DNA of 64,000 bases. Origin: Bacteroidia bacterium (GTDB taxonomy: Bacteria > Bacteroidota > Bacteroidia > Flavobacteriales > Flavobacteriaceae). Made by a program: the position numbers and the translations under genes. Within the stretch, counting starts at the first letter, position 1. The number at the start of each line of letters is the position of its first letter. Where the stretch lies: positions 1 through 64,000 of the forward strand of contig JAUIBW010000019.1 in NCBI GenBank assembly GCA_030427585.1. Direction: 5' to 3'. Positions 1-64,000 of the stretch are shown one piece after another. The notes under the pieces were generated by a model that was not told the DNA's origin, searched no databases, and saw only the letters and a list, made by a program, of their open reading frames with translations.

Positions 1-27
1 AAACTATGGAAGAATTATTATGTGAAA

Positions 28-58
28 AATCCTATTATTGTAAACCAATAATAGGATT
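28..58. terminator. 12-bp perfect inverted repeat, possible terminator/hairpin
   Basis: AATCCTATTATT-gtaaacc-AATAATAGGATT; short T run on the minus-strand side. Confidence 0.5.
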
Positions 59-486
59 AAATAGTAACAGTAAACATATATCAGGATTTAAATAAAAACT
101 GTAAACTTTTTTTAGGACGATACATAGCTATGGTCCTGGTTAGGGGTACTTCGATTAGAGGGGTGGGGTACTTCAATCAGAAGCAGCACTTGTGTTCAAC
201 AGAGGTGCTACCTCTGTTTTACATAGGATTGGCCTGTGTTTGTACAGGGGGAGGGGTACTTCTGTAGTAGGGGGAGGGTACTTTGTAAGTACCTTCTGTA
301 TACCTTTTTTTAGTTTTAGAAAATGAAATTTTTACCCGATACTATCATAAACCAAAGTGTGTATCTAAGACTGTGATAGGTGTCGCTAAAGCTTGGTTAG
401 GTTATAGAAAATAAAAAACATTAAAGTGTAGAATGGTTAGGAGTTAATAATTTTATATAAACCAACAGTATACCTTATAAAAAACA

Positions 487-516
487 AAAGCGAGATCAAA
501 ATTACCTCGCTTTTTT
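487..516 (+). terminator. Rho-independent terminator-like hairpin
   Basis: AGCGAG-atcaaaattac-CTCGCT followed by TTTTT. Confidence 0.6.
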
Positions 517-985
517 ACATTTTATGTACCGGTCCTGATGAGAATGGTACGATCCTATATCTTCTCATGGCTTATCTGTGTATTGCATAACTAGAAGACG
601 CAGGTAGTTGTTTTATAAAATTAATAAATGGTTTAAAGTTTAATCCGAATTTAATGTATAATGTTTTCATGTTTTTATCATTTTTAAATTAGTAATACAT
701 CTTTGGATATAGTATAAACAATTGCCGTGCCAAAAAAACAAAAACTCTGTAAAGTAAAGAATAACAAGGGGTTGTGGGTGTTGGTGTTTTGAAGGTGGGC
801 CAATAATACGATTGGATACCGGATTTTTTGTAAAGGATTCATAGCAATCTTACTACAACTACATTTGAAAATGTGGTGAAACGATATTTCGCAATGATTT
901 CAGGGGATAATAGATTTTCAATTGCGTAATGTGGGTTTAAACTAAAAAATGACAATTATTAATTTTAAAAGGTATATAGTTTAGT

Positions 986-993
986 TATATTTG
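986..993 (+). promoter_or_regulatory. Bacteroidota -7 box (TAnnTTTG)
   Basis: TATATTTG 25 nt upstream of ATG at 1018. Confidence 0.5.
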
Positions 994-1017
994 CGGCAAA
1001 TTAAACAAAAGTATACA

Positions 1018-1449
1018 ATGTCAATATCTGATTTATTTGATAGCGGATTTCAGAAAAGAAACCAGGACCATTTTGCAGCAATTGTAAGAGTAGCGATGAG
1101 TGATGGAGTGATTACCGACGAAGAGAAGGCTTTTTTGGATAGGTTAGCCAGAAAACTGGAAATTTCTGAAAATGACTTTAAAGAGATTTTAAAAGATTAT
1201 AATACACACCCTATAAATCCACCTACAAGCTATGATAATAGATTGGAAAGACTCTATGATTTAGCTAGAATGGTATATGCAGATCATATTAAAGGAAAGG
1301 ATCAGGTAGTTTTATTAGAAAAGTTGAGTATCGGTTTAGGGTTTAATCCTGAAAATGCAAAATATGTTGTAGATAAAGCATTAGATCTTGTAGATCAAGG
1401 TGTGGATGGAGATACTTTTTCAGATGAGATTAAAAATATGAATAGGTAA
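1018..1449 (+). CDS. TerB-family tellurite-resistance-like protein
   Basis: ORF track 991..1449 begins at TTG inside a probable promoter; ATG at 1018 (MSISDLFDSG) preferred. TerB-like pattern AAIVRVAMSDGVITDEEKAFLDRLA. Confidence 0.65.
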   Translation: MSISDLFDSGFQKRNQDHFAAIVRVAMSDGVITDEEKAFLDRLARKLEISENDFKEILKDYNTHPINPPTSYDNRLERLYDLARMVYADHIKGKDQVVLLEKLSIGLGFNPENAKYVVDKALDLVDQGVDGDTFSDEIKNMNR

Positions 1450-1469
1450 AATGATTTATTTTAAATCAT

Positions 1470-1500
1470 AAAAAAGGCAGCTTAATTAGCTGCCTTTTTT
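1470..1500. terminator. Bidirectional terminator
   Basis: AAAAAAGGCAGCT-taatt-AGCTGCCTTTTTT between convergent genes. Confidence 0.85.
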
Positions 1501-3023
1501 GCTATTTGTTTTGTAATTTTATAAATCAATTCTTCTTGCTCGAAGGGTTTGGCTATAAAGTCATTCATTCCGGATCGTATACATTTATCCCTGGCAGTAC
1601 CATTAGATTTGCCAGAAAAACCAATAATAGGTACTTCAGAAATAAACTTATCTCCATAATTATTTCGAATCATATGTGTAGCTTGATATCCATCGATTTT
1701 AGAAACGGTAAGATCCATTAAAATCAAATCATATTTGCGTCGCTCGATATAGTTAATTGCTTCTTCACCATTAATAGCAATGTCGACAAAAAAGTTGCCT
1801 TGTGAGATCAATACCTTCATAATTAGATATTGTGTTATTTCTTCATCTTCTACGACCAGAATTCTATATTTGGTTGCACTTTTTGGTAATTTATATTTTT
1901 TCTTTTTTCGTGCTGGTGACGTTTTTATGATTTCAAATTTAAATGGAAGTTTTATATTAAATGTGGTTCCTTTTTCTGGCTCACTGGTTACTTTTATTTC
2001 TCCATTTAAAAGATCTACCAGGTTTTTTACTATTGCTAGTCCAAGACCAGTCCCAGAAATTCGTTTGTCGAGATCAAAACGAGTAAATCGCTCAAAAAGA
2101 TAGGGGATGTTTTCTTCCATAATTCCAATCCCGGTATCTTCAATTTTAAAAGTAAGACTTAGTTTATTGGTACGCTGGTAATTTTTGGTTATCGAAAAAA
2201 TCACTTTTCCTTCTTCAGTAAATTTAAAAGCATTAATTAGGATATTATTTAAAATCTGATATATCCTGGTTCTGTCTCCGATAAGATATTCCTGGATACC
2301 AGGATCTATATTGGTCTCAAAAGTAATTTGCTTTTCTTCGGCTACCTTAGCATAGGATTCACGAAACCCATCTATCAAATTGTGAAAAGCAAAACGTTCT
2401 TCAACAATTTTTAGTGTTCCTGATTCTATTTTAGATAGATCAATCATATCGTCTATAAGAGCATTAAGATGCAGACTTTCTCTTTTTATAATTCTGGCAA
2501 GTTCTTCTTGTTCGAAGGTTAATTTGGTTTTTTCTAGGACTTCTACAAATCCTAATATACTTGTGAGAGGCGTTCTTATCTCATGATTGATATTAGCAAT
2601 AAAACTATTCTTAAATTCTTCTTTTTCCAGAAGATATTTGTTCTTAAGTTCGAGTTCTTTGGCTAATAAAATGGATTCATTTTTTTGTTGTGCTATTTGA
2701 TTCAGGTCTTTATATTTTCCTGTATAATCAAAAAGAATAATTATAATTTCTTCTTTTTCAAGAGTAAATGTGATGTCGCAAATCTTTTCTGTTTTGCCAT
2801 CTTCCAAGTGAATACAAGGAAAGTTTAATGCTTTTTTACCAGAAGAAGTATTTTTTTCAAATTCCCGAAGGATTTCAAAAAAAGGATGAGCATCAAAAAT
2901 TAGTGTACCTTCTTTCCAATTAAAAAAAGTATGATCACTTTCTGTAATGATATTATCATAAGTAACATGAATGATTTGTACTTGAGGATTAAATTGCGAA
3001 TGGTTGTTTTGATGTTTCGTCAT
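1482..3023 (-). CDS. Hybrid sensor histidine kinase/response regulator
   Basis: HisKA NINHEIRTPL, HATPase DTGIGI..GTGLGLAIVKNL, C-terminal REC ILVVEDEEI..LILMDLTV. Confidence 0.9.
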   Translation of the reverse strand: MTKHQNNHSQFNPQVQIIHVTYDNIITESDHTFFNWKEGTLIFDAHPFFEILREFEKNTSSGKKALNFPCIHLEDGKTEKICDITFTLEKEEIIIILFDYTGKYKDLNQIAQQKNESILLAKELELKNKYLLEKEEFKNSFIANINHEIRTPLTSILGFVEVLEKTKLTFEQEELARIIKRESLHLNALIDDMIDLSKIESGTLKIVEERFAFHNLIDGFRESYAKVAEEKQITFETNIDPGIQEYLIGDRTRIYQILNNILINAFKFTEEGKVIFSITKNYQRTNKLSLTFKIEDTGIGIMEENIPYLFERFTRFDLDKRISGTGLGLAIVKNLVDLLNGEIKVTSEPEKGTTFNIKLPFKFEIIKTSPARKKKKYKLPKSATKYRILVVEDEEITQYLIMKVLISQGNFFVDIAINGEEAINYIERRKYDLILMDLTVSKIDGYQATHMIRNNYGDKFISEVPIIGFSGKSNGTARDKCIRSGMNDFIAKPFEQEELIYKITKQIAKKAAN

Positions 3024-3025
3024 GC

Positions 3026-3526
3026 TTACCTTGTTATTTCTTCTGCCAAATCTAAAAAGAAACTCTCGACATTTTTATTTGTTTTAGCACTGGTTAGGTC
3101 ATCAAAAGGAATATTCTTTTCGGTAAGTTGACGTCTGATTTCTTTTTCATTAACCAGGTCGAGTTTATTACCTAATACTCTGGCGGGTACTTTGATGTAG
3201 TTTTCTTTAAGGTATTCTAGATCTTTGGTAAGCGTCGCGTATGTTTCTTCTCTGGTAAGATCAAAGACATAAATAAAAGCATGTGAACCAAGAAGATATG
3301 ATTTTCTGGTGTCTTCTATGCTAATAGAATGCCCTTCGGTATCCCAGATGATCATAGATAATTCTCTACCATCGGGTAGTTGTATCAATTTCTTTTTTAT
3401 TTGGACTCCAAGGGTTACCTTGTATTCTTCAGAAAATTCGTTATCCATAAAACGTCTGAATAGAGACGTTTTTCCGACACCAAAGTGCCCTAAAAGGACT
3501 ACTTTTTTAGACAATTTCATCTGCAA
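3026..3526 (-). CDS. Ras/Rab-like small GTPase
   Basis: P-loop GHFGVGKTS, WDTEGHS switch II, NKLD G4 motif. Confidence 0.85.
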   Translation of the reverse strand: MQMKLSKKVVLLGHFGVGKTSLFRRFMDNEFSEEYKVTLGVQIKKKLIQLPDGRELSMIIWDTEGHSISIEDTRKSYLLGSHAFIYVFDLTREETYATLTKDLEYLKENYIKVPARVLGNKLDLVNEKEIRRQLTEKNIPFDDLTSAKTNKNVESFFLDLAEEITR

Positions 3527-4331
3527 AATGTTTTTTTAATTTTTTAGTAAAAAGGGTACTGTTTTCTAAGTCTATGCTAGAAATATTATTTTTGGCAAAA
3601 TCTATAATCTGATCTTCCAGAACTTCTTTAAACATCATGGTATATGCTCCAGAAATTACAGCAGCTACATAATAAGAATAAAAATTTTGTATGTGTATAG
3701 TATACAATTCATACTCTATAAGTTCTAAATTTTGATTTCCTCCTTCAAAAGCATCTTCAACAAAACTTTTTATTGCCGTAAGCATTCCGGCAACCATCTC
3801 TTTATCTATGGTGCCTTCTGATAACGGGCTATAATCGGCAATTAGTATACCAGAGTTTTTTTCGATTACAAACATTTGGATTAGCCTTGGTTTTGCGTAA
3901 TCCGATATAGCAAGGTCACCCTCACTAACTCCTTGAACCTTGGCTTTGGTTCTACGAAACCAGTTTCTAAATGAAAATGCTTTTTTTGTTTTTCTGCTGA
4001 TATTTTCGCTCAATAATTTCATTTCATGAGCAATATATTTTTTGATCATTTTACCAATGATAGGAAATAGAGCTTCTACTACAGCATCTTGAGAGTTTTT
4101 AATTTCTTCTCGTAACGTTTCTGTAATAGTTGGCCCAAGAGTTTTAGGAATTTCCTGTACAAATTCATCTAATTTATCATCAATAATAGGATCAACTTTA
4201 TGAGAGAGTTCTTTTTTTTGATTGACAATTTTGGTTAGATCATCAACTTTTTGAGCAATGGAATCGGCAAATTCGTGTTCTTCTGTAAAAAGAAGTTCTT
4301 TAAGAATTTTAAGTTTATCCTGCTCTTCCAT
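3507..4331 (-). CDS. Roadblock/longin-like regulator candidate, adjacent to small GTPase
   Basis: C-terminal half MFVIEKNSGILIADYSP..EMVAGMLTAIKSFVEDAF.. resembles roadblock/longin fold; overlaps GTPase start. Confidence 0.45.
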   Translation of the reverse strand: MEEQDKLKILKELLFTEEHEFADSIAQKVDDLTKIVNQKKELSHKVDPIIDDKLDEFVQEIPKTLGPTITETLREEIKNSQDAVVEALFPIIGKMIKKYIAHEMKLLSENISRKTKKAFSFRNWFRRTKAKVQGVSEGDLAISDYAKPRLIQMFVIEKNSGILIADYSPLSEGTIDKEMVAGMLTAIKSFVEDAFEGGNQNLELIEYELYTIHIQNFYSYYVAAVISGAYTMMFKEVLEDQIIDFAKNNISSIDLENSTLFTKKLKKHFADEIV

Positions 4332-4349
4332 ACTTTTGGATAGATTGGA

Positions 4350-4703
4350 TTATTTTTGGTTGATTTTTTCACCTAGGTTGATAAGGAGATCTCCCAATGT
4401 TTTTTTATCAACTTTTTTGGCATCCAGCATATCAGTTTTGTCGGCTAAATTATCTTCTAATTCAGTGATTCTAATATTTATATCTGTGCTTAGATTGTCT
4501 ATTGCTTGATTTAGTTCTTTACGAGTATCATCGATAAAATCTTCAAGTTCTTTCTTTTTTGAAGCAATTTCTTTTTTTACTTTTTCAAACTCTGAGTTAT
4601 AAGCTGCAATATTTTCTCCAAAGATTAGATTCTTTATTGCTTCTATTTTTGAAGAAGGGTCATCAGCAACTTTTTCTTCAACAGCTTTATTTTCTTTAGC
4701 CAT
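4350..4703 (-). CDS. Coiled-coil hypothetical protein
   Basis: Intact ORF, Lys/Glu-rich heptad-like sequence, first gene of the GTPase/kinase operon. Confidence 0.6.
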   Translation of the reverse strand: MAKENKAVEEKVADDPSSKIEAIKNLIFGENIAAYNSEFEKVKKEIASKKKELEDFIDDTRKELNQAIDNLSTDINIRITELEDNLADKTDMLDAKKVDKKTLGDLLINLGEKINQK

Positions 4704-4943
4704 TTTAATCGGTTTATTAGATTCTTAATTATGAACTTACGTAAAATTAACATAAAAACGTTAAAAAATCCGCTATAATGGTGATAATGTTAATTTTCTC
4801 AATTCAAAATCTTATTCTTTTAAAAAGATTGTGTTTGTACGTTTTATTTTTAAGTTTTGGGTGAGGATATACCGAATTTATGAAAAACAAATATTCGATA
4901 TACAAGGATAGTAAAAAATTAGGTTATTTTGATCTGTTTAGAG

Positions 4944-5942
4944 TTATTTCATAAATGACTCTACTTTTTCGACCATATTTTTACTGCCACAAATAAAAGG
5001 AGTACGCTCATGTAGTTGAGTTGGCTTGATGTCCATAATTCGTCTGTATCCATCACTAGCTTTACCTCCTGCCTGTTCTGTAATAAAGGCCATAGGGTTA
5101 CACTCATATAAAAGGCGAAGTTTTCCATTAGGAGATTTTGAAGTACTTGGGTACATGTAAACTCCTCCTTTTATCATATTACGATGAATATCACTTACCA
5201 AAGAGCCAATATATCGAGAAGTATATGGGCGATCCTCTTTTTCTTCCTGGCAATATTTAATATAATCTTTAATCCCTTGTGGAAAATGTATATAATTTCC
5301 TTCATTTACCGAGTATATATTACCGTTTTCTGGAAATTTCATATTGGGATGTGATAAGTAGTACGTTCCTAATGCAGGGTTTAATGTAAAACCATTAACA
5401 CCATGCCCTGTAGTATATACAAGCATTGTAGAGGTTCCGTAAATGATATATCCTGCTGCCACTTGTAAATTACCAGGTTGTAAAAAGTCATCCAGAGTTA
5501 CAGGAGTTCCGGTAGGAGTTATCCTACGATAGATAGAAAAAATAGTTCCTACAGAAACATTAACGTCTATATTAGAACTTCCATCCAAAGGGTCCATAAG
5601 CACCACATAATTATTGCGGTGGTCGTTTTTTTGCCCTTTTATAGTAATGAATTCATCATTTTCTTCAGAAGCAATTCCGCATACAATTTCTCTATTTGTT
5701 AGTGTATTGATAAAGGTTTCATTAGCTAATACATCTAGCTTTTGCTGATCTTCACCTTGTATGTTGGTTTCTCCTGCAGCTCCTGTTATATCTACTAACC
5801 CTGCTTTGTTTACCTCGTGATTCACCATTTTTGCCGCTAATCGAATAGAGTTGATCAAACGAGAAAGTTCTCCACTAGCATATGGGAAATCTTTTTGGTT
5901 TTCTATGATAAATTCTCCTAGGGTTTGATTTCTTCTTGTCAT
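4944..5942 (-). CDS. fbp: Fructose-1,6-bisphosphatase class I
   Basis: [43 protein letters not shown] motifs. Confidence 0.95.
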
Positions 5943-6118
5943 TTATGGTGAATTTTTAGTTGCTGCAAAAGTATTATTTTTTAAGTAACTATAACGTTTT
6001 CGGAGGCTTTAATTATTAAACGTCATTAAGAAATGTAAAAATATATAATGTGGTCGCATAACATTAGAAAATTGTCTGATTTCTAGTTCATATTTTATAG
6101 TTTTGATAAACTTTTTTT

Positions 6119-6598
6119 ATGAATTATGTGATTAGAGATGCCAGAGAGGAAGATATGACTCAAGTACTGGGTTTAATCCAGGAACTGGCAATTTTTGAAA
6201 AAGAACCTGATGCAGTAGAAATAACTGTTGAAGAGCTTATACGTGAAGGTTTTGGAGATCATCCACTTTTTCATTGTTTTGTGGCCGAGGTAAAGGATGA
6301 AATAGTAGGAATAGCCCTGGTGTATTATCGGTTTTCTACCTGGCAGGGACGTTCTGTTCATTTAGAAGACCTTATTGTTAAAGAATCTATGAGAGGAACT
6401 GGTTTGGGTAGTGCATTATACAAAGAAGTATTAAAATATGCTCAATCAAAAGGAGTACGAAGAGTAGAGTGGGTTGTTTTGGATTGGAATACTGCTGCTA
6501 TTGATTTTTATGAAAAAAGCGGTGCAAAGCTTTTAAAAGATTGGTATCTGGTTCAAATGGATCAGGATGGGGTTAATAAATTCGTATCAAAATCATAA
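6119..6598 (+). CDS. GNAT family N-acetyltransferase
   Basis: IRDAREEDM..HLEDLIVKESMRGTGLGSALYKEV..VLDWNTAAIDFYEKSGA. Confidence 0.85.
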   Translation: MNYVIRDAREEDMTQVLGLIQELAIFEKEPDAVEITVEELIREGFGDHPLFHCFVAEVKDEIVGIALVYYRFSTWQGRSVHLEDLIVKESMRGTGLGSALYKEVLKYAQSKGVRRVEWVVLDWNTAAIDFYEKSGAKLLKDWYLVQMDQDGVNKFVSKS

Positions 6599-6648
6599 TG
6601 CTTTCAATTTAACATTATCTAATTTAATGGTAAAAAAACACTTGGTTA

Positions 6649-7902
6649 ATGAGAGTTTTTAAATTCGGAGGAGCATCTGTAAAAGATGCTAAGGGAGTAA
6701 AAAATGTACTTAATGTACTTGAGAAAACAGGATTTTCTAATCTTATTATTGTTATTTCTGCAATGGGTAAAACCACCAATGCATTAGAACGTATTGTCGA
6801 ATTATACGTTAAGAATAGCAAGGAACTTAACATATCACTTCGGGATCTCGAGGTATATCATAACGAAATTCTGGAAACACTTTTTGAAAACGAACAACAC
6901 CCTGTTTTTAAAAAAATTGAAGGACTTTTATTAGATATGCAAACCATACTAAATAGAAATAAATCAACTCAATATGATTATGTCTATGATCAAATAGTAC
7001 CTTATGGAGAGTTAATTTCTACTACTATTGTAAGTGAATATCTAAATCACAAAGGGTATCAAAATACGTGGTTAGATGCACGAGATTTTATTAAAACAGA
7101 TACAGCCTATAGAGATGCCGAAGTAGATTGGCAAACTACTCAACATCTGATACTCGACAAGGTTAATAAAAATAGCCTTAGTATTACCCAGGGGTTTATT
7201 GGATCTGATACGAATAATTTTACTACAACTTTGGGGAGGGAGGGGAGTGATTATACTGCCGGGATTTTGGCGTATTGTTTAAATGCAGATAGTGTAAGTA
7301 TCTGGAAAGATGTACCTGGTGTTCTTAATGCAGACCCCAGAGTGTTTGATCAAACTCAACTACTATCTCATATTTCTTATGAAGAAGCTATAGAACTTGC
7401 GTTTTATGGAGCATCTGTGATTCATCCAAAAACAATTCAGCCTTTACAGCGTAAAGAAATACCATTATATGTTAAATCGTTTCTTAATCCTGTCGATCAA
7501 GGGACCTCTGTAAAGAAAGGTCAACCATTAGATCCTCATTTACCTTGTTATATCGTAAAGAGAAATCAGATTTTGGTCTCACTTTCTTCTTTAGATTTCT
7601 CATTTATCGTCGAAAATAATATTAGTGAAATCTTTAGTCTTTTTCATCAGTATCATATAAAAGTAGGCCTAATTCAGAATTCTGCAATTAGTTTTTCAGT
7701 ATGCCTTGATGATAAGTTTGCTCATTTTGAAAAACTTTTAGGGAAACTTAAAGCAAAATTTAGGGTTACTTACAACACGAATGTATCTTTATTTACGATT
7801 AGACACTTTACAAATGAAGCTATTACCTCTTTAGAAAAAAATAAAGATATTTTACTAAAGCAAATAACCAGAGAGACTTATCAAATGGTATCAAGAGATT
7901 AG
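6649..7902 (+). CDS. lysC: Aspartate kinase
   Basis: MRVFKFGGASVKDAKGVKN..TTLGREGSDYTAGILAY..SIWKDVPGV. Confidence 0.9.
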   Translation: MRVFKFGGASVKDAKGVKNVLNVLEKTGFSNLIIVISAMGKTTNALERIVELYVKNSKELNISLRDLEVYHNEILETLFENEQHPVFKKIEGLLLDMQTILNRNKSTQYDYVYDQIVPYGELISTTIVSEYLNHKGYQNTWLDARDFIKTDTAYRDAEVDWQTTQHLILDKVNKNSLSITQGFIGSDTNNFTTTLGREGSDYTAGILAYCLNADSVSIWKDVPGVLNADPRVFDQTQLLSHISYEEAIELAFYGASVIHPKTIQPLQRKEIPLYVKSFLNPVDQGTSVKKGQPLDPHLPCYIVKRNQILVSLSSLDFSFIVENNISEIFSLFHQYHIKVGLIQNSAISFSVCLDDKFAHFEKLLGKLKAKFRVTYNTNVSLFTIRHFTNEAITSLEKNKDILLKQITRETYQMVSRD

Positions 7903-7925
7903 TGATATCAATTCAGGGATTTTGC

Positions 7926-7933
7926 TATATTTG
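7926..7933 (+). promoter_or_regulatory. Bacteroidota -7 box (TAnnTTTG)
   Basis: TATATTTG 23 nt upstream of ATG at 7956. Confidence 0.45.
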
Positions 7934-7955
7934 CAGTTAGCGCAAATTGTATTTA

Positions 7956-9764
7956 ATGCCCATAGTCACAGCAAGAGAAGTAGCCGCGGGGCTCAAAATG
8001 GATAAATTTGGTTTTATAGGCACCTTTATTGGTTGGGTGATTCTTAAGGTTACCCGATTATCAAAAGTAAATCGTCAATACGATAAGATAAGCCATTTAA
8101 AAGATTTGGACTTTTTAACCAAAACTTTGGAAATACATAATGTAAATTATGAAATTCCTGAAGAAGATCTAAAAAGATTACCTAAAAATGGGGCCTTTAT
8201 TACATTATCGAACCATCCTTTAGGAGGGCTTGATGGAGTTTTATTGCTTAAACTTATGTTAGAGCATCGGTCTGATTATAAAATAATAGCAAATTTTTTA
8301 CTGCACAGTTTTTCGCCGTTGAAGCCTTATATAATGCCTGTAAACCCTTTTGAGGATAGGAAAGAGGCAAAATCCAGTCATAAAGGAATTAAGGAAGCTA
8401 TTTTACACCTTCGTGAAGGTAAGCCACTTGGGATTTTTCCGGCAGGAGAAGTATCTACTTTTAAAGAAGGTAAGAATTATGTAGACAGACCTTGGGAACC
8501 TAGTGCCATGAGACTAGTTCAAAAAGCAAAAGTTCCTGTAATTCCTATATATTTTCATGCTCGCAATAGTAGACTTTTTTATCGACTGGCCTCTATAAGT
8601 GATATTTTACGAACAGCCAAATTACCGAGCGAACTTTTTTCTCAGGAAAATAAAGTTATCAAAGTGCGAATTGGTAATCCTGTTTCGGTAAAAGATCAGG
8701 AAGAACATACTAATCTTGAGGATTTTACGAATTTCTTACGTAAGAAGACGTATATGCTGGCCAATCCTTTTGAGAAAAAGACATTGAGAGAATCGATTCC
8801 TCAAAATTTGAAATTACCAAAATCACCTAAAGAAATAGCTGTCGAAGGTAATATCAATGCCATAGAATCAGAGCTACAATACTGTAGAGATCATGATAAA
8901 CGATTATTGATCAGTAAGAATTATGAAGTTTTTCTGGTAAAGAAAAAACATATTCCAAATGTAGTTCATGAAATAGGAAGGCTTAGAGAAATTACATTTA
9001 GAGCAATTGGAGAAGGAACTAATAATTCTTTAGATTTGGATCCTTTTGATGAATATTATCACCATATGTTTTTATGGGATAATGAAGCTAAAAAAATGGT
9101 TGGTGCGTATCGTATGGGAATGGGTTCGCAGATTTATGCTAACCGTGGCATTGATGGGTTTTATCTTCAGGATTTATTTAGGTTTGAACCAGAATTACAT
9201 AAAATGATGAGTGAATCTATCGAAATGGGTAGAGCTTTTATTATTAAAGAATATCAACAACGTCCTATGCCATTATTTTTACTTTGGAAAGGTATAGTGC
9301 ATTGTACGCTTCGATTCCCAGAGCATAAATATCTTATAGGAGGAGTTAGTATTAGCAATAAGTTTAGCAATTTTTCTAAATCTCTGATGATAGAGTTTAT
9401 GAAATCTCATTATTATGATCCTTATGTGGCACAGTATGTTAGGCCTAAAAAAGAGTTTAAAGTAAAATTAAAAGATGCAGATAAAGATTTTGTCTTTGAT
9501 GAGAGTAAAAGTGATCTCAATAAATTTGATAAAATTATTGATGAAGTAGAGCCAGGAAGTCTTCGTATTCCGGTTTTAATTAAAAAATATATTAAGCAAA
9601 ATGCTAAAGTAGTATCATTCAATGTTGATCCATTATTTAATAATGCAGTTGATGGTTTAATGTATATTCGTATCGCTGATCTTCCTGATAGTACTGTAAA
9701 ACCCGTTATGGAAGAATTTCAGGCAGAATTAGAGCAGAAGTATTTTAAAAACGGTGATAAATAA
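7956..9764 (+). CDS. olsF: Bifunctional acyltransferase: N-terminal PlsC-type plus C-terminal GNAT-like (OlsF-like ornithine lipid synthase)
   Basis: NHPLGGLDG and FPAGEVS PlsC motifs; C-terminal half with REITFRAIGEGTNNSLDLDPFDEYYHHMFLWD typical of OlsB/hemolysin-like acyltransferase. ORF track TTG start moved to ATG 7956. Confidence 0.65.
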   Translation: MPIVTAREVAAGLKMDKFGFIGTFIGWVILKVTRLSKVNRQYDKISHLKDLDFLTKTLEIHNVNYEIPEEDLKRLPKNGAFITLSNHPLGGLDGVLLLKLMLEHRSDYKIIANFLLHSFSPLKPYIMPVNPFEDRKEAKSSHKGIKEAILHLREGKPLGIFPAGEVSTFKEGKNYVDRPWEPSAMRLVQKAKVPVIPIYFHARNSRLFYRLASISDILRTAKLPSELFSQENKVIKVRIGNPVSVKDQEEHTNLEDFTNFLRKKTYMLANPFEKKTLRESIPQNLKLPKSPKEIAVEGNINAIESELQYCRDHDKRLLISKNYEVFLVKKKHIPNVVHEIGRLREITFRAIGEGTNNSLDLDPFDEYYHHMFLWDNEAKKMVGAYRMGMGSQIYANRGIDGFYLQDLFRFEPELHKMMSESIEMGRAFIIKEYQQRPMPLFLLWKGIVHCTLRFPEHKYLIGGVSISNKFSNFSKSLMIEFMKSHYYDPYVAQYVRPKKEFKVKLKDADKDFVFDESKSDLNKFDKIIDEVEPGSLRIPVLIKKYIKQNAKVVSFNVDPLFNNAVDGLMYIRIADLPDSTVKPVMEEFQAELEQKYFKNGDK

Positions 9765-9824
9765 GGTTCTCAACATACACTGTTTTTTAGATTTTATTTT
9801 TTTGATAATTTTAAGTAGTGTCTA

Positions 9825-10250
9825 TTACGATACTGTTTTTGACATATTTTTCTCTACAAAATCTTTGCAATATTCTTTAATCTGATTTCTGGTTTTTATA
9901 AATGCGCTATGAATTTCTTCTTCTGTGCCTTCTACTTTTGATGGATCAAAGAAATTATAATGCAATCGTTTTGCCTTACCGGGGAAGAAAGGACATCTTT
10001 CTTTGGCATTATCACACACAGTAATAATGAAGTCAAATTGTATATTTAGATATTCGTCTAGATTATTAGAAGTATGAGTAGAAATATCAATACCATCTTC
10101 CTTCATAATCGCTATTGCTCGGGGATTTACTCCGTGTGTTTCTACTCCCGCACTATAAATAGTTGCATTGTCTTTGGCAAAATGTTTTAAATATCCTTCT
10201 GCCATTTGACTCCTACAAGAATTACCGGTGCATAATACTAAAATATTCAT
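9825..10250 (-). CDS. arsC: Low-MW protein tyrosine phosphatase-like arsenate reductase
   Basis: MNILVLCTGNSCRSQMAEG P-loop; next to ArsR-type gene. Confidence 0.8.
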   Translation of the reverse strand: MNILVLCTGNSCRSQMAEGYLKHFAKDNATIYSAGVETHGVNPRAIAIMKEDGIDISTHTSNNLDEYLNIQFDFIITVCDNAKERCPFFPGKAKRLHYNFFDPSKVEGTEEEIHSAFIKTRNQIKEYCKDFVEKNMSKTVS

Positions 10251-10309
10251 GAGTGTTTTTATTTTTAATTGCTCTCTTTTTAGAAGAGAATTTGTAGTGT
10301 TTATTGTGG

Positions 10310-10810
10310 TTATATAATTATTTTACTTCTTCGTTCCAAGAGGATATTATCGTGCCATATGCCATCTAATTTTGCTACTTTTTCTCGATATCCTATTTCT
10401 CTAAAGCCTAAGGATTTATGTAAATCGATACTGGCTTTATTGTTTCTAAATATCCCAGCTTGTAGGGTCCAGAATCCAGCTTTTTCGCTTTCTTCAATTA
10501 ATTTGGATAAAAGTAGTTTACCTATCCCCAAACCCCTAAATTTTGATGTTATATAAATACTAACTTCGGCTACCCCTTTATATACTTCCCTTTTCGAAGT
10601 TGGGGACAGGGCTGCCCAGCCTGCAATAGCATTTTTATGGATAGCCTTAATTCTACACGATTTTAGATGCGAAATATCCCATACTTTCCAGGTAGGTACT
10701 TGAGTTTCAAAAGTAGCAATTTTGGTATCAATTCCTTCTTTATAGATCGCAGAGATCGTAGGCCAATCCTTTTGGGTAAAATATGTTATTTTTGTTGTGG
10801 TGTTCATCAT
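10310..10810 (-). CDS. GNAT acetyltransferase, phosphinothricin-acetyltransferase/ArsN-like
   Basis: IYKEGIDTKIATFETQVPTW..SIYITSKFRGLGIGKLLLSKL; ars-type context. Confidence 0.75.
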   Translation of the reverse strand: MMNTTTKITYFTQKDWPTISAIYKEGIDTKIATFETQVPTWKVWDISHLKSCRIKAIHKNAIAGWAALSPTSKREVYKGVAEVSIYITSKFRGLGIGKLLLSKLIEESEKAGFWTLQAGIFRNNKASIDLHKSLGFREIGYREKVAKLDGIWHDNILLERRSKIII

Positions 10811-11296
10811 CTAGCAACAACCGCTACCAGGAGCACAAGAAGCGGCTTCTGTAGCATTAGTTTCTGTAATTCCACATGCTTCTTTTGCTTTGCAATCTGT
10901 GGGGTTTACGGTAAGTCTCAGTATTAATTGATTTTTTTTGATTTCAAAATCTGCAATGTGTAATTGCGCAGTATGAAACATAGTATTTCCATACTCTATT
11001 TTTACTACAGCATCCATTTCATAAGATTTCATCTTTCCTACCTTTCTTAATATCGCCAGAGCTTTATAGGTACTCATATAGTCTGATTTACCTAATTCAC
11101 TTGGGCTTTCCCATAGTTGAATAATAGTTTCTTTCCAGAAATCGGTACCTGCACCACAATCTACGGCATCTACAGTAACATGTTTTACTTCGGTAATATG
11201 GTAATTAGTCCCTACCAGCATTCCCGGAGCATATTCGAATAATAATGATTTATCTTGATGTTCTGCTAGTAGAGTTATAAAGTCTGATGTGTTCAT
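10811..11296 (-). CDS. DUF6428-like protein with Cys-rich tail
   Basis: Intact ORF between arsR- and arsC-like genes; C-terminus CAPGSGCC. Confidence 0.6.
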   Translation of the reverse strand: MNTSDFITLLAEHQDKSLLFEYAPGMLVGTNYHITEVKHVTVDAVDCGAGTDFWKETIIQLWESPSELGKSDYMSTYKALAILRKVGKMKSYEMDAVVKIEYGNTMFHTAQLHIADFEIKKNQLILRLTVNPTDCKAKEACGITETNATEAASCAPGSGCC

Positions 11297-11317
11297 GATT
11301 TTTAATGATTATTAGAT

Positions 11318-11641
11318 TTAACAACAATTTTTTTTGGTGGTATTAAAAAATGAGTTTAGATTTTTTTGTAAAGCAGCCCATCGATCGATATCGATACAGT
11401 AACACATGCTTTTACCTTCGATTTCTCCTTGAAGTAATCCTATGCTTTTTAATTCTTTAAGGTGTTGGGATATCGTAGCTTGCGCCAATCCTATCTCTTC
11501 AACCAAGTCATTACATATACATGTATTTTGTTTGCTGATATATTGAAGAATAGCAATACGTGCAGGGTGACCTAATATTTTAAAGAACTGTGCCAATTCA
11601 TTTTGTTGTTGATCGAATATTTGCGTCTTGGTAATTCCCAT
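11318..11641 (-). CDS. arsR: ArsR-family transcriptional regulator
   Basis: ILGHPARIAILQYISKQNTCICNDLVEEIGLAQATISQHLKEL. Confidence 0.85.
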   Translation of the reverse strand: MGITKTQIFDQQQNELAQFFKILGHPARIAILQYISKQNTCICNDLVEEIGLAQATISQHLKELKSIGLLQGEIEGKSMCYCIDIDRWAALQKNLNSFFNTTKKNCC

Positions 11642-11655
11642 AATTAATATTATAA

Positions 11656-11673
11656 TATCGCAATATTACGATA
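11656..11673. promoter_or_regulatory. Putative ArsR operator
   Basis: Inverted repeat TATCG-caatatta-CGATA just upstream of arsR-like gene. Confidence 0.45.
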
Positions 11674-11721
11674 ACAAAATGAAATAAAAAACCGAAAACT
11701 AAGATTTCCGGCTTTTTATTA

Positions 11722-12114
11722 TTAGAACCAAGGCTTTTTACCTACCTGATAGGTTTGGTAAAATTCATCATCAGACTTTACTAAGTACATAATTCCTTCT
11801 ATTAATCCTATAATTCCAGAAATCGAAGAAGTAATTCCGCAGGTAAAAAATCCGAGAAGCCCACAAACGAGCATAATAATTCCTTCTTTATTATATCCCA
11901 AAATAAACTTATGGATTCCTAGCCAACCCAAAAGTATCCCTAAGATACCCGCCAGCATTTTTTTGTTATCTGAAGAATTAACAAGTTCTTTAGCTTCTTC
12001 GGCAAAATCACTGGCTGCTTCTTTAGCATCATTAGCAAATTCTTTTGCGGCTTCTGCCGCTTCTTCTGCTCCTTTTTTTATATCGTCCCCTAGGTTGTTG
12101 TTTTCTTCACTCAT
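11722..12114 (-). CDS. TM2 domain-containing membrane protein
   Basis: GILLGWLGIHKFILGYNKEGIIMLV..GIIGLIEGIMYL. Confidence 0.8.
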   Translation of the reverse strand: MSEENNNLGDDIKKGAEEAAEAAKEFANDAKEAASDFAEEAKELVNSSDNKKMLAGILGILLGWLGIHKFILGYNKEGIIMLVCGLLGFFTCGITSSISGIIGLIEGIMYLVKSDDEFYQTYQVGKKPWF

Positions 12115-12261
12115 GTTGTTAAAATCATTTATTAGTTTGGAGAAAATTACAAAAAAATATCAATTAAAAATCAGAAGATTAACAAGAATGTTTATAGGTG
12201 TTAATTATTAGTATATAGGATAACTATAGTACAGTATATTTTGATAAGTCATATTTATTGT

Positions 12262-12269
12262 TATATTTG
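12262..12269 (+). promoter_or_regulatory. Bacteroidota -7 box (TAnnTTTG)
   Basis: TATATTTG upstream of 12323 ATG. Confidence 0.4.
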
Positions 12270-12322
12270 ATATAACAACTTTGAATAAAAAAACAAACAC
12301 TAACCTTTTAAATTTGAAAACT

Positions 12323-12745
12323 ATGATATGGGGAATCTCATTAATCGTTTTAAGTATTCTTGCAGTACCATCGTTACTATTATCTAAAAAACCAAATGCA
12401 AAAGAGCTTTTAGAAAAAATTGAACCTTACCAGGGTTGGATTGGATTTATATTTTGTATTTGGGGTATCTGGGGTATTATTTCTGCAATTTTAAACCTGG
12501 GGTGGCTTACAACATATCCTATTTGGTGGATAACCTTGTTAGCAGGAAATATTGTTTCTGCAGCATTAGGATTTATGCTTGGATTTGGTCTCATCAGTAA
12601 GTATTTTTTATCCAAAAGTGAAGAGGCAAAAGAAAAAGCAAATCGCCTTAGAGAAAAATTAGCTCCTAAACAAGGTAAGCTAGGTATTTTAGGAATAATA
12701 GTTGGCTGCTGGATGATAGTAGCGTCTCTTTTATTCTTTATGTAA
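12323..12745 (+). CDS. Small membrane protein
   Basis: Hydrophobic ORF; ORF track TTG 12281 replaced by ATG 12323 because of promoter proximity. Confidence 0.55.
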
Positions 12746-12765
12746 TATTAAATGAAATTATATAT

Positions 12766-12797
12766 AAAAAAGGTTGGCTACATAGCCAACCTTTTTT
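12766..12797. terminator. Bidirectional terminator
   Basis: AAAAAAGGTTGGCT-acat-AGCCAACCTTTTTT. Confidence 0.85.
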
Positions 12798-12806
12798 GTT
12801 AGAGTT

Positions 12807-13190
12807 TTACAAGAATGCTTTATCGACGGGTTCCCAAAGCTCGATTTTATTACCCTCTGGATCTACAATCCATCCAAATTTACCATATTCATACTCTTCT
12901 ACTTTATCAATAACAGTTACTCCTTCGCTTTTAAGAACTTCGAGAAGTTCGGTTAGGTTTTCTACTCTGAAATTCATCATAAATTCTTTCTTGCTTGGGG
13001 CAAAATAAGTAGTGTCGTCTTTAAAAGGGCTCCATTGTGTAGAGCAATCGTTACCTTCTTTGTCTTTCCACCAGAATGTACAACCATAATCATCTGTATT
13101 AAAACCCAGATGATCCCTGTACCAATCTTTTGTTTTTTTAGGATCGGCTGTTTTAAAAAATATGCCTCCTATTCCTGTTACTCGTTTCAT
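12807..13190 (-). CDS. VOC/glyoxalase family protein
   Basis: GGIFFKTADPKKTKDWYRDHLGF..DPEGNKIELWEP. Confidence 0.85.
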   Translation of the reverse strand: MKRVTGIGGIFFKTADPKKTKDWYRDHLGFNTDDYGCTFWWKDKEGNDCSTQWSPFKDDTTYFAPSKKEFMMNFRVENLTELLEVLKSEGVTVIDKVEEYEYGKFGWIVDPEGNKIELWEPVDKAFL

Positions 13191-13200
13191 AGCTATATTG

Positions 13201-13659
13201 TTATTTGTTTTTTACTTTAGATTCATACATTGCAATCCATTCTTGCGGAGTCATTTTGGTAGATAATTCTGCGATTAATTCCATCGGAATCTGATTGATT
13301 TTTTTGAAACGGATACAACTTTTACCCATATCTAATTTTGTTTTTACATACTTAGGATATTCACCAACAAACCAGTTCATTAATTCTGGATTTGCATAAA
13401 TGCCACTATGATAGACAGCTATAAAATTCTTCTGCGAAGCAATATTCATAAAGGGTAAAGGTAATTTAGGATCACAGTGGTACCCATTGGGATATAAGCT
13501 GTGTGGTACAACATACCCAATCATACCATAGCTAATTTCTTCAGAAAACCCCTCAGGAAGATTGTCTTTTATTACTTTTCTAAGCATACTCATAACTTCC
13601 TTTCTTTCCTCAGGAATAGCTTCTATATACTCATCAGGTGTTTTAGCTTTGTATTGCAT
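13201..13659 (-). CDS. DUF1801 domain protein
   Basis: TPDEYIEAIPEERKEVMSMLRKVI..EEISYGMIGY. Confidence 0.75.
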   Translation of the reverse strand: MQYKAKTPDEYIEAIPEERKEVMSMLRKVIKDNLPEGFSEEISYGMIGYVVPHSLYPNGYHCDPKLPLPFMNIASQKNFIAVYHSGIYANPELMNWFVGEYPKYVKTKLDMGKSCIRFKKINQIPMELIAELSTKMTPQEWIAMYESKVKNK

Positions 13660-13682
13660 ACTATTTTTATTGTATTATTTTT

Positions 13683-14204
13683 TTAATTAGCTGATATTGG
13701 TTTACGCTGTAGTATCAGTGCTGAAATTAGTGAAATTATAAACCCAATCATAAATACTGTTGCAAACATTAAAAAGAAGCTCATAAACCTGTTAGAAAAT
13801 AACTCTTTTTGGGCTTCTAACTCTGCCAGTTTAGCTTCAAGTTCGGCCTGTGGGAGAGAATTTTTCATTTGTTCAACGTAATGCGAATAGTATTCGGTGA
13901 CAAAATCTGGGTTGATATATTCGATATAAATCACATCTAATATCCCAAAGGCCAAAGCAGCAATAAGAGTAATAAGTATACCGATCAATAATGCTTTTCC
14001 GAAGGAAACAACACCGTTATTTTCTTTATCCCGATAATGTTTAATACCAAGGAACACAAAAAGTAACGATACTATTATACCGGCATACCCTATTACTTCT
14101 TGAATAGAGTAATCCAGGTTTTTCCCTAAAAACCATCCTGCAAGTGCTAACAGGCATATAGAAATGGCACTTCGTAACCCATAACGTATAATTGTATTTT
14201 TCAT
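13683..14204 (-). CDS. DUF4199 membrane protein
   Basis: GIKHYRDKENNGVVSFGKALLIGILITLIAALAFGI; internal ATG at 14204 preferred. Confidence 0.7.
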   Translation of the reverse strand: MKNTIIRYGLRSAISICLLALAGWFLGKNLDYSIQEVIGYAGIIVSLLFVFLGIKHYRDKENNGVVSFGKALLIGILITLIAALAFGILDVIYIEYINPDFVTEYYSHYVEQMKNSLPQAELEAKLAELEAQKELFSNRFMSFFLMFATVFMIGFIISLISALILQRKPISAN

Positions 14205-14305
14205 TGATGTATATGTATTTGTTGTTAGACCCAAATGTAAAATTAGGCCAATAAACAGCATTCATACTAAAGTATGAAATTTAGAATATATGAGGTTGAA
14301 ATACG

Positions 14306-14767
14306 TTAAAGCGGTATAATTTGTAGCTGTTTTGCAATTTGTATTGCTTGAGTACGTCGTTTTGCATCTAGTTTTACGAGCATATTAGAAACATGAGTTT
14401 TTATAGTACTTTCTGAAACAAAGAGTTTTTGGGCGATCTCTTTATTAGATAATCCCATAGCAATCTGGCATAAGACTTCATACTCTCGTTTGCTCAATCC
14501 CAGTTCTTCAATTTTTTGATAATTTATCTCCTGTGTAGGTGTTTTCTTTTTGTGTAGAACTCTTTTGTTGATTACAATACCAATTATAAAAAAAATAACA
14601 GCGATTATGGCAATTACAGTTTCTATCGATGTATCTCCAGCAATGATACTGTATTTACTTAACTGAAAAAGAGCTAGTATTGCCAGAACTAAAGCTGCAA
14701 AAGTAAAAATTGTTTTCTTCACTCTATAAATGTAGTAAAACTGAAATTTAATTTGAAAGCAAATCAA
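14306..14767 (-). CDS. LuxR-family HTH regulator with N-terminal TM segments
   Basis: LSKREYEVLCQIAMGLSNKEIAQKLFVSESTIKTHVSNMLVKL. Confidence 0.85.
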   Translation of the reverse strand: MICFQIKFQFYYIYRVKKTIFTFAALVLAILALFQLSKYSIIAGDTSIETVIAIIAVIFFIIGIVINKRVLHKKKTPTQEINYQKIEELGLSKREYEVLCQIAMGLSNKEIAQKLFVSESTIKTHVSNMLVKLDAKRRTQAIQIAKQLQIIPL

Positions 14768-15368
14768 TTTCTTGTTGAAGGTTTTCTTTCGCCTTCACTT
14801 CAAATTTTTTGTAGAAATATTCAGATTTAAAGATCGCCTGCATATGTATAAAATGATTTAAAACTTTGATTCTTCCTTTGTTGTACATAAAATCGGGATA
14901 GTATTTGTATTCTTTCCTTACGTTTTTGTAATAAGTTTCATAGTTTTTCCAATCACTTCCTAATATAGAGAGATCAGCATCGGTAAAATAATTAATGTCA
15001 CTCGTTTCAGAATTGTTGTGCCCTTTGGTGGCCAATATCATGTCAGAACAAAGTATGATACGATTTTTATCTATAGATAATGAATTTAGTACCGCTATTG
15101 CCTTCTTTGCACTTTGTTCTTCATTATCCTGTTTTAGTATGTTATAAACATAATCATGATAAAACAAAGCGAATAAAACCATATCCCAGTCTTTAATTTT
15201 GTTTTTGACTTCAACCAAATTATGATAAAGATGGTCTAGGTGTGAAAGATTATGGTAGTATCTGATCTTTTTATGATGTTGTTTGGAAATATCATTCCAT
15301 AAGGATTCAATATAGTCTGAATCTTGAGTGTAGTTTGATAATAATGTAGTAAATATTTGTTTTAACAA
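14748..15368 (-). CDS. HD-domain-like predicted metal-dependent phosphohydrolase
   Basis: RYYHNLSHLDHLYHNL..ALFYHDYVYN. Confidence 0.75.
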   Translation of the reverse strand: MLKQIFTTLLSNYTQDSDYIESLWNDISKQHHKKIRYYHNLSHLDHLYHNLVEVKNKIKDWDMVLFALFYHDYVYNILKQDNEEQSAKKAIAVLNSLSIDKNRIILCSDMILATKGHNNSETSDINYFTDADLSILGSDWKNYETYYKNVRKEYKYYPDFMYNKGRIKVLNHFIHMQAIFKSEYFYKKFEVKAKENLQQEIDLLSN

Positions 15369-16303
15369 AACTCTGCTTTAATTTTATCAACGATGGTCTG
15401 TGCTAATTTTTCTTTAGATTCTACAGTCCAACCTGCGACATGTGGACTTAAGATCACATTATTCATTTTAAGGAGTTCCTTAAATTCTGTTGACATTTCT
15501 TTTTCTGAAGCAAATAAGTTTTCAAAAGACGATTTTTCGTATTCTAAAACATCTAACCCTGCTCCTAAGATTTTTCCTTCTTCTATACCTTTGACCAGAT
15601 CTTTGGTAACAACACTTTTTCCTCTGGCAGTGTTGATCAGCCAAAACGGTTTTTTAAATTTATGAATAAATTTAGAGTTAATCATGCCGATTGTTTTAGG
15701 GGTTTCTGGGGTATGAAGGCTTAATACATCGGTCTTTTCAAAAAGCTCATCAAGTTCTACTTGTGTTGCATCGCTGTTTTCTACATCATCTTTAATATCA
15801 TAACAAATGACTTCTACCGCAAAACCACGTAGTTTTTTGGCAAAAGCTCTGCCCATATTACCATATCCAATAATACTAACTGTTTTTCCATCTAATTCGA
15901 TACCCCGATGTTCTTCGCGAAGCCATTGCCCATTTCGTACACTTTGATCAGCAATATTCATTTTGTTGAATAATGATAAAATCATACCCAATGCATGTTC
16001 ACCAACAGCATTGCGATTTCCTTCTGGTGCGTTAAATAGTTTAACTCCTAATTCCTCGGCATGTAGGATGTCGATATTTTCCAGGCCAGCACCTACTCGC
16101 CCTATAAATTTTAAGTTTTTGGCTTTGTCAAGAAAACTTTTATCAATTTTAAATCTACTGCGAATGATAATCCCACTATAATTATGGATTTTGGATTCTA
16201 TTTCTTCTTTTGTAGAAGTATAATCTTCATGATTTTCGAAACCTGCAGCGACAAGCTGATTTAAAAGTAGGGGATGATTTGTGTCAAGGTGAAGTACTTT
16301 CAT
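15362..16303 (-). CDS. D-2-hydroxyacid dehydrogenase
   Basis: GRVGAGLENIDI, GYGNMGRAFAKKL, INTARGKSVV, SPHVAGWT; start at MKVLHLD. Confidence 0.85.
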   Translation of the reverse strand: MKVLHLDTNHPLLLNQLVAAGFENHEDYTSTKEEIESKIHNYSGIIIRSRFKIDKSFLDKAKNLKFIGRVGAGLENIDILHAEELGVKLFNAPEGNRNAVGEHALGMILSLFNKMNIADQSVRNGQWLREEHRGIELDGKTVSIIGYGNMGRAFAKKLRGFAVEVICYDIKDDVENSDATQVELDELFEKTDVLSLHTPETPKTIGMINSKFIHKFKKPFWLINTARGKSVVTKDLVKGIEEGKILGAGLDVLEYEKSSFENLFASEKEMSTEFKELLKMNNVILSPHVAGWTVESKEKLAQTIVDKIKAEFC

Positions 16304-16629
16304 ATATTTTGTATAGGTCTCCAAAATTAGTTAATAAAAGATAGAAAACTATATTGGGAATGAGGATTTCTATGAACAACAGAAGACATTTTATAAATTT
16401 CTTATTAATCATTTTCTAGTATTTTCTAGATTATAAAAATGACATTTATGTTCAGAATAAGGTATTAGAAACCTTTAGTGTTTATAAGGTAGTGCAAGAT
16501 ACTAAGTAAAGAATATTTGGGGATAAAATAATGCTTCAGATTTTTTTAAAGGATTCAAATGTGACTTTCTAAAAAAACAGTGTCTTAAATTATATAGACA
16601 CTTAAACACAAAACAAAATAGACCTTAGA

Positions 16630-17457
16630 ATGAAAAAATCAATGCTTATAGTTGCTTTGCTATCCTTTAGTATATGCATTTTTGCACAAAAAAAACCAAA
16701 GATTAAAGGAAATAGAGTCATAAACGAAATTACCAAAGATATTCCTGAAACATTTAATACTATCGAAATTGATGATGAACTAAAGGTAACTCTTAACCAG
16801 AGTGATCAAAGTGGATATTACCTTAGGACTGATGAAAATCTAATTGATATCGTTCAGTTTAAAGTAACAGATAGTGTATTAAAAATATATACAACCAATA
16901 GAATTGTGAGAAGCAAAAAACTAGAAATTAGTTTAAATGTAAAAGAGATAGAGCATATTATACTTAGGAATGATGCTAAGATAAAGAGTGATAAAAAATT
17001 GATTTCTGAAAAATTATTTATCACTGGTTATGATTCGAGTGATTTGGATTTAGATGTGAAAGCAGATGATGTTAGAATTACTTTATATGATAAAGTGAAA
17101 GGGAAAGTTAAAATCAAATCAGAAAATGTAGCAATTACTGTGAATGGCAAAACAGATCTTAAAGCATATCTCATTACAAATAAAATAAAAGTTTCCATGA
17201 CTGAAGCTGCCGAATTAGATATGGATGGAGACACAGATTATGCTTCTTTTGATGTTAAAGATTCATCTAAACTTAAGGCAAAAAAAATGAAAACTTCTTC
17301 TACAGACCTAAATACTTATAATTCTGCAGATGTATATGTATACGCTAAAAGAAATTTAGAGCTTTATGCACAAGGAAAAAGTATAGTGTATGTATATGGT
17401 AATCCCGAACTAGATATTAAAACCTTTACTGATCGGACTAAAATCATAAAAAAATAA
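16630..17457 (+). CDS. GIN-domain (DUF2807-type) secreted protein
   Basis: Signal peptide then ..FNTIEIDDELKVTLNQSDQSGYYLRTDENL. Confidence 0.75.
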   Translation: MKKSMLIVALLSFSICIFAQKKPKIKGNRVINEITKDIPETFNTIEIDDELKVTLNQSDQSGYYLRTDENLIDIVQFKVTDSVLKIYTTNRIVRSKKLEISLNVKEIEHIILRNDAKIKSDKKLISEKLFITGYDSSDLDLDVKADDVRITLYDKVKGKVKIKSENVAITVNGKTDLKAYLITNKIKVSMTEAAELDMDGDTDYASFDVKDSSKLKAKKMKTSSTDLNTYNSADVYVYAKRNLELYAQGKSIVYVYGNPELDIKTFTDRTKIIKK

Positions 17458-17662
17458 TTAACACTACATTAAATTATTTTATTACCAACTATAACTTGAC
17501 TTGACGAAGGAGGGTGTTTGATTTATTAAACATCTTCCTTTTGTTTACAGTCGATAAATGATCAACCAAAATACTATATTTAAACTCTAGGTTTATATGC
17601 TATTTCTGCTGTATTATTATTGTTTTTCTTTTTAAGAAGCAATACACAATGTACCTCATTAT

Positions 17663-18058
17663 TTAAAGAAACAAAGAAGTGATATCATCTGGGATTCTTG
17701 CTGGTCTTAGTGTTTCTTTATGTAAAAAACACCAACTTGTCTTAGCAGAAACTAATATTTTTTGAGTAGTTGTATTTATAATTTTAGTATGACGTTCACT
17801 TCTAACACCTCTATAATTATCGATCCAGGTTTGTAGCGTGACTTTATCATTTTCAAAAGTAGGGCTATGATATTCTATATAATGATTAAGAACTACCCAA
17901 ACATAAGTATTCCTAATATCCCTATTGGTTCTGGATTCCCAATGCTTTTTGGCAACATCTTGTACCCATTGTAGGTACACTACATTATTTACATGATCCA
18001 TATCATCTATTGCTGATTTTGGAACCGTAAATTTGAATTCAAAAATTTCGGATTTCAT
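17663..18058 (-). CDS. Acyl-CoA thioesterase (4HBT hot-dog)
   Basis: DDMDHVNNVVYLQWVQDVAKKHW. Confidence 0.85.
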   Translation of the reverse strand: MKSEIFEFKFTVPKSAIDDMDHVNNVVYLQWVQDVAKKHWESRTNRDIRNTYVWVVLNHYIEYHSPTFENDKVTLQTWIDNYRGVRSERHTKIINTTTQKILVSAKTSWCFLHKETLRPARIPDDITSLFL

Positions 18059-18109
18059 AAATAGGAGAGTTGAATAGATTAAAAATACAGCTATTTTAAG
18101 ATTGGTGAT

Positions 18110-19465
18110 CTAAAACCCTAAAATAAGTTTTGCAATATAAAAGAATAAGAAAATCCCAAAAATATCATTACTGGTTGTAATAAAAGGACCTGTGGCAATT
18201 GCAGGATCAATACCTCTTTTATCCAGAATGATAGGAACAAAAGTACCGATAAGTGCTGCTACAATAATAACACTCATAAGTGCTGCTGCTATTGTTAAGC
18301 TAAATGAGACTTCATACTTCATAATAAAACCAAAAAGAATAATAAGCAGTGCCAATGCAGCACCATTAATTAAGCTAAGACTTACTTCTTTTAGTAGTCG
18401 ATTTAGTAAGCTTCCTTTTACTACATTATTTGCCAATCCCTGCACTATAATTGCAGAAGATTGCACACCTACGTTTCCTGCCATTGCAGCAATTAATGGG
18501 GTATAGAAAAATAAATCTCTAATTCTTGGATTGGTCATTACATCTTCAAAATCCTGCATAATGAATACACTCCCTAGTCCTCCAAAAAGGCCTAAAATCA
18601 ACCAGGGTAATCGCGCTCTGGTAAGCTCCCATACATTATCATCTGCTTCTACATCTTGCGAAATACCAGCTGCCAACTGATAATCTTTTTCTGCTTCATC
18701 TTTTATAAAATCCACGATATCATCAATGGTTACACGCCCCATCAATATACCTTCATTATCTACTACAGGAATAGCTTCAAGATCATATTTTTGCATAATA
18801 CGAGCAACTTCTTCTCCTTCTGTATCTACATCTACATAATCTACTTTAGGAATATATACTTCACTGATATGAGTTTTTGCAGATGCAGTAAGTAGATCTT
18901 TGAGTGATAGTCTTCCTTTTAGTTTACCTTCTTTATCTACAACATAAATAGAATGTACCCGAGTAACATTTTCTGCCTGTCGTCGCATTTCACGAACACA
19001 ACCAGCTACGGTCCATGTTTCTTTTACCTTTACCAGTTCTTTGGCCATTAGCCCTCCGGCTGTATCCTCATTATAGGTGAGAAGCTCTTTGATATCTTCT
19101 GCACGTTTTTCATCTTCTATCTCTGCAATTACTTTTTTGGCACGATCATCAGGAAGCTCGGCAACGATATCTGCAGCATCATCGGTATCCATTTCTTCTA
19201 ACTCTTCTGCAATTTCTTTGGCAGAAAGATTTTCCAGAATACGTTCACGAAAATCTTCCTCTAGCTCCATAAGAGCTTCAGAGGTTTTTTCGCTGTCTAA
19301 TAATTTAATAAGGTAGGTAGCCTCGGATAAGCCAAGTTCACTAATAATTTCTGCAACATCAGCAAAATGTATTTCATTAAGCATTTCGCGCAGACGACTG
19401 TCACCTTGTTCTTGGATAAGGTGTCGTACCTGTTCGATTAACTCATTAGAAACTTCAAATTGCAT
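18110..19465 (-). CDS. mgtE: Magnesium transporter MgtE
   Basis: MgtE N-domain, CBS pair, PLIAAMAGNVGVQSSAI..DPAIATGPFITTSNDIFG; start at MQFEVSNELI. Confidence 0.92.
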   Translation of the reverse strand: MQFEVSNELIEQVRHLIQEQGDSRLREMLNEIHFADVAEIISELGLSEATYLIKLLDSEKTSEALMELEEDFRERILENLSAKEIAEELEEMDTDDAADIVAELPDDRAKKVIAEIEDEKRAEDIKELLTYNEDTAGGLMAKELVKVKETWTVAGCVREMRRQAENVTRVHSIYVVDKEGKLKGRLSLKDLLTASAKTHISEVYIPKVDYVDVDTEGEEVARIMQKYDLEAIPVVDNEGILMGRVTIDDIVDFIKDEAEKDYQLAAGISQDVEADDNVWELTRARLPWLILGLFGGLGSVFIMQDFEDVMTNPRIRDLFFYTPLIAAMAGNVGVQSSAIIVQGLANNVVKGSLLNRLLKEVSLSLINGAALALLIILFGFIMKYEVSFSLTIAAALMSVIIVAALIGTFVPIILDKRGIDPAIATGPFITTSNDIFGIFLFFYIAKLILGF

Positions 19466-19545
19466 ATACTCAGTATTTAGTGATCCCCGACAAACGCTCA
19501 CAAAGATAACCAAAGAATTTAATTGGACTTTAAGAGCGTGTTAAA

Positions 19546-20421
19546 TCACTTAACTTGTTGTTTATCAATCAATAGTGTTAATTCTATAAATTGATCAACA
19601 GATAATTGCTCAGGCCTCTTATTTAGGATTTCTAATGTCTTGATCTCATCGCTCAATTCAAAAGTTTTAAGGCTGTTTCTTAAGGTTTTACGACGTTGTC
19701 CAAAAGCAGTTTTTACGACTCTGAAAAATAATTTTTCATCACAAGGTAGAGAATATTCTTTTTTTCTAATTAATCGCAATACCCCACTATCTACCTTAGG
19801 AGGAGGGTTAAAAACGTTAGGTAGAACGGTAAACAAATATTCTGCATCGTAAAATGCTTGAGTAAGTACCGAAAGAATGCCGTATGCTTTACTACCAGCT
19901 TTTTCGCAAATACGTTGGGCAACTTCTTTTTGAAACATCCCTGTAAATTCAGGGATTCGATCTTTGTTTTCTAATGTTTTAAAAATGATTTGTGTAGAAA
20001 TATTGTATGGAAAATTGCCTGTTATTGCGAATTGTTCTTTGGCAAATAACAGATTTAGGTCATATTTTAGAAAATCAGCCTCTATTACCCGAAAAGTAGT
20101 GTTTCCTCTTAATACCTCTGTATGCTCGAGATAAAAATTAGTGTTAAGGTACTCGATAGACTCCCTGTCTAGATCCATAGCGATAACATCAATATCCTTT
20201 TGAAGAATATATTTAGTAAGAACTCCCATTCCCGGGCCAATTTCAATAACATTTTTATAGCCTTGTAAGGTAAGTGTGTCACCAATCTTTTTGGCAATAT
20301 TCTCATCCTTTAAAAAATGTTGCCCTAAGTGTTTTTTTGCCTTTACTGCAGTTTTTTCGAAAGAAGATATAGGGTTTAAATTGTATTTTTTATTTTTTTT
20401 TGGTTTACCCATTCCGTTCAC
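19546..20421 (-). CDS. rsmA: 16S rRNA (adenine1518/1519) dimethyltransferase
   Basis: [38 protein letters not shown]. Confidence 0.95.
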
Positions 20422-20719
20422 TTACAATTTCTAACTCTGTTCTAAACGCTACAAATTTACCAGTAAAACGATTAGATTTTGACCTAAGACGATCTGCATC
20501 CTCGTCATAGTATTTTTGTAAAGTTTCTTTATTGGGTGTAGTATATTGTACAGAATAGGTGATACCTCCCATTTCCTCTTCTACTAATACCTTAGTCATT
20601 AGTGCTTTACTAAATTTTCCTGTAGAAAGCATATCGGGTATATGCTCTTCTTTCATCCAGTTCAACCATTCATCTTGAATAGTTTCTTCTATATTTATAG
20701 TAACGTTATATATGTACAT
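20405..20719 (-). CDS. DUF4286 family protein
   Basis: [31 protein letters not shown]. Confidence 0.8.
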
Positions 20720-20804
20720 GTTTATTATTAATATTTTTGGAGGTTAAATTTAGTATAATGACCAAGGCGGCAAAGTTACAAAGAAGTAAAGAGCTACAGG
20801 TGAT

Positions 20805-22592
20805 TTAATTTATAGCATCTCCTCTTAGAGTTCTGTATTTTTTTCGTGCTTCTACAAAATAAATACTATCAGCGTGATTAAAAATTACCTTTTCGTATAA
20901 TTCTTTAGCTTTTTCAGGTTCTCCCAGCTCATTTACATAGAGTTCGGCTAGCCAATAATAAGCATCATCAACAAGAATATCATCGTTATAAAATTCTATA
21001 ATTTTTAGATAGTTGATTTTAGCCTTTTCGAATTGCTTTTCTTTTTCAAATAGTTTTGCCTGGCGTAAAAAAGCTTCATCCTCAATTTTTTCACCTTTAT
21101 GTTGAGTTAAGATAATTTCATACATCGCAATTGCATCCTGATTTTTATTCTGAAAAGCTAATAGATCAGCTTTTGCAAAAATCTTTAAAGCGGTTTGAGT
21201 AGAGTCTTCTAGAGAATTATCACTAATAATTAGACTTAACTCCATAGCATCATTAGCAATTAATTGAGAGGTAGAAGATTTTAATACATCAAGCTGCGTT
21301 TGTGCCCAGACAAAATCCCCTTTATAATAGCTGGTTTTTGCAACTTTAAACCTGGCATCTTGTGCTAGGAAATTGTTTTTTAAAGCATTTTGCACCTGGG
21401 TATAATAAATCAATGCTTGATTAAATTTTTGATCCAATACCAGAATGTCTGCAATTTTCATTTTTATTCTGGAAGATTGAAACCTGGATAGAGGTTCTCT
21501 ATCCAGTATATCTTTTAAAAACCGAATAGCTTCCTGTTTTTTATCCTGGTTAAATGCTAAAAAATGTGAATAATCAATTTGTAATCCTATAGTTTCTCTT
21601 CCTTTTCCATATTCCTCAAACACGGTGTTATACTGTTCTATAATAGTTTTATACTCTTTTTTGGAAGCATTGTCTACTTTTGCTTTCAGGATAATTTTAT
21701 GAGCAGTAAGCTTCATATCTTTTGAAGCAGGTGTTTCTAGAATATAATTTAGAATTTCTACCGCAGATTTAATGTCTTTTTCAGCAATAGCAATTCTAGC
21801 TAGGTCTATAATACCCTCTGGACTTTCCTGTTTACGTTTATATATTGCTTTTTCCTGTATAAATGCTTTTTTAAATTCCTTTTGTTGTACAAAAAGCCAG
21901 CTTAGCATTTCATTGTATAAAATATCGGGATTCTGCTGAAGTTTTTTAATCAATAATTTTCTAAATATAACATTTGCCTCACTTGTTGGATTATCTGTTA
22001 TGTAGTCACTAAAATTTCTTTGTACAATATTTATATAATTAGGTTGTAATCGCAACAATGCCAAATAGCTATCGAACATTTTTTCGAGTTTTCCCTGTTC
22101 TCCATAAATTTTGGCTAGTTGTATATTAAAATTTGCCCTGGGATTATTCGTCATCCCTTTTTCATAAATTAAAGCCGCTTCATCTAATAGACTATATTTT
22201 TCAAAAGTTTGAGCAAGAGAATAGGCATGATTCGCACTATTGTTATCATAAGTATCTATAGCCTTGTTGTAGTACGTGTGAGCTAGCTCTGTTTTACCTT
22301 GCAGATCATAATGATGCCCTAATTCGACAAGAATTTGGGCATTATTTGGAGCTTTTTCAATTCTCTTTTTTAGAATACCCTCAGCTTTATCAAATTGCTC
22401 TAATTGTTGGTGAGATTCTACTAAACCTAATAAATAATTAATTCGGTTTGGATTTTTGGTATATAATTTTTGATAGATAGAAAGTGCTTTTTCGTATTGT
22501 CCCTGTTGAATATAATTTTTTGCTAACTGCTCCGACTGCGCAATCGTCGAAAAAGTAAAGAACAAGGCAATATAGAAAAAGATAAAGCGCAT
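20805..22592 (-). CDS. Tetratricopeptide repeat protein
   Basis: Signal peptide plus multiple TPRs. Confidence 0.85.
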   Translation of the reverse strand: MRFIFFYIALFFTFSTIAQSEQLAKNYIQQGQYEKALSIYQKLYTKNPNRINYLLGLVESHQQLEQFDKAEGILKKRIEKAPNNAQILVELGHHYDLQGKTELAHTYYNKAIDTYDNNSANHAYSLAQTFEKYSLLDEAALIYEKGMTNNPRANFNIQLAKIYGEQGKLEKMFDSYLALLRLQPNYINIVQRNFSDYITDNPTSEANVIFRKLLIKKLQQNPDILYNEMLSWLFVQQKEFKKAFIQEKAIYKRKQESPEGIIDLARIAIAEKDIKSAVEILNYILETPASKDMKLTAHKIILKAKVDNASKKEYKTIIEQYNTVFEEYGKGRETIGLQIDYSHFLAFNQDKKQEAIRFLKDILDREPLSRFQSSRIKMKIADILVLDQKFNQALIYYTQVQNALKNNFLAQDARFKVAKTSYYKGDFVWAQTQLDVLKSSTSQLIANDAMELSLIISDNSLEDSTQTALKIFAKADLLAFQNKNQDAIAMYEIILTQHKGEKIEDEAFLRQAKLFEKEKQFEKAKINYLKIIEFYNDDILVDDAYYWLAELYVNELGEPEKAKELYEKVIFNHADSIYFVEARKKYRTLRGDAIN

Positions 22593-22745
22593 TTTGCAAG
22601 TTTTTTTGTAAAGATAGTAAATAAGTCAGTGAGTGAATGGGTTTTGAGTATATGAAAAAGTTAATATCTATACCTTAAACTACCATATATTAAAATTTTA
22701 TTCCTCACTCAACCCTCAAATACTAATCGACTCACTTGCTAAATA

Positions 22746-24017
22746 CTATTTAATATATTCAAATCCACAGTAAGGAACCAGTACTTCGGGGATTTTGATA
22801 CCATTTGGAGTTTGGTAATTTTCTAATATACCGGCAAGCACTCTAGGTAATGCCAACGAACTTCCGTTAAGCGTATGTGCCAACTGATTTTTACCATTTG
22901 CATCTTTATATCTTAGTTTTAAGCGATTAGCTTGATAAGATTCAAAATTAGATACAGAACTAATCTCTAACCAGCGATCCTGTGCTGTCGAGAAAACTTC
23001 AAAATCAAATGTTAGTGCAGAAGTAAACCCAATATCTCCACCACAAAGGCGTAGTATACGATACGGTAATTGTAAATCGTTAAGAATCCCTTTTATATGA
23101 TCTACCATTCCATCAAGTGCCTTATATGAGTTTTCAGGAGTTTCGATACGTACAATTTCTACTTTATCAAATTGATGCAATCGATTTAATCCACGTACAT
23201 GTGCACCATAAGAACCTGCTTCACGTCTAAAACATGGAGTATATCCCGTACAGCAAATAGGAAGATCATTTTCTTGTAATAGTTCATCTCTAAACATATT
23301 GGTCACAGGAACCTCTGCAGTAGGAATAAGATATAAATCATCACCGGTTACATGATACATTTGTCCCTCTTTATCTGGTAATTGCCCGGTACCATATCCC
23401 GATGCTTCATTAACAAGATGAGGTACCTGAAACTCTTTATACCCGGCATCAGTATTTTTATCCAAAAAATAACTGATTAAAGCACGTTGTAATCGAGCAC
23501 CTTTTCCTTTATATACAGGAAAACCAGCTCCGGTAATTTTTACACCCAATTCAAAATCAATAATATCGTATTTTTTGGCAAGCTCCCAATGAGGTAATGC
23601 ACCTTCTTCTAAAACAGGAATATCACCTTCACGATAAACTTCTTCATTATCTTCATCACTTTGACCATTAGGGACAGAATCATGAGGAATATTTGGGATT
23701 GTATATAACAATTGTATTAATTTCTCCTGGATATCGGTAAGTTCTGTTGATAATTGTTTAGAACTTTCTTTAAGTTGTGCAGTTTTCTCTTTTAGCAGGT
23801 TTGCTTTTTGCTGTTCACCATTTTTAAACAATAATCCTATTTCTTTAGAGAATTTATTAGAGTCTGCTAGCGTATTGTCTAATTTAGCTTGTGTGGCACG
23901 TCGACTTTCATCCAAGCCAATAATTTTTTCTAAAACAGCAGCCGCGTCAAAATTTCTTTTTGTCAAAGCTTTTATATACGCTGCTTTGTTTGCTATGATG
24001 TTTTGTACTACTAACAT
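22746..24017 (-). CDS. serS: Seryl-tRNA synthetase
   Basis: TGYTPCFRREAGSYGAHVRGLNRLHQFDKVEIVRI; LNGSSLALPRVLAGILENYQ. Confidence 0.97.
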   Translation of the reverse strand: MLVVQNIIANKAAYIKALTKRNFDAAAVLEKIIGLDESRRATQAKLDNTLADSNKFSKEIGLLFKNGEQQKANLLKEKTAQLKESSKQLSTELTDIQEKLIQLLYTIPNIPHDSVPNGQSDEDNEEVYREGDIPVLEEGALPHWELAKKYDIIDFELGVKITGAGFPVYKGKGARLQRALISYFLDKNTDAGYKEFQVPHLVNEASGYGTGQLPDKEGQMYHVTGDDLYLIPTAEVPVTNMFRDELLQENDLPICCTGYTPCFRREAGSYGAHVRGLNRLHQFDKVEIVRIETPENSYKALDGMVDHIKGILNDLQLPYRILRLCGGDIGFTSALTFDFEVFSTAQDRWLEISSVSNFESYQANRLKLRYKDANGKNQLAHTLNGSSLALPRVLAGILENYQTPNGIKIPEVLVPYCGFEYIK

Positions 24018-24230
24018 GATATCTTTTTTTGGCGATTTCCGGGCTATTCGCTATATCTTTTTCTTAATCACTCTATGTTTATTCAAGAGTCCTAATGATT
24101 AAGAAAAAGGATGCCACTACTATCCCTATCGCAATGAAGGTGCAAATTTAAAGAAAAGTGAGGGTTTAGGTTATAGTTCTATAAATGAATTTTAAGAAAT
24201 TTATTTAAACCTATTTGCAGATATAAAAGT

Positions 24231-26129
24231 TTATGCAACCGGTACTTCTATATTGATTACCGTACCTCTTTGAATTACAGAGTCTATGAACATATTTCCT
24301 GATAAAGTATTTAAACGGCTTTTTATATTTTTAAATCCAATTCCATCCACTGCTTTTCCGCTCTCGAAGCCTATTCCATCATCTTCAAAAAGTAACTGTA
24401 TCGAATCATCATGGTGATTAAGATAGATATCGATATTTTTAGCTTTAGCATGTTTAAGACAATTAGTTAATAGTTCTTGTATGATTTTAAATAATTCTTC
24501 TGTAAGTGTCGGACTAATTTGGTTGATCTGATTTTTTGGATATGGATGAAATGATATTTGTTGCCCGCTACCGTTGATCACATTGTTTATATATTCTTTT
24601 ATTAAAGAAGTAATCGGATTTTTTTGAAACTTTTTGGGAATAAGGTTATGAGAAAAATCTCTTACCTGATTGTAAGTTTCATCAACCTGTTTAATAATAC
24701 TAGCTTCTTGATCATCGGTTTTATCCGAGTTAGAAAGTTGCAATTTTATACTTGCCAGATTACCACCAACACTATCATGTAGTTCTCGTGCCAGACGCTG
24801 TCTTTCTTTATCTTGACCTTCCATTGTAGCTTTGATCAGATTTAATTCCTGATCTTTCATCAATCCATATACTTTTTGAGTATTTACCTCTTCCTGGGAT
24901 TTGTTGAGGGCTATTTGAGTCTTTAATTTCTGAAAATACATAAATAGCAGGCCAACTACTGGTAAGAGTACAGCGAGAAAACCGATTAAAAATGCTTTTT
25001 TGATAGTTCGTTGTCTTTCAAGCTCACTTTCTTTTAATAGACGTTCTTCTTTAAGCGATAAGATTTCCTTTTCCTTTTGCAGCGTTTGATATTTAACCTC
25101 TAGTTCTTTTACAATTTTTTTGTTTTGTTTTGTTGTAATTCGATTAGAAATATCTACATATTGGGTCATTAATGCATATGCATTTTTATAATTTCCACGA
25201 GTAGCATAAAGGTTTTTTAGCATCTCGATTACTCTTTTTTGTAACTCTAACCTATTCCATTGCACAGCATTTACATATGCAGAGTTTAATATCATCTCTG
25301 CCGAATCATAATCTTCTAATTTGTAATATACCCGGCCTATTTGATATACTGCTTCTATATATAAGTCATAGAAATGGTTTTCTTGAGCTTGTTCTTTTGC
25401 AAGCATAAAGTACTCTATTGCTTTGATGGTTCGATCACTAAAAAGCTCGAGTCGCCCAAGTTTTAATCGAACTTCTACTGATGTTTTATTTGGAGTATCA
25501 GGAAGATCTTCTAAAACAGAAAAATAATATGATTTTGCCTTTTCAGCATTGTTTTTATAAAAATAAATATCTCCCAAAAACTTTCCCGCCAGTATTATAG
25601 TTTCTTTATTCTCGGATTCGGCAATGCAAGATTCAAAAATGGGGAGTGCTAGTTCATATTTTTTTTGCTCCAGATATACAATGCCCAATCCAAGTTGATG
25701 TTTGTAATGCATGGTTTGCATTTCGGGAACAGGAGAATTAGTAATACCCTCGATAAAGTGCCTCATCGCAGCATCATAGAGCCCGTTTTTAAGTTTTCCG
25801 TGTCCGATAATATGGTTTGCTATAGAAAGATATAATGGTTTATTGGGGATGTTTTCTTTTAACGCTGTTGTTTTTAAAAGATCCCCATAATATGTTATAG
25901 AATCAGTATTGCCTGCCTGCAGATGTATTTGAGCTATTTTTTCGATAAGTTGTAGGTACGTGGTAACATCGGGGCTATTTTTAAGCTGGCGATATAGTTG
26001 TGCATCTACGGTATTAGGTATAATACCAAAAAAAGTATAACCAGTATTTTTCTCGTTTTTTTGACCATGTGCAGAAAAGAAAAACAACAGAAGGATACTA
26101 CAAATTCCCTTTATTAGATATGAATGCAT
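24231..26129 (-). CDS. TPR sensor histidine kinase (HisKA_3 type)
   Basis: TPRs, TM, RQRLARELHDSVGGNLASIKLQL, HATPase DDGIGFESG. Confidence 0.88.
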   Translation of the reverse strand: MHSYLIKGICSILLLFFFSAHGQKNEKNTGYTFFGIIPNTVDAQLYRQLKNSPDVTTYLQLIEKIAQIHLQAGNTDSITYYGDLLKTTALKENIPNKPLYLSIANHIIGHGKLKNGLYDAAMRHFIEGITNSPVPEMQTMHYKHQLGLGIVYLEQKKYELALPIFESCIAESENKETIILAGKFLGDIYFYKNNAEKAKSYYFSVLEDLPDTPNKTSVEVRLKLGRLELFSDRTIKAIEYFMLAKEQAQENHFYDLYIEAVYQIGRVYYKLEDYDSAEMILNSAYVNAVQWNRLELQKRVIEMLKNLYATRGNYKNAYALMTQYVDISNRITTKQNKKIVKELEVKYQTLQKEKEILSLKEERLLKESELERQRTIKKAFLIGFLAVLLPVVGLLFMYFQKLKTQIALNKSQEEVNTQKVYGLMKDQELNLIKATMEGQDKERQRLARELHDSVGGNLASIKLQLSNSDKTDDQEASIIKQVDETYNQVRDFSHNLIPKKFQKNPITSLIKEYINNVINGSGQQISFHPYPKNQINQISPTLTEELFKIIQELLTNCLKHAKAKNIDIYLNHHDDSIQLLFEDDGIGFESGKAVDGIGFKNIKSRLNTLSGNMFIDSVIQRGTVINIEVPVA

Positions 26130-26343
26130 TGTAATGATTTTTGTAAATCCAAAATTTAGCTATATAAATTATAATGTATAATCTCGGATCAAAACCGTAT
26201 TTCCTTGATTTTAAACTATGCAAAACTACACAAGGTTTCACAATGAAGTGCTATTGGGGTCAAAAAATAACTTAATTTTAGCTTGCTTTATTTAAAAAAA
26301 GAGTGTTTTAGCCTTTTTTGAGGGATATAATTACAAGACTATT

Positions 26344-27669
26344 TTATTCTTTTTCTTCATATTTGAGAATCCACGGATTTGTAGTAAAATAATTCCATGA
26401 AGCACCGGCCAGATCAACTTTTGGATCGATAAGTGTTTGGTATTTTTTTCCATTAATAGATACTTTACTATGCACATAGATAGCAATATCTTTTTCTTTT
26501 GCGGCATATTCGGCCTTGAGTCTTTGCGCAAATTGCCACATAGCATCTGGTTTTGATGATACTAATCGCAATTGTTTTTTAGAGAGGTAATCGTTTTTAT
26601 TAATTAATTTTTGTAGTGCCTTAGGATCATTTTTATCTACAACATAGAAATTGGTAGTACCATATCGACCTCTTAACATCATACGCCAACTCATTCTATG
26701 ACCTTCTTCTGTCCATAATACATCTCCAGGGATAATCCAGTGACGAATAGGAAGTAGGATTTGTATGACAAACCAGACTGTTAGTACAGGGAGTAAAAAT
26801 TTACGATATGAAGGTATAATTACTTCTTTAGCATTATAAAATTCCTTTTTTCTCATAAATAAATGATGTATTCGTTCTCTTGAAAAGAAAAAGACGGTAA
26901 ATGCTAATGATAAATATGGAAATATACCGATTTGAAAAACAATAGAATTAAAAAGATGAAAAAATACACTAAAACAAAAAGCCGCAAGTCGAGTTTTTCT
27001 CCATAGTAGTAAAGGTATAATTAGTAAGTCGAATAAAATGCCATAATAGGCAATAAAAACATGTGTCCAATGTTTCTGAAGAATATTTCCTACAATAGGA
27101 TAATTTGCTTTACCTGCCATAAGGTTTTTGGCAACGGTAAAATCTAACCAATCTGGATATAGTTTAGCTACTGAAGCATAGGTGTATACAATCCAGAGTT
27201 GAGCAATAATCACTAATATGCACCATCTAGGTATGGCAATTTTTTTAAGTGATGGATTCTGTTTTACATCTACCGAGAAATAATTTCCTGCGGGTAAAGT
27301 ACACATTATTAGGCAAAGTAGTAATAAGAGATAGTAGTGATTGTTATAGGATGCTTTTTGCATAAAATAGACTCCTGCCCATAATATGGTATACCCAATC
27401 ATACTCCATCTGTATTTAAAACCAATCATTACTAAAAGACCAAAAATCCCCATTATGGCAAAATAAAAGTACATGCCATTACCAGGTAAAGGTTGTAAAA
27501 AATCTAAACCAATAAAATTAAAGGTAAACTTAGGTTCGACTAGGGTACGGGTAACCCAGCCTGTAAAAATAGCCCCGATAGCTTCTGCAGCAATTAGAAA
27601 TCCAAAAAAAACTCGAAATACAATAAGAGAACTATTATCTACTTGAGTGAATAGCCAACGATTGATCAT
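26344..27669 (-). CDS. HTTM-domain membrane protein (vitamin K gamma-carboxylase-related)
   Basis: SSLIVFRVFFGFLIAAEAIG..EGHRMSWRMMLRGRYG. Confidence 0.75.
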   Translation of the reverse strand: MINRWLFTQVDNSSLIVFRVFFGFLIAAEAIGAIFTGWVTRTLVEPKFTFNFIGLDFLQPLPGNGMYFYFAIMGIFGLLVMIGFKYRWSMIGYTILWAGVYFMQKASYNNHYYLLLLLCLIMCTLPAGNYFSVDVKQNPSLKKIAIPRWCILVIIAQLWIVYTYASVAKLYPDWLDFTVAKNLMAGKANYPIVGNILQKHWTHVFIAYYGILFDLLIIPLLLWRKTRLAAFCFSVFFHLFNSIVFQIGIFPYLSLAFTVFFFSRERIHHLFMRKKEFYNAKEVIIPSYRKFLLPVLTVWFVIQILLPIRHWIIPGDVLWTEEGHRMSWRMMLRGRYGTTNFYVVDKNDPKALQKLINKNDYLSKKQLRLVSSKPDAMWQFAQRLKAEYAAKEKDIAIYVHSKVSINGKKYQTLIDPKVDLAGASWNYFTTNPWILKYEEKE

Positions 27670-28598
27670 ACCAAAGAATTTATAAAATCACGAGAGAAAT
27701 CTTCATCTTGTTGCATAGCATCTTGTAATTGCTGCAGAGAATCAAATTTTTTCTCATCCCGAATACGTTTTATCATTTCGATCTGAATCCTTTTGTTATA
27801 TAAATTAAAAGAAGTGTCAAAGAAATGAGTTTCTATCGTTTGTTTGGTGCCATTTACTGTAGGGTTTGTACCGATATTCATCATCCCAAAATAGGTTTTG
27901 CTATCAATAAATGATTTTACAATATAAACTCCGTTTTTTGGGATTAATTTGTAATCTTCTTCGATATGTAAATTAGCGGTCGGATAGTTAAGTTTACGCC
28001 CTAATCTCTTTCCTTTTACTACCTTACCTGTTAGCATAAAGCAATATCCCAGATATGCATTTGCTTTGGTAATATTTCCATCGAATAATGCTTTTCTAAT
28101 TTTAGTAGAACTTACGGCAACATCATCAAGATCCTGCTTAGAAATTTCTTCTACAGTAAAATCATTTTGTATCCCATAAGAAGCAAGATCTGTAATATTA
28201 GAATTACGATTACGCCCAAACCGATGATCATATCCTATGATAACATGCTTTGCTTTAAGACAATCAATAAGCATCTGCTGTACATATTCTCCTGCGCTTA
28301 GACGAGAGAATTCTTTGGTAAATGGATGAATAACCAGGTTGTCTAATCCCGTTTTTTCTAATATCTGTATGCGCTCATCAATAGTATTGATAAGCTTGAT
28401 ATCAGAATCTTGTTGTAATACCATTCTGGGATGAGGAAAGAATGTAAGAATAACCGACTCCAGATTATTTTTTCTGGCACTTTCTACGAGACGTTCTATT
28501 ATTTTTTTGTGACCAATATGTACACCATCAAAAGTACCTATAGTAACTACAGAATGGGTTTGGCTATCGTATGTTTTTGCATTTGTATAACGTTTCAT
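27666..28598 (-). CDS. ribF: Bifunctional riboflavin kinase/FAD synthetase
   Basis: VVTIGTFDGVHIGHKKII..GYDHRFGRNR..GKRLGRKLNYPTANL. Confidence 0.93.
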   Translation of the reverse strand: MKRYTNAKTYDSQTHSVVTIGTFDGVHIGHKKIIERLVESARKNNLESVILTFFPHPRMVLQQDSDIKLINTIDERIQILEKTGLDNLVIHPFTKEFSRLSAGEYVQQMLIDCLKAKHVIIGYDHRFGRNRNSNITDLASYGIQNDFTVEEISKQDLDDVAVSSTKIRKALFDGNITKANAYLGYCFMLTGKVVKGKRLGRKLNYPTANLHIEEDYKLIPKNGVYIVKSFIDSKTYFGMMNIGTNPTVNGTKQTIETHFFDTSFNLYNKRIQIEMIKRIRDEKKFDSLQQLQDAMQQDEDFSRDFINSLV

Positions 28599-28763
28599 CT
28601 GTTTATTTTTGATTTGATTTCAACTGTCAGATAGAATTCGTTAATGAATAATATAGCCTGTCTATTGCCAAGTAGATAAGCATTGATATGATTGTTATGG
28701 CTCATTTCGAGAAGTAAGAATTTAAGCAGTTGTAAAAATAAAAAATAGTTCTGAGACATTTCT

Positions 28764-29390
28764 TTATTTTCCGTTAAAGGTATTCATTGTATTTGATGTT
28801 CCTGCTGTAGCAAAAGATTTGATCAAAGCGATTCCTTTTTCTAATCGTTCTGGTATAGCAGATTCTTCTTCTGGACTCCACTCTCCGAGTACATAATCAA
28901 TTTGCCTGCCTTTACCAAATTCATTACCAACTCCAAATCTAAATCTGCAATATTTAGAAGTTTGTAATTGTGCTTCGATATCTTTAAGTCCATTATGACC
29001 TCCGGCGCTACCTTTGGATTTAAGTCGAATAGTGCCAAAAGAAAGATTAATATCATCGGTAACAATCAAAAGATTTTCTAAAGGTATTTTTTCTTTCTCC
29101 AGCCAATATCGAACCGCTTTTCCACTAAGGTTCATATAGGTATTAGGTTTGAGAAGTATAATGGTTCTCCCTTTGTGTTTGTATGTAGTAAGATCACCTA
29201 GTTTTTTGGTCTCAAAAACGAGATTTTCTTCTATGGCCAAAGCATCGAGGATTTTAAAACCAATATTATGACGAGTATTGTGGTATTTTGGGCCAATATT
29301 ACCTAGACCGACAACAAGAAATTTTTTCATGAGATCTTCTTGAGTTTCATGGGGTTGTTTAGAAAATAATTTTTTAATTACCAAAAACAT
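28764..29390 (-). CDS. pth: Peptidyl-tRNA hydrolase
   Basis: MKKFLVVGLGNIGPKYHNTRHNIGF..KPNTYMNLSGKAV..GSAGGHNGLK; true start likely near 29330. Confidence 0.93.
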   Translation of the reverse strand: MFLVIKKLFSKQPHETQEDLMKKFLVVGLGNIGPKYHNTRHNIGFKILDALAIEENLVFETKKLGDLTTYKHKGRTIILLKPNTYMNLSGKAVRYWLEKEKIPLENLLIVTDDINLSFGTIRLKSKGSAGGHNGLKDIEAQLQTSKYCRFRFGVGNEFGKGRQIDYVLGEWSPEEESAIPERLEKGIALIKSFATAGTSNTMNTFNGK

Positions 29391-29420
29391 GTGGTTTTTA
29401 TTTGCGTTATGGATAGGAGC

Positions 29421-29464
29421 GGAATCCTTTTTTACTGCCCTGGGCTAAGCAAAAAAGATACAGC
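29421..29464 (-). other. Conserved-looking hairpin element upstream of pth
   Basis: Minus strand CTTTTTTgcttaGCCCaGGGCagtAAAAAAG followed by GGATTCCGCTCCTATCCATAACGC. Confidence 0.4.
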
Positions 29465-29521
29465 ATATTGCCTAGTCTCTACGCCGAAGTGAGAGTACAC
29501 TCCAAAAATTTTCATAAAAAT

Positions 29522-29555
29522 AAAAAAAGCATTCTGAATTCAATTCAGAATGCTT
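29522..29555 (-). terminator. Rho-independent terminator downstream of rplY
   Basis: AAGCATTCTGAATTcAATTCAGAATGCTT with T7 on minus strand. Confidence 0.85.
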
Positions 29556-29580
29556 CTATTATTATATAAAACTATAAAGA

Positions 29581-30207
29581 TTACGCTTCAGCTGCAGGAG
29601 CTTCTGCGCCTTCGGTTGCACCTTCAGTTTCTTCTTCTTCTTCGTCATCCTCCTCAACCGCTGTACGAGATGTTTTAACCATACAAATAACGGTATTATC
29701 TGGATGTAGGATAGTAAAATCATCACTTGCTACATCGGTAACATACAATTTGTTTCCGATTTTTAGGTTTGTGATATCTCCTTCGATTACGTCTGGTAAT
29801 TTAGCCGCAAAACCTCTTACTTTAATACGTCTTAAGTTAAAACGTAACACACCACCATTACGAACTCCTCTAGAGTTTCCGACAGTTTTAAAAGGAAGTT
29901 CTACTGTGATTGGTTTATCGTCAAAAATTTCGATAAAATCAATGTGTAAAATTTTATCGGTTACAGGGTGAAATTGGATATCCTGTAGGATAGCATTTAT
30001 TTTTGTACCATTATCCAACGCTATTACCACGGTATGAACGTCTGGAGTATACACTAAGTTTTTGAAAGCAATTTCTGGCGCTGCAAAGTGTACAATAGTG
30101 TCTCCACCATAAATAACACAAGGTACCTGTCCAGCATTACGTAAGGCTTTTGTCGCTTTCTTGCCTACGCTTTCTCTTTGAGATGCATTGATTGTTAATG
30201 ATTTCAT
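29581..30207 (-). CDS. rplY: 50S ribosomal protein L25/Ctc
   Basis: [35 protein letters not shown]; acidic tail. Confidence 0.93.
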
Positions 30208-30230
30208 TTTAAAAATTTATTAATTATTAT

Positions 30231-31172
30231 TTACATTATAAAGTTAGAACTGATCGACTGATTGTTATGAACTCGGTTCATCACATCTGCAAATAGATTT
30301 GCACAGCTTACAACTCTGATTTTATTGCTTTTTTGTTTTAGAGGAATAGAATCGGTTACAATTAATTCTTCTAGTTTCGAGTTTTCTAATCGCTCATAGG
30401 CGTTACCCGAAAGTATAGGATGGGTACAAATGGCTCTAACACTTTTTGCACCTCTCTCTATCATTAAATCTGCTGCTTTGGTTAATGTTCCAGCAGTATC
30501 TACCATATCATCAACTAGTACTACATTTTTTCCGGTAACATCTCCAATGAGTTCCATATGTGAAATTACATTGGCTTTTGCTCTTTGTTTATAGCATATC
30601 ACTACATCACTCCTTAATGCTTTAGAATAAGCATAAGCTCTCTTTGATCCTCCCATATCTGGCGAAGCAATCGTAAGGTTATCCAGATTTAACGACTGTA
30701 AGTAAGGTAAGAAGATAGTAGATGCAAAAAGGTGATCTACTGGCTTTTCAAAGAATCCCTGAATTTGATCTGCATGTAAATCCATCGTGATGATTCTTGT
30801 AGCTCCTGCTGTTTCCAACATCTTTGCAATTAACTTTGCAGCGATCGGAACTCTTGGTTTGTCTTTTCTGTCTTGGCGAGCCCATCCATAATATGGCATT
30901 ACTGCTGTAATATGTCTTGCAGAAGCTCTTTTCGCAGCATCAAGCATTAATAACATTTCCATAAGATGATCAGAATTTGGATGTGTTGATCCAATAATAA
31001 AAACTCTGGATCCTCTTACAGATTCTTCAAAAGAAGGCTGAAACTCACCATCACTATAGGTTGATGTAATAACATTACCTAGTTTAGCGCCATAGGCAGC
31101 TGCTATTTTTTCTGCAAGTTCGGTACTTTGACTACATGTAAAAAATTTTGCTTCTGTAACTGCGGTTGGCAT
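30231..31172 (-). CDS. prs: Ribose-phosphate pyrophosphokinase
   Basis: YSDGEFQPSFEESVRGSRVFIIGST..VVLVDDMVDTAGTL. Confidence 0.95.
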   Translation of the reverse strand: MPTAVTEAKFFTCSQSTELAEKIAAAYGAKLGNVITSTYSDGEFQPSFEESVRGSRVFIIGSTHPNSDHLMEMLLMLDAAKRASARHITAVMPYYGWARQDRKDKPRVPIAAKLIAKMLETAGATRIITMDLHADQIQGFFEKPVDHLFASTIFLPYLQSLNLDNLTIASPDMGGSKRAYAYSKALRSDVVICYKQRAKANVISHMELIGDVTGKNVVLVDDMVDTAGTLTKAADLMIERGAKSVRAICTHPILSGNAYERLENSKLEELIVTDSIPLKQKSNKIRVVSCANLFADVMNRVHNNQSISSNFIM

Positions 31173-31318
31173 AGGGTAAAATGTTGTATTGTAATGAGTT
31201 AAAACTTTTTTCTAAAAACAAGGTGCAAATTTAAAAATTTATTTTCACTCTAACCTTTATTTTGTTACTTATTTAATAGCTGGAAAAGAATATTTTGCTA
31301 ATTTTGCCATCCAAATAT

Positions 31319-31376
31319 GCTCGAGTGGTAGAATTGGTAGACACACTGGATTCAAAATCCAGATTTGAAATTTAAT
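31319..31376 (+). pseudogene. Truncated tRNA-Leu(CAA)-like copy lacking T-arm and 3' acceptor
   Basis: GCTCGAG..GGTAGAATTGGTAGAC..CTGGATTCAAAATCCAG then directly abuts the complete tRNA; no CTCGAGC 3' partner. Confidence 0.8.
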
Positions 31377-31458
31377 GCCTCGGTGGCGGAATTGGTAGAC
31401 GCGCCGGATTCAAAATCCGGTTCTGCAAGGAGTGTGGGTTCGATTCCCACCCGAGGTA
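31377..31458 (+). tRNA. tRNA-Leu (anticodon CAA)
   Basis: GCCTCGG/CCGAGGT acceptor, CCGGA-TTCAAAA-TCCGG anticodon arm, GGGTTCGATTCCC T-arm, long variable arm. Confidence 0.95.
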
Positions 31459-31462
31459 CTAG

Positions 31463-31493
31463 AAAAGCTTAGATGAAAATCTAGGCTTTTTTT
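31463..31493 (+). terminator. Terminator after tRNA-Leu
   Basis: AAAAGCttAGATgaaaATCTagGCTTTTTTT. Confidence 0.8.
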
Positions 31494-31634
31494 ATGCCCA
31501 GGTACAACATTTTGTTGTTTTCATGGTCGAACTTTTAATTACAATTAAATGACATTATTATCTAATTAGATGGGAAATTGAAATTTTAATAAATCCCATC
31601 TCTGTTTCAGTGATTTACTTTCATTTTCTATTAA

Positions 31635-32360
31635 TTATTTTTTGATGGAATAACTTAGTAAGCTTCCTTCAGCCTTAAACCCTAGTTTGGAATAAATTCG
31701 TTCACCTGATTTTGATGCAACGAGTACAACTTGTTTACTTTCGTTTTTGAATACTTCGAGCATTAATTTATTGGTCATTTCTTTACCTAGTCCAAACCCT
31801 CTGTAATTGGGTAATGTTCCTATCATATGTAAGCCCGAAATTCCGTTTTTATCCAAAAAAACCATTCCACAGCTCACATATTTGTTATTATATTTTCCGA
31901 TGAATAATTTTAATTGTGAAGAACTTACCAAGGCTATAATGGTAGATGATAGTATTTCATACCCAAAAGAATTTGAGGCTATTAAGGAAAATTCAATCGC
32001 TTTTTCATCATTATCAACTCTTTCAATAGAAATGAAATCTTCTGTAGGTTTATCTTTTTCATGTAGGTCGAAATACATCCCCTTAACGCTGGATTTTAAA
32101 ATAAATTGATGTTTGGTCAATTGCGCTTCCAAAACTTCATTTTTAAGAATCGAAATGGAATTTGGGAGTTCTCCGTTTTTAATTTTTAGGCATATTTTTT
32201 TCAAATTTATTTTAGACTCGTTTAATCCAAAGACTTTGCTGGGCCATGAATAATTATTGGGCTTTACATAATTGTATTGTTCATTATTGTATAAGAATTG
32301 ACCGCTTATCCCTATGTGTCTCCAGAATTCAAACAAGTTTTTGATAATTGTATTTTTCAT
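31635..32360 (-). CDS. GNAT family N-acetyltransferase
   Basis: MIGTLPNYRGFGLGKEMTNKLMLE..GERIYSKLGFKAEG. Confidence 0.8.
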   Translation of the reverse strand: MKNTIIKNLFEFWRHIGISGQFLYNNEQYNYVKPNNYSWPSKVFGLNESKINLKKICLKIKNGELPNSISILKNEVLEAQLTKHQFILKSSVKGMYFDLHEKDKPTEDFISIERVDNDEKAIEFSLIASNSFGYEILSSTIIALVSSSQLKLFIGKYNNKYVSCGMVFLDKNGISGLHMIGTLPNYRGFGLGKEMTNKLMLEVFKNESKQVVLVASKSGERIYSKLGFKAEGSLLSYSIKK

Positions 32361-33190
32361 TTTTAGATATTCGATTTACAAAATTAAACAGTATCAGCGA
32401 TAGTGTGCCGACCACAAAAAAAACCAAAGCAATTGGTAATATTGAGTTATTGTAAAAGTCACTGATAGCAATTGATAAAGGCACGGAAATCAATGTGGAC
32501 AGAGCTCCTACAGCCGATGCTCCCAGTCCTGCTATGTGCCCTAAAGGTTGCGGCTAAGGCACTCAAATTTCCTATTAATAACCCATAATTGAAAAGTTGA
32601 ATAAACATAAAAAGTATGAACACCCAAAATGGAACACCGATAATATAATTGATAATTAAAAACAGAACCACGGTCAAAAGGCAACAGATAATGGCAGTTT
32701 TAGTCACTTTATTCATTCTTAACTGGGTCAGCAATTTCCCATTGATGAATGAAGCTAAACCAATGCTTAAAGCTAGGAAAGCGAAATAGTATGAATATTG
32801 TTCTTCCAAATGATACTGAAATTCAAAAATAACTTGCGAAAGATTTAAATAGGCTATAAAAACACTAGAATAGAGTCCAAGAATGATAATATACATAACG
32901 TTTTTTTGTTTTTACTTGTTAGTTTTTCGGGCATACGGTACTTGAACAATAGAAGTATGAATGTTCCAAAAACAAATAGGTAACGAGTAACATTTTCCAG
33001 TTTGAAACCAATATAATGGCTTTTCCAAAAATTGGGGATATTACATAAATAACTGTTATAAAAGACATTGTTCGCGCATTTTGTTCCCTTCAAACTTGTC
33101 CCTAACAATTGCCATGCTCATGATTCTAGGAGTTCCTAAACCAGCCTACTGAAGTACTTGTCCTGTTAATAAAACTGAGCAAAGGTAAAA
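32333..33190 (-). pseudogene. MFS multidrug-efflux (Bcr/CflA-like) pseudogene
   Basis: Two overlapping frames plus in-frame TAG; re-read minus frame gives LGHIAGLGASAVGALSTLISVPLSIAISDFYNNSILPIALVFFVVGTLSLILF. Confidence 0.75.
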
Positions 33191-33413
33191 TCCTCCATGT
33201 TTCCTAATCCCCGTGTAAAAGCAAAAGGGGATGTTTTAATGGGTTCTCAATTTCTTCAAAATAGATTTTAGAATTGCCCACCTCAATATGTTTTCCTGTT
33301 CTATGGGTAAAAGTTCATTGTACATCAATTGTATTGTAGTGGCGTCATTTATGTAATAAAGGATATTCAGTGGTACCAAATTTTCTTAATATAAATACAC
33401 GTATTCTTATTTA

Positions 33414-34145
33414 TTACCCGTGATACATATCATGAAAAACGGCTGCCAATTTTGAGGGCTCTTTTCGCCAAGTATCGTACATACCCTTACCCATATCATC
33501 AGGAATAATATCTAAGATTCCTTTTTCCACTTCGTCTAAAATTGACTTTGCAGTAAGATCAGGATTACCCATTGCTTCCATCTCACTACCTTTATTCATA
33601 TCGGTATCAATAGCACCTGGATTTACGGCATGTACCGTTATTCCTTTTTTAGCCAACTCAATCCTAACAGCCTGTGTTGCTGAAAATAAAGCGGCTTTGG
33701 AGGCTGCATACCCTGCAATAAAGGGAAGCGGGGAATAAGCAGCAATCGATGCCACATTTACGATACGGGCCGGTATATTTTTTTCCAAAATAGGAACAAA
33801 GGCACGCATCATGTTTATGGTAGCAAAATAGTTGACCTCCATATCTTTTTGTTTGCCTTCCATATCGCCTTCCAAAATGGTACCAGGACTTAATACACCT
33901 GCATTATTGATGAGCACTTTTGTATCCGAAGCTATTTCAGCTGCATGGGCCACTAAATCAGTATTAGTAATATCCAACTCTATGGGTATGACCCTGTTGT
34001 CTTTAAAATCGGGCAAATTGTTAATATCTCTACTTGCAGCATAAACTTTACCTGCCCCTTTGGCAAGTGCTGCTTTGACCAGTGATTTTCCAATTCCTCT
34101 ATTGGCTCCTGTGATGAATATGGTTGTATTTTGTAATTTTTCCAT
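33414..34145 (-). CDS. SDR family oxidoreductase
   Basis: TIFITGANRGIGKSLV..NNAGVLSPG..YAASKAALFSATQAVR. Confidence 0.9.
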   Translation of the reverse strand: MEKLQNTTIFITGANRGIGKSLVKAALAKGAGKVYAASRDINNLPDFKDNRVIPIELDITNTDLVAHAAEIASDTKVLINNAGVLSPGTILEGDMEGKQKDMEVNYFATINMMRAFVPILEKNIPARIVNVASIAAYSPLPFIAGYAASKAALFSATQAVRIELAKKGITVHAVNPGAIDTDMNKGSEMEAMGNPDLTAKSILDEVEKGILDIIPDDMGKGMYDTWRKEPSKLAAVFHDMYHG

Positions 34146-34238
34146 GGTTCTTTTAATTAAGATTTAGGACAAAATTACTTTAAGAGCTATGTGTATGAAA
34201 CCCGATACTTGCGGTATTACATTATGCCGTTCAATTTT

Positions 34239-34580
34239 TTATTTATCCGACCAAATTGCTAATTTATTTCCGCTTGGGTCTATAAATTCAAATCTTCTAC
34301 CTCCGGGAAATGAAAAGATTTCCTCAGAAATTTCACCACCGTTTTTCTTTACGTTTTTCAGGGCAAGCGATAAATCATCATGGTAGAGAACGACCAATGT
34401 GCCTCCTGTATCCACATGCTCCACTTTTGCAAATCCTCCTGAAATTCCCGCATTGTGAAAATCACAATAAGTATCACCATAGTCTGTAAATGACCAGCCA
34501 AAGGTGTTGCCATAGAATTTTTTGATTTCCTTTAAGTCTGTTGCCTGTAATTCGACAAAATTAATTTTGTTATTTTCCAT
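34239..34580 (-). CDS. VOC family protein
   Basis: FVELQATDLKEIKKFYGNTFGWSF..DPSGNKLAIWSD. Confidence 0.85.
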   Translation of the reverse strand: MENNKINFVELQATDLKEIKKFYGNTFGWSFTDYGDTYCDFHNAGISGGFAKVEHVDTGGTLVVLYHDDLSLALKNVKKNGGEISEEIFSFPGGRRFEFIDPSGNKLAIWSDK

Positions 34581-34583
34581 TTT

Positions 34584-35189
34584 TTATTTAATAATTGTTC
34601 TAAAAGTAAGATTTATTCTCGGCACCATTACCTTTTTTGTAGGAGGCAATCGGTGTAGCCAATTTGTTTGTGTATTGCCTTTCATGACCAATAGGCTTCC
34701 TTTTTCCAAAATAATATCTATTTTTTGTTTGCTCTTTTTATGCTTGAAAGAAAACTTTCGCTCCGCTCCAAAACTTAAGGAGGCTATGGCCCCGTTCTTT
34801 TTCAAATCTTTTTCGGCATCACTATGCCAAGCCATACCTTCTTCGCCATTGTGGTATAGGTTGAGTAAACAAGAATTGAAAGTTTCGCCTGTATTTTCTT
34901 CTACAATTGTTTTGAGCTCCAATAGCTCTTTGGTCCAGGGTAATGCCAGTTTTGTGGTTTTAGAATAGGTATATTCAAAGGGTTTTTCGCCGTACCAGGC
35001 CACTTTTCGTTTGGTAACAATCAATTTTCCAAAAATAACAGCTTCATCATTTTTCCATACAATGTTCTGCAGTAGTTTTTTATAATAACCTTCTGATTTA
35101 CTATGGTTTAATATTTGTCCGTAATAATTGGCTTCGCCATCATAGGGCAACAGATTTGATATGGTTTCTTCTGTATTAAACAAGTCCAT
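34584..35189 (-). CDS. alkB: AlkB-type 2OG-Fe(II) DNA repair dioxygenase
   Basis: MAWHSDAEKDLKKNGAIASLSFGAERKFSFKHK..HRLPPTKKVMVPRINLTFR. Confidence 0.88.
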   Translation of the reverse strand: MDLFNTEETISNLLPYDGEANYYGQILNHSKSEGYYKKLLQNIVWKNDEAVIFGKLIVTKRKVAWYGEKPFEYTYSKTTKLALPWTKELLELKTIVEENTGETFNSCLLNLYHNGEEGMAWHSDAEKDLKKNGAIASLSFGAERKFSFKHKKSKQKIDIILEKGSLLVMKGNTQTNWLHRLPPTKKVMVPRINLTFRTIIK

Positions 35190-35421
35190 CTTTCCATTTT
35201 TTATAGGCAGTACTTATACAATGCCCGCAAGGTCTGTAACCTTGGTTTTCTGCTTCTTTTGTAGATGCGAAAAACACACGGTTTTCCCTTTTCATGCGTT
35301 TGCCCGATTTGCAATGTAATGTACCATATATTTTTAGCTTTTTGTTCCCTCCCAAAACGATTTCTTTCTGCTTTATCTTTTGACGGAGTTCTTTATCCTC
35401 TATGTTGATGTGTTGAATCAT
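35176..35421 (-). CDS. Stand-alone Ada-type metal-binding domain protein
   Basis: GTLHCKSGKRMKRENRVFFASTKEAENQGYRPCGHC resembles Ada Zn domain. Confidence 0.75.
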   Translation of the reverse strand: MIQHINIEDKELRQKIKQKEIVLGGNKKLKIYGTLHCKSGKRMKRENRVFFASTKEAENQGYRPCGHCISTAYKKWKDGLV

Positions 35422-35717
35422 GTCTTGTACCTTGCAATTTCGACTACAGAAGAAACGGCTTTTTCAAAATGGGCTTTTTTAACGCTTATGTACTCCTCAT
35501 CTGAAAAGAATCTGTTCATAGCATCTTCATCTTTAAAATAAATGGTAAACACCCTGTTTATGGGGTGGCTTACTTCACTTTTGAGTACTTCGGCTATCTT
35601 AAAATCATAACCGAAACCACCTCCGTATTTTTCCAATATGGGCAGCATTTTTTTCCTATACGTATTGTAAGAAGAATCATCCGTAATGTGCATTGCCATT
35701 AAATTTTCTATGGCCAT
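35418..35717 (-). CDS. DUF1330-like protein
   Basis: MLPILEKYGGGFGYDF..HPINRVFTIYFKDEDAMNRFFSDEEY. Confidence 0.7.
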   Translation of the reverse strand: MAIENLMAMHITDDSSYNTYRKKMLPILEKYGGGFGYDFKIAEVLKSEVSHPINRVFTIYFKDEDAMNRFFSDEEYISVKKAHFEKAVSSVVEIARYKT

Positions 35718-35768
35718 AATTTTTATGTTTTTTATTTAACTGTTTATTTTCTCTTTGTTCATTATTGG

Positions 35769-36482
35769 TCAATTAATGGCATCATGAAAAATGATTCCCA
35801 ATGTATGCCGTTCTCCACTATGTATTTCGCTTACACCATGTTTCATAGTTGCCCTGTAATATCCTCTTATTCCTTTGACTGGCCTGAAATTGGTGGTAAA
35901 AACGAGCATATCACCTTTTTTAGGCCGTAGTACTATGGCTTTTGATTGTGCCCTTGGGATTTGTTGGGTCAATACAAAGTTGCCTCCTGTATAATCTTCA
36001 TTGGGCTCATTTAAAAACAAAACCGCTTGCATAGGAAAATACACCTCTCCATATAAATCTTGATGTAATGTATTAAAACCACCTTTTTCATATTTTAAAA
36101 TCAATGGTGTTGGTTTTGATTGATTATTATGATGGCATTGCGATTGTAATTTTTTGAGTGTATCGGGAAATGATTTATCAATTTTCAGTGCTTTCATCCA
36201 TAGATTAGCGATTGGCGAAAGATTGGGATATATGGTTTCCCTCAATATTCGGATGATTTCAGGGAGTGGATACTCAAAATATTTGTATTCGCCCAGCCCA
36301 AACCTGTAGCGTTCCATTACCACTGTTTTACGATACAAGTTTTCATTATTGTAGTCAATTATGAGTTGCTTGCATTGGCTACCTGATAGTATATTGGAGA
36401 TAAGAGCATATCCTTTTTGATTCATTGATTCCGATACCGATTGCCAATCAATAGCATCCAGTTTTGATTCTAAACTCCCCAT
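35769..36482 (-). CDS. 2OG-Fe(II) oxygenase
   Basis: LHQDLYGEVYFPMQAVLFLNEPNEDYTGGNFVLT..GVSEIHSGERHTLGIIFHDA; start at MGSLESKLDAIDW. Confidence 0.8.
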   Translation of the reverse strand: MGSLESKLDAIDWQSVSESMNQKGYALISNILSGSQCKQLIIDYNNENLYRKTVVMERYRFGLGEYKYFEYPLPEIIRILRETIYPNLSPIANLWMKALKIDKSFPDTLKKLQSQCHHNNQSKPTPLILKYEKGGFNTLHQDLYGEVYFPMQAVLFLNEPNEDYTGGNFVLTQQIPRAQSKAIVLRPKKGDMLVFTTNFRPVKGIRGYYRATMKHGVSEIHSGERHTLGIIFHDAIN

Positions 36483-37342
36483 TATTTTACACCTGTATTT
36501 TGAATATTGCTTTTGGAAGCCTCCCATCCTATAATGGCCGATTTACGAGTTGTTCCCCACATATAACCACCAAAGAAGCCCGAAGATTGAATGATTCTAT
36601 GGCAAGGAATAAGGCACGCTACAGGATTTCTACCTATTGCAGTACCTACGGCTCTTACAGCTTTGGGGTTGTTGATTTCTTTGGCAATATCTCCGTAGGT
36701 AGCCAAATTTCCAAGAGGCACTCTTAAAAGTGTTTCCCATACTTTAAGCTGAAATTCAGACCCTTTTAAATGAAGTTTAATTTGTTTCATCTTGCTCCAG
36801 TCTCTAGTATAGATTATCATCGCATTTTTTTGAATTTCATCTGTTTGATGAATCAAGGTAGCTTTTTGAAAACGCCCTTTTAATTCGGAAAATGCATCAT
36901 TATTTTTATCAGAAAACCCCATATAGCATATTCCTTTATAAGTTGATGCAATTAATATTCTTCCAAATATGGTGTCGAAATAACTATAATTTATAGAAAG
37001 GTTTTCTCCTTTGTTTTTGTATTCACCTGGGGTCATTCCTTCAATTTTCATAAACAAATCATGTAACCTTCCTGTACCCGAGAGTCCCGTTTCAAAGGCT
37101 GCATCAAACAAAGTGGATTGTGAATTATCAAGAATTTTCTTTGCGTGTTGAATACTTATATACTGCAAAAATTTCTTTGGGCTTACACCGGCCCAATCTG
37201 TGAAAAGACGTTGAAAATGATGTGGGCTGAGATTGATTTTATCGGCAACTTGTTTAAGTTTTGGCTGCTCTTTAAAATTCAATTGGATATAATCAATAGC
37301 TTCTGCTATTCGATAATAATTTATAGACTTATTTGTGTTCAT
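36482..37342 (-). CDS. ada: AraC-type regulator fused to methylated-DNA-protein cysteine methyltransferase (Ada without N-terminal Zn domain)
   Basis: HTH LSPHHFQRLFTDWAGVSPKKFLQY; MGMT site NPVACLIPCHRII. Confidence 0.9.
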   Translation of the reverse strand: MNTNKSINYYRIAEAIDYIQLNFKEQPKLKQVADKINLSPHHFQRLFTDWAGVSPKKFLQYISIQHAKKILDNSQSTLFDAAFETGLSGTGRLHDLFMKIEGMTPGEYKNKGENLSINYSYFDTIFGRILIASTYKGICYMGFSDKNNDAFSELKGRFQKATLIHQTDEIQKNAMIIYTRDWSKMKQIKLHLKGSEFQLKVWETLLRVPLGNLATYGDIAKEINNPKAVRAVGTAIGRNPVACLIPCHRIIQSSGFFGGYMWGTTRKSAIIGWEASKSNIQNTGVK

Positions 37343-37762
37343 TTGAAATCAAAAAATATGTGCTTCAAAAATATACTGCTTTTCTTGAAGGTAAAACCCG
37401 AAACTTGCTGAACTGTATTAAAATATTTTTTTTAAAATGATTAGGCAAAGGTAAATTTACTTTTATATTTTTGTGACTTATGAGAAAACTACCTCACTTT
37501 CTTCTAGATATCGCAGAGTCGGTATAGTGTACAATAATTCGAATTAGCTCGATAATTCATTATTGTCACTCAATCATTTACCTATGCAACGGTATTTCAA
37601 CTGTTTTGCATTGAGGAGGGTATATTTCATTTTTCATGTTAAAAACAAGAACATAGATTGGTTATCAATAACCAATGTACATATTTCTGGTTAGAACTTC
37701 CCCTTGCATTTCAGTATCGAAGCTTAAAAGCAATTCACACATAATAATTAAGATTTAAAATA

Positions 37763-38302
37763 GTGAAATATTCAATATACAAAGGAGGACGGCACCTTGA
37801 AATCGTCCAACTATTTTCTGATACGTTTCCTTTTGAAGAAAACAATGAAGAAGGAAGCTTGATTGGAAAACTTGCCAAAGATTTACTTAACCGCACAAGT
37901 GAGACAGACTTGAAGGTTTTTTTATGTACGCACGAAGAATCAATTATTGGTTGCGTTATGTTTTCAAAATTGAGCTTTCATGAAAGTAAAGCTGACGTTT
38001 GGTTGTTATCTCCAATTGCTGTAAAAAAAGGTTGGAGAAACAAGCATATTGGTTCTAACCTGATCAATCATGCACATAGTTTTTTGAGGAATTCTGGAGT
38101 GCAAATAATAGTCACATACAGCGAGATAGATTTTTATCCTAAAGTTGGTTATAAGCCTTTATCTGTCGATACCATTCAAACACCCTTAATAGTTGCATGC
38201 CCCAACTGCTGGATTGCAATTTCATTAAAAGACAGCATAATAAGACCTATAACTGGTAAATCATATTGCGTAGAGGCAATTAATGACTTCCGTTATTGGT
38301 AA
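37763..38302 (+). CDS. GNAT family N-acetyltransferase
   Basis: LSPIAVKKGWRNKHIGSNLINHAHSFLRNSG; GTG/ATG start uncertain. Confidence 0.75.
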   Translation: MKYSIYKGGRHLEIVQLFSDTFPFEENNEEGSLIGKLAKDLLNRTSETDLKVFLCTHEESIIGCVMFSKLSFHESKADVWLLSPIAVKKGWRNKHIGSNLINHAHSFLRNSGVQIIVTYSEIDFYPKVGYKPLSVDTIQTPLIVACPNCWIAISLKDSIIRPITGKSYCVEAINDFRYW

Positions 38303-38312
38303 GAATAAAATG

Positions 38313-38341
38313 GTGGCTTGGTAAAATAATCATCAAGCCAC
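38313..38341. other. Inverted repeat in intergenic gap
   Basis: GTGGCTTG-gtaaaataatcat-CAAGCCAC. Confidence 0.4.
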
Positions 38342-38366
38342 TTGTATAATTTACAAGAAGAATAAA

Positions 38367-39440
38367 ATGAAAAATATAAATTTAGAAGACTTAGGCTTCA
38401 AAGAAAAATTACAAAAACACAAAGTTGCTAATCAATTAGATTCCTTTTTGATAGGACGAGTAATTCTGCAACATAGGGAAAGATACATTGTCCTTACAGA
38501 ACGGGGAGAAATGGAATCAGAATTATTGGGAAACTTAAGGTATACAGCGCAGAGCAATTTGGATTTTCCTGCCGTTGGTGACTGGGTTGCGTTAATGGAG
38601 TATGATATAAATAAAGGACTTATACGAGCTGTATATCCAAGAGAATCTTTACTAGTAAGAAAAGCTGTAGGAAAGAAAGGCGAAAAGCAGATAATTGCAT
38701 CAAATTTAGATTTTGGGCTCATTGTACAGTCCTTAAATAGAGATTTTAGCATTAATAGGCTCGAACGTTATCTAACAATTTGTAATTCAAGTTCTATCAA
38801 ACCAATGATTATCCTAAGTAAAGTAGATTTGGTTGATGACAAAGAGAAAAGTAGAATAATTTCTTTGGTAAAAGAAAGAGTTAAGAATACTCCGTTGATA
38901 ATAGTAAGTAATTATACTGGTGAAGGATTAAGTGATGTTAAAGCAATTCTTGAAAAAGGGAAAACCTACTGTCTTTTAGGTTCTTCCGGGGTTGGTAAAT
39001 CAACATTAATTAATAGCATTACTGGTAAAGCTCTTATGAGAACCGATAAAATAAGCGATAGCATTGATAGGGGTAAACATATAACCACACATCGCGAACT
39101 TATAGTATTGAAAACAGGTGGAATTTTAATAGATAATCCAGGCATTCGGGAAGTAGGAATTATGGATAATGGTGTGGGATTGGAAAAGACATTTGAAAAA
39201 ATTATAGACTTATCAAAACGTTGTAAGTTTAATGATTGCAACCATATAAATACTAAAGGATGCGCTGTTCTAAAAGCCATTGATTCTGGTAAACTAGATA
39301 AAAATGTTTATGAAAATTACATGAAGCTTGAAAGAGAACAAGAGCATCACACCTCTACTACTTTTGAGAAAAGACAAAAAGATAAAGCCTTTGGAAAAAT
39401 GGTCAAAAATGTATTAAAGCATAAAAGAAAGGATAAATAG
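38367..39440 (+). CDS. rsgA: Ribosome small-subunit-dependent GTPase A
   Basis: Circularly permuted GTPase: LGSSGVGKSTLINSITG..RGKHITTHREL..DNPGIREVG..CKFNDCNH. Confidence 0.93.
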   Translation: MKNINLEDLGFKEKLQKHKVANQLDSFLIGRVILQHRERYIVLTERGEMESELLGNLRYTAQSNLDFPAVGDWVALMEYDINKGLIRAVYPRESLLVRKAVGKKGEKQIIASNLDFGLIVQSLNRDFSINRLERYLTICNSSSIKPMIILSKVDLVDDKEKSRIISLVKERVKNTPLIIVSNYTGEGLSDVKAILEKGKTYCLLGSSGVGKSTLINSITGKALMRTDKISDSIDRGKHITTHRELIVLKTGGILIDNPGIREVGIMDNGVGLEKTFEKIIDLSKRCKFNDCNHINTKGCAVLKAIDSGKLDKNVYENYMKLEREQEHHTSTTFEKRQKDKAFGKMVKNVLKHKRKDK

Positions 39441-39699
39441 TAGTAAACATGCTAAAAATAAGGTGATCTAACTATCGTTTATGTAATGCAGGATAAAATA
39501 CAGAATGATATGCTCTAATGATACCGATACAGCTAAATATTATGAACGTTTTTTTGAACTTGTAAAGAACTCGACCAAAAATAAGTAAAGGCACAGGACT
39601 TTCATGGGACGCTAGAATTACCGAAGGTGAAAAGGAAGTACCCAAGCCGTTGAAAGTTATCCAATAGACCTTCAAATCCATAAAGACATGCTAGTAACC

Positions 39700-40015
39700 G
39701 AAAAACCTCTATGGGGTCTAAAAATGCTTTGGCTACTTATTATACTTATAACAAAGGGGGGGCGGTAATCTGTTTGCGAATTGGAGCTTATGAATTTCCA
39801 AAAGATTTTACAGAAATGAACACTCAGGATTTAAGTGCTTTTTTACACCCTGATGATGTTAATCAATTATTGGTCAAATGTATTGAGACCGAAAATATAC
39901 AATATGAAGTGTTAAATGCAATTTCAAACAATAGGTAGAAAAGACTTGATATATCAGGATCAAAAGGAAAAGCAGGATATAGCCCAAAAGAGGATGCCTT
40001 TGAAATGCATAAGTA
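39700..40015 (+). pseudogene. NAD(P)-dependent epimerase C-terminal fragment
   Basis: KNALATYYTYNKG..VICLRIGAYEFP..LSAFLHPDDVNQLLVKCIETENIQYEVLNAISNNR* then in-frame KRLDISGSKGKAGYSPKEDAFEMHK after a TAG. Confidence 0.65.
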
Positions 40016-40243
40016 ATATTGAGACTACCGCTTATACGAAACGATGGGTAGGGGAGCAAACTAATACTATTATAAATTATTGTGAGTTTTTATGAAAACA
40101 AACTTAAAAAATTAAAAGCAAATCTTGAGTTCATCAAAGCTAAAAACAACGATATTCTTCTAAAAGCGGAAAAAGGTATACAAAGCCAAAATGGCTTTGG
40201 AACAACTACGGAGGCATATCAATAAAACAAAATTTAATGAGAT

Positions 40244-40678
40244 TTGGAGGGGATGAACTATATCAAGCATCTCAATGACATATTTGAGAAATTTTCCAAG
40301 AATAGTTGCTTGAACCCAACTCATGTAAATTTGTATGTTGCGTCGTTTCAAATCTGGAACAACAATTTCTTTAAAGATGAATTTTATATCAATCGTGAAG
40401 AAGTGATGGGATTCTCAAAGATTGGTTCAAAATCAATCTATCACCGATGTGTCAAAGAACTGAACCATTGGAAATATTTGCTGTACACACCATTTCACAA
40501 TACGTTTAAGGGAAACCATATCAAGATGTTCAACTTTGGAACAAGTACCGAACAAGCTCTGAACCCAAATCGTACCAAAATCGAGACAAGTATTGGACAA
40601 GCATTGGTACCTATAAACAAACATATACAAACTATAGAAAACAGTAAAAACGAATACATATCTCAACGAAACTGTTGA
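40244..40678 (+). CDS. Mobile-element-associated winged-helix-like protein
   Basis: INREEVMGFSKIGSKSIYHRCVKELNHWKYLLYTPFHNTFKG pattern typical of Bacteroidota element genes near integrases. Confidence 0.5.
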   Translation: MEGMNYIKHLNDIFEKFSKNSCLNPTHVNLYVASFQIWNNNFFKDEFYINREEVMGFSKIGSKSIYHRCVKELNHWKYLLYTPFHNTFKGNHIKMFNFGTSTEQALNPNRTKIETSIGQALVPINKHIQTIENSKNEYISQRNC

Positions 40679-40692
40679 TTTATGTGAAATAA

Positions 40693-40832
40693 GAAAAAAC
40701 TTAACATTCCAATTGACACTGTTTCAAAATTATTAGGTCATTCGACGCATATCAACTACACAGATTTATGCTAAAGTTATCGAAAGAAAGGTTAGTGATG
40801 ATATGCAAAGACTTAAAATTGATTTACAATAA
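40693..40832 (+). pseudogene. Tyrosine recombinase/integrase C-terminal remnant
   Basis: NIPIDTVSKLLGHSTHI, frameshift, TTQIYAKVIERKVSDDMQRLKIDLQ*. Confidence 0.8.
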
Positions 40833-40996
40833 CTAAGTATACCTTTACAAAATAAAGTATGATATGGTATTATCAACCTAATCTTTTTGCAACAGATATA
40901 CTCGGTTAATTGATTTTGGTACCAGTAGTTAAAATTTATTATCTTTCTTGGTATAAAAACTTACTTGAGCTATTAAGTTTTACTCTAATAAAATTG

Positions 40997-41755
40997 ATGA
41001 AAAATTTAGAAAAAATAGAATTAGAATATTATCAAGTTTTACAAGAACAAGATTTTGATGAATCAAATTTAGATTACACTATTTTTGAAAAATACAGACC
41101 TTTTTTGAATCAAATGGCACAAGTTAAAAATAGTGGCTTAACGGTATTTGATTTGCATACAAAAGAACATATTTTTAATTCTTATAACTTAAGTAATCTT
41201 TTTGGTTATGATTTGAGTAACATTGATACAAATTATTACAATTCAAGAATTCATCCAAGTGATTTTGCCTTGTTACTAAATATTGGAATTTCTGTACTTA
41301 AGCACTCTTATAAACTACCCATTTCAGAAAGAAAGGATTATAAGTTACAAAATGAATATCGAGTATTAAATTCACAAAATAATTATACTCGAATTATTGA
41401 GCAATTTCAAATTCTAGAATTAGATGAAAAAGGAAATTTTTGGTTGGCTTTGAGCACTATGGATATTTCTCCAAATCAAGAAGAATATAATGGTGTTAGG
41501 AGCCAATGGATTAATATAAAGACAGGAGAAATTAACGTTGATTTTTTTATAGATAAGAAGAATACCAAGTTATCCAATAGAGAAAACCAAATATTATCCT
41601 ATGTTAATGATGGAATGTTAAGCAAAGAAATATCCGAAAAGCTTTCTATAAGTGTACATACGGTTAATACCCATAGGCAGAATATCCTTAAAAAACTTGG
41701 AGCAAATAGCTCAATTGAAGCCATAAAATTTGCTCAAGAATTGAATTTGGTTTAA
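40997..41755 (+). CDS. LuxR-family regulator with PAS-like N-terminal region
   Basis: LSNRENQILSYVNDGMLSKEISEKLSISVHTVNTHRQNILKKLG; start moved to MKNLEK. Confidence 0.8.
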   Translation: MKNLEKIELEYYQVLQEQDFDESNLDYTIFEKYRPFLNQMAQVKNSGLTVFDLHTKEHIFNSYNLSNLFGYDLSNIDTNYYNSRIHPSDFALLLNIGISVLKHSYKLPISERKDYKLQNEYRVLNSQNNYTRIIEQFQILELDEKGNFWLALSTMDISPNQEEYNGVRSQWINIKTGEINVDFFIDKKNTKLSNRENQILSYVNDGMLSKEISEKLSISVHTVNTHRQNILKKLGANSSIEAIKFAQELNLV

Positions 41756-41846
41756 AAATAGGCTTCAAAAATTACTGATAAATCAGTATGGCAGATTGTT
41801 TGGACTAACTCTAATTTAGCATCAAATTTTAATTGTAAAAATTATA

Positions 41847-44183
41847 TTGATGATGCAAATAAGAGTCCTGTTTACTTTTCTTTTTATTTTCGCTTTTTCC
41901 TATTCGCAAGATATTACTCAAACTATTAAAGGTAAAGTTGTTGATGAATCTTCTCAAGAATCACTTCCGTTTGCTACAATAATAATTATGGATTCAGATC
42001 CAGTTATAGGAACAACATCTGATATTGACGGAAATTTTAGTTTAGAAAATGTACCTATAGGTAGGTATAATTTAAAAATATCTTATTTAGGATATGAACC
42101 TATTATTAAACCAGAAGTAGTTGTTACATCTTCTAAAGAAGTTGTGCTAACCATTGCACTCAAAGAAAACGCATACTCATTAGATGAGATAGTTATTAAG
42201 CCTAAAGTAATAAAAGAAATGCCCATTAATAAAATGGCAACAGTTAGTGCAAGAATGTTAAGTATTGAGGAGGCCAACAGATATGCAGGTGGTTTTGACG
42301 ACCCAGCTCGTCTGGCTTCATCTTTCCCTGGTGTAGCAAGCAGTATTGGTAACAACGCCATTGTTATTAGAGGTAATGCACCTAAATATTTACAATGGAA
42401 AATCGAAGGTGTAGAAATGCCAAATCCCAATCACTTTGCAGATTTGGCTACATTTGGCGGTGGTGGATTAACAGCTTTAAGCAGCAATTTATTGGCAAAC
42501 TCCGATTTTTTTACCGGAGCATTTCCTGCAGAATATAATAATGCACTTTCAGGTGTTTTTGATATACAAATGAGAAATGGAAACAGTTCAGAGTTTGAGC
42601 ACAGCATAGAAGTCGGAGCGATAGGGATTGATTTTGCGTCAGAAGGGCCATTAAGCAAAAGAAACAACTCATCGTATCTCGTAAATTACAGATATTCCGC
42701 ATTGGGTCTTATTGCACCTTTACTACCTGAAAATGCTCAAGGAACAGATTATCAAGACCTATCTTTTAAAATCAAATTACCTACAAAAAAGGCGGGACTC
42801 TTTTCATTATGGGGAATAGGCTTAATAGATAAGTCTGGAAATAAACCAGAAACTGATGTTGAGAACCAAAACTATTATCAAGATATTGAAAAACAGAATG
42901 TTAAACAATTTATGGGAGCATTTGGTGTAAACCATAGATTGACAGTTGAAAATTCGGCGTATGTAAACTCTACTTTGGCAATTTCAGCAAATGGTATTGA
43001 CCAAAAAACAGATAGACTTGATAATTCTTTGCAATTGCATCCACAAAATGAAATTAATAACACCTACTACAACATTGTTTTTAAATCTTTTCTCAACAAA
43101 AAATTCAGTTCAAAACACACCAACAGAACAGGGTTAGTAATCAGAGGTATGAACTATGGTTTAAGTTTAAAAGAAAATGATAATACAAACAATTTGGCCA
43201 CAGTAGTTTCTGAAAACGGATTTAGCACATTAATTTCTGCCTATTCAAGTTCTTTATTTTATTTTAAAAATTGGCAAATAAATGCAGGACTAAATACACA
43301 ATTATTTACATTAAACAATAATTTCACAATTGAGCCACGTCTCGGGTTAAGTTACCGATTAAACGAAAATAACAAGATAAGTTTTGGTTATGGTTTGCAT
43401 AGCAGAATAGAACCTCTAAATATTTATTTTGCAAATACAGTAAACTCAACTTTACCACAAGCTAATAAAGACTTGGATTTCTCAAAAGCACATCATTTAG
43501 TGTTAGCGTATGATTGGAATATTTCAGAAAAATTACATTTAAAAATAGAACCTTATTTTCAGTACTTATATAATATTCCTGTAGTAGAAAATAGTACGAA
43601 CTCACTTTTAAATTTACATAATGATTGGTTTGTTAATGATGCCTATGTAAATAATGGCAAAGGACAAAATTATGGTATAGATTTAACGCTAGAGCAGTAT
43701 ATAAATAATGGTTTTTATTATTTAATCTCTGCGTCTGTATTTGATTCTAAATATAAAACAGATATAGACGTTTGGTATAATACACGATTTAATAAAAATT
43801 ATCTTTTTAATGCTTTGGCGGGTAAAGAATTTAGAATTGGTAAGAATAAAAAAAACTTATTTGGTGTTAATTTAAGGATGAGTGTTCAAGGAGGTGATAG
43901 ATATTCGGTTATAGACCAAACCAATTCGACATTAGAACAAGATGTGGTTTATAATGAAATAACTCCATTTACAGAGCAAACAAAAACATCATTTGTTACT
44001 CACTTCACTATTAACTATGAATGGTATAAAAAGAAAACAACACAGAAACTATCTTTAAAAATATTGAATGCTACAAATTATAAAGAATTTTTAGGGCATC
44101 GATACAACATTAAAACAAATAAAGTTGATGAATACAGGGAAGCATTGATAGTTCCAAATATTAGTTATAAAATCTCTTTTTAA
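41847..44183 (+). CDS. TonB-dependent receptor with N-terminal carboxypeptidase-like domain
   Basis: Signal peptide, IKGKVVDESSQESLPFATI..GTTSDIDGNFSLENVP, plug and barrel. Confidence 0.9.
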   Translation: MMMQIRVLFTFLFIFAFSYSQDITQTIKGKVVDESSQESLPFATIIIMDSDPVIGTTSDIDGNFSLENVPIGRYNLKISYLGYEPIIKPEVVVTSSKEVVLTIALKENAYSLDEIVIKPKVIKEMPINKMATVSARMLSIEEANRYAGGFDDPARLASSFPGVASSIGNNAIVIRGNAPKYLQWKIEGVEMPNPNHFADLATFGGGGLTALSSNLLANSDFFTGAFPAEYNNALSGVFDIQMRNGNSSEFEHSIEVGAIGIDFASEGPLSKRNNSSYLVNYRYSALGLIAPLLPENAQGTDYQDLSFKIKLPTKKAGLFSLWGIGLIDKSGNKPETDVENQNYYQDIEKQNVKQFMGAFGVNHRLTVENSAYVNSTLAISANGIDQKTDRLDNSLQLHPQNEINNTYYNIVFKSFLNKKFSSKHTNRTGLVIRGMNYGLSLKENDNTNNLATVVSENGFSTLISAYSSSLFYFKNWQINAGLNTQLFTLNNNFTIEPRLGLSYRLNENNKISFGYGLHSRIEPLNIYFANTVNSTLPQANKDLDFSKAHHLVLAYDWNISEKLHLKIEPYFQYLYNIPVVENSTNSLLNLHNDWFVNDAYVNNGKGQNYGIDLTLEQYINNGFYYLISASVFDSKYKTDIDVWYNTRFNKNYLFNALAGKEFRIGKNKKNLFGVNLRMSVQGGDRYSVIDQTNSTLEQDVVYNEITPFTEQTKTSFVTHFTINYEWYKKKTTQKLSLKILNATNYKEFLGHRYNIKTNKVDEYREALIVPNISYKISF

Positions 44184-44204
44184 GTAAAACAGATAATCTA
44201 GATT

Positions 44205-44366
44205 AGTAATTCTTTAACCACAAAGAAATAGCACCTAGAGTTAAGGACTCTATAAGCAGGGGAATGATGGTATTATTAAAACTGAACCCGATTAAAATTC
44301 CTAAAGGAACAGAAATGAAAGTAGACAATGACTCAACAACAGAACTTCCTATTCCTGCAACCTCCC
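44205..44366 (-). pseudogene. MFS transporter C-terminal fragment
   Basis: Minus frame GEVAGIGSSVVESLSTFISVPLGILIGFSFNNTIIPLLIESLTLGAISLWLKNY*. Confidence 0.7.
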
Positions 44367-44549
44367 CCTAGAGGTTTTATATTACTAAAGCGTTTAAATT
44401 TCTAAAAAGAATACCAACAAAATAAGGATATAACGAGATATATCATAACTATCCAAAAGCTTAAACTCTACAATGAAAAACTAGTAGAAATTGAACATAG
44501 GATTGTCAAAGCCAGTCTAACCAAATGTTCTATCCCACAACGTAAAACT

Positions 44550-44668
44550 ATTTTCGAATTTATTAATGAAGCTGTACCACATGGATACCATGATATTTCA
44601 TACTTTACCAGATTGTTTAAAAAGCAAACGGGATATTCGCCAAAAACATTTCGTCAAAAGTTTAAATA
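44550..44668 (+). pseudogene. AraC-family regulator C-terminal fragment
   Basis: GYHDISYFTRLFKKQTGYSPKTFRQKFK*. Confidence 0.75.
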
Positions 44669-44771
44669 AATCCTATTTTATTAGACTTTTGTCCTAACTT
44701 CTAAAATTTCTTTGAATGTAATTTTGTTGAATACTAAAATTTAGTTTAAACAATAAAATTTCACAAAAGAA

Positions 44772-45263
44772 ATGAGTGTTATTAAAATTTTAATTGTAGG
44801 CATTGGCGCGACCTTTGCCATGGATATTTGGAGCTATGTTTTGAATTTGTTTGGTATCACGTCTCTTGATTATAAAATTGTTGGCAGGTGGATAGGAAGT
44901 ATTCCTAAAGGCAGGTTTTTTCATAACAAAATAATGGATACCCCTCCAATACAAAATGAATTATTTTTAGGCTGGGTTTCTCACTACCTAATTGGTATTG
45001 CTTTTGCTTTTTTGTTATTTGTAATTTATAGTAAGGATTGGTTTGAAAAACCTACTTTAATGCCAGCAATAATAATAGGAATTGTAACTATTATTGCTCC
45101 TTTTTTTATCATGCAACCTGCATTTGGTTTTGGTGTGGCTTGTTCAAAATTACCAGATCCAAATATCATTCGATTTAAAAGCTTTATGGCTCATTTAGTT
45201 TATGGGTTTGGGTTGTATGGAGCTGCTATTTTGTTCAATATGATTGAAAAAGTCTTTAAATAA
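44772..45263 (+). CDS. DUF2938 membrane protein
   Basis: GATFAMDIWSYVLNLFG..GRWIGSIPKGRFFHNKI..GWVSHYLIGIAFA. Confidence 0.8.
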   Translation: MSVIKILIVGIGATFAMDIWSYVLNLFGITSLDYKIVGRWIGSIPKGRFFHNKIMDTPPIQNELFLGWVSHYLIGIAFAFLLFVIYSKDWFEKPTLMPAIIIGIVTIIAPFFIMQPAFGFGVACSKLPDPNIIRFKSFMAHLVYGFGLYGAAILFNMIEKVFK

Positions 45264-45389
45264 TGAAAAAAAAGATTCAGGTTGTTAGATATGCTTACAA
45301 TGGTATGGCATGTTGAACGCCATTGATCCTTATGAGGTCTTACGTTGTCTTGAAAATGTAACCATTATGTAAAATATGATATTAACGAC

Positions 45390-45930
45390 ATAAAAAAGCC
45401 GACATATTATTACTACTGGGTTCAGCTATTTCTTTCATAAAAGAAATGAAAGATGCAGAAGTGCTTGATTGGATAAAGACCATAAATGAACTTACAAGTA
45501 AAACGGTAACAATTTGTAGCGGTTCTATCATCTTGGCGCAACAGGTTTGTTAAAAGGAAAAGAAGTAACTTTACATTGAAAATCTTTAAGCTTATTATCA
45601 TCTTATTATAATTGATGCTACACCAAAAGAAGAGAGAATTTTAACGCAAGGAAAATATATTACGAGTGCAGGAGTTTTGGCAGGTATAGATATGGCATTA
45701 TATCTTGCCAGAGAAATTAAATGAGAAATAGAAGCTAAAGTTTCACAATTAGTTATTGAGTATGATCCAAAACCAATGTCTAATTCAGGAAATTACCAAA
45801 CCGCAAAGCAAAATACTATTGATAATGCAGAAAGTATATTAGTTAATACACCTAGAAAGGGTTTAAGTCTTAAGGAATTTGTAAGATATCGCAAAACATT
45901 GTTGAAGTTGAAAAAAAACATTTAAACTTT
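45390..45930 (+). pseudogene. DJ-1/PfpI-like pseudogene
   Basis: Fragments KTVTICSGS..LLKGKEVTLH..ATPKEERILTQGKYITSAGVLAGIDMALYLAREI in shifting frames with stops. Confidence 0.7.
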
Positions 45931-45968
45931 TTGGTAAATAAAAAGTCTTATTAACAAAAATAATACAA

Positions 45969-46682
45969 ATGGATAAAAAAAATAAAGAAGCCAGACTTGC
46001 AGGATTGGTTTACCTATTATTAATATTATTTGGCATTATTAGCCTTATTATTATACCTTCAAAAATAATTGTTTGGGAAGACTCAGAGAGAACGCTTCAA
46101 AATTTACGTAGTTTTGAACAACTTTTTCGTGTAGGCATTGCTACTGATGTAATTACATTTCTTATATATATAATATTACCACTATTATTATATAAACTTC
46201 TTAATGTAGTTCATAAAAGTAATGCTATTTTTATGGTAACCTTTGCATTATTAAGTGTACCACTATCATTTTCTAACCTTTTTAATAAGTTATCAATATT
46301 AGATATTTTAGAAAAAACAAAGTCAGCAGGCGAAGGGATAACATTAGAATTAGCAAATAATGTAATGTTATATTTTGAATCTTACTACAACGGAATACAA
46401 CTTTCTCAAGTATTCTGGGGTTTATGGTTATTGCCTTTTGGTTATTTGGTTTTTAAATCAGAATTTCTACCTAAAATATTGGGAATTATATTAATGTTAG
46501 GATGTTTTGGATATCTAACCGTGTTTTTTGGGAAAATACTAATAGTTGAGATTAATAATTATCCAATATTCAAATACCTAAAATTACCTGCCTCAATTGG
46601 TGAAATAGGTATATGCTTATGGTTGTTAGTTTTTGGTGCAAGAAATAAAATAGCTTCTAAAAAAAGAAGTTTAACAGAATAA
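45969..46682 (+). CDS. DUF4386 membrane protein
   Basis: ARLAGLVYLLLILFGIISL..GLWLLPFGYLVFKSEFLPKILGIILMLGCFGYL. Confidence 0.8.
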   Translation: MDKKNKEARLAGLVYLLLILFGIISLIIIPSKIIVWEDSERTLQNLRSFEQLFRVGIATDVITFLIYIILPLLLYKLLNVVHKSNAIFMVTFALLSVPLSFSNLFNKLSILDILEKTKSAGEGITLELANNVMLYFESYYNGIQLSQVFWGLWLLPFGYLVFKSEFLPKILGIILMLGCFGYLTVFFGKILIVEINNYPIFKYLKLPASIGEIGICLWLLVFGARNKIASKKRSLTE

Positions 46683-46687
46683 TTCAT

Positions 46688-47071
46688 ATGGGCAAAATCA
46701 CTATAATAAAAGTTTTGGTCTCTATGCTCTGTGTAATTCTGGTATTTCATTTTTTGGTAATCACAGGACATATTCCCTATGATAAAGTATGGGCAGGGAG
46801 ACTTACATCTCAGGAAGAAATGTTGCGTTTTGAACTATTTTCAATAACCTTAAATGTGTTTATAATAGGCGTCCTTATTAAAAAATACAAATTCATAAAA
46901 AAGGAAAGAACTAACAAAGTTGTAGATGTTTTAATCTGGTTTTTTGCTGTATTTTTTTGTTTAAACACTCTAGGAAATCTATTTGCCAGAAGTTTAATAG
47001 AGCTAATCTTTGGAACGCTCTTTACGCTTACCCTGTGTGTTTTATGTGTTTTACTGGTAATAAAAAAATAG
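46688..47071 (+). CDS. Hypothetical small membrane protein
   Basis: Intact hydrophobic ORF 5 bp after DUF4386 gene. Confidence 0.6.
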   Translation: MGKITIIKVLVSMLCVILVFHFLVITGHIPYDKVWAGRLTSQEEMLRFELFSITLNVFIIGVLIKKYKFIKKERTNKVVDVLIWFFAVFFCLNTLGNLFARSLIELIFGTLFTLTLCVLCVLLVIKK

Positions 47072-47399
47072 CTACCTCTAAATAAATCTTAATTAAAAAG
47101 AATCTTATAAGACTTGTCCTATTGAATTTTTCCGAAACAAGAAGACACAGTATAAAACTATGAAGCGTTATACCTCAAGAATACTTAAACTGTAAGTCCA
47201 ATCCCGAATCTTTTACCATTTTAGAAATGATTAGGCATTTTTTATAAGAGGAACACCTTATTTCATTATAAGATAATTGAAAATCGCAGAAATTTTAGAG
47301 ATTATCAATCTTCTTAGAACGGAATAAAATATTCAGATTTAACCAATGAATTAGAATTTGCAGGAAAATATAGGACAGACTTTTTGAATATGGTTGAAA

Positions 47400-47760
47400 A
47401 ATTGGATGATACTTATATAGAACTCAAAAAAATAATGGAAAATGGCAGCTGGCTTCTAAAGTTGGATACCCTATATAGACTAATGAGTACGCAGAATCAT
47501 ATCTAGTTGTAGTGACCGACGGAAGCTTATATTTTACTTCTAATTGTCCTGGTAGTTTAGGCAAACGTGATATTTATCGAGTGCAATATTTAGGTAATGG
47601 AAGGTTTGATGTTCCGGTAAATATTGGTTCACAAGTTAATTCAGAAAAAAATCAGCGAAGCACCTATGGTTTCAGCAGACGAAAACTTTTTAATTCTCGC
47701 AAATACCTATACCGATAAAAAAGGGAATGAAAAAATAACCCAATTTGGCATAGAGAATTA
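47400..47760 (+). pseudogene. PD40/WD40-like beta-propeller fragment
   Basis: DGSLYFTSNCPGSLGKRDIYRVQYLGNGRFDVPVNIGSQVNSE then frameshift to APMVSADENFLILANTYTDKKGNEKITQFGIEN*. Confidence 0.6.
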
Positions 47761-48567
47761 GTGGGTTACTAATATGGAAAGTTTTATTAAAGAAACAACT
47801 TCGTACATGAATATTCAAACTATAGAAGATACAAGAGTCTTATATGATAAATAAGCAAGGAGGCTTTTCCAGATTTTTCACAACGTGTGCACAATATATA
47901 AACCGCTAGTCCTTGGCAAGCTCATCTACTTCGTTAAATTATTCAATATTGAAAGTAAAAGACTCCGAAGTAGTAATAACCTCAAAATAAAATATCTTAA
48001 TAGTCATATAAATAGACTGCAAGTATATTTTAACAATAATCTTTAATTCTACTATTATTACTGTATTGGTGCTTCCTTTTTAGACGAACCGTATTTTTAA
48101 GAGGGAAAGTAGATATACCCATACATCCAGATACTTTCCACTTCTTTATAGGCAATCAATTTTCTACAAGTAATGATAGTACTGTAGCAACAAGTATGCT
48201 TATAATTTATCTCAAAGTTGTAATTTTTTACATAAAATACAATATAAAAAGAGTTTTTTAAGTTTAATACCATCTTTTGTTAAATAAGTTTTTTCTACTT
48301 TGTGTTGTGTGTCTATTAAAAACTTAAAAGGCATAATCATTTGAATCATAATGCGTTGTGATTATTTAAATCTGTCTGAAAAATGCAGTGTTTTCAAATT
48401 GTTATTTATACTAGTACTCATAATAAAATTAACATAAAATTAAGAAGATATATGAGAAAGTCATTATAATTTTACTGGTGAAATAATCTTTGTATTGAAA
48501 CAAAGTGAAATTTCATACCGTTTCTTGTCCTTTTATTAGAAATAAGAGATGTTAAAATGAGAGCAAA

Positions 48568-48596
48568 GGTCAAGCAACAAGTTTTGCTAATTGACC
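48568..48596 (+). promoter_or_regulatory. Hairpin sharing TGCTAATTGACCA with the tandem repeats
   Basis: GGTCAAGCAA-caagtt-TTGC-taa-TTGACC. Confidence 0.55.
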
Positions 48597-48748
48597 AACC
48601 CCCGGTGTGATTTTCGAAGCTTATCGAATTTTAATAATACCAATACCCCACTTTATTTTTTTAACAAATAAAATCAGTTGATTGGAAAATGCTAATTGAC
48701 CAGCTTTAAGTACACCTAATCATAATAAATGTATATTCACAACCACTC

Positions 48749-48790
48749 ATCTAATAAGATCATAATTTTATTTAATTGCTCTTATTAGAT
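48749..48790 (+). promoter_or_regulatory. Leader hairpin in repeat copy 1
   Basis: 11-bp perfect stem ATCTAATAAGA / TCTTATTAGAT, 20-nt loop. Confidence 0.6.
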
Positions 48791-48831
48791 AAAAGATTAT
48801 TATCAACTCTTAAAACAAACCAACTTAAATA

Positions 48832-48864
48832 ATGACTACACTTAAACCACACCAAATTTTTTAA
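48832..48864 (+). other. Leader mini-ORF 1 (MTTLKPHQIF*)
   Basis: ATGACTACACTTAAACCACACCAAATTTTTTAA; aligns with start of NusG-like ORF MNTAKPNQTI. Confidence 0.5.
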
Positions 48865-49036
48865 AACAAATAAGGATCGGTTGATTGGAAAATGCTAATT
48901 GACCAACTTGAGGTATGCCCAATTGTAAAATATATATCCACAACCACACATCTAATTAAGATTATAACTTTATTTAGTTGTTTTTCTTATTAGATAAAAG
49001 ATTATTATCAACTCTTAAAATAAACCAACTTAAATA

Positions 49037-49069
49037 ATGACTACGCTTAAACCACACCAGATTTTTTAA
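49037..49069 (+). other. Leader mini-ORF 2 (MTTLKPHQIF*)
   Basis: ATGACTACGCTTAAACCACACCAGATTTTTTAA; same peptide as mini-ORF 1 with two synonymous differences. Confidence 0.5.
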
Positions 49070-49232
49070 AACAAATAAGAATCAGTTGATTGGAAAATGC
49101 TAATTGACCAGCTTGAAGTATGCCCAATTGTAAAATATACCCACAACCACACACCTAACAAGGCTATAGCTTTCTTAGTAGATCTTAATAAGGAAAAGAT
49201 CATTATCAACTCTTAATAAACCGACTTAAATA

Positions 49233-49820
49233 ATGAATACAGCTAAACCTAATCAGACCATATATCCTAGAGCGGTATTGGAAAGAAGAAGAAAAAGAAA
49301 TGAAAAAAACTGGTACATTTTTTATACCTCACCACGTGCCGAAAAGATAGTATACAACGATCTTTTGGCAAGAGAATATGATGCGTTTCTTCCATTGACT
49401 AGAACGTTGAAAGTATGGAAAAATAGACAGAAGAAACTTATAGAATCTCCACTTTTTCCAGGTTATATTTTTGTAAATACTAAAATGAGCGAGATTTATG
49501 ATATCTCGAGACTTCCCAAAATAGCTACATATATTAAATGCGGACAAAATCCTTCAGTCATTTCACCAAATGATATAAATACGATCAAGAAAATGTTATT
49601 ACTTGAAGAAAGTGTTTCTGTAGAAACTACCTTTTATGAAGGAGAACAAGTAAAAATTATTCACGGGCCATTAACTGGCCATGAAGGCATTTTGGTAGAA
49701 CAAAAAGGTAAAACAAGATTTGGGATTCGTCTCAAAGAAATAAACCACACTGTGTTTATTAATGTTTGCACCAATATTTTACAGAAAGTAAATAACCCCT
49801 GTTCGGTTAAAGAAAAGTAG
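49233..49820 (+). CDS. UpxY/RfaH-type NusG-paralog transcription antiterminator
   Basis: NWYIFYTSPRAEKIVYNDLLAREYDAFLPLTRTLKVWKNRQKKLIESPLFPGYIFV; KOW region GEQVKIIHGPLTGHEGILVEQKGKTR. Confidence 0.9.
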   Translation: MNTAKPNQTIYPRAVLERRRKRNEKNWYIFYTSPRAEKIVYNDLLAREYDAFLPLTRTLKVWKNRQKKLIESPLFPGYIFVNTKMSEIYDISRLPKIATYIKCGQNPSVISPNDINTIKKMLLLEESVSVETTFYEGEQVKIIHGPLTGHEGILVEQKGKTRFGIRLKEINHTVFINVCTNILQKVNNPCSVKEK

Positions 49821-49854
49821 CTGCCCCTTCCCCTGTATTTTCAAAATATTCCTT

Positions 49855-49881
49855 TAGTGTTAATCTGGTTCTTTAACACTA
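49855..49881 (+). promoter_or_regulatory. Inverted repeat between nusG-like gene and PKS (possible attenuator)
   Basis: TAGTGTTAA-tctggttct-TTAACACTA, 9-bp perfect stem, no U-tract. Confidence 0.5.
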
Positions 49882-50076
49882 TCCAGACCTCATGTCTCAA
49901 ATTTAGTTTGTATAAAGTGAAAAAAGCAATTTTGTGCTTAAGAAAGTGAGTAAGATATTAATAAATTTTATAAGAAATATCAGAGGTATTTGTTGATTTT
50001 ATGTAGTTACGATACTGCAAAAACTCAGAAAAATATTAACTATTCAGGTACCTTTTCATAGTTATTACACAAGAAA

Positions 50077-53000
50077 ATGATAGATAAAGAAATACTATTA
50101 GAATCAACAGAGTGTTATCTAAAATCTCTGATATCTGAATTCACTCAAATATCAATCGGAGATAATTGTGTATCTACTCCATTTCAGGAGTTAGGAATCG
50201 ATTCATTTCGTATTCTTCAGATTATCAAAAAATTAGAGGAAGAATTCGGAACTTTACCAAAGACCTTACTTTTTGAAAATTTCAATATCGGTGATTTAAG
50301 TTATTATTTTGTTGATAAATATGAAGGAATACTAATAGAGAAATTTAAGCAAGAAAAGGGAGATAGTGATCGAGCCACACACTCTAATGAAGAACCATTA
50401 AATTCAATCGAAAAAAACACAAAAATAATTGATAATCAAAATGATGTGTATGGGGTAAAAACTCCTGTTCTTATATTAGAAAAAGAAGTTAATAAACACC
50501 CAGAATTACTAAAGCTGGTAGAAAAACTATTTCACCAATACAAGAATGAAGGCTCTGCATCAAGGGGAACAAGAAATATAGCTCCTAATCTTTTTATTGG
50601 GGCAGAAAAAAAAGGGTATTTTAATTATAGTCGTTATAAGGACATCATATTAGTATATAGCTATACAGGAGCCAAAGATTATCTATCTGTTATTACAGAA
50701 GAAATATATCAATACTGTATCAACAATAATTTTGAACTTAATCTTTTCACAGTTGATCAAGTAGGGTCGATAGGAGGAGTTGTATTTACAACCACTCCTT
50801 TTGGCGTTTTATCAAGGATAAATATAAAAGATTTCACGCTTCAAGGAAGCAAGATGCGTCGTTTACGATATCAAGTATCAAAATTTGAAAGAGCAGGAAA
50901 ATGTAGAACTGAAGAGTATCAAAATGGTTCTGACGAAAAGGTAGACAAAAATATTACCAAAATTATTGATGAATGGTGTGCACCAAGAACAATGGTTAAC
51001 CCGCTCATTCATATAGTTAAAGAAGAAATTCTATCTGGTAACTTAAATGCAGAACATAGACTTTTTCTAACATACCTTGATGATGTTCTGCAGAATGTAA
51101 TCCTTATCTCAAAATTATCATCAGAAGAGAATGGATATTTAATGGATTTAGAGTTCTACCCAAAGAGTATGCCTCTGGGAGGGTTAGAATTTGCAATTGT
51201 AGAGATCATCAAAACTTTAAAAACCGAAGAATATACTATTTTAAGTTTAGGAGGTACATATGGTTGTAAACTAAACTCTTCATCAAATTCAGATCCAGAA
51301 TTAGATAAAACACTAGATTATCTGCGTGGGCAAAATATTTTTAATGATGAAGGAAATTTGCAATTCAAAAATAAATTCAGGCCAGAACATAATACTGTAT
51401 TTCTTTCCAGACCCGTAGGAAGCAATCCTGATAATATAACCGATATTATTATGATGATTGCAGATCCGATGAAAATGCAAACTTCGGACAAAGAAAATCA
51501 TACGTTCACCAAATTATATAAGCAAACTAATGTATTAGAGCTAAAAACAGCAAGACAGAATACATCAAATTCAAACGGAGAGTTTAAGCAGGTAAAAGAA
51601 AACCTACAAGTAGAGAAACATAAAGTGGTGATTGAAGGAGAAGAGCGATCTATTATATTATCAGATTATGGTTATAATCCTTTAAACATACCAGGTGATC
51701 AGGTTACATTTGATCTGAAAACCGATTCGTGGGCCCAATTAGAGTTACCAGTTATTCAAAATCAGTTAAGCTTTTTATATACGCAGTTACAACAACCGGT
51801 TGATCTTATCGAGAGTTTAAGAAATATATTTCCTTTTTCTTATTTTATGTTAACCACTGCAGGCCGTACTGCAGAACGTGCTTTTTGTAAATCATGGCCT
51901 AAAAAAGGGAAAGTACTTCAGAATCTGCTTTTTCCTACCATGATTTTTAATCAGATCCAAAATGGATTTACACCAATAGAGTTACCACATCCGAGGGTAT
52001 ATAAGTTAGATTCTGAGGACCAATATAAAGGAAACCTAAATTGGGAAATTCTTAAAAAACAAGTAAAAGAAGATTCAGAGTCGATAGCTTTTGTTTTTAT
52101 CGAAATGAATGATAATGCTGCTGGAGGAGCGCCAGTGTCTTTACAACATCTCAAACAAGTAAAAGACCTCCTTTCAGAATATGCTATTCCTCTTGTTTTT
52201 GATACTACAAGAATTGTAGAAAATGCGTTATTTATCCTGGAACATGAAAACGAATTTATCGGAAAAAATGTATGGGATGTAGTACAGGAAATGGTCTCTT
52301 ATGCAGATGCAATAATTGCAAGTTTGGCTAAGAATTTTTGTGTAGATAAAGGAGGATTGATAGGCACCAATGATGCCGAACTTTACAATAAAATTCAAAA
52401 CTTTATTCAGGAAGAAAGCATTGGACTTGATGTAATCGATAAAAAAGTTATTGGATTATCATTTCATAACAGAAATAAGATTGAGACTCGGGTTCGTAAT
52501 AGACTACAATCTGTACAGACCATCTGGAGGGTTTTAAAACAACAAGGAATTCCTGTTGTACAACCAGCATTGGGGCATTGTATATTGATTGATGTTAAAC
52601 AAATTCCTGAATTTGAATTATTTGAGTACCCAGTTGCATCATTTGTATCCTGGTTATATTTAAATACAGGGATTCGGGCAGGAGCTCATAATGTAGGAAT
52701 GCAAAAAGATACAGAAATTAATAATCTGGTACGCCTGGCTATACCTGTGGGCTTAAAACAGGAAAAAATAGAGGAAATCGCTAATAGGTTGATTAAAGCG
52801 TTTCAGAAAAAAACTAATATTCCTGAGATTTTACCCAAAGATAATCAATCAAAAACATTTGGTAATATACATACCAATTTCAACCTCAAAATGTATCATA
52901 ATACTTCTGGAGAAGTAGTTTCAAAAACACCCAATTCTGAAACCTCTTCAATAGATAACGATAATAATATCTCTGTTACAGAAAGCGCAGGAAAATCTAC

Positions 53001-56000
53001 CCAAACCGATTCAGATATTAAGGTAAAAGAAACCGGGGCAAATCAGAGTATACAAAATGATAAGCGATACCAAACCGGCGATATTGCTATTGTTGGGATA
53101 GCCGGCCGTTATCCTAAAGCCAAAAATATGAACGAATTCTGGAATAACCTGGTTCAAGGAAAAGATTGTGTCGAGGATATACCAGACGTTCGTTTTGGAC
53201 AACGTCTTCATAATAAATTTTCAGAAAAATATCGAGGTGGTTTCATCGATGATATAGACAAGTTTGATTCACTTTTTTTTAATATCTCTCCTAGAGAAGC
53301 TGAATATCTTGATCCGCAGGAAAGACTTTTTCTTGAAGTGGCCTGGGAAGCTATAGAAGACGCTGGTTATTATCCAGAAACATTAGTAGATGACAATGCT
53401 TCTCGAAATATAGGAGTTTATGTAGGAGCTGTATGGACACTTTATCAGGTAATCGGTACAGAAGAAAAGCTAAAAGGGAATTTTGTTAGCCCCAGTTCAC
53501 ACTTATGGGGTATTGCTAATCGGGTGTCGTATGCTTTTAACCTTTCTGGCCCGAGTTTACCTATAGACACGGCTTGTTCCTCAAGTCTAAGTGCGTTATA
53601 TCTCGCTTGTGAAGCAATCTATAAAGGAGAATGCTCTGGTGCCATTGTGGGAGGAGTTAATCTAGACGTTCATCAAAGTAAAATAGATATTAATAAAAGT
53701 GGCGGTGCACTTTCAACAGATGGTGTATGTCGTACCTTTGGTAAAGGAGCTAATGGCTACGTAGCTGGCGAAGGTGTCGGTGCAGTTTATATTAAGCCTC
53801 TTGACAAAGCAGTAAAGGATGGAGACCATGTGTACGGAGTAATCAAAGGTATTGCCGTTAATCATGGAGGAAAAACAAGTGGATTTATGGTACCTAGCCC
53901 TAAATCACAGGCGCAGGTGGTTACTACTGCATTAGAAAACGCTAAAATCGATGCTCGTAGCATTGGTTATGTCGAGGCACACGGAACAGGAACCGAATTG
54001 GGTGATCCTATCGAGATTTCTGGTTTAACAACAGCCTTTCAGGAATATAATGTAGACAAACAGAAATGTTCTATAGGTTCGGTAAAAACCAATATAGGAC
54101 ACCTTGAAGCCGCAGCAGGTATTGTAGGATTGCATAAGGTACTCTTGCAAATGAAATATAAGAAACTTGTTCCTTCTCTTCACTCTTCTGACTTAAACCC
54201 TTTTATCGATTTTAAAAATTCTCCATTTTATGTAGAGCAAACGGTTAAAGAGTGGAAACCTAAGACAATCGAAGGTGTTCAGTACCCACTTCGAGCTGGT
54301 ATTAGTTCTTTTGGTGCCGGTGGAGCCAATGCACATGTTATCATCGAAGAATATGTAACTTCGATTGAAGAAGAAAAAACACCATCTTCAAAATTTAAGG
54401 AGTATATTTTTCCGCTTTCCGCTAGAAATGAAAATCAACTTCGCGAAACAGCAATACGCTTATCTTCATTCCTTCAGGATGATTTGTCTGGAGAAAAACT
54501 ACTTACTTGTAAAGATATTGCGCATACGTTACAAATAGGAAGAAAATCTTTTGATCATCGCCTGGTTATAATTGCAAAAACAAAACAAGAACTAGTTCAA
54601 AAACTTACTTTATTTATTGATGGCAAGCAGGATAATGCGATGCTTACCGGAGAGGTGAAAAATAGCCAAAATATTACACGATTATTAAATCGTAAAGAAA
54701 AAGAAGAATTTATTAAGTTCCTGTCCCAGAGTGGAGATTTAAGTAAGTTAGCACAGCTATGGAGTGTTGGATTTCTTGCAGATTGGCAAGGAATACAAGC
54801 TCTAGAAGCAGGAGCAAAGATCTCTTTGCCAACTTACCCTTTTGCAGATAAGAGACACTGGATTTCTGATACTTCAAAATCACCCAACCTTGGCTTGTAT
54901 TCAACCACTGCTCTTCATCCGTTAATAGATTCTAATGAATCAACATTCGAAAGACAGGTCTTCAAAAAAACCTTTCATGACAAGGATTTCTTTATATACG
55001 ATCACTTGGTATCTGAAATTCCTACTCTACCGGGTGTTGCTTATCTGGATTTTGCACGTAAAGCCGGAGAACTGGCAACCGGAAGAAAAGTTCAAATCAT
55101 TAAAAATATTCTCTGGTTAAGTCCGCTAACTGTAGTTGATTCGGCTCCCAGAGAAGTATGTATAGAACTGAAGCCTAACGGAGGATTAGTACATTTTGAA
55201 GTATTTAGTGAAGAAGAGAATACTACAAAGCAAATATATTCGCAAGGAAAACTTATATATGCAACTCATGAGGAGCTTACTGCAGAACCCGAATATATTG
55301 ATTTAGAAGAGATTCGCACAAGATGTGTAAAAGTTACCGACGGAAAGGAAGCATATCCACTTTTTAAGTCATTAGGATTAGATTTAGGGCCTAGTTTTCA
55401 AGTGCTTCAGGATATTTTCAAAAACGATGATGAAATATTAGGAGAGCTTCTTATTCCAGAAATCCGAAACAATGATTTTAATGATTACTTGCTCCATCCT
55501 TCACTTGTAGATGGTTCTTTTCAGGCAGGTATGGCAGCACAATTGGGAGCGCAAACAGGAGAAATGTTTGTGCCATATTCAATAGGTGAAGTCGAAGTTT
55601 TACAACCGTTGAAACCAAAATGTTTTAGTTATGTCAAAAAAGTAGATGAACCAGGGTCAAAGGTTTCCAAAGTGAATGTTTTTATTGTGGATGAAGATGG
55701 AATGATACTTGTGAAAATCAGAGAATCTATAGGAGTCCCACTGGTTAGTGTTCACGAAAAACCAGATCAAACTAAAGAAGAAGAGGAGTATTCAAAGTTA
55801 TATTACGCTCATGAATGGAAGAAATCTCTATTAGAACAAGAAAAAGTAGTATCTAATGAATCAGGGCCTATTTTACTTTTTAGCTTGGATGAAAAACTCC
55901 AAAAGGTTTATAAGGATCGTTATAAAAAGAATGAAGATATTATACTGATCGAACCTGGAGATAGATATAAGAAATTTGGAAATCATAGATATAAGGTCAA

Positions 56001-59000
56001 CCCCAAAAAACCAGCAGATTTTAAAAAGCTTTTTGAAGCGTTGAATAAAGATACCATCAAAAAAATATGTTTTGCCTGGCCGATAGGAGATGAATTAAAA
56101 GATGATGATGAATATAAAGAAGGTTTTATTGAAAAATCTTTTGATAATGGAATTTATTCATTCCTTATTCTCTGTCAATCTTTGATAGAGCAAAAACTAG
56201 ACAATGTTCAATTATTATATCTGTATTTAGGACAAATAGGTGCTATCCAACCGCATCATGAAGCGATAAATGGCTTTGCCAAGACCCTTCAGATGGAGCA
56301 CCCAAAATTGTATTGCAAAATTCTGGAAATCCAGCAGTCAAAAAAATCTTACGATAAAATTCTGGATATAGCTTTAACCGAATTACATTCTGATAATTCT
56401 AACGAAATGACTATTCGTTATCAGGAAGAAGAGCGCTATGTCAGAAAAGTAAAAGAATTTTCTTTATTTCAGGATCAAGATTCTGATACGACTGATAGCT
56501 TTGGGCTAAAAGAAAATGGAGTATATATTATTACTGGTGGCGCAGGAGGATTGGGACTTATATTTGCAGAATATTTAGCTGCTCAATGTAAAGCACGGTT
56601 AGTACTTACCGGAAGATCGAAACTCTCGGGCGAACGTCAAACAAAATTAGATAAATTAAGTGAAGCCGGTGCAGAAGTAATGTATGTACCAGCAGATATT
56701 TCGATAGCTAAAGATGTCGAGAATCTGATTAAGAAAGCAAAATCGAAGTTCGGGAAAATTAACGGAATTATTCATAGTGCAGGTGTTTTAAGAGATTCGT
56801 ACGTTAGGAATAAAACGCGCGAAGAAATGGAAGCGGTTTTTGCCCCAAAAGTGTACGGGACATTTTATTTGGATAGAGCAACCAAAGATGAAGATCTGGA
56901 CTTTTTTGTAACGTTTTCATCTCTGGCAGCCGTTGGAGGAAATGCAGGGCAGTGTGATTATTCGTTCGCAAATCACTTTATGGATTCCTTTGCAGAGAAA
57001 CGTAAGTTGCTACAGGAAAAAGGAGAAAGAGCAGGAGTGACATTAAGTCTTAACTGGTCTTTATGGGCAGATGGTGGAATGAAGTTGGATGAACAAACCG
57101 AAATTTTCTTTAAAAAGAACCTGGGAATAAAACCTTTAAGTATAGAAACTGGCCTGGAAGCATTTGAAAAAGGCCTTCATACCAGAAAAGTGCAATTTGT
57201 TGTATTAGAAGGAGTACAGGAAAAAATAGAACGAGCCTGGGGTATTAAGGAGAAGGAAACCCCGGAAGCTGTAACAACAGATTCTAAAACTTCAACAGAT
57301 TCTGAAGTACAGGTAGATCAACAAGCAGATAAAGATTTATTTATACTAGTTCGGGATGCATTATCCGAAATTGTTATGGAGATGTTGAAACTGGATCCAG
57401 AAGACATTTCATACGATAAGATATTATTGGATTTAGGGTTTGATTCTATAGGTTTAACGACTTATGCAAATCGAATCAACGAACTTTATGAATTGGATAT
57501 AACGCCGGTACTCTTTTTTGAATATCCATCAATTAAGGAAATAGCAACGTTCCTCTCTAGAGAACATAAGAATGAAGTACAGAAAACTCATAAAGTTTCA
57601 GGAGGTGCTTCTTCCTCTGATACTATAAAAGAAGTTAGTCAATCAACAAAAAGAAAAGAAGAACATTCGGATGCAGAGAAAGATATATATAGCATTAATA
57701 AAGGGTGGAATGCAAGTGCATTGGATCTACAACCTCAATCTTCAGGAGTAGAACTGTCCACAGAAAGCCGTTTTATAGATCAGCCGATCGCTATAGTTGG
57801 TATGAGCGGAGTGATGCCAGGGTCAGAAAATCTAGAAGAATTCTGGGAAAACCTTGAGAATGAAAAGAACTTAATCACTGTGATTCCTGAAGATCGATGG
57901 AATTGGGAGGACTATGATGGAGACCCTTTTAGAGAGAAAAATAAAACCAATTCTAAATGGGGAGGTTTTATGAGTGACGTAGATAAATTCGACCCTTCAT
58001 TTTTTGGAATTTCTCCCAGAGAAGCCGAAATGATGGACCCACAACAGCGAATATTTTTAGAAACCGTCTGGAAAACTATTGAAGATTCGGGACATAAAGT
58101 TTCTGATCTATCGGGTACTAAAACAGGATTATTTGTTGGAGTAGCAACAAGAGATTATGCAGATTCATTAGTAGATAATCAAATTCCGCTCGACGGATAT
58201 ACTGCTTCGGGAAATTCACACTCTGTATTGGTTAATCGGGTTTCTTTTCTGTTAAATCTTCGAGGGCCAAGTGCACCACTGGATACAGCATGTTCCAGTT
58301 CTTTGATTGCAGTTCATAGAGCAATAGAATCCATACATACTGGGAGTTGTGATATGGCTATAGTTGGAGGAGTACAGTTAATGCTTACACCTGCAGCGTA
58401 TATATCATTTGGAATGGCAGGTATGTTAAGCGGTGATGGCAAATGCAAAACCTTTGACAAGAGTGCAAATGGATATGTAAGAGGAGAAGGTTCTGGAGCT
58501 ATATTTCTTAAGCCCCTAGATAAGGCAGAAGCCGATAGAGATCATATTTATGCCGTTATTAAAGCAACTACAGAAAATCACGGAGGAAAGGTTACTATGC
58601 TTACAGCACCTAATCCCGTTGCTCAAACCGATTTACTTGTCGAAGCTTATGAAAAGGCTCATATTGACCCCTCTACAGTTGGATATATCGAATGCCACGG
58701 TACAGGTACCAGTTTGGGAGACCCTATTGAAATTCAGGCGTTAAATAAAACCTTTTCAGAATTATATAAAAAACATGATAAAGTTCCTGCAAAAACTCCC
58801 CACTGTGGTTTATCTTCTGTAAAAACTAATATCGGTCACCTGGAGACAGCAGCAGGAATAGCAGGAGTACTTAAAGTACTGTTATCTCTTAAACACAAAA
58901 AAATACCAGCAACGCTTCACTTCAAAGAACTCAATCCATATATTAATCTTAAAGATAGTCCACTCTACATTGTAGACAAAACACAAAATTGGGAGGTTAT

Positions 59001-60627
59001 AAAGGATGATCAGGATAATACTCTACCAAGAAGAGCAGGAGTAAGTTCGTTTGGTTTTGGGGGAGCAAATTCACATATCGTTTTAGAAGAATATATTGAG
59101 GAAGAAGATCATTCTCAAGTTCAATTAGATGAACCACATATCATTGTACTTTCAGCGAAGACTGAAGATCGACTTAAAGCATACACTCAATTATTATATA
59201 ATTATGTAGAAAAACACAATATTAATCTTACTAATCTTGCTTTTACACTTCAGATAGGGAGAGATGAGATGGATGAACGATTGGGACTGGTGGTAAATTC
59301 GATTGAAGAACTAAAAGAGAAACTTTCAGATTACTTAAGTCAAAAAGAAAACATAGAAGATATTTTCTATGATAGAGTTAAACGAAATAATGTAGCGACC
59401 ATAGACTACACAGAAAATAATGACTTCTCAGAAACGCAGATTAATAAGTACATTAATGATAAGAATTATTCTAGGTTAGCCGAAGCTTGGGTAATGGGAG
59501 TCAATATAGATTGGGCACAGCTTTATAAACAAGTAAAACCAAGACGTATTAGCTTGCCAACATATCCTTTTGCTCGTGAGAGATACTGGTTTAATTTGGC
59601 AGATAGTGAAAAATTGAAATCCGAAGGAGAATTTGAAAAACTTCACCCGTTGTTACATTATAATTCCTCTACACTAAGTCAGCAGTGTTATACTTCTGTT
59701 TTCAGTGGTAAAGAATTTTTTATAAAAGATCATAAGATACAACAGCAAAATGTAATGCCTTTTACCGCCTATTTGGAAATAGCCTATGTAGCAGTAAAAA
59801 AAGCAATACCGGATCTTAATGAATCTACATCTCTGGAATTAAGAAATACCTCTTGGGCAGATTTGCTTACTATTAAAGATAACAAAGAAGTTAATATATC
59901 ACTTGTTGAAAATAATGATAAAGGAGTTGACTATGAAATTTATAGTACAGTAGGAGAAAAAGAAATAATCCATTGCGAGGGAGAAGTTGCGATTATAGCA
60001 AATCAAACTTCAACAACGATTGATATAGCTCAACTCAAAACTCATTTTACAACAGAACCTATTAATCCAGAAGAACTTTATCAGGTTTTGGAACGTATGG
60101 ATATGAGTTATGGCCCTTCTTTTAAGGGAATAAAAAACGTTTACAAGGGAGAAGATCAAATTCTGGCCCAATTAAGTTTACCAAAAACTATAACAGATGA
60201 TTATGAAAACTATACTCTTCATCCAAGTCTTATTGAGAGTTCGTTACAATTGGGAATTGGTTTATTGACTGATCTGGATCCAAAATTAAATCAACCCATA
60301 TTACCTGTTGCAATAGGATCTATAAAGTTATTTTCTCCTTGCCAGAAAGAATTATATGCCTGGGTAAGATACTCAAAAGGAAGCAAACCAGAAGATGGTG
60401 TAGTGAATATAGATATTGATCTCACCGATGGATTAGGAGAGATATGTATTAAAATGAAGTCTTTGTCATTCGATAACTCTTTACATAAGAAGTCTATTAA
60501 AGATTCATATAAGGATTTTGAAATGTTAATAAATGCCATACAGAATTATGATTCAAACCAAACAGAATTCGATGATACAGAAGATCACACTGTAAGCTTT
60601 GATAAATTATTAAAGGATGTATACTAA
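50077..60627 (+). CDS. trans-AT type I PKS: ACP - DUF2156/GNAT-like - PLP beta-eliminating lyase-like - KS - DH - KR - ACP - KS - DH(variant)
   Basis: ACP GIDSF; DUF2156-like LEFAIVEIIKTLKTEEYTILSLGG; TPL-like AGGAPVS..VFDTTRIVENALF..SLAKNFCVDKGG; KS DTACSSS/HGTGT/NIGHLE twice; KR TGGAGGLG; ACP GFDSIGL; no AT domain. Confidence 0.93.
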   Translation: MIDKEILLESTECYLKSLISEFTQISIGDNCVSTPFQELGIDSFRILQIIKKLEEEFGTLPKTLLFENFNIGDLSYYFVDKYEGILIEKFKQEKGDSDRATHSNEEPLNSIEKNTKIIDNQNDVYGVKTPVLILEKEVNKHPELLKLVEKLFHQYKNEGSASRGTRNIAPNLFIGAEKKGYFNYSRYKDIILVYSYTGAKDYLSVITEEIYQYCINNNFELNLFTVDQVGSIGGVVFTTTPFGVLSRINIKDFTLQGSKMRRLRYQVSKFERAGKCRTEEYQNGSDEKVDKNITKIIDEWCAPRTMVNPLIHIVKEEILSGNLNAEHRLFLTYLDDVLQNVILISKLSSEENGYLMDLEFYPKSMPLGGLEFAIVEIIKTLKTEEYTILSLGGTYGCKLNSSSNSDPELDKTLDYLRGQNIFNDEGNLQFKNKFRPEHNTVFLSRPVGSNPDNITDIIMMIADPMKMQTSDKENHTFTKLYKQTNVLELKTARQNTSNSNGEFKQVKENLQVEKHKVVIEGEERSIILSDYGYNPLNIPGDQVTFDLKTDSWAQLELPVIQNQLSFLYTQLQQPVDLIESLRNIFPFSYFMLTTAGRTAERAFCKSWPKKGKVLQNLLFPTMIFNQIQNGFTPIELPHPRVYKLDSEDQYKGNLNWEILKKQVKEDSESIAFVFIEMNDNAAGGAPVSLQHLKQVKDLLSEYAIPLVFDTTRIVENALFILEHENEFIGKNVWDVVQEMVSYADAIIASLAKNFCVDKGGLIGTNDAELYNKIQNFIQEESIGLDVIDKKVIGLSFHNRNKIETRVRNRLQSVQTIWRVLKQQGIPVVQPALGHCILIDVKQIPEFELFEYPVASFVSWLYLNTGIRAGAHNVGMQKDTEINNLVRLAIPVGLKQEKIEEIANRLIKAFQKKTNIPEILPKDNQSKTFGNIHTNFNLKMYHNTSGEVVSKTPNSETSSIDNDNNISVTESAGKSTQTDSDIKVKETGANQSIQNDKRYQTGDIAIVGIAGRYPKAKNMNEFWNNLVQGKDCVEDIPDVRFGQRLHNKFSEKYRGGFIDDIDKFDSLFFNISPREAEYLDPQERLFLEVAWEAIEDAGYYPETLVDDNASRNIGVYVGAVWTLYQVIGTEEKLKGNFVSPSSHLWGIANRVSYAFNLSGPSLPIDTACSSSLSALYLACEAIYKGECSGAIVGGVNLDVHQSKIDINKSGGALSTDGVCRTFGKGANGYVAGEGVGAVYIKPLDKAVKDGDHVYGVIKGIAVNHGGKTSGFMVPSPKSQAQVVTTALENAKIDARSIGYVEAHGTGTELGDPIEISGLTTAFQEYNVDKQKCSIGSVKTNIGHLEAAAGIVGLHKVLLQMKYKKLVPSLHSSDLNPFIDFKNSPFYVEQTVKEWKPKTIEGVQYPLRAGISSFGAGGANAHVIIEEYVTSIEEEKTPSSKFKEYIFPLSARNENQLRETAIRLSSFLQDDLSGEKLLTCKDIAHTLQIGRKSFDHRLVIIAKTKQELVQKLTLFIDGKQDNAMLTGEVKNSQNITRLLNRKEKEEFIKFLSQSGDLSKLAQLWSVGFLADWQGIQALEAGAKISLPTYPFADKRHWISDTSKSPNLGLYSTTALHPLIDSNESTFERQVFKKTFHDKDFFIYDHLVSEIPTLPGVAYLDFARKAGELATGRKVQIIKNILWLSPLTVVDSAPREVCIELKPNGGLVHFEVFSEEENTTKQIYSQGKLIYATHEELTAEPEYIDLEEIRTRCVKVTDGKEAYPLFKSLGLDLGPSFQVLQDIFKNDDEILGELLIPEIRNNDFNDYLLHPSLVDGSFQAGMAAQLGAQTGEMFVPYSIGEVEVLQPLKPKCFSYVKKVDEPGSKVSKVNVFIVDEDGMILVKIRESIGVPLVSVHEKPDQTKEEEEYSKLYYAHEWKKSLLEQEKVVSNESGPILLFSLDEKLQKVYKDRYKKNEDIILIEPGDRYKKFGNHRYKVNPKKPADFKKLFEALNKDTIKKICFAWPIGDELKDDDEYKEGFIEKSFDNGIYSFLILCQSLIEQKLDNVQLLYLYLGQIGAIQPHHEAINGFAKTLQMEHPKLYCKILEIQQSKKSYDKILDIALTELHSDNSNEMTIRYQEEERYVRKVKEFSLFQDQDSDTTDSFGLKENGVYIITGGAGGLGLIFAEYLAAQCKARLVLTGRSKLSGERQTKLDKLSEAGAEVMYVPADISIAKDVENLIKKAKSKFGKINGIIHSAGVLRDSYVRNKTREEMEAVFAPKVYGTFYLDRATKDEDLDFFVTFSSLAAVGGNAGQCDYSFANHFMDSFAEKRKLLQEKGERAGVTLSLNWSLWADGGMKLDEQTEIFFKKNLGIKPLSIETGLEAFEKGLHTRKVQFVVLEGVQEKIERAWGIKEKETPEAVTTDSKTSTDSEVQVDQQADKDLFILVRDALSEIVMEMLKLDPEDISYDKILLDLGFDSIGLTTYANRINELYELDITPVLFFEYPSIKEIATFLSREHKNEVQKTHKVSGGASSSDTIKEVSQSTKRKEEHSDAEKDIYSINKGWNASALDLQPQSSGVELSTESRFIDQPIAIVGMSGVMPGSENLEEFWENLENEKNLITVIPEDRWNWEDYDGDPFREKNKTNSKWGGFMSDVDKFDPSFFGISPREAEMMDPQQRIFLETVWKTIEDSGHKVSDLSGTKTGLFVGVATRDYADSLVDNQIPLDGYTASGNSHSVLVNRVSFLLNLRGPSAPLDTACSSSLIAVHRAIESIHTGSCDMAIVGGVQLMLTPAAYISFGMAGMLSGDGKCKTFDKSANGYVRGEGSGAIFLKPLDKAEADRDHIYAVIKATTENHGGKVTMLTAPNPVAQTDLLVEAYEKAHIDPSTVGYIECHGTGTSLGDPIEIQALNKTFSELYKKHDKVPAKTPHCGLSSVKTNIGHLETAAGIAGVLKVLLSLKHKKIPATLHFKELNPYINLKDSPLYIVDKTQNWEVIKDDQDNTLPRRAGVSSFGFGGANSHIVLEEYIEEEDHSQVQLDEPHIIVLSAKTEDRLKAYTQLLYNYVEKHNINLTNLAFTLQIGRDEMDERLGLVVNSIEELKEKLSDYLSQKENIEDIFYDRVKRNNVATIDYTENNDFSETQINKYINDKNYSRLAEAWVMGVNIDWAQLYKQVKPRRISLPTYPFARERYWFNLADSEKLKSEGEFEKLHPLLHYNSSTLSQQCYTSVFSGKEFFIKDHKIQQQNVMPFTAYLEIAYVAVKKAIPDLNESTSLELRNTSWADLLTIKDNKEVNISLVENNDKGVDYEIYSTVGEKEIIHCEGEVAIIANQTSTTIDIAQLKTHFTTEPINPEELYQVLERMDMSYGPSFKGIKNVYKGEDQILAQLSLPKTITDDYENYTLHPSLIESSLQLGIGLLTDLDPKLNQPILPVAIGSIKLFSPCQKELYAWVRYSKGSKPEDGVVNIDIDLTDGLGEICIKMKSLSFDNSLHKKSIKDSYKDFEMLINAIQNYDSNQTEFDDTEDHTVSFDKLLKDVY

Positions 60628-60642
60628 AGGAAAGATAAGGTC

Positions 60643-62412
60643 ATGATAGTAATCGACAATATATTAGAAAAAATTGTTTCAAAGAAAATAGAGAAGAAAG
60701 AAGCTTTAAAATTCTTTGAAGAATTACCCGAAAAAGAGAAAAGTTATTTGGTTTCTAAACTAAAAACGCATTTATCAAATAGGGCTGGCTCAGTAGAGAA
60801 TAATTTTTCCAATAAAAAAGATAGAACACTTAAAGCAGTAACAGAACTTCAGTTAAATGAAGAACATAAGGGATTCATTGATCAAATGGCCCAGAAACTG
60901 GAAAAAAATGCGCCAAAATCCAAAGAAAATGCATCTAAGTGTCAGACATATTTTGTAGATCAAAGAAGAACCGGAGGGTTGAAAAAAGCGTTGAAACGTT
61001 TACAATTTCATTTAACATATAGTAAGGGTGAAGGAGCATACCTTTATGATATTGATGGTAATAAATACATTGATATAGCAAGTGATAATGGAGTTAATCT
61101 ATTTGGTCACCAACCAGACTTTATAAAAGAAGCGATCTCAAAACGGTTAGATAAAGGCTATCCTTTGGTAGGGTATACAGAAGAGCTTTCTCTGGCAACC
61201 CAACTTTTTAGTGAACTTACAGGTCACGAAAGGGTTCTTTTTACACAATCTGGTACAGAGGCAGTTATGTGGGCAGTAAGGATTGCTCGTGCAGCTACTC
61301 AAAAGAAAAAAATAGTAATTTTTGAAGGAGCGTATCATGGATTATCTGATACAGTACTCGCAGCCAAAGATCAGTTTGGTAATAGCATTGCAATGGGGTT
61401 GGGAATGATTCAGGAATTTGCCGATGAGCTTATTGTTCTGGATTATGGAAATATGGACCATCTGGATATTATAGAAGGGAGAGCACACGAAATTGCTGGA
61501 ATCCTGGTAGAACCTGTACAATCCAGAAATCCAAGTAATCAGCCTGTTGAATTCCTAAAGGAGGTACGCAAATTAACTCTTGAAAAAAATATCCTGTTGA
61601 TAATAGATGAAATGATCACTGGATTTAGGGCTTCCTGTAGCGGAGTACAAGGTCTTTGGAAGATTAAAGGAGACCTTGCTACCTATGGAAAAGTTCCTGC
61701 AGGGGGAATGCCTTCCGGGATGATTGCAGGACTTACCAAATACATGAATTATGTAGACGGGGGAACATTTGACTATGATGATAATTCGATGCCCAGTGTT
61801 AAAAAAGCACTTATGGCAGGAACACATACTAGAAACCCAATTAAACTAGCTGCAACACTAGCAATACTTTCCGAAATTAAAAAAAGGAGTTCAACTTCAG
61901 AAAACAATACTGATAAAGCAAGTCCTGATTTCTTACATGAGTTAAATGAAAAGACCAGGCTCATGTGCGAAGAACTGAATTCTTTTTTTAGAGTTAAAAA
62001 TGTGCCATTGATAATCGAGTATTTCAGTTCATTATTCAGATTCAAATTTCTGGATGATCCCAATGGGGTGGTAAAAGAGTTAGTTTTTGTTTTGATGAGA
62101 ATAAATGGAGTTGAAACCAGCCCTTCTGGCAACTGCTTTTTGACATTAGCGCACTCTGATAAGGATATTAAATCTATTATAAGAGTTGTAAAGAAAAGCA
62201 TTGATATGCTATTGAAACAGAACTTCTTTTATATACCTGATAGTATTGAAGAAGATGAAATTAAAGAAGATATCCAGTCGACAATATCTACCATTCCTGA
62301 TATGAGAAACGATCCTGAGCAAGGAACCAAAAAAAATGATCAAATGGAAAAATTAAGAAAATTAATTATATCCGATTTGAATAATTTTCAAGAAAAAGGA
62401 GTAACAATATGA
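60643..62412 (+). CDS. Class III PLP aminotransferase (GSAM-like) with N-terminal docking-like segment, PKS tailoring
   Basis: LLIIDEMITGFRA, YGKVPAGGMPSG (PLP Lys); N-terminus ILEKIVSKKIEKKEALKFFEEL resembles trans-AT PKS linker/docking segments. Confidence 0.85.
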   Translation: MIVIDNILEKIVSKKIEKKEALKFFEELPEKEKSYLVSKLKTHLSNRAGSVENNFSNKKDRTLKAVTELQLNEEHKGFIDQMAQKLEKNAPKSKENASKCQTYFVDQRRTGGLKKALKRLQFHLTYSKGEGAYLYDIDGNKYIDIASDNGVNLFGHQPDFIKEAISKRLDKGYPLVGYTEELSLATQLFSELTGHERVLFTQSGTEAVMWAVRIARAATQKKKIVIFEGAYHGLSDTVLAAKDQFGNSIAMGLGMIQEFADELIVLDYGNMDHLDIIEGRAHEIAGILVEPVQSRNPSNQPVEFLKEVRKLTLEKNILLIIDEMITGFRASCSGVQGLWKIKGDLATYGKVPAGGMPSGMIAGLTKYMNYVDGGTFDYDDNSMPSVKKALMAGTHTRNPIKLAATLAILSEIKKRSSTSENNTDKASPDFLHELNEKTRLMCEELNSFFRVKNVPLIIEYFSSLFRFKFLDDPNGVVKELVFVLMRINGVETSPSGNCFLTLAHSDKDIKSIIRVVKKSIDMLLKQNFFYIPDSIEEDEIKEDIQSTISTIPDMRNDPEQGTKKNDQMEKLRKLIISDLNNFQEKGVTI

Positions 62413-64000
62413 CAGTAGCAATAACTCAAAATGTTTTACAAGAGATCATAACGATCTTTGAAACCACATTACGACTCCCCGCAGGGAAATTGGATCCTGA
62501 TGCTAATTTCGAGGATTTTGGTATAGATTCCATTATTTCTATGGAATTGATCAATAAAATATCCCGTAAGTTTAATATTACCCTATCCCCTTCAAAATTC
62601 GTAAATGTAAACACAACTCAAGAACTTGCTGATTTACTGGAAGAGGAGATAATCAGTGTTAAAACAGATAACATAGATAATGTGACTGAGATAAATGATT
62701 CGCCAGAAATACGGATGAATTCAGAGATCAAAAGTCAGGTAACCGAAAAAAATATCAACTCAAATTCTACGAGAGATCGAATATCTCGAGGTAGAAAATC
62801 TGTTAAAGAATCTTATCATAAATTATTACATTTTATACATCAAAAATATAAGATAGATCTGTTACACCGCTCGTTTAGATCGATTGATGAAATAGTTGAT
62901 TTTTTGTTATCTCACCATAGTGATGATTTGATGCAGTATTACAATACTTTTGATCAAAGTAATGAGAACGACTTCAATGAAAAACAAAAACAGAGACCTA
63001 GTGCAAATGTGACAGATAAACCATCATCCCAAAACTGCGATATAGCTATTGTTGGTCTTAGTTGCAATTTTCCCGATGCACCTAATATTCGGACATTTTG
63101 GAAAAACCTAGTTGATGGTAAAAATAGCATCAACGAAATTTCGAAATCAAGATGGAATTGGGAAGATTATTATGAAGAATCAGTATCCAAAGGCAAGACT
63201 GTTTCCAAATGGGGAGCAATGATCAATGATATTGATTGTTTTGATCCGAAATTTTTTGACCTTGATCCAGAAGAAGCAGCACTGATGGACCCCCAGGAGA
63301 GGTTGCTGATACAAGAGGTCTATAAAGCATTTCAGGATGCAGGTATAGCACCTAAAAAATTAGCCGGGTCTGATACAGCTATATATGTTGCTTATGAGTA
63401 TTCAGAATATGAAAATTATCTAAGAAAGAACATAGATAAAATACCGGTAGGTAAATATGGACCTGTTTTCAGCTCCTCAAGCCCTACATATTATCTAGCA
63501 AACAGACTTTCGTTTTTGTTTGATTTTTATGGACCTAGTGAATCTATAAATGTTAACTGTGCAGGATCTGCAGTAGCAATCAATAGAGCCTATTACTCAC
63601 TACTAAATAATGAATGTAGTACTGCAGTTGTAGGTGGTGTATCTTTAAATTTATTTGCAGAGGATTACATCTCATTATCACAATATGGTATGTTATCACC
63701 TACAGGAACATGTGGAGTTTTTGATGATGAAGCTAACGGATTTACCAGGGGAGAAGGGGTAGCAGCCGTTGTTCTAAAAAGATTGGATGATGCCAAAAAA
63801 GATAATGACAGAATTTATGGTGTTATCAAAACCAGTCATCAGAATAATAGAGGTAATGCCAGGTTTTTATCAGAAGTAAAACACGAATCTATTACCAATG
63901 TTATAACGAGGTGCTATCAAAAGGCTTCAATAGCCCCAGAATCAATACACTATATCGAAGTTGATGGATATGCAACAAAATGGGGAGACTCTTTTGAATA
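62409..64000 (+). CDS. trans-AT PKS, 5' part (ACP - KS...), continues beyond window; absent from supplied ORF track
   Basis: ATG overlaps upstream TGA (ATGA). Manual translation MTVAITQNVLQEIITIFETTLRLPAGKLDPDANFEDFGIDSIISMEL..DIAIVGLSCNFPDAPNIRTFWKNLVDG..NVNCAGSAVAI..VDGYATKWGDSFE, no stop to 64000. Confidence 0.92.
   Translation, partial: MTVAITQNVLQEIITIFETTLRLPAGKLDPDANFEDFGIDSIISMELINKISRKFNITLSPSKFVNVNTTQELADLLEEEIISVKTDNIDNVTEINDSPEIRMNSEIKSQVTEKNINSNSTRDRISRGRKSVKESYHKLLHFIHQKYKIDLLHRSFRSIDEIVDFLLSHHSDDLMQYYNTFDQSNENDFNEKQKQRPSANVTDKPSSQNCDIAIVGLSCNFPDAPNIRTFWKNLVDGKNSINEISKSRWNWEDYYEESVSKGKTVSKWGAMINDIDCFDPKFFDLDPEEAALMDPQERLLIQEVYKAFQDAGIAPKKLAGSDTAIYVAYEYSEYENYLRKNIDKIPVGKYGPVFSSSSPTYYLANRLSFLFDFYGPSESINVNCAGSAVAINRAYYSLLNNECSTAVVGGVSLNLFAEDYISLSQYGMLSPTGTCGVFDDEANGFTRGEGVAAVVLKRLDDAKKDNDRIYGVIKTSHQNNRGNARFLSEVKHESITNVITRCYQKASIAPESIHYIEVDGYATKWGDSFE

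Follow-up and report, generated by a model that had tools for sequence, protein, structure and literature searches.

A probable sulfur-installing DUF-SH didomain of leinamycin type within a trans-AT polyketide synthase assembly line of Aquimarina

Introduction

The window analysed here (64,000 nucleotides, positions 1 to 64,000 of the forward strand of contig JAUIBW010000019.1, GenBank assembly GCA_030427585.1) contains a polyketide synthase (PKS) gene whose product opens with an acyl carrier protein (ACP), a domain of the DUF2156 type and a pyridoxal phosphate (PLP)-dependent lyase domain. This raises the question whether the trio corresponds to the DUF-SH arrangement of leinamycin (LNM)-family synthases and, if so, at which point of the assembly line and with what outcome it acts. 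A preliminary description, made from the sequence, had compared the three domains to leinamycin DUF-SH and suggested that an amino acid might be added to the ACP-bound chain and then eliminated to leave a sulfur or other group.

Domain organisation of P0002

The open reading frame of the protein, here called P0002, is intact and encodes 3516 amino acids. Besides LPG_synthase_C and Beta_elim_lyase, Pfam recognises two ACPs, two ketosynthases (KS), a ketoreductase (KR) and DH domains, an architecture that recurs in Aquimarina, Fulvivirga, Kordia and Chitinophaga. The features are as follows.

50077..60627, + strand: trans-AT PKS protein P0002 (open reading frame and Pfam), ACP-DUF-SH-KS-DH-KR-ACP-KS-DH
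50092..50331, + strand: N-terminal ACP, aa 6-85, with LGIDSF motif and phosphopantetheine serine S43 (50203-50205)
50452..51471, + strand: DUF (DUF2156 / LPG_synthase_C), aa 126-465 (Pfam PF09924, AF2, Foldseek, identity to relatives)
51631..52836, + strand: SH (thiocysteine-lyase-like PLP domain), aa 519-920 (phmmer, Foldseek, residues, tree)
53068..54660, + strand: KS right after SH, aa ~998-1527, with a complete C-H-H triad (DTACSSS, HGTGT, NIGH)

The order ACP, DUF2156, PLP lyase as first described was thus confirmed, as was the internal rather than terminal position of the three domains, which are followed by a KS. No acyltransferase (AT) domain was found by Pfam in the PKS proteins, and two free AT genes lie in the cluster; an ACP directly upstream of DUF and an AT-less PKS served by AT in trans are among the features of DUF-SH didomain PKSs.

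The SH domain

The Pfam profile Beta_elim_lyase matches aa 576-873 with 82.1 bits (cut-off 27, E 5.5e-23). Among solved structures, 9cen_A is the closest by sequence (phmmer, E 7.7e-55), even though the identity amounts to only 28%. The same entry, named by Foldseek as the guangnanmycin biosynthesis thiocysteine lyase (SH) domain, is also the top match of the AlphaFold model of the didomain (E 1.6e-36, TMt 0.82-0.86). The NCBIfam equivalog cut-offs for tyrosine phenol lyase (TPL) and tryptophanase (TnaA) are missed, with 155.9 bits against 720.7 and 111 against 825.8, respectively. When the domain was placed by phylogeny beside tryptophanases and TPL, as the preliminary description had proposed, all SH domains formed one clade apart from the tryptophanases (support 100); the SH of P0002 falls inside a Bacteroidota clade (97), within a larger group of Proteobacteria, Acidobacteriota and Bacteroidota, and this group is separate from the leinamycin clade that contains 9cen. 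An ordinary tryptophanase or TPL fused to the synthase by chance is ruled out by the sub-cut-off NCBIfam scores, the separate clade and the conserved residues.

These residues are K752 (52330-52332), D709 (52201-52203), R712, N680, F619 and R886 (52732-52734), all identical in 74 of 74 DUF-SH relatives; their TPL equivalents are, in this order, the PLP lysine, the pyridine aspartate, R217, N185, F123 and the carboxylate arginine. The lysine, the aspartate with its neighbouring arginine and the carboxylate-binding arginine had been named correctly from the sequence. Furthermore, the SH-typical W552 and H871 are invariant in these relatives and C835 nearly so, and the whole set, with C835 again nearly so, is common to the characterised leinamycin clade. 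Where TPL has Tyr71 the relatives differ from one another, as has also been noted for embedded PLP domains (PMC3870968). That the DUF-SH pair might be a relic that plays no active part in making the present product is scarcely credible given catalytic residues that are invariant from Aquimarina to Actinomycetota and a didomain that is 75-95% identical within Aquimarina. The agreement of domains and residues with DUF-SH is far beyond chance, and judged by its sequence the ACP-DUF-SH part of P0002 is a bona fide DUF-SH didomain, homologous to the LNM type and apparently catalytic.

The DUF domain

Membership of DUF in the LPG_synthase_C (DUF2156) superfamily is supported by profile as well as by fold: Pfam matches aa 175-443 with 61.1 bits (cut-off 27.5, E 1.2e-16), and the AF2 model (pLDDT 95.3) finds its best Foldseek matches in the soluble domains of A-PGS, L-PGS and MprF (4v35, E 4e-17), further matches being FemX and then the tRNA-dependent peptide synthases Sbb17/Sba18. 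The searches proposed earlier against DUF2156, MprF and LnmJ DUF-SH have returned a profile match and an MprF-type fold for DUF, and 9cen for SH. The alignments for the structure models contained no rows from plasmid records. In the model of the didomain (pLDDT 91), the linker between DUF and SH (model residues 358-390) is of low confidence and the pTM of the whole model is 0.57, so that no claim is made on the mutual orientation of the two domains.

DUF is 35-94% identical to 75 relatives. Its fold could suggest a true aminoacyl-tRNA-dependent transferase, which would transfer cysteine from Cys-tRNA onto the ACP-bound chain for subsequent cleavage by SH; the best-matching folds all belong to tRNA-dependent enzymes or to FemX, and the K-x-K-F-x-P and D-L motifs of the tRNA-dependent enzymes are kept. 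We nevertheless regard this as very unlikely. tRNA-dependent aminoacyltransferases join their amino acid via the alpha-carboxyl, whereas the carboxylate-binding R886 of SH, kept in 74/74 relatives, implies that the carboxylate is free. In addition, the DLMRF motif of MprF is changed to DLEFY, and the models for the LNM family use free thiocysteine (PMC8479088). No Cys is invariant in DUF among 74 relatives, which argues against a covalent Cys or persulfide relay in this domain, a candidate we consequently disfavour.

A conjugate addition has been proposed as the role of DUF (PMC7618002). For the question that occupies the field, how this domain forms the C-S bond, the fold match to tRNA-dependent aminoacyltransferases points to residues H327, R328, D357, E359, Y361, K431 and K433, and ACP-DUF-SH proteins with a single ACP and no TE are easier to work with than the leinamycin module, in which the ACPs are in tandem.

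Relatives and distribution

The host of P0002 is a marine Aquimarina; in the genome-contig scan the best relatives come from Aquimarina atlantica (94%), followed by other Aquimarina. By tblastn, DUF and SH occur together in Streptomyces/Kitasatospora PKSs that end in DUF-SH (four records), and genes for LnmK and HMGS adjoin the PKS in three of these four, the three with annotation. The ACP-DUF part (aa 9-464 or 36-464) is 34-37% identical to the four PKSs (E 3e-79 to 2e-89), SH is 32-36% identical to the leinamycin-type PKSs of these genera, and both domains are colinear with them. Together with the closeness to 9cen and the common SH clade, these values bear out the likeness to leinamycin-family DUF-SH that had been proposed.

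The genome-contig scan found 100 relatives, 80 loci of which were kept, and more than 70 DUF-SH loci are spread across Bacteroidota, Proteobacteria, Acidobacteriota and Actinomycetota, with Fulvivirga, Kordia, Chitinophaga, Sporocytophaga, Lysobacter, Massilia, Steroidobacter, Acidobacteriota and Actinomycetota as further hosts. A sample of 395 other Bacteroidota genomes yielded only stand-alone tryptophanase-type matches, and none among the matches listed covers DUF, so that no DUF-SH genome is present in this sample. According to the architecture survey, ACP, DUF and SH remain one block from phylum to phylum. Outside Actinomycetota this block is as a rule N-terminal and followed by a KS (ACP-DUF-SH-KS), and in nearly all of these non-actinobacterial relatives the ACP before DUF has LG[IVL][DN]SF; the leinamycin type ends in KS-ACP(-ACP)-DUF-SH, and LNM-type, Acidobacteriota and Myxococcota proteins have the block in an internal or a terminal position. 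The KSs following SH form one exclusive clade (48/48), to which co-inheritance with DUF-SH contributes.

The statement in the preliminary description that such systems were described from Actinobacteria is therefore right for the leinamycin family itself and wrong for DUF-SH generally. A table published in 2013 (PMC3870968, Table 2) lists CP-DUF2156-PLP-KS-KR-CP-KS for Kordia algicida A9ECY5 and a like protein, F8TUA6, for Lysobacter; 109 DUF-SH clusters were reported later, three non-leinamycin families among them (Meng et al. 2021, PMC8479088), and antiSMASH 7 contains an SH profile. Neither the arrangement nor its occurrence in Bacteroidota can thus be called new or rare.

Gene cluster and order of the assembly line

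The cluster extends from C31:49233 as far as contig C31 reaches and resumes on C30. Direct abutment of the two contigs was rejected, as the synteny with Aquimarina sp. AU58 shows a missing piece between them. Apart from P0002, the window contains the following cluster features.

49233..49820, + strand: NusG-like antiterminator paralogue, directly upstream of P0002 (Pfam PF02357, E 9.5e-18)
60643..62412, + strand: free-standing class III (GSAM-like) aminotransferase (Pfam PF00202, E 9.7e-47)
62409..64000, on to C31:66200, + strand: P0004, ACP-KS0-ACP-TE, terminal assembly-line protein (Pfam)

A NusG-like homologue is also found upstream of DUF-SH in Bacteroidota loci. Elsewhere in the window (26344-27669), a protein with HTTM and vitamin K-dependent gamma-carboxylase lumenal domains is encoded, which is unrelated to the PKS.

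In the complete cluster of AU58 (G397:C2), P0002, the aminotransferase and P0004 are followed by MMPL, LolA-like and GMC genes, then by PKS-A, B, C and D, a sulfur quartet, and genes for HMGS, ECH, AT and KS. PKS-A (C31:72498 onward) begins with an LnmK-family acyltransferase/decarboxylase domain fused before an ACP (173 bits, cut-off 100), and we therefore take PKS-A to be the loading protein. At the end of each of PKS-A, B, C and D an ACP is missing, which the next protein supplies; PKS-D ends with KS-DH and P0002 starts with an ACP, and at the next junction P0002 itself ends with KS-DH and an ACP opens P0004. Read colinearly, the line runs A-B-C-D-P0002-P0004, the split module PKS-D/P0002 being deduced from domain order, and DUF-SH acts late, with three ketosynthases between it and the thioesterase (TE). 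The KS of P0004 lacks the histidine of HGTGT (VDGYATK) in four genomes, so only two extensions follow DUF-SH, which would place the sulfur at about C7, counted from the carboxyl end. We also considered whether a non-elongating KS ahead of DUF-SH might belong to a dehydrating bimodule. In this form the idea was rejected, since the triad is complete in the KS with which PKS-D closes; it is P0004 that contains the apparent KS0.

This order also bears on the N-terminal position of ACP-DUF-SH, which, together with its place in the first gene of most non-actinobacterial loci, might suggest a loading module producing a starter unit that carries sulfur. We hold such a role to be highly improbable. The LnmK-family loading domain is on PKS-A, the junction of PKS-D and P0002 and the TE on P0004 make P0002 a late protein, and in other lineages, as the survey showed, the block is not confined to the N-terminus. 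P0002 is the first gene of the operon, as had been noted, but the line starts at PKS-A and not with this protein.

The class III aminotransferase is conserved in Fulvivirga (79%) and Kordia (49%). Its gene lies exactly between those of P0002 and P0004, over which the split module KS-DH // ACP is divided, and the enzyme may act in trans on the beta-keto group of this module. PKS-A, B and C (AU58, G397:C2 563653-607100) contain modules with three tandem ECH each and mostly tandem ACPs, and there is one free ECH gene; from its sequence this appears to be an unusual in-cis beta-branching set-up. Between PKS-C and PKS-D, a 411-aa protein (L011:9891-11126, C30) without a match in Pfam or NCBIfam is encoded, the AU58 copy of which is 68% identical in Fulvivirga; its HVVADGYT motif suggests a BAHD/condensation-type acyltransferase.

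The sulfur quartet (C30:25391-30293) comprises a C_GCAxxG_C_C protein, a NifS/IscS-like desulfurase, a 206-aa SAM methyltransferase and a 664-aa SufS-like protein. Fulvivirga marina keeps the whole cluster layout including the quartet, and Kordia algicida keeps the core without it. Aquimarina, RhTr2, two Fulvivirga and Chitinophaga varians have the SufS-like gene with 72-98% conservation, and at E<=1e-40 it was not found in 16 further genomes with DUF-SH.

Proposed mechanism

We consider it likely that P0002 contains a DUF-SH didomain of leinamycin type, which installs sulfur midway along a trans-AT PKS. The product of PKS-D would be handed over to the N-terminal ACP of P0002 via the split module, and DUF, with its dup-GNAT / aminoacyl-tRNA-transferase-like fold, would bind the phosphopantetheinyl chain in a GNAT-type cleft and attach a nucleophile of the cysteine type, most probably L-thiocysteine, at an electrophilic carbon. 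A KR is absent from the DUF-SH module, and HMGS, ECH and KS genes are present in the cluster; the electrophile could arise by HMGS-type branching as in leinamycin, or be an unsaturation brought from the previous module. By analogy to the characterised homologues, the PLP-bound SH (K752) would then take the alpha-proton and eliminate at the beta-carbon, with pyruvate and ammonia leaving and -SSH (or -SH) staying on the chain, which the dedicated next KS would pass through two further extensions to the TE on P0004. This scheme is based on homology, fold, the intact active site and module order by synteny; the substrate, the choice between persulfide and thiol, and the electrophile are what we infer. 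The amino-acid addition and elimination chemistry first suggested for the locus appears plausible.

With regard to the sulfur species, SH domains of the LNM family are thiocysteine lyases in vitro, and three tested SH domains were 50-106 fold more efficient on thiocysteine adducts than on cysteine adducts (PMC8479088). Cleavage of the cysteine adduct is nonetheless observed with LnmJ-SH, albeit within this range of lower efficiency (PMC8479088), and in the clade of P0002 the domain might act on a plain cysteine adduct and leave a thiol (-SH) instead of a persulfide, which we consider rather unlikely, though a good deal less so than the other alternatives. The divergence of the P0002 clade from the LNM clade in the SH tree would be in line with it. 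We know of no SH residue that sets the preference for thiocysteine or cysteine; the SH-typical active-site residues, however, are equal in both clades, and the two cysteine desulfurases linked to the cluster speak for persulfide sulfur, if only in a subset of genomes. Going further, DUF-SH of Aquimarina and Fulvivirga might be fed by the NifS-like and the 664-aa SufS-like desulfurases, with DUF making a previously unknown C-S bond on the ACP-bound chain, possibly from carrier- or tRNA-bound cysteine, and the mid-chain persulfide being processed by later modules, a combination we regard as decidedly unlikely.

Link to cuniculene

The cuniculene trans-AT PKS cluster (Helfrich 2019) is stated for the strains Aq78, A. 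muelleri and RHTr2 (PMC9323603, PMC9860996). All of these checkable cuniculene strains carry the DUF-SH cluster; with a trans-AT KS linker profile, Aq78 and RHTr2 show only contigs attributable to it, and A. muelleri has one extra, weaker match. Because the strains coincide and the DUF-SH cluster is their only large trans-AT PKS cluster, the cluster of P0002 is, by elimination, probably cuniculene-type. If so, a product has already been isolated whose structure could show what becomes of the sulfur. Fulvuthiacene was considered as a candidate sulfur-containing product and gave no further lead.

Comparison with known systems

With the LNM family (LnmJ, GnmT, WsmR), P0002 has in common a homologous DUF followed by SH after an ACP, the same PLP catalytic set, a trans-AT PKS and relatives of LnmK and HMGS in the cluster. 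The LnmK homologue is fused to PKS-A as a loading domain, and the HMGS, ECH and KS genes would be candidates for beta-branching at one or other ACP. P0002 differs in having a single N-terminal ACP, a KS and further modules following, and the TE on P0004, whereas LNM synthases have a terminal KS-ACP-ACP-DUF-SH-TE module in a hybrid NRPS-PKS line. No C or A (NRPS) domain was found by Pfam in the PKS proteins examined, in a genome where a stretch of the line is unassembled. P0002 thus stands outside the leinamycin family proper, which is defined by that terminal module and the hybrid line.

The fold of DUF (TM about 0.7) and its K-x-K-F motif recall the C-domains of MprF, LPG and A-PGS synthases and FemX, but DUF sits on a PKS ACP, reads DLEFY for DLMRF and has no membrane part. 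Closest in layout are the non-LNM DUF-SH PKSs (PMC8479088; Kordia, Lysobacter) with ACP-DUF2156-PLP-KS-KR-ACP-KS, whose modules have a single ACP and no TE (PMC7618002). Kordia algicida differs from the P0002 locus in a DUF-SH that is 55% identical, in other upstream PKS proteins and in lacking the desulfurase quartet. The DUF-SH of P0002 is real and well supported, and its ACP-DUF-SH-KS layout and occurrence in Bacteroidota place it among systems already known.
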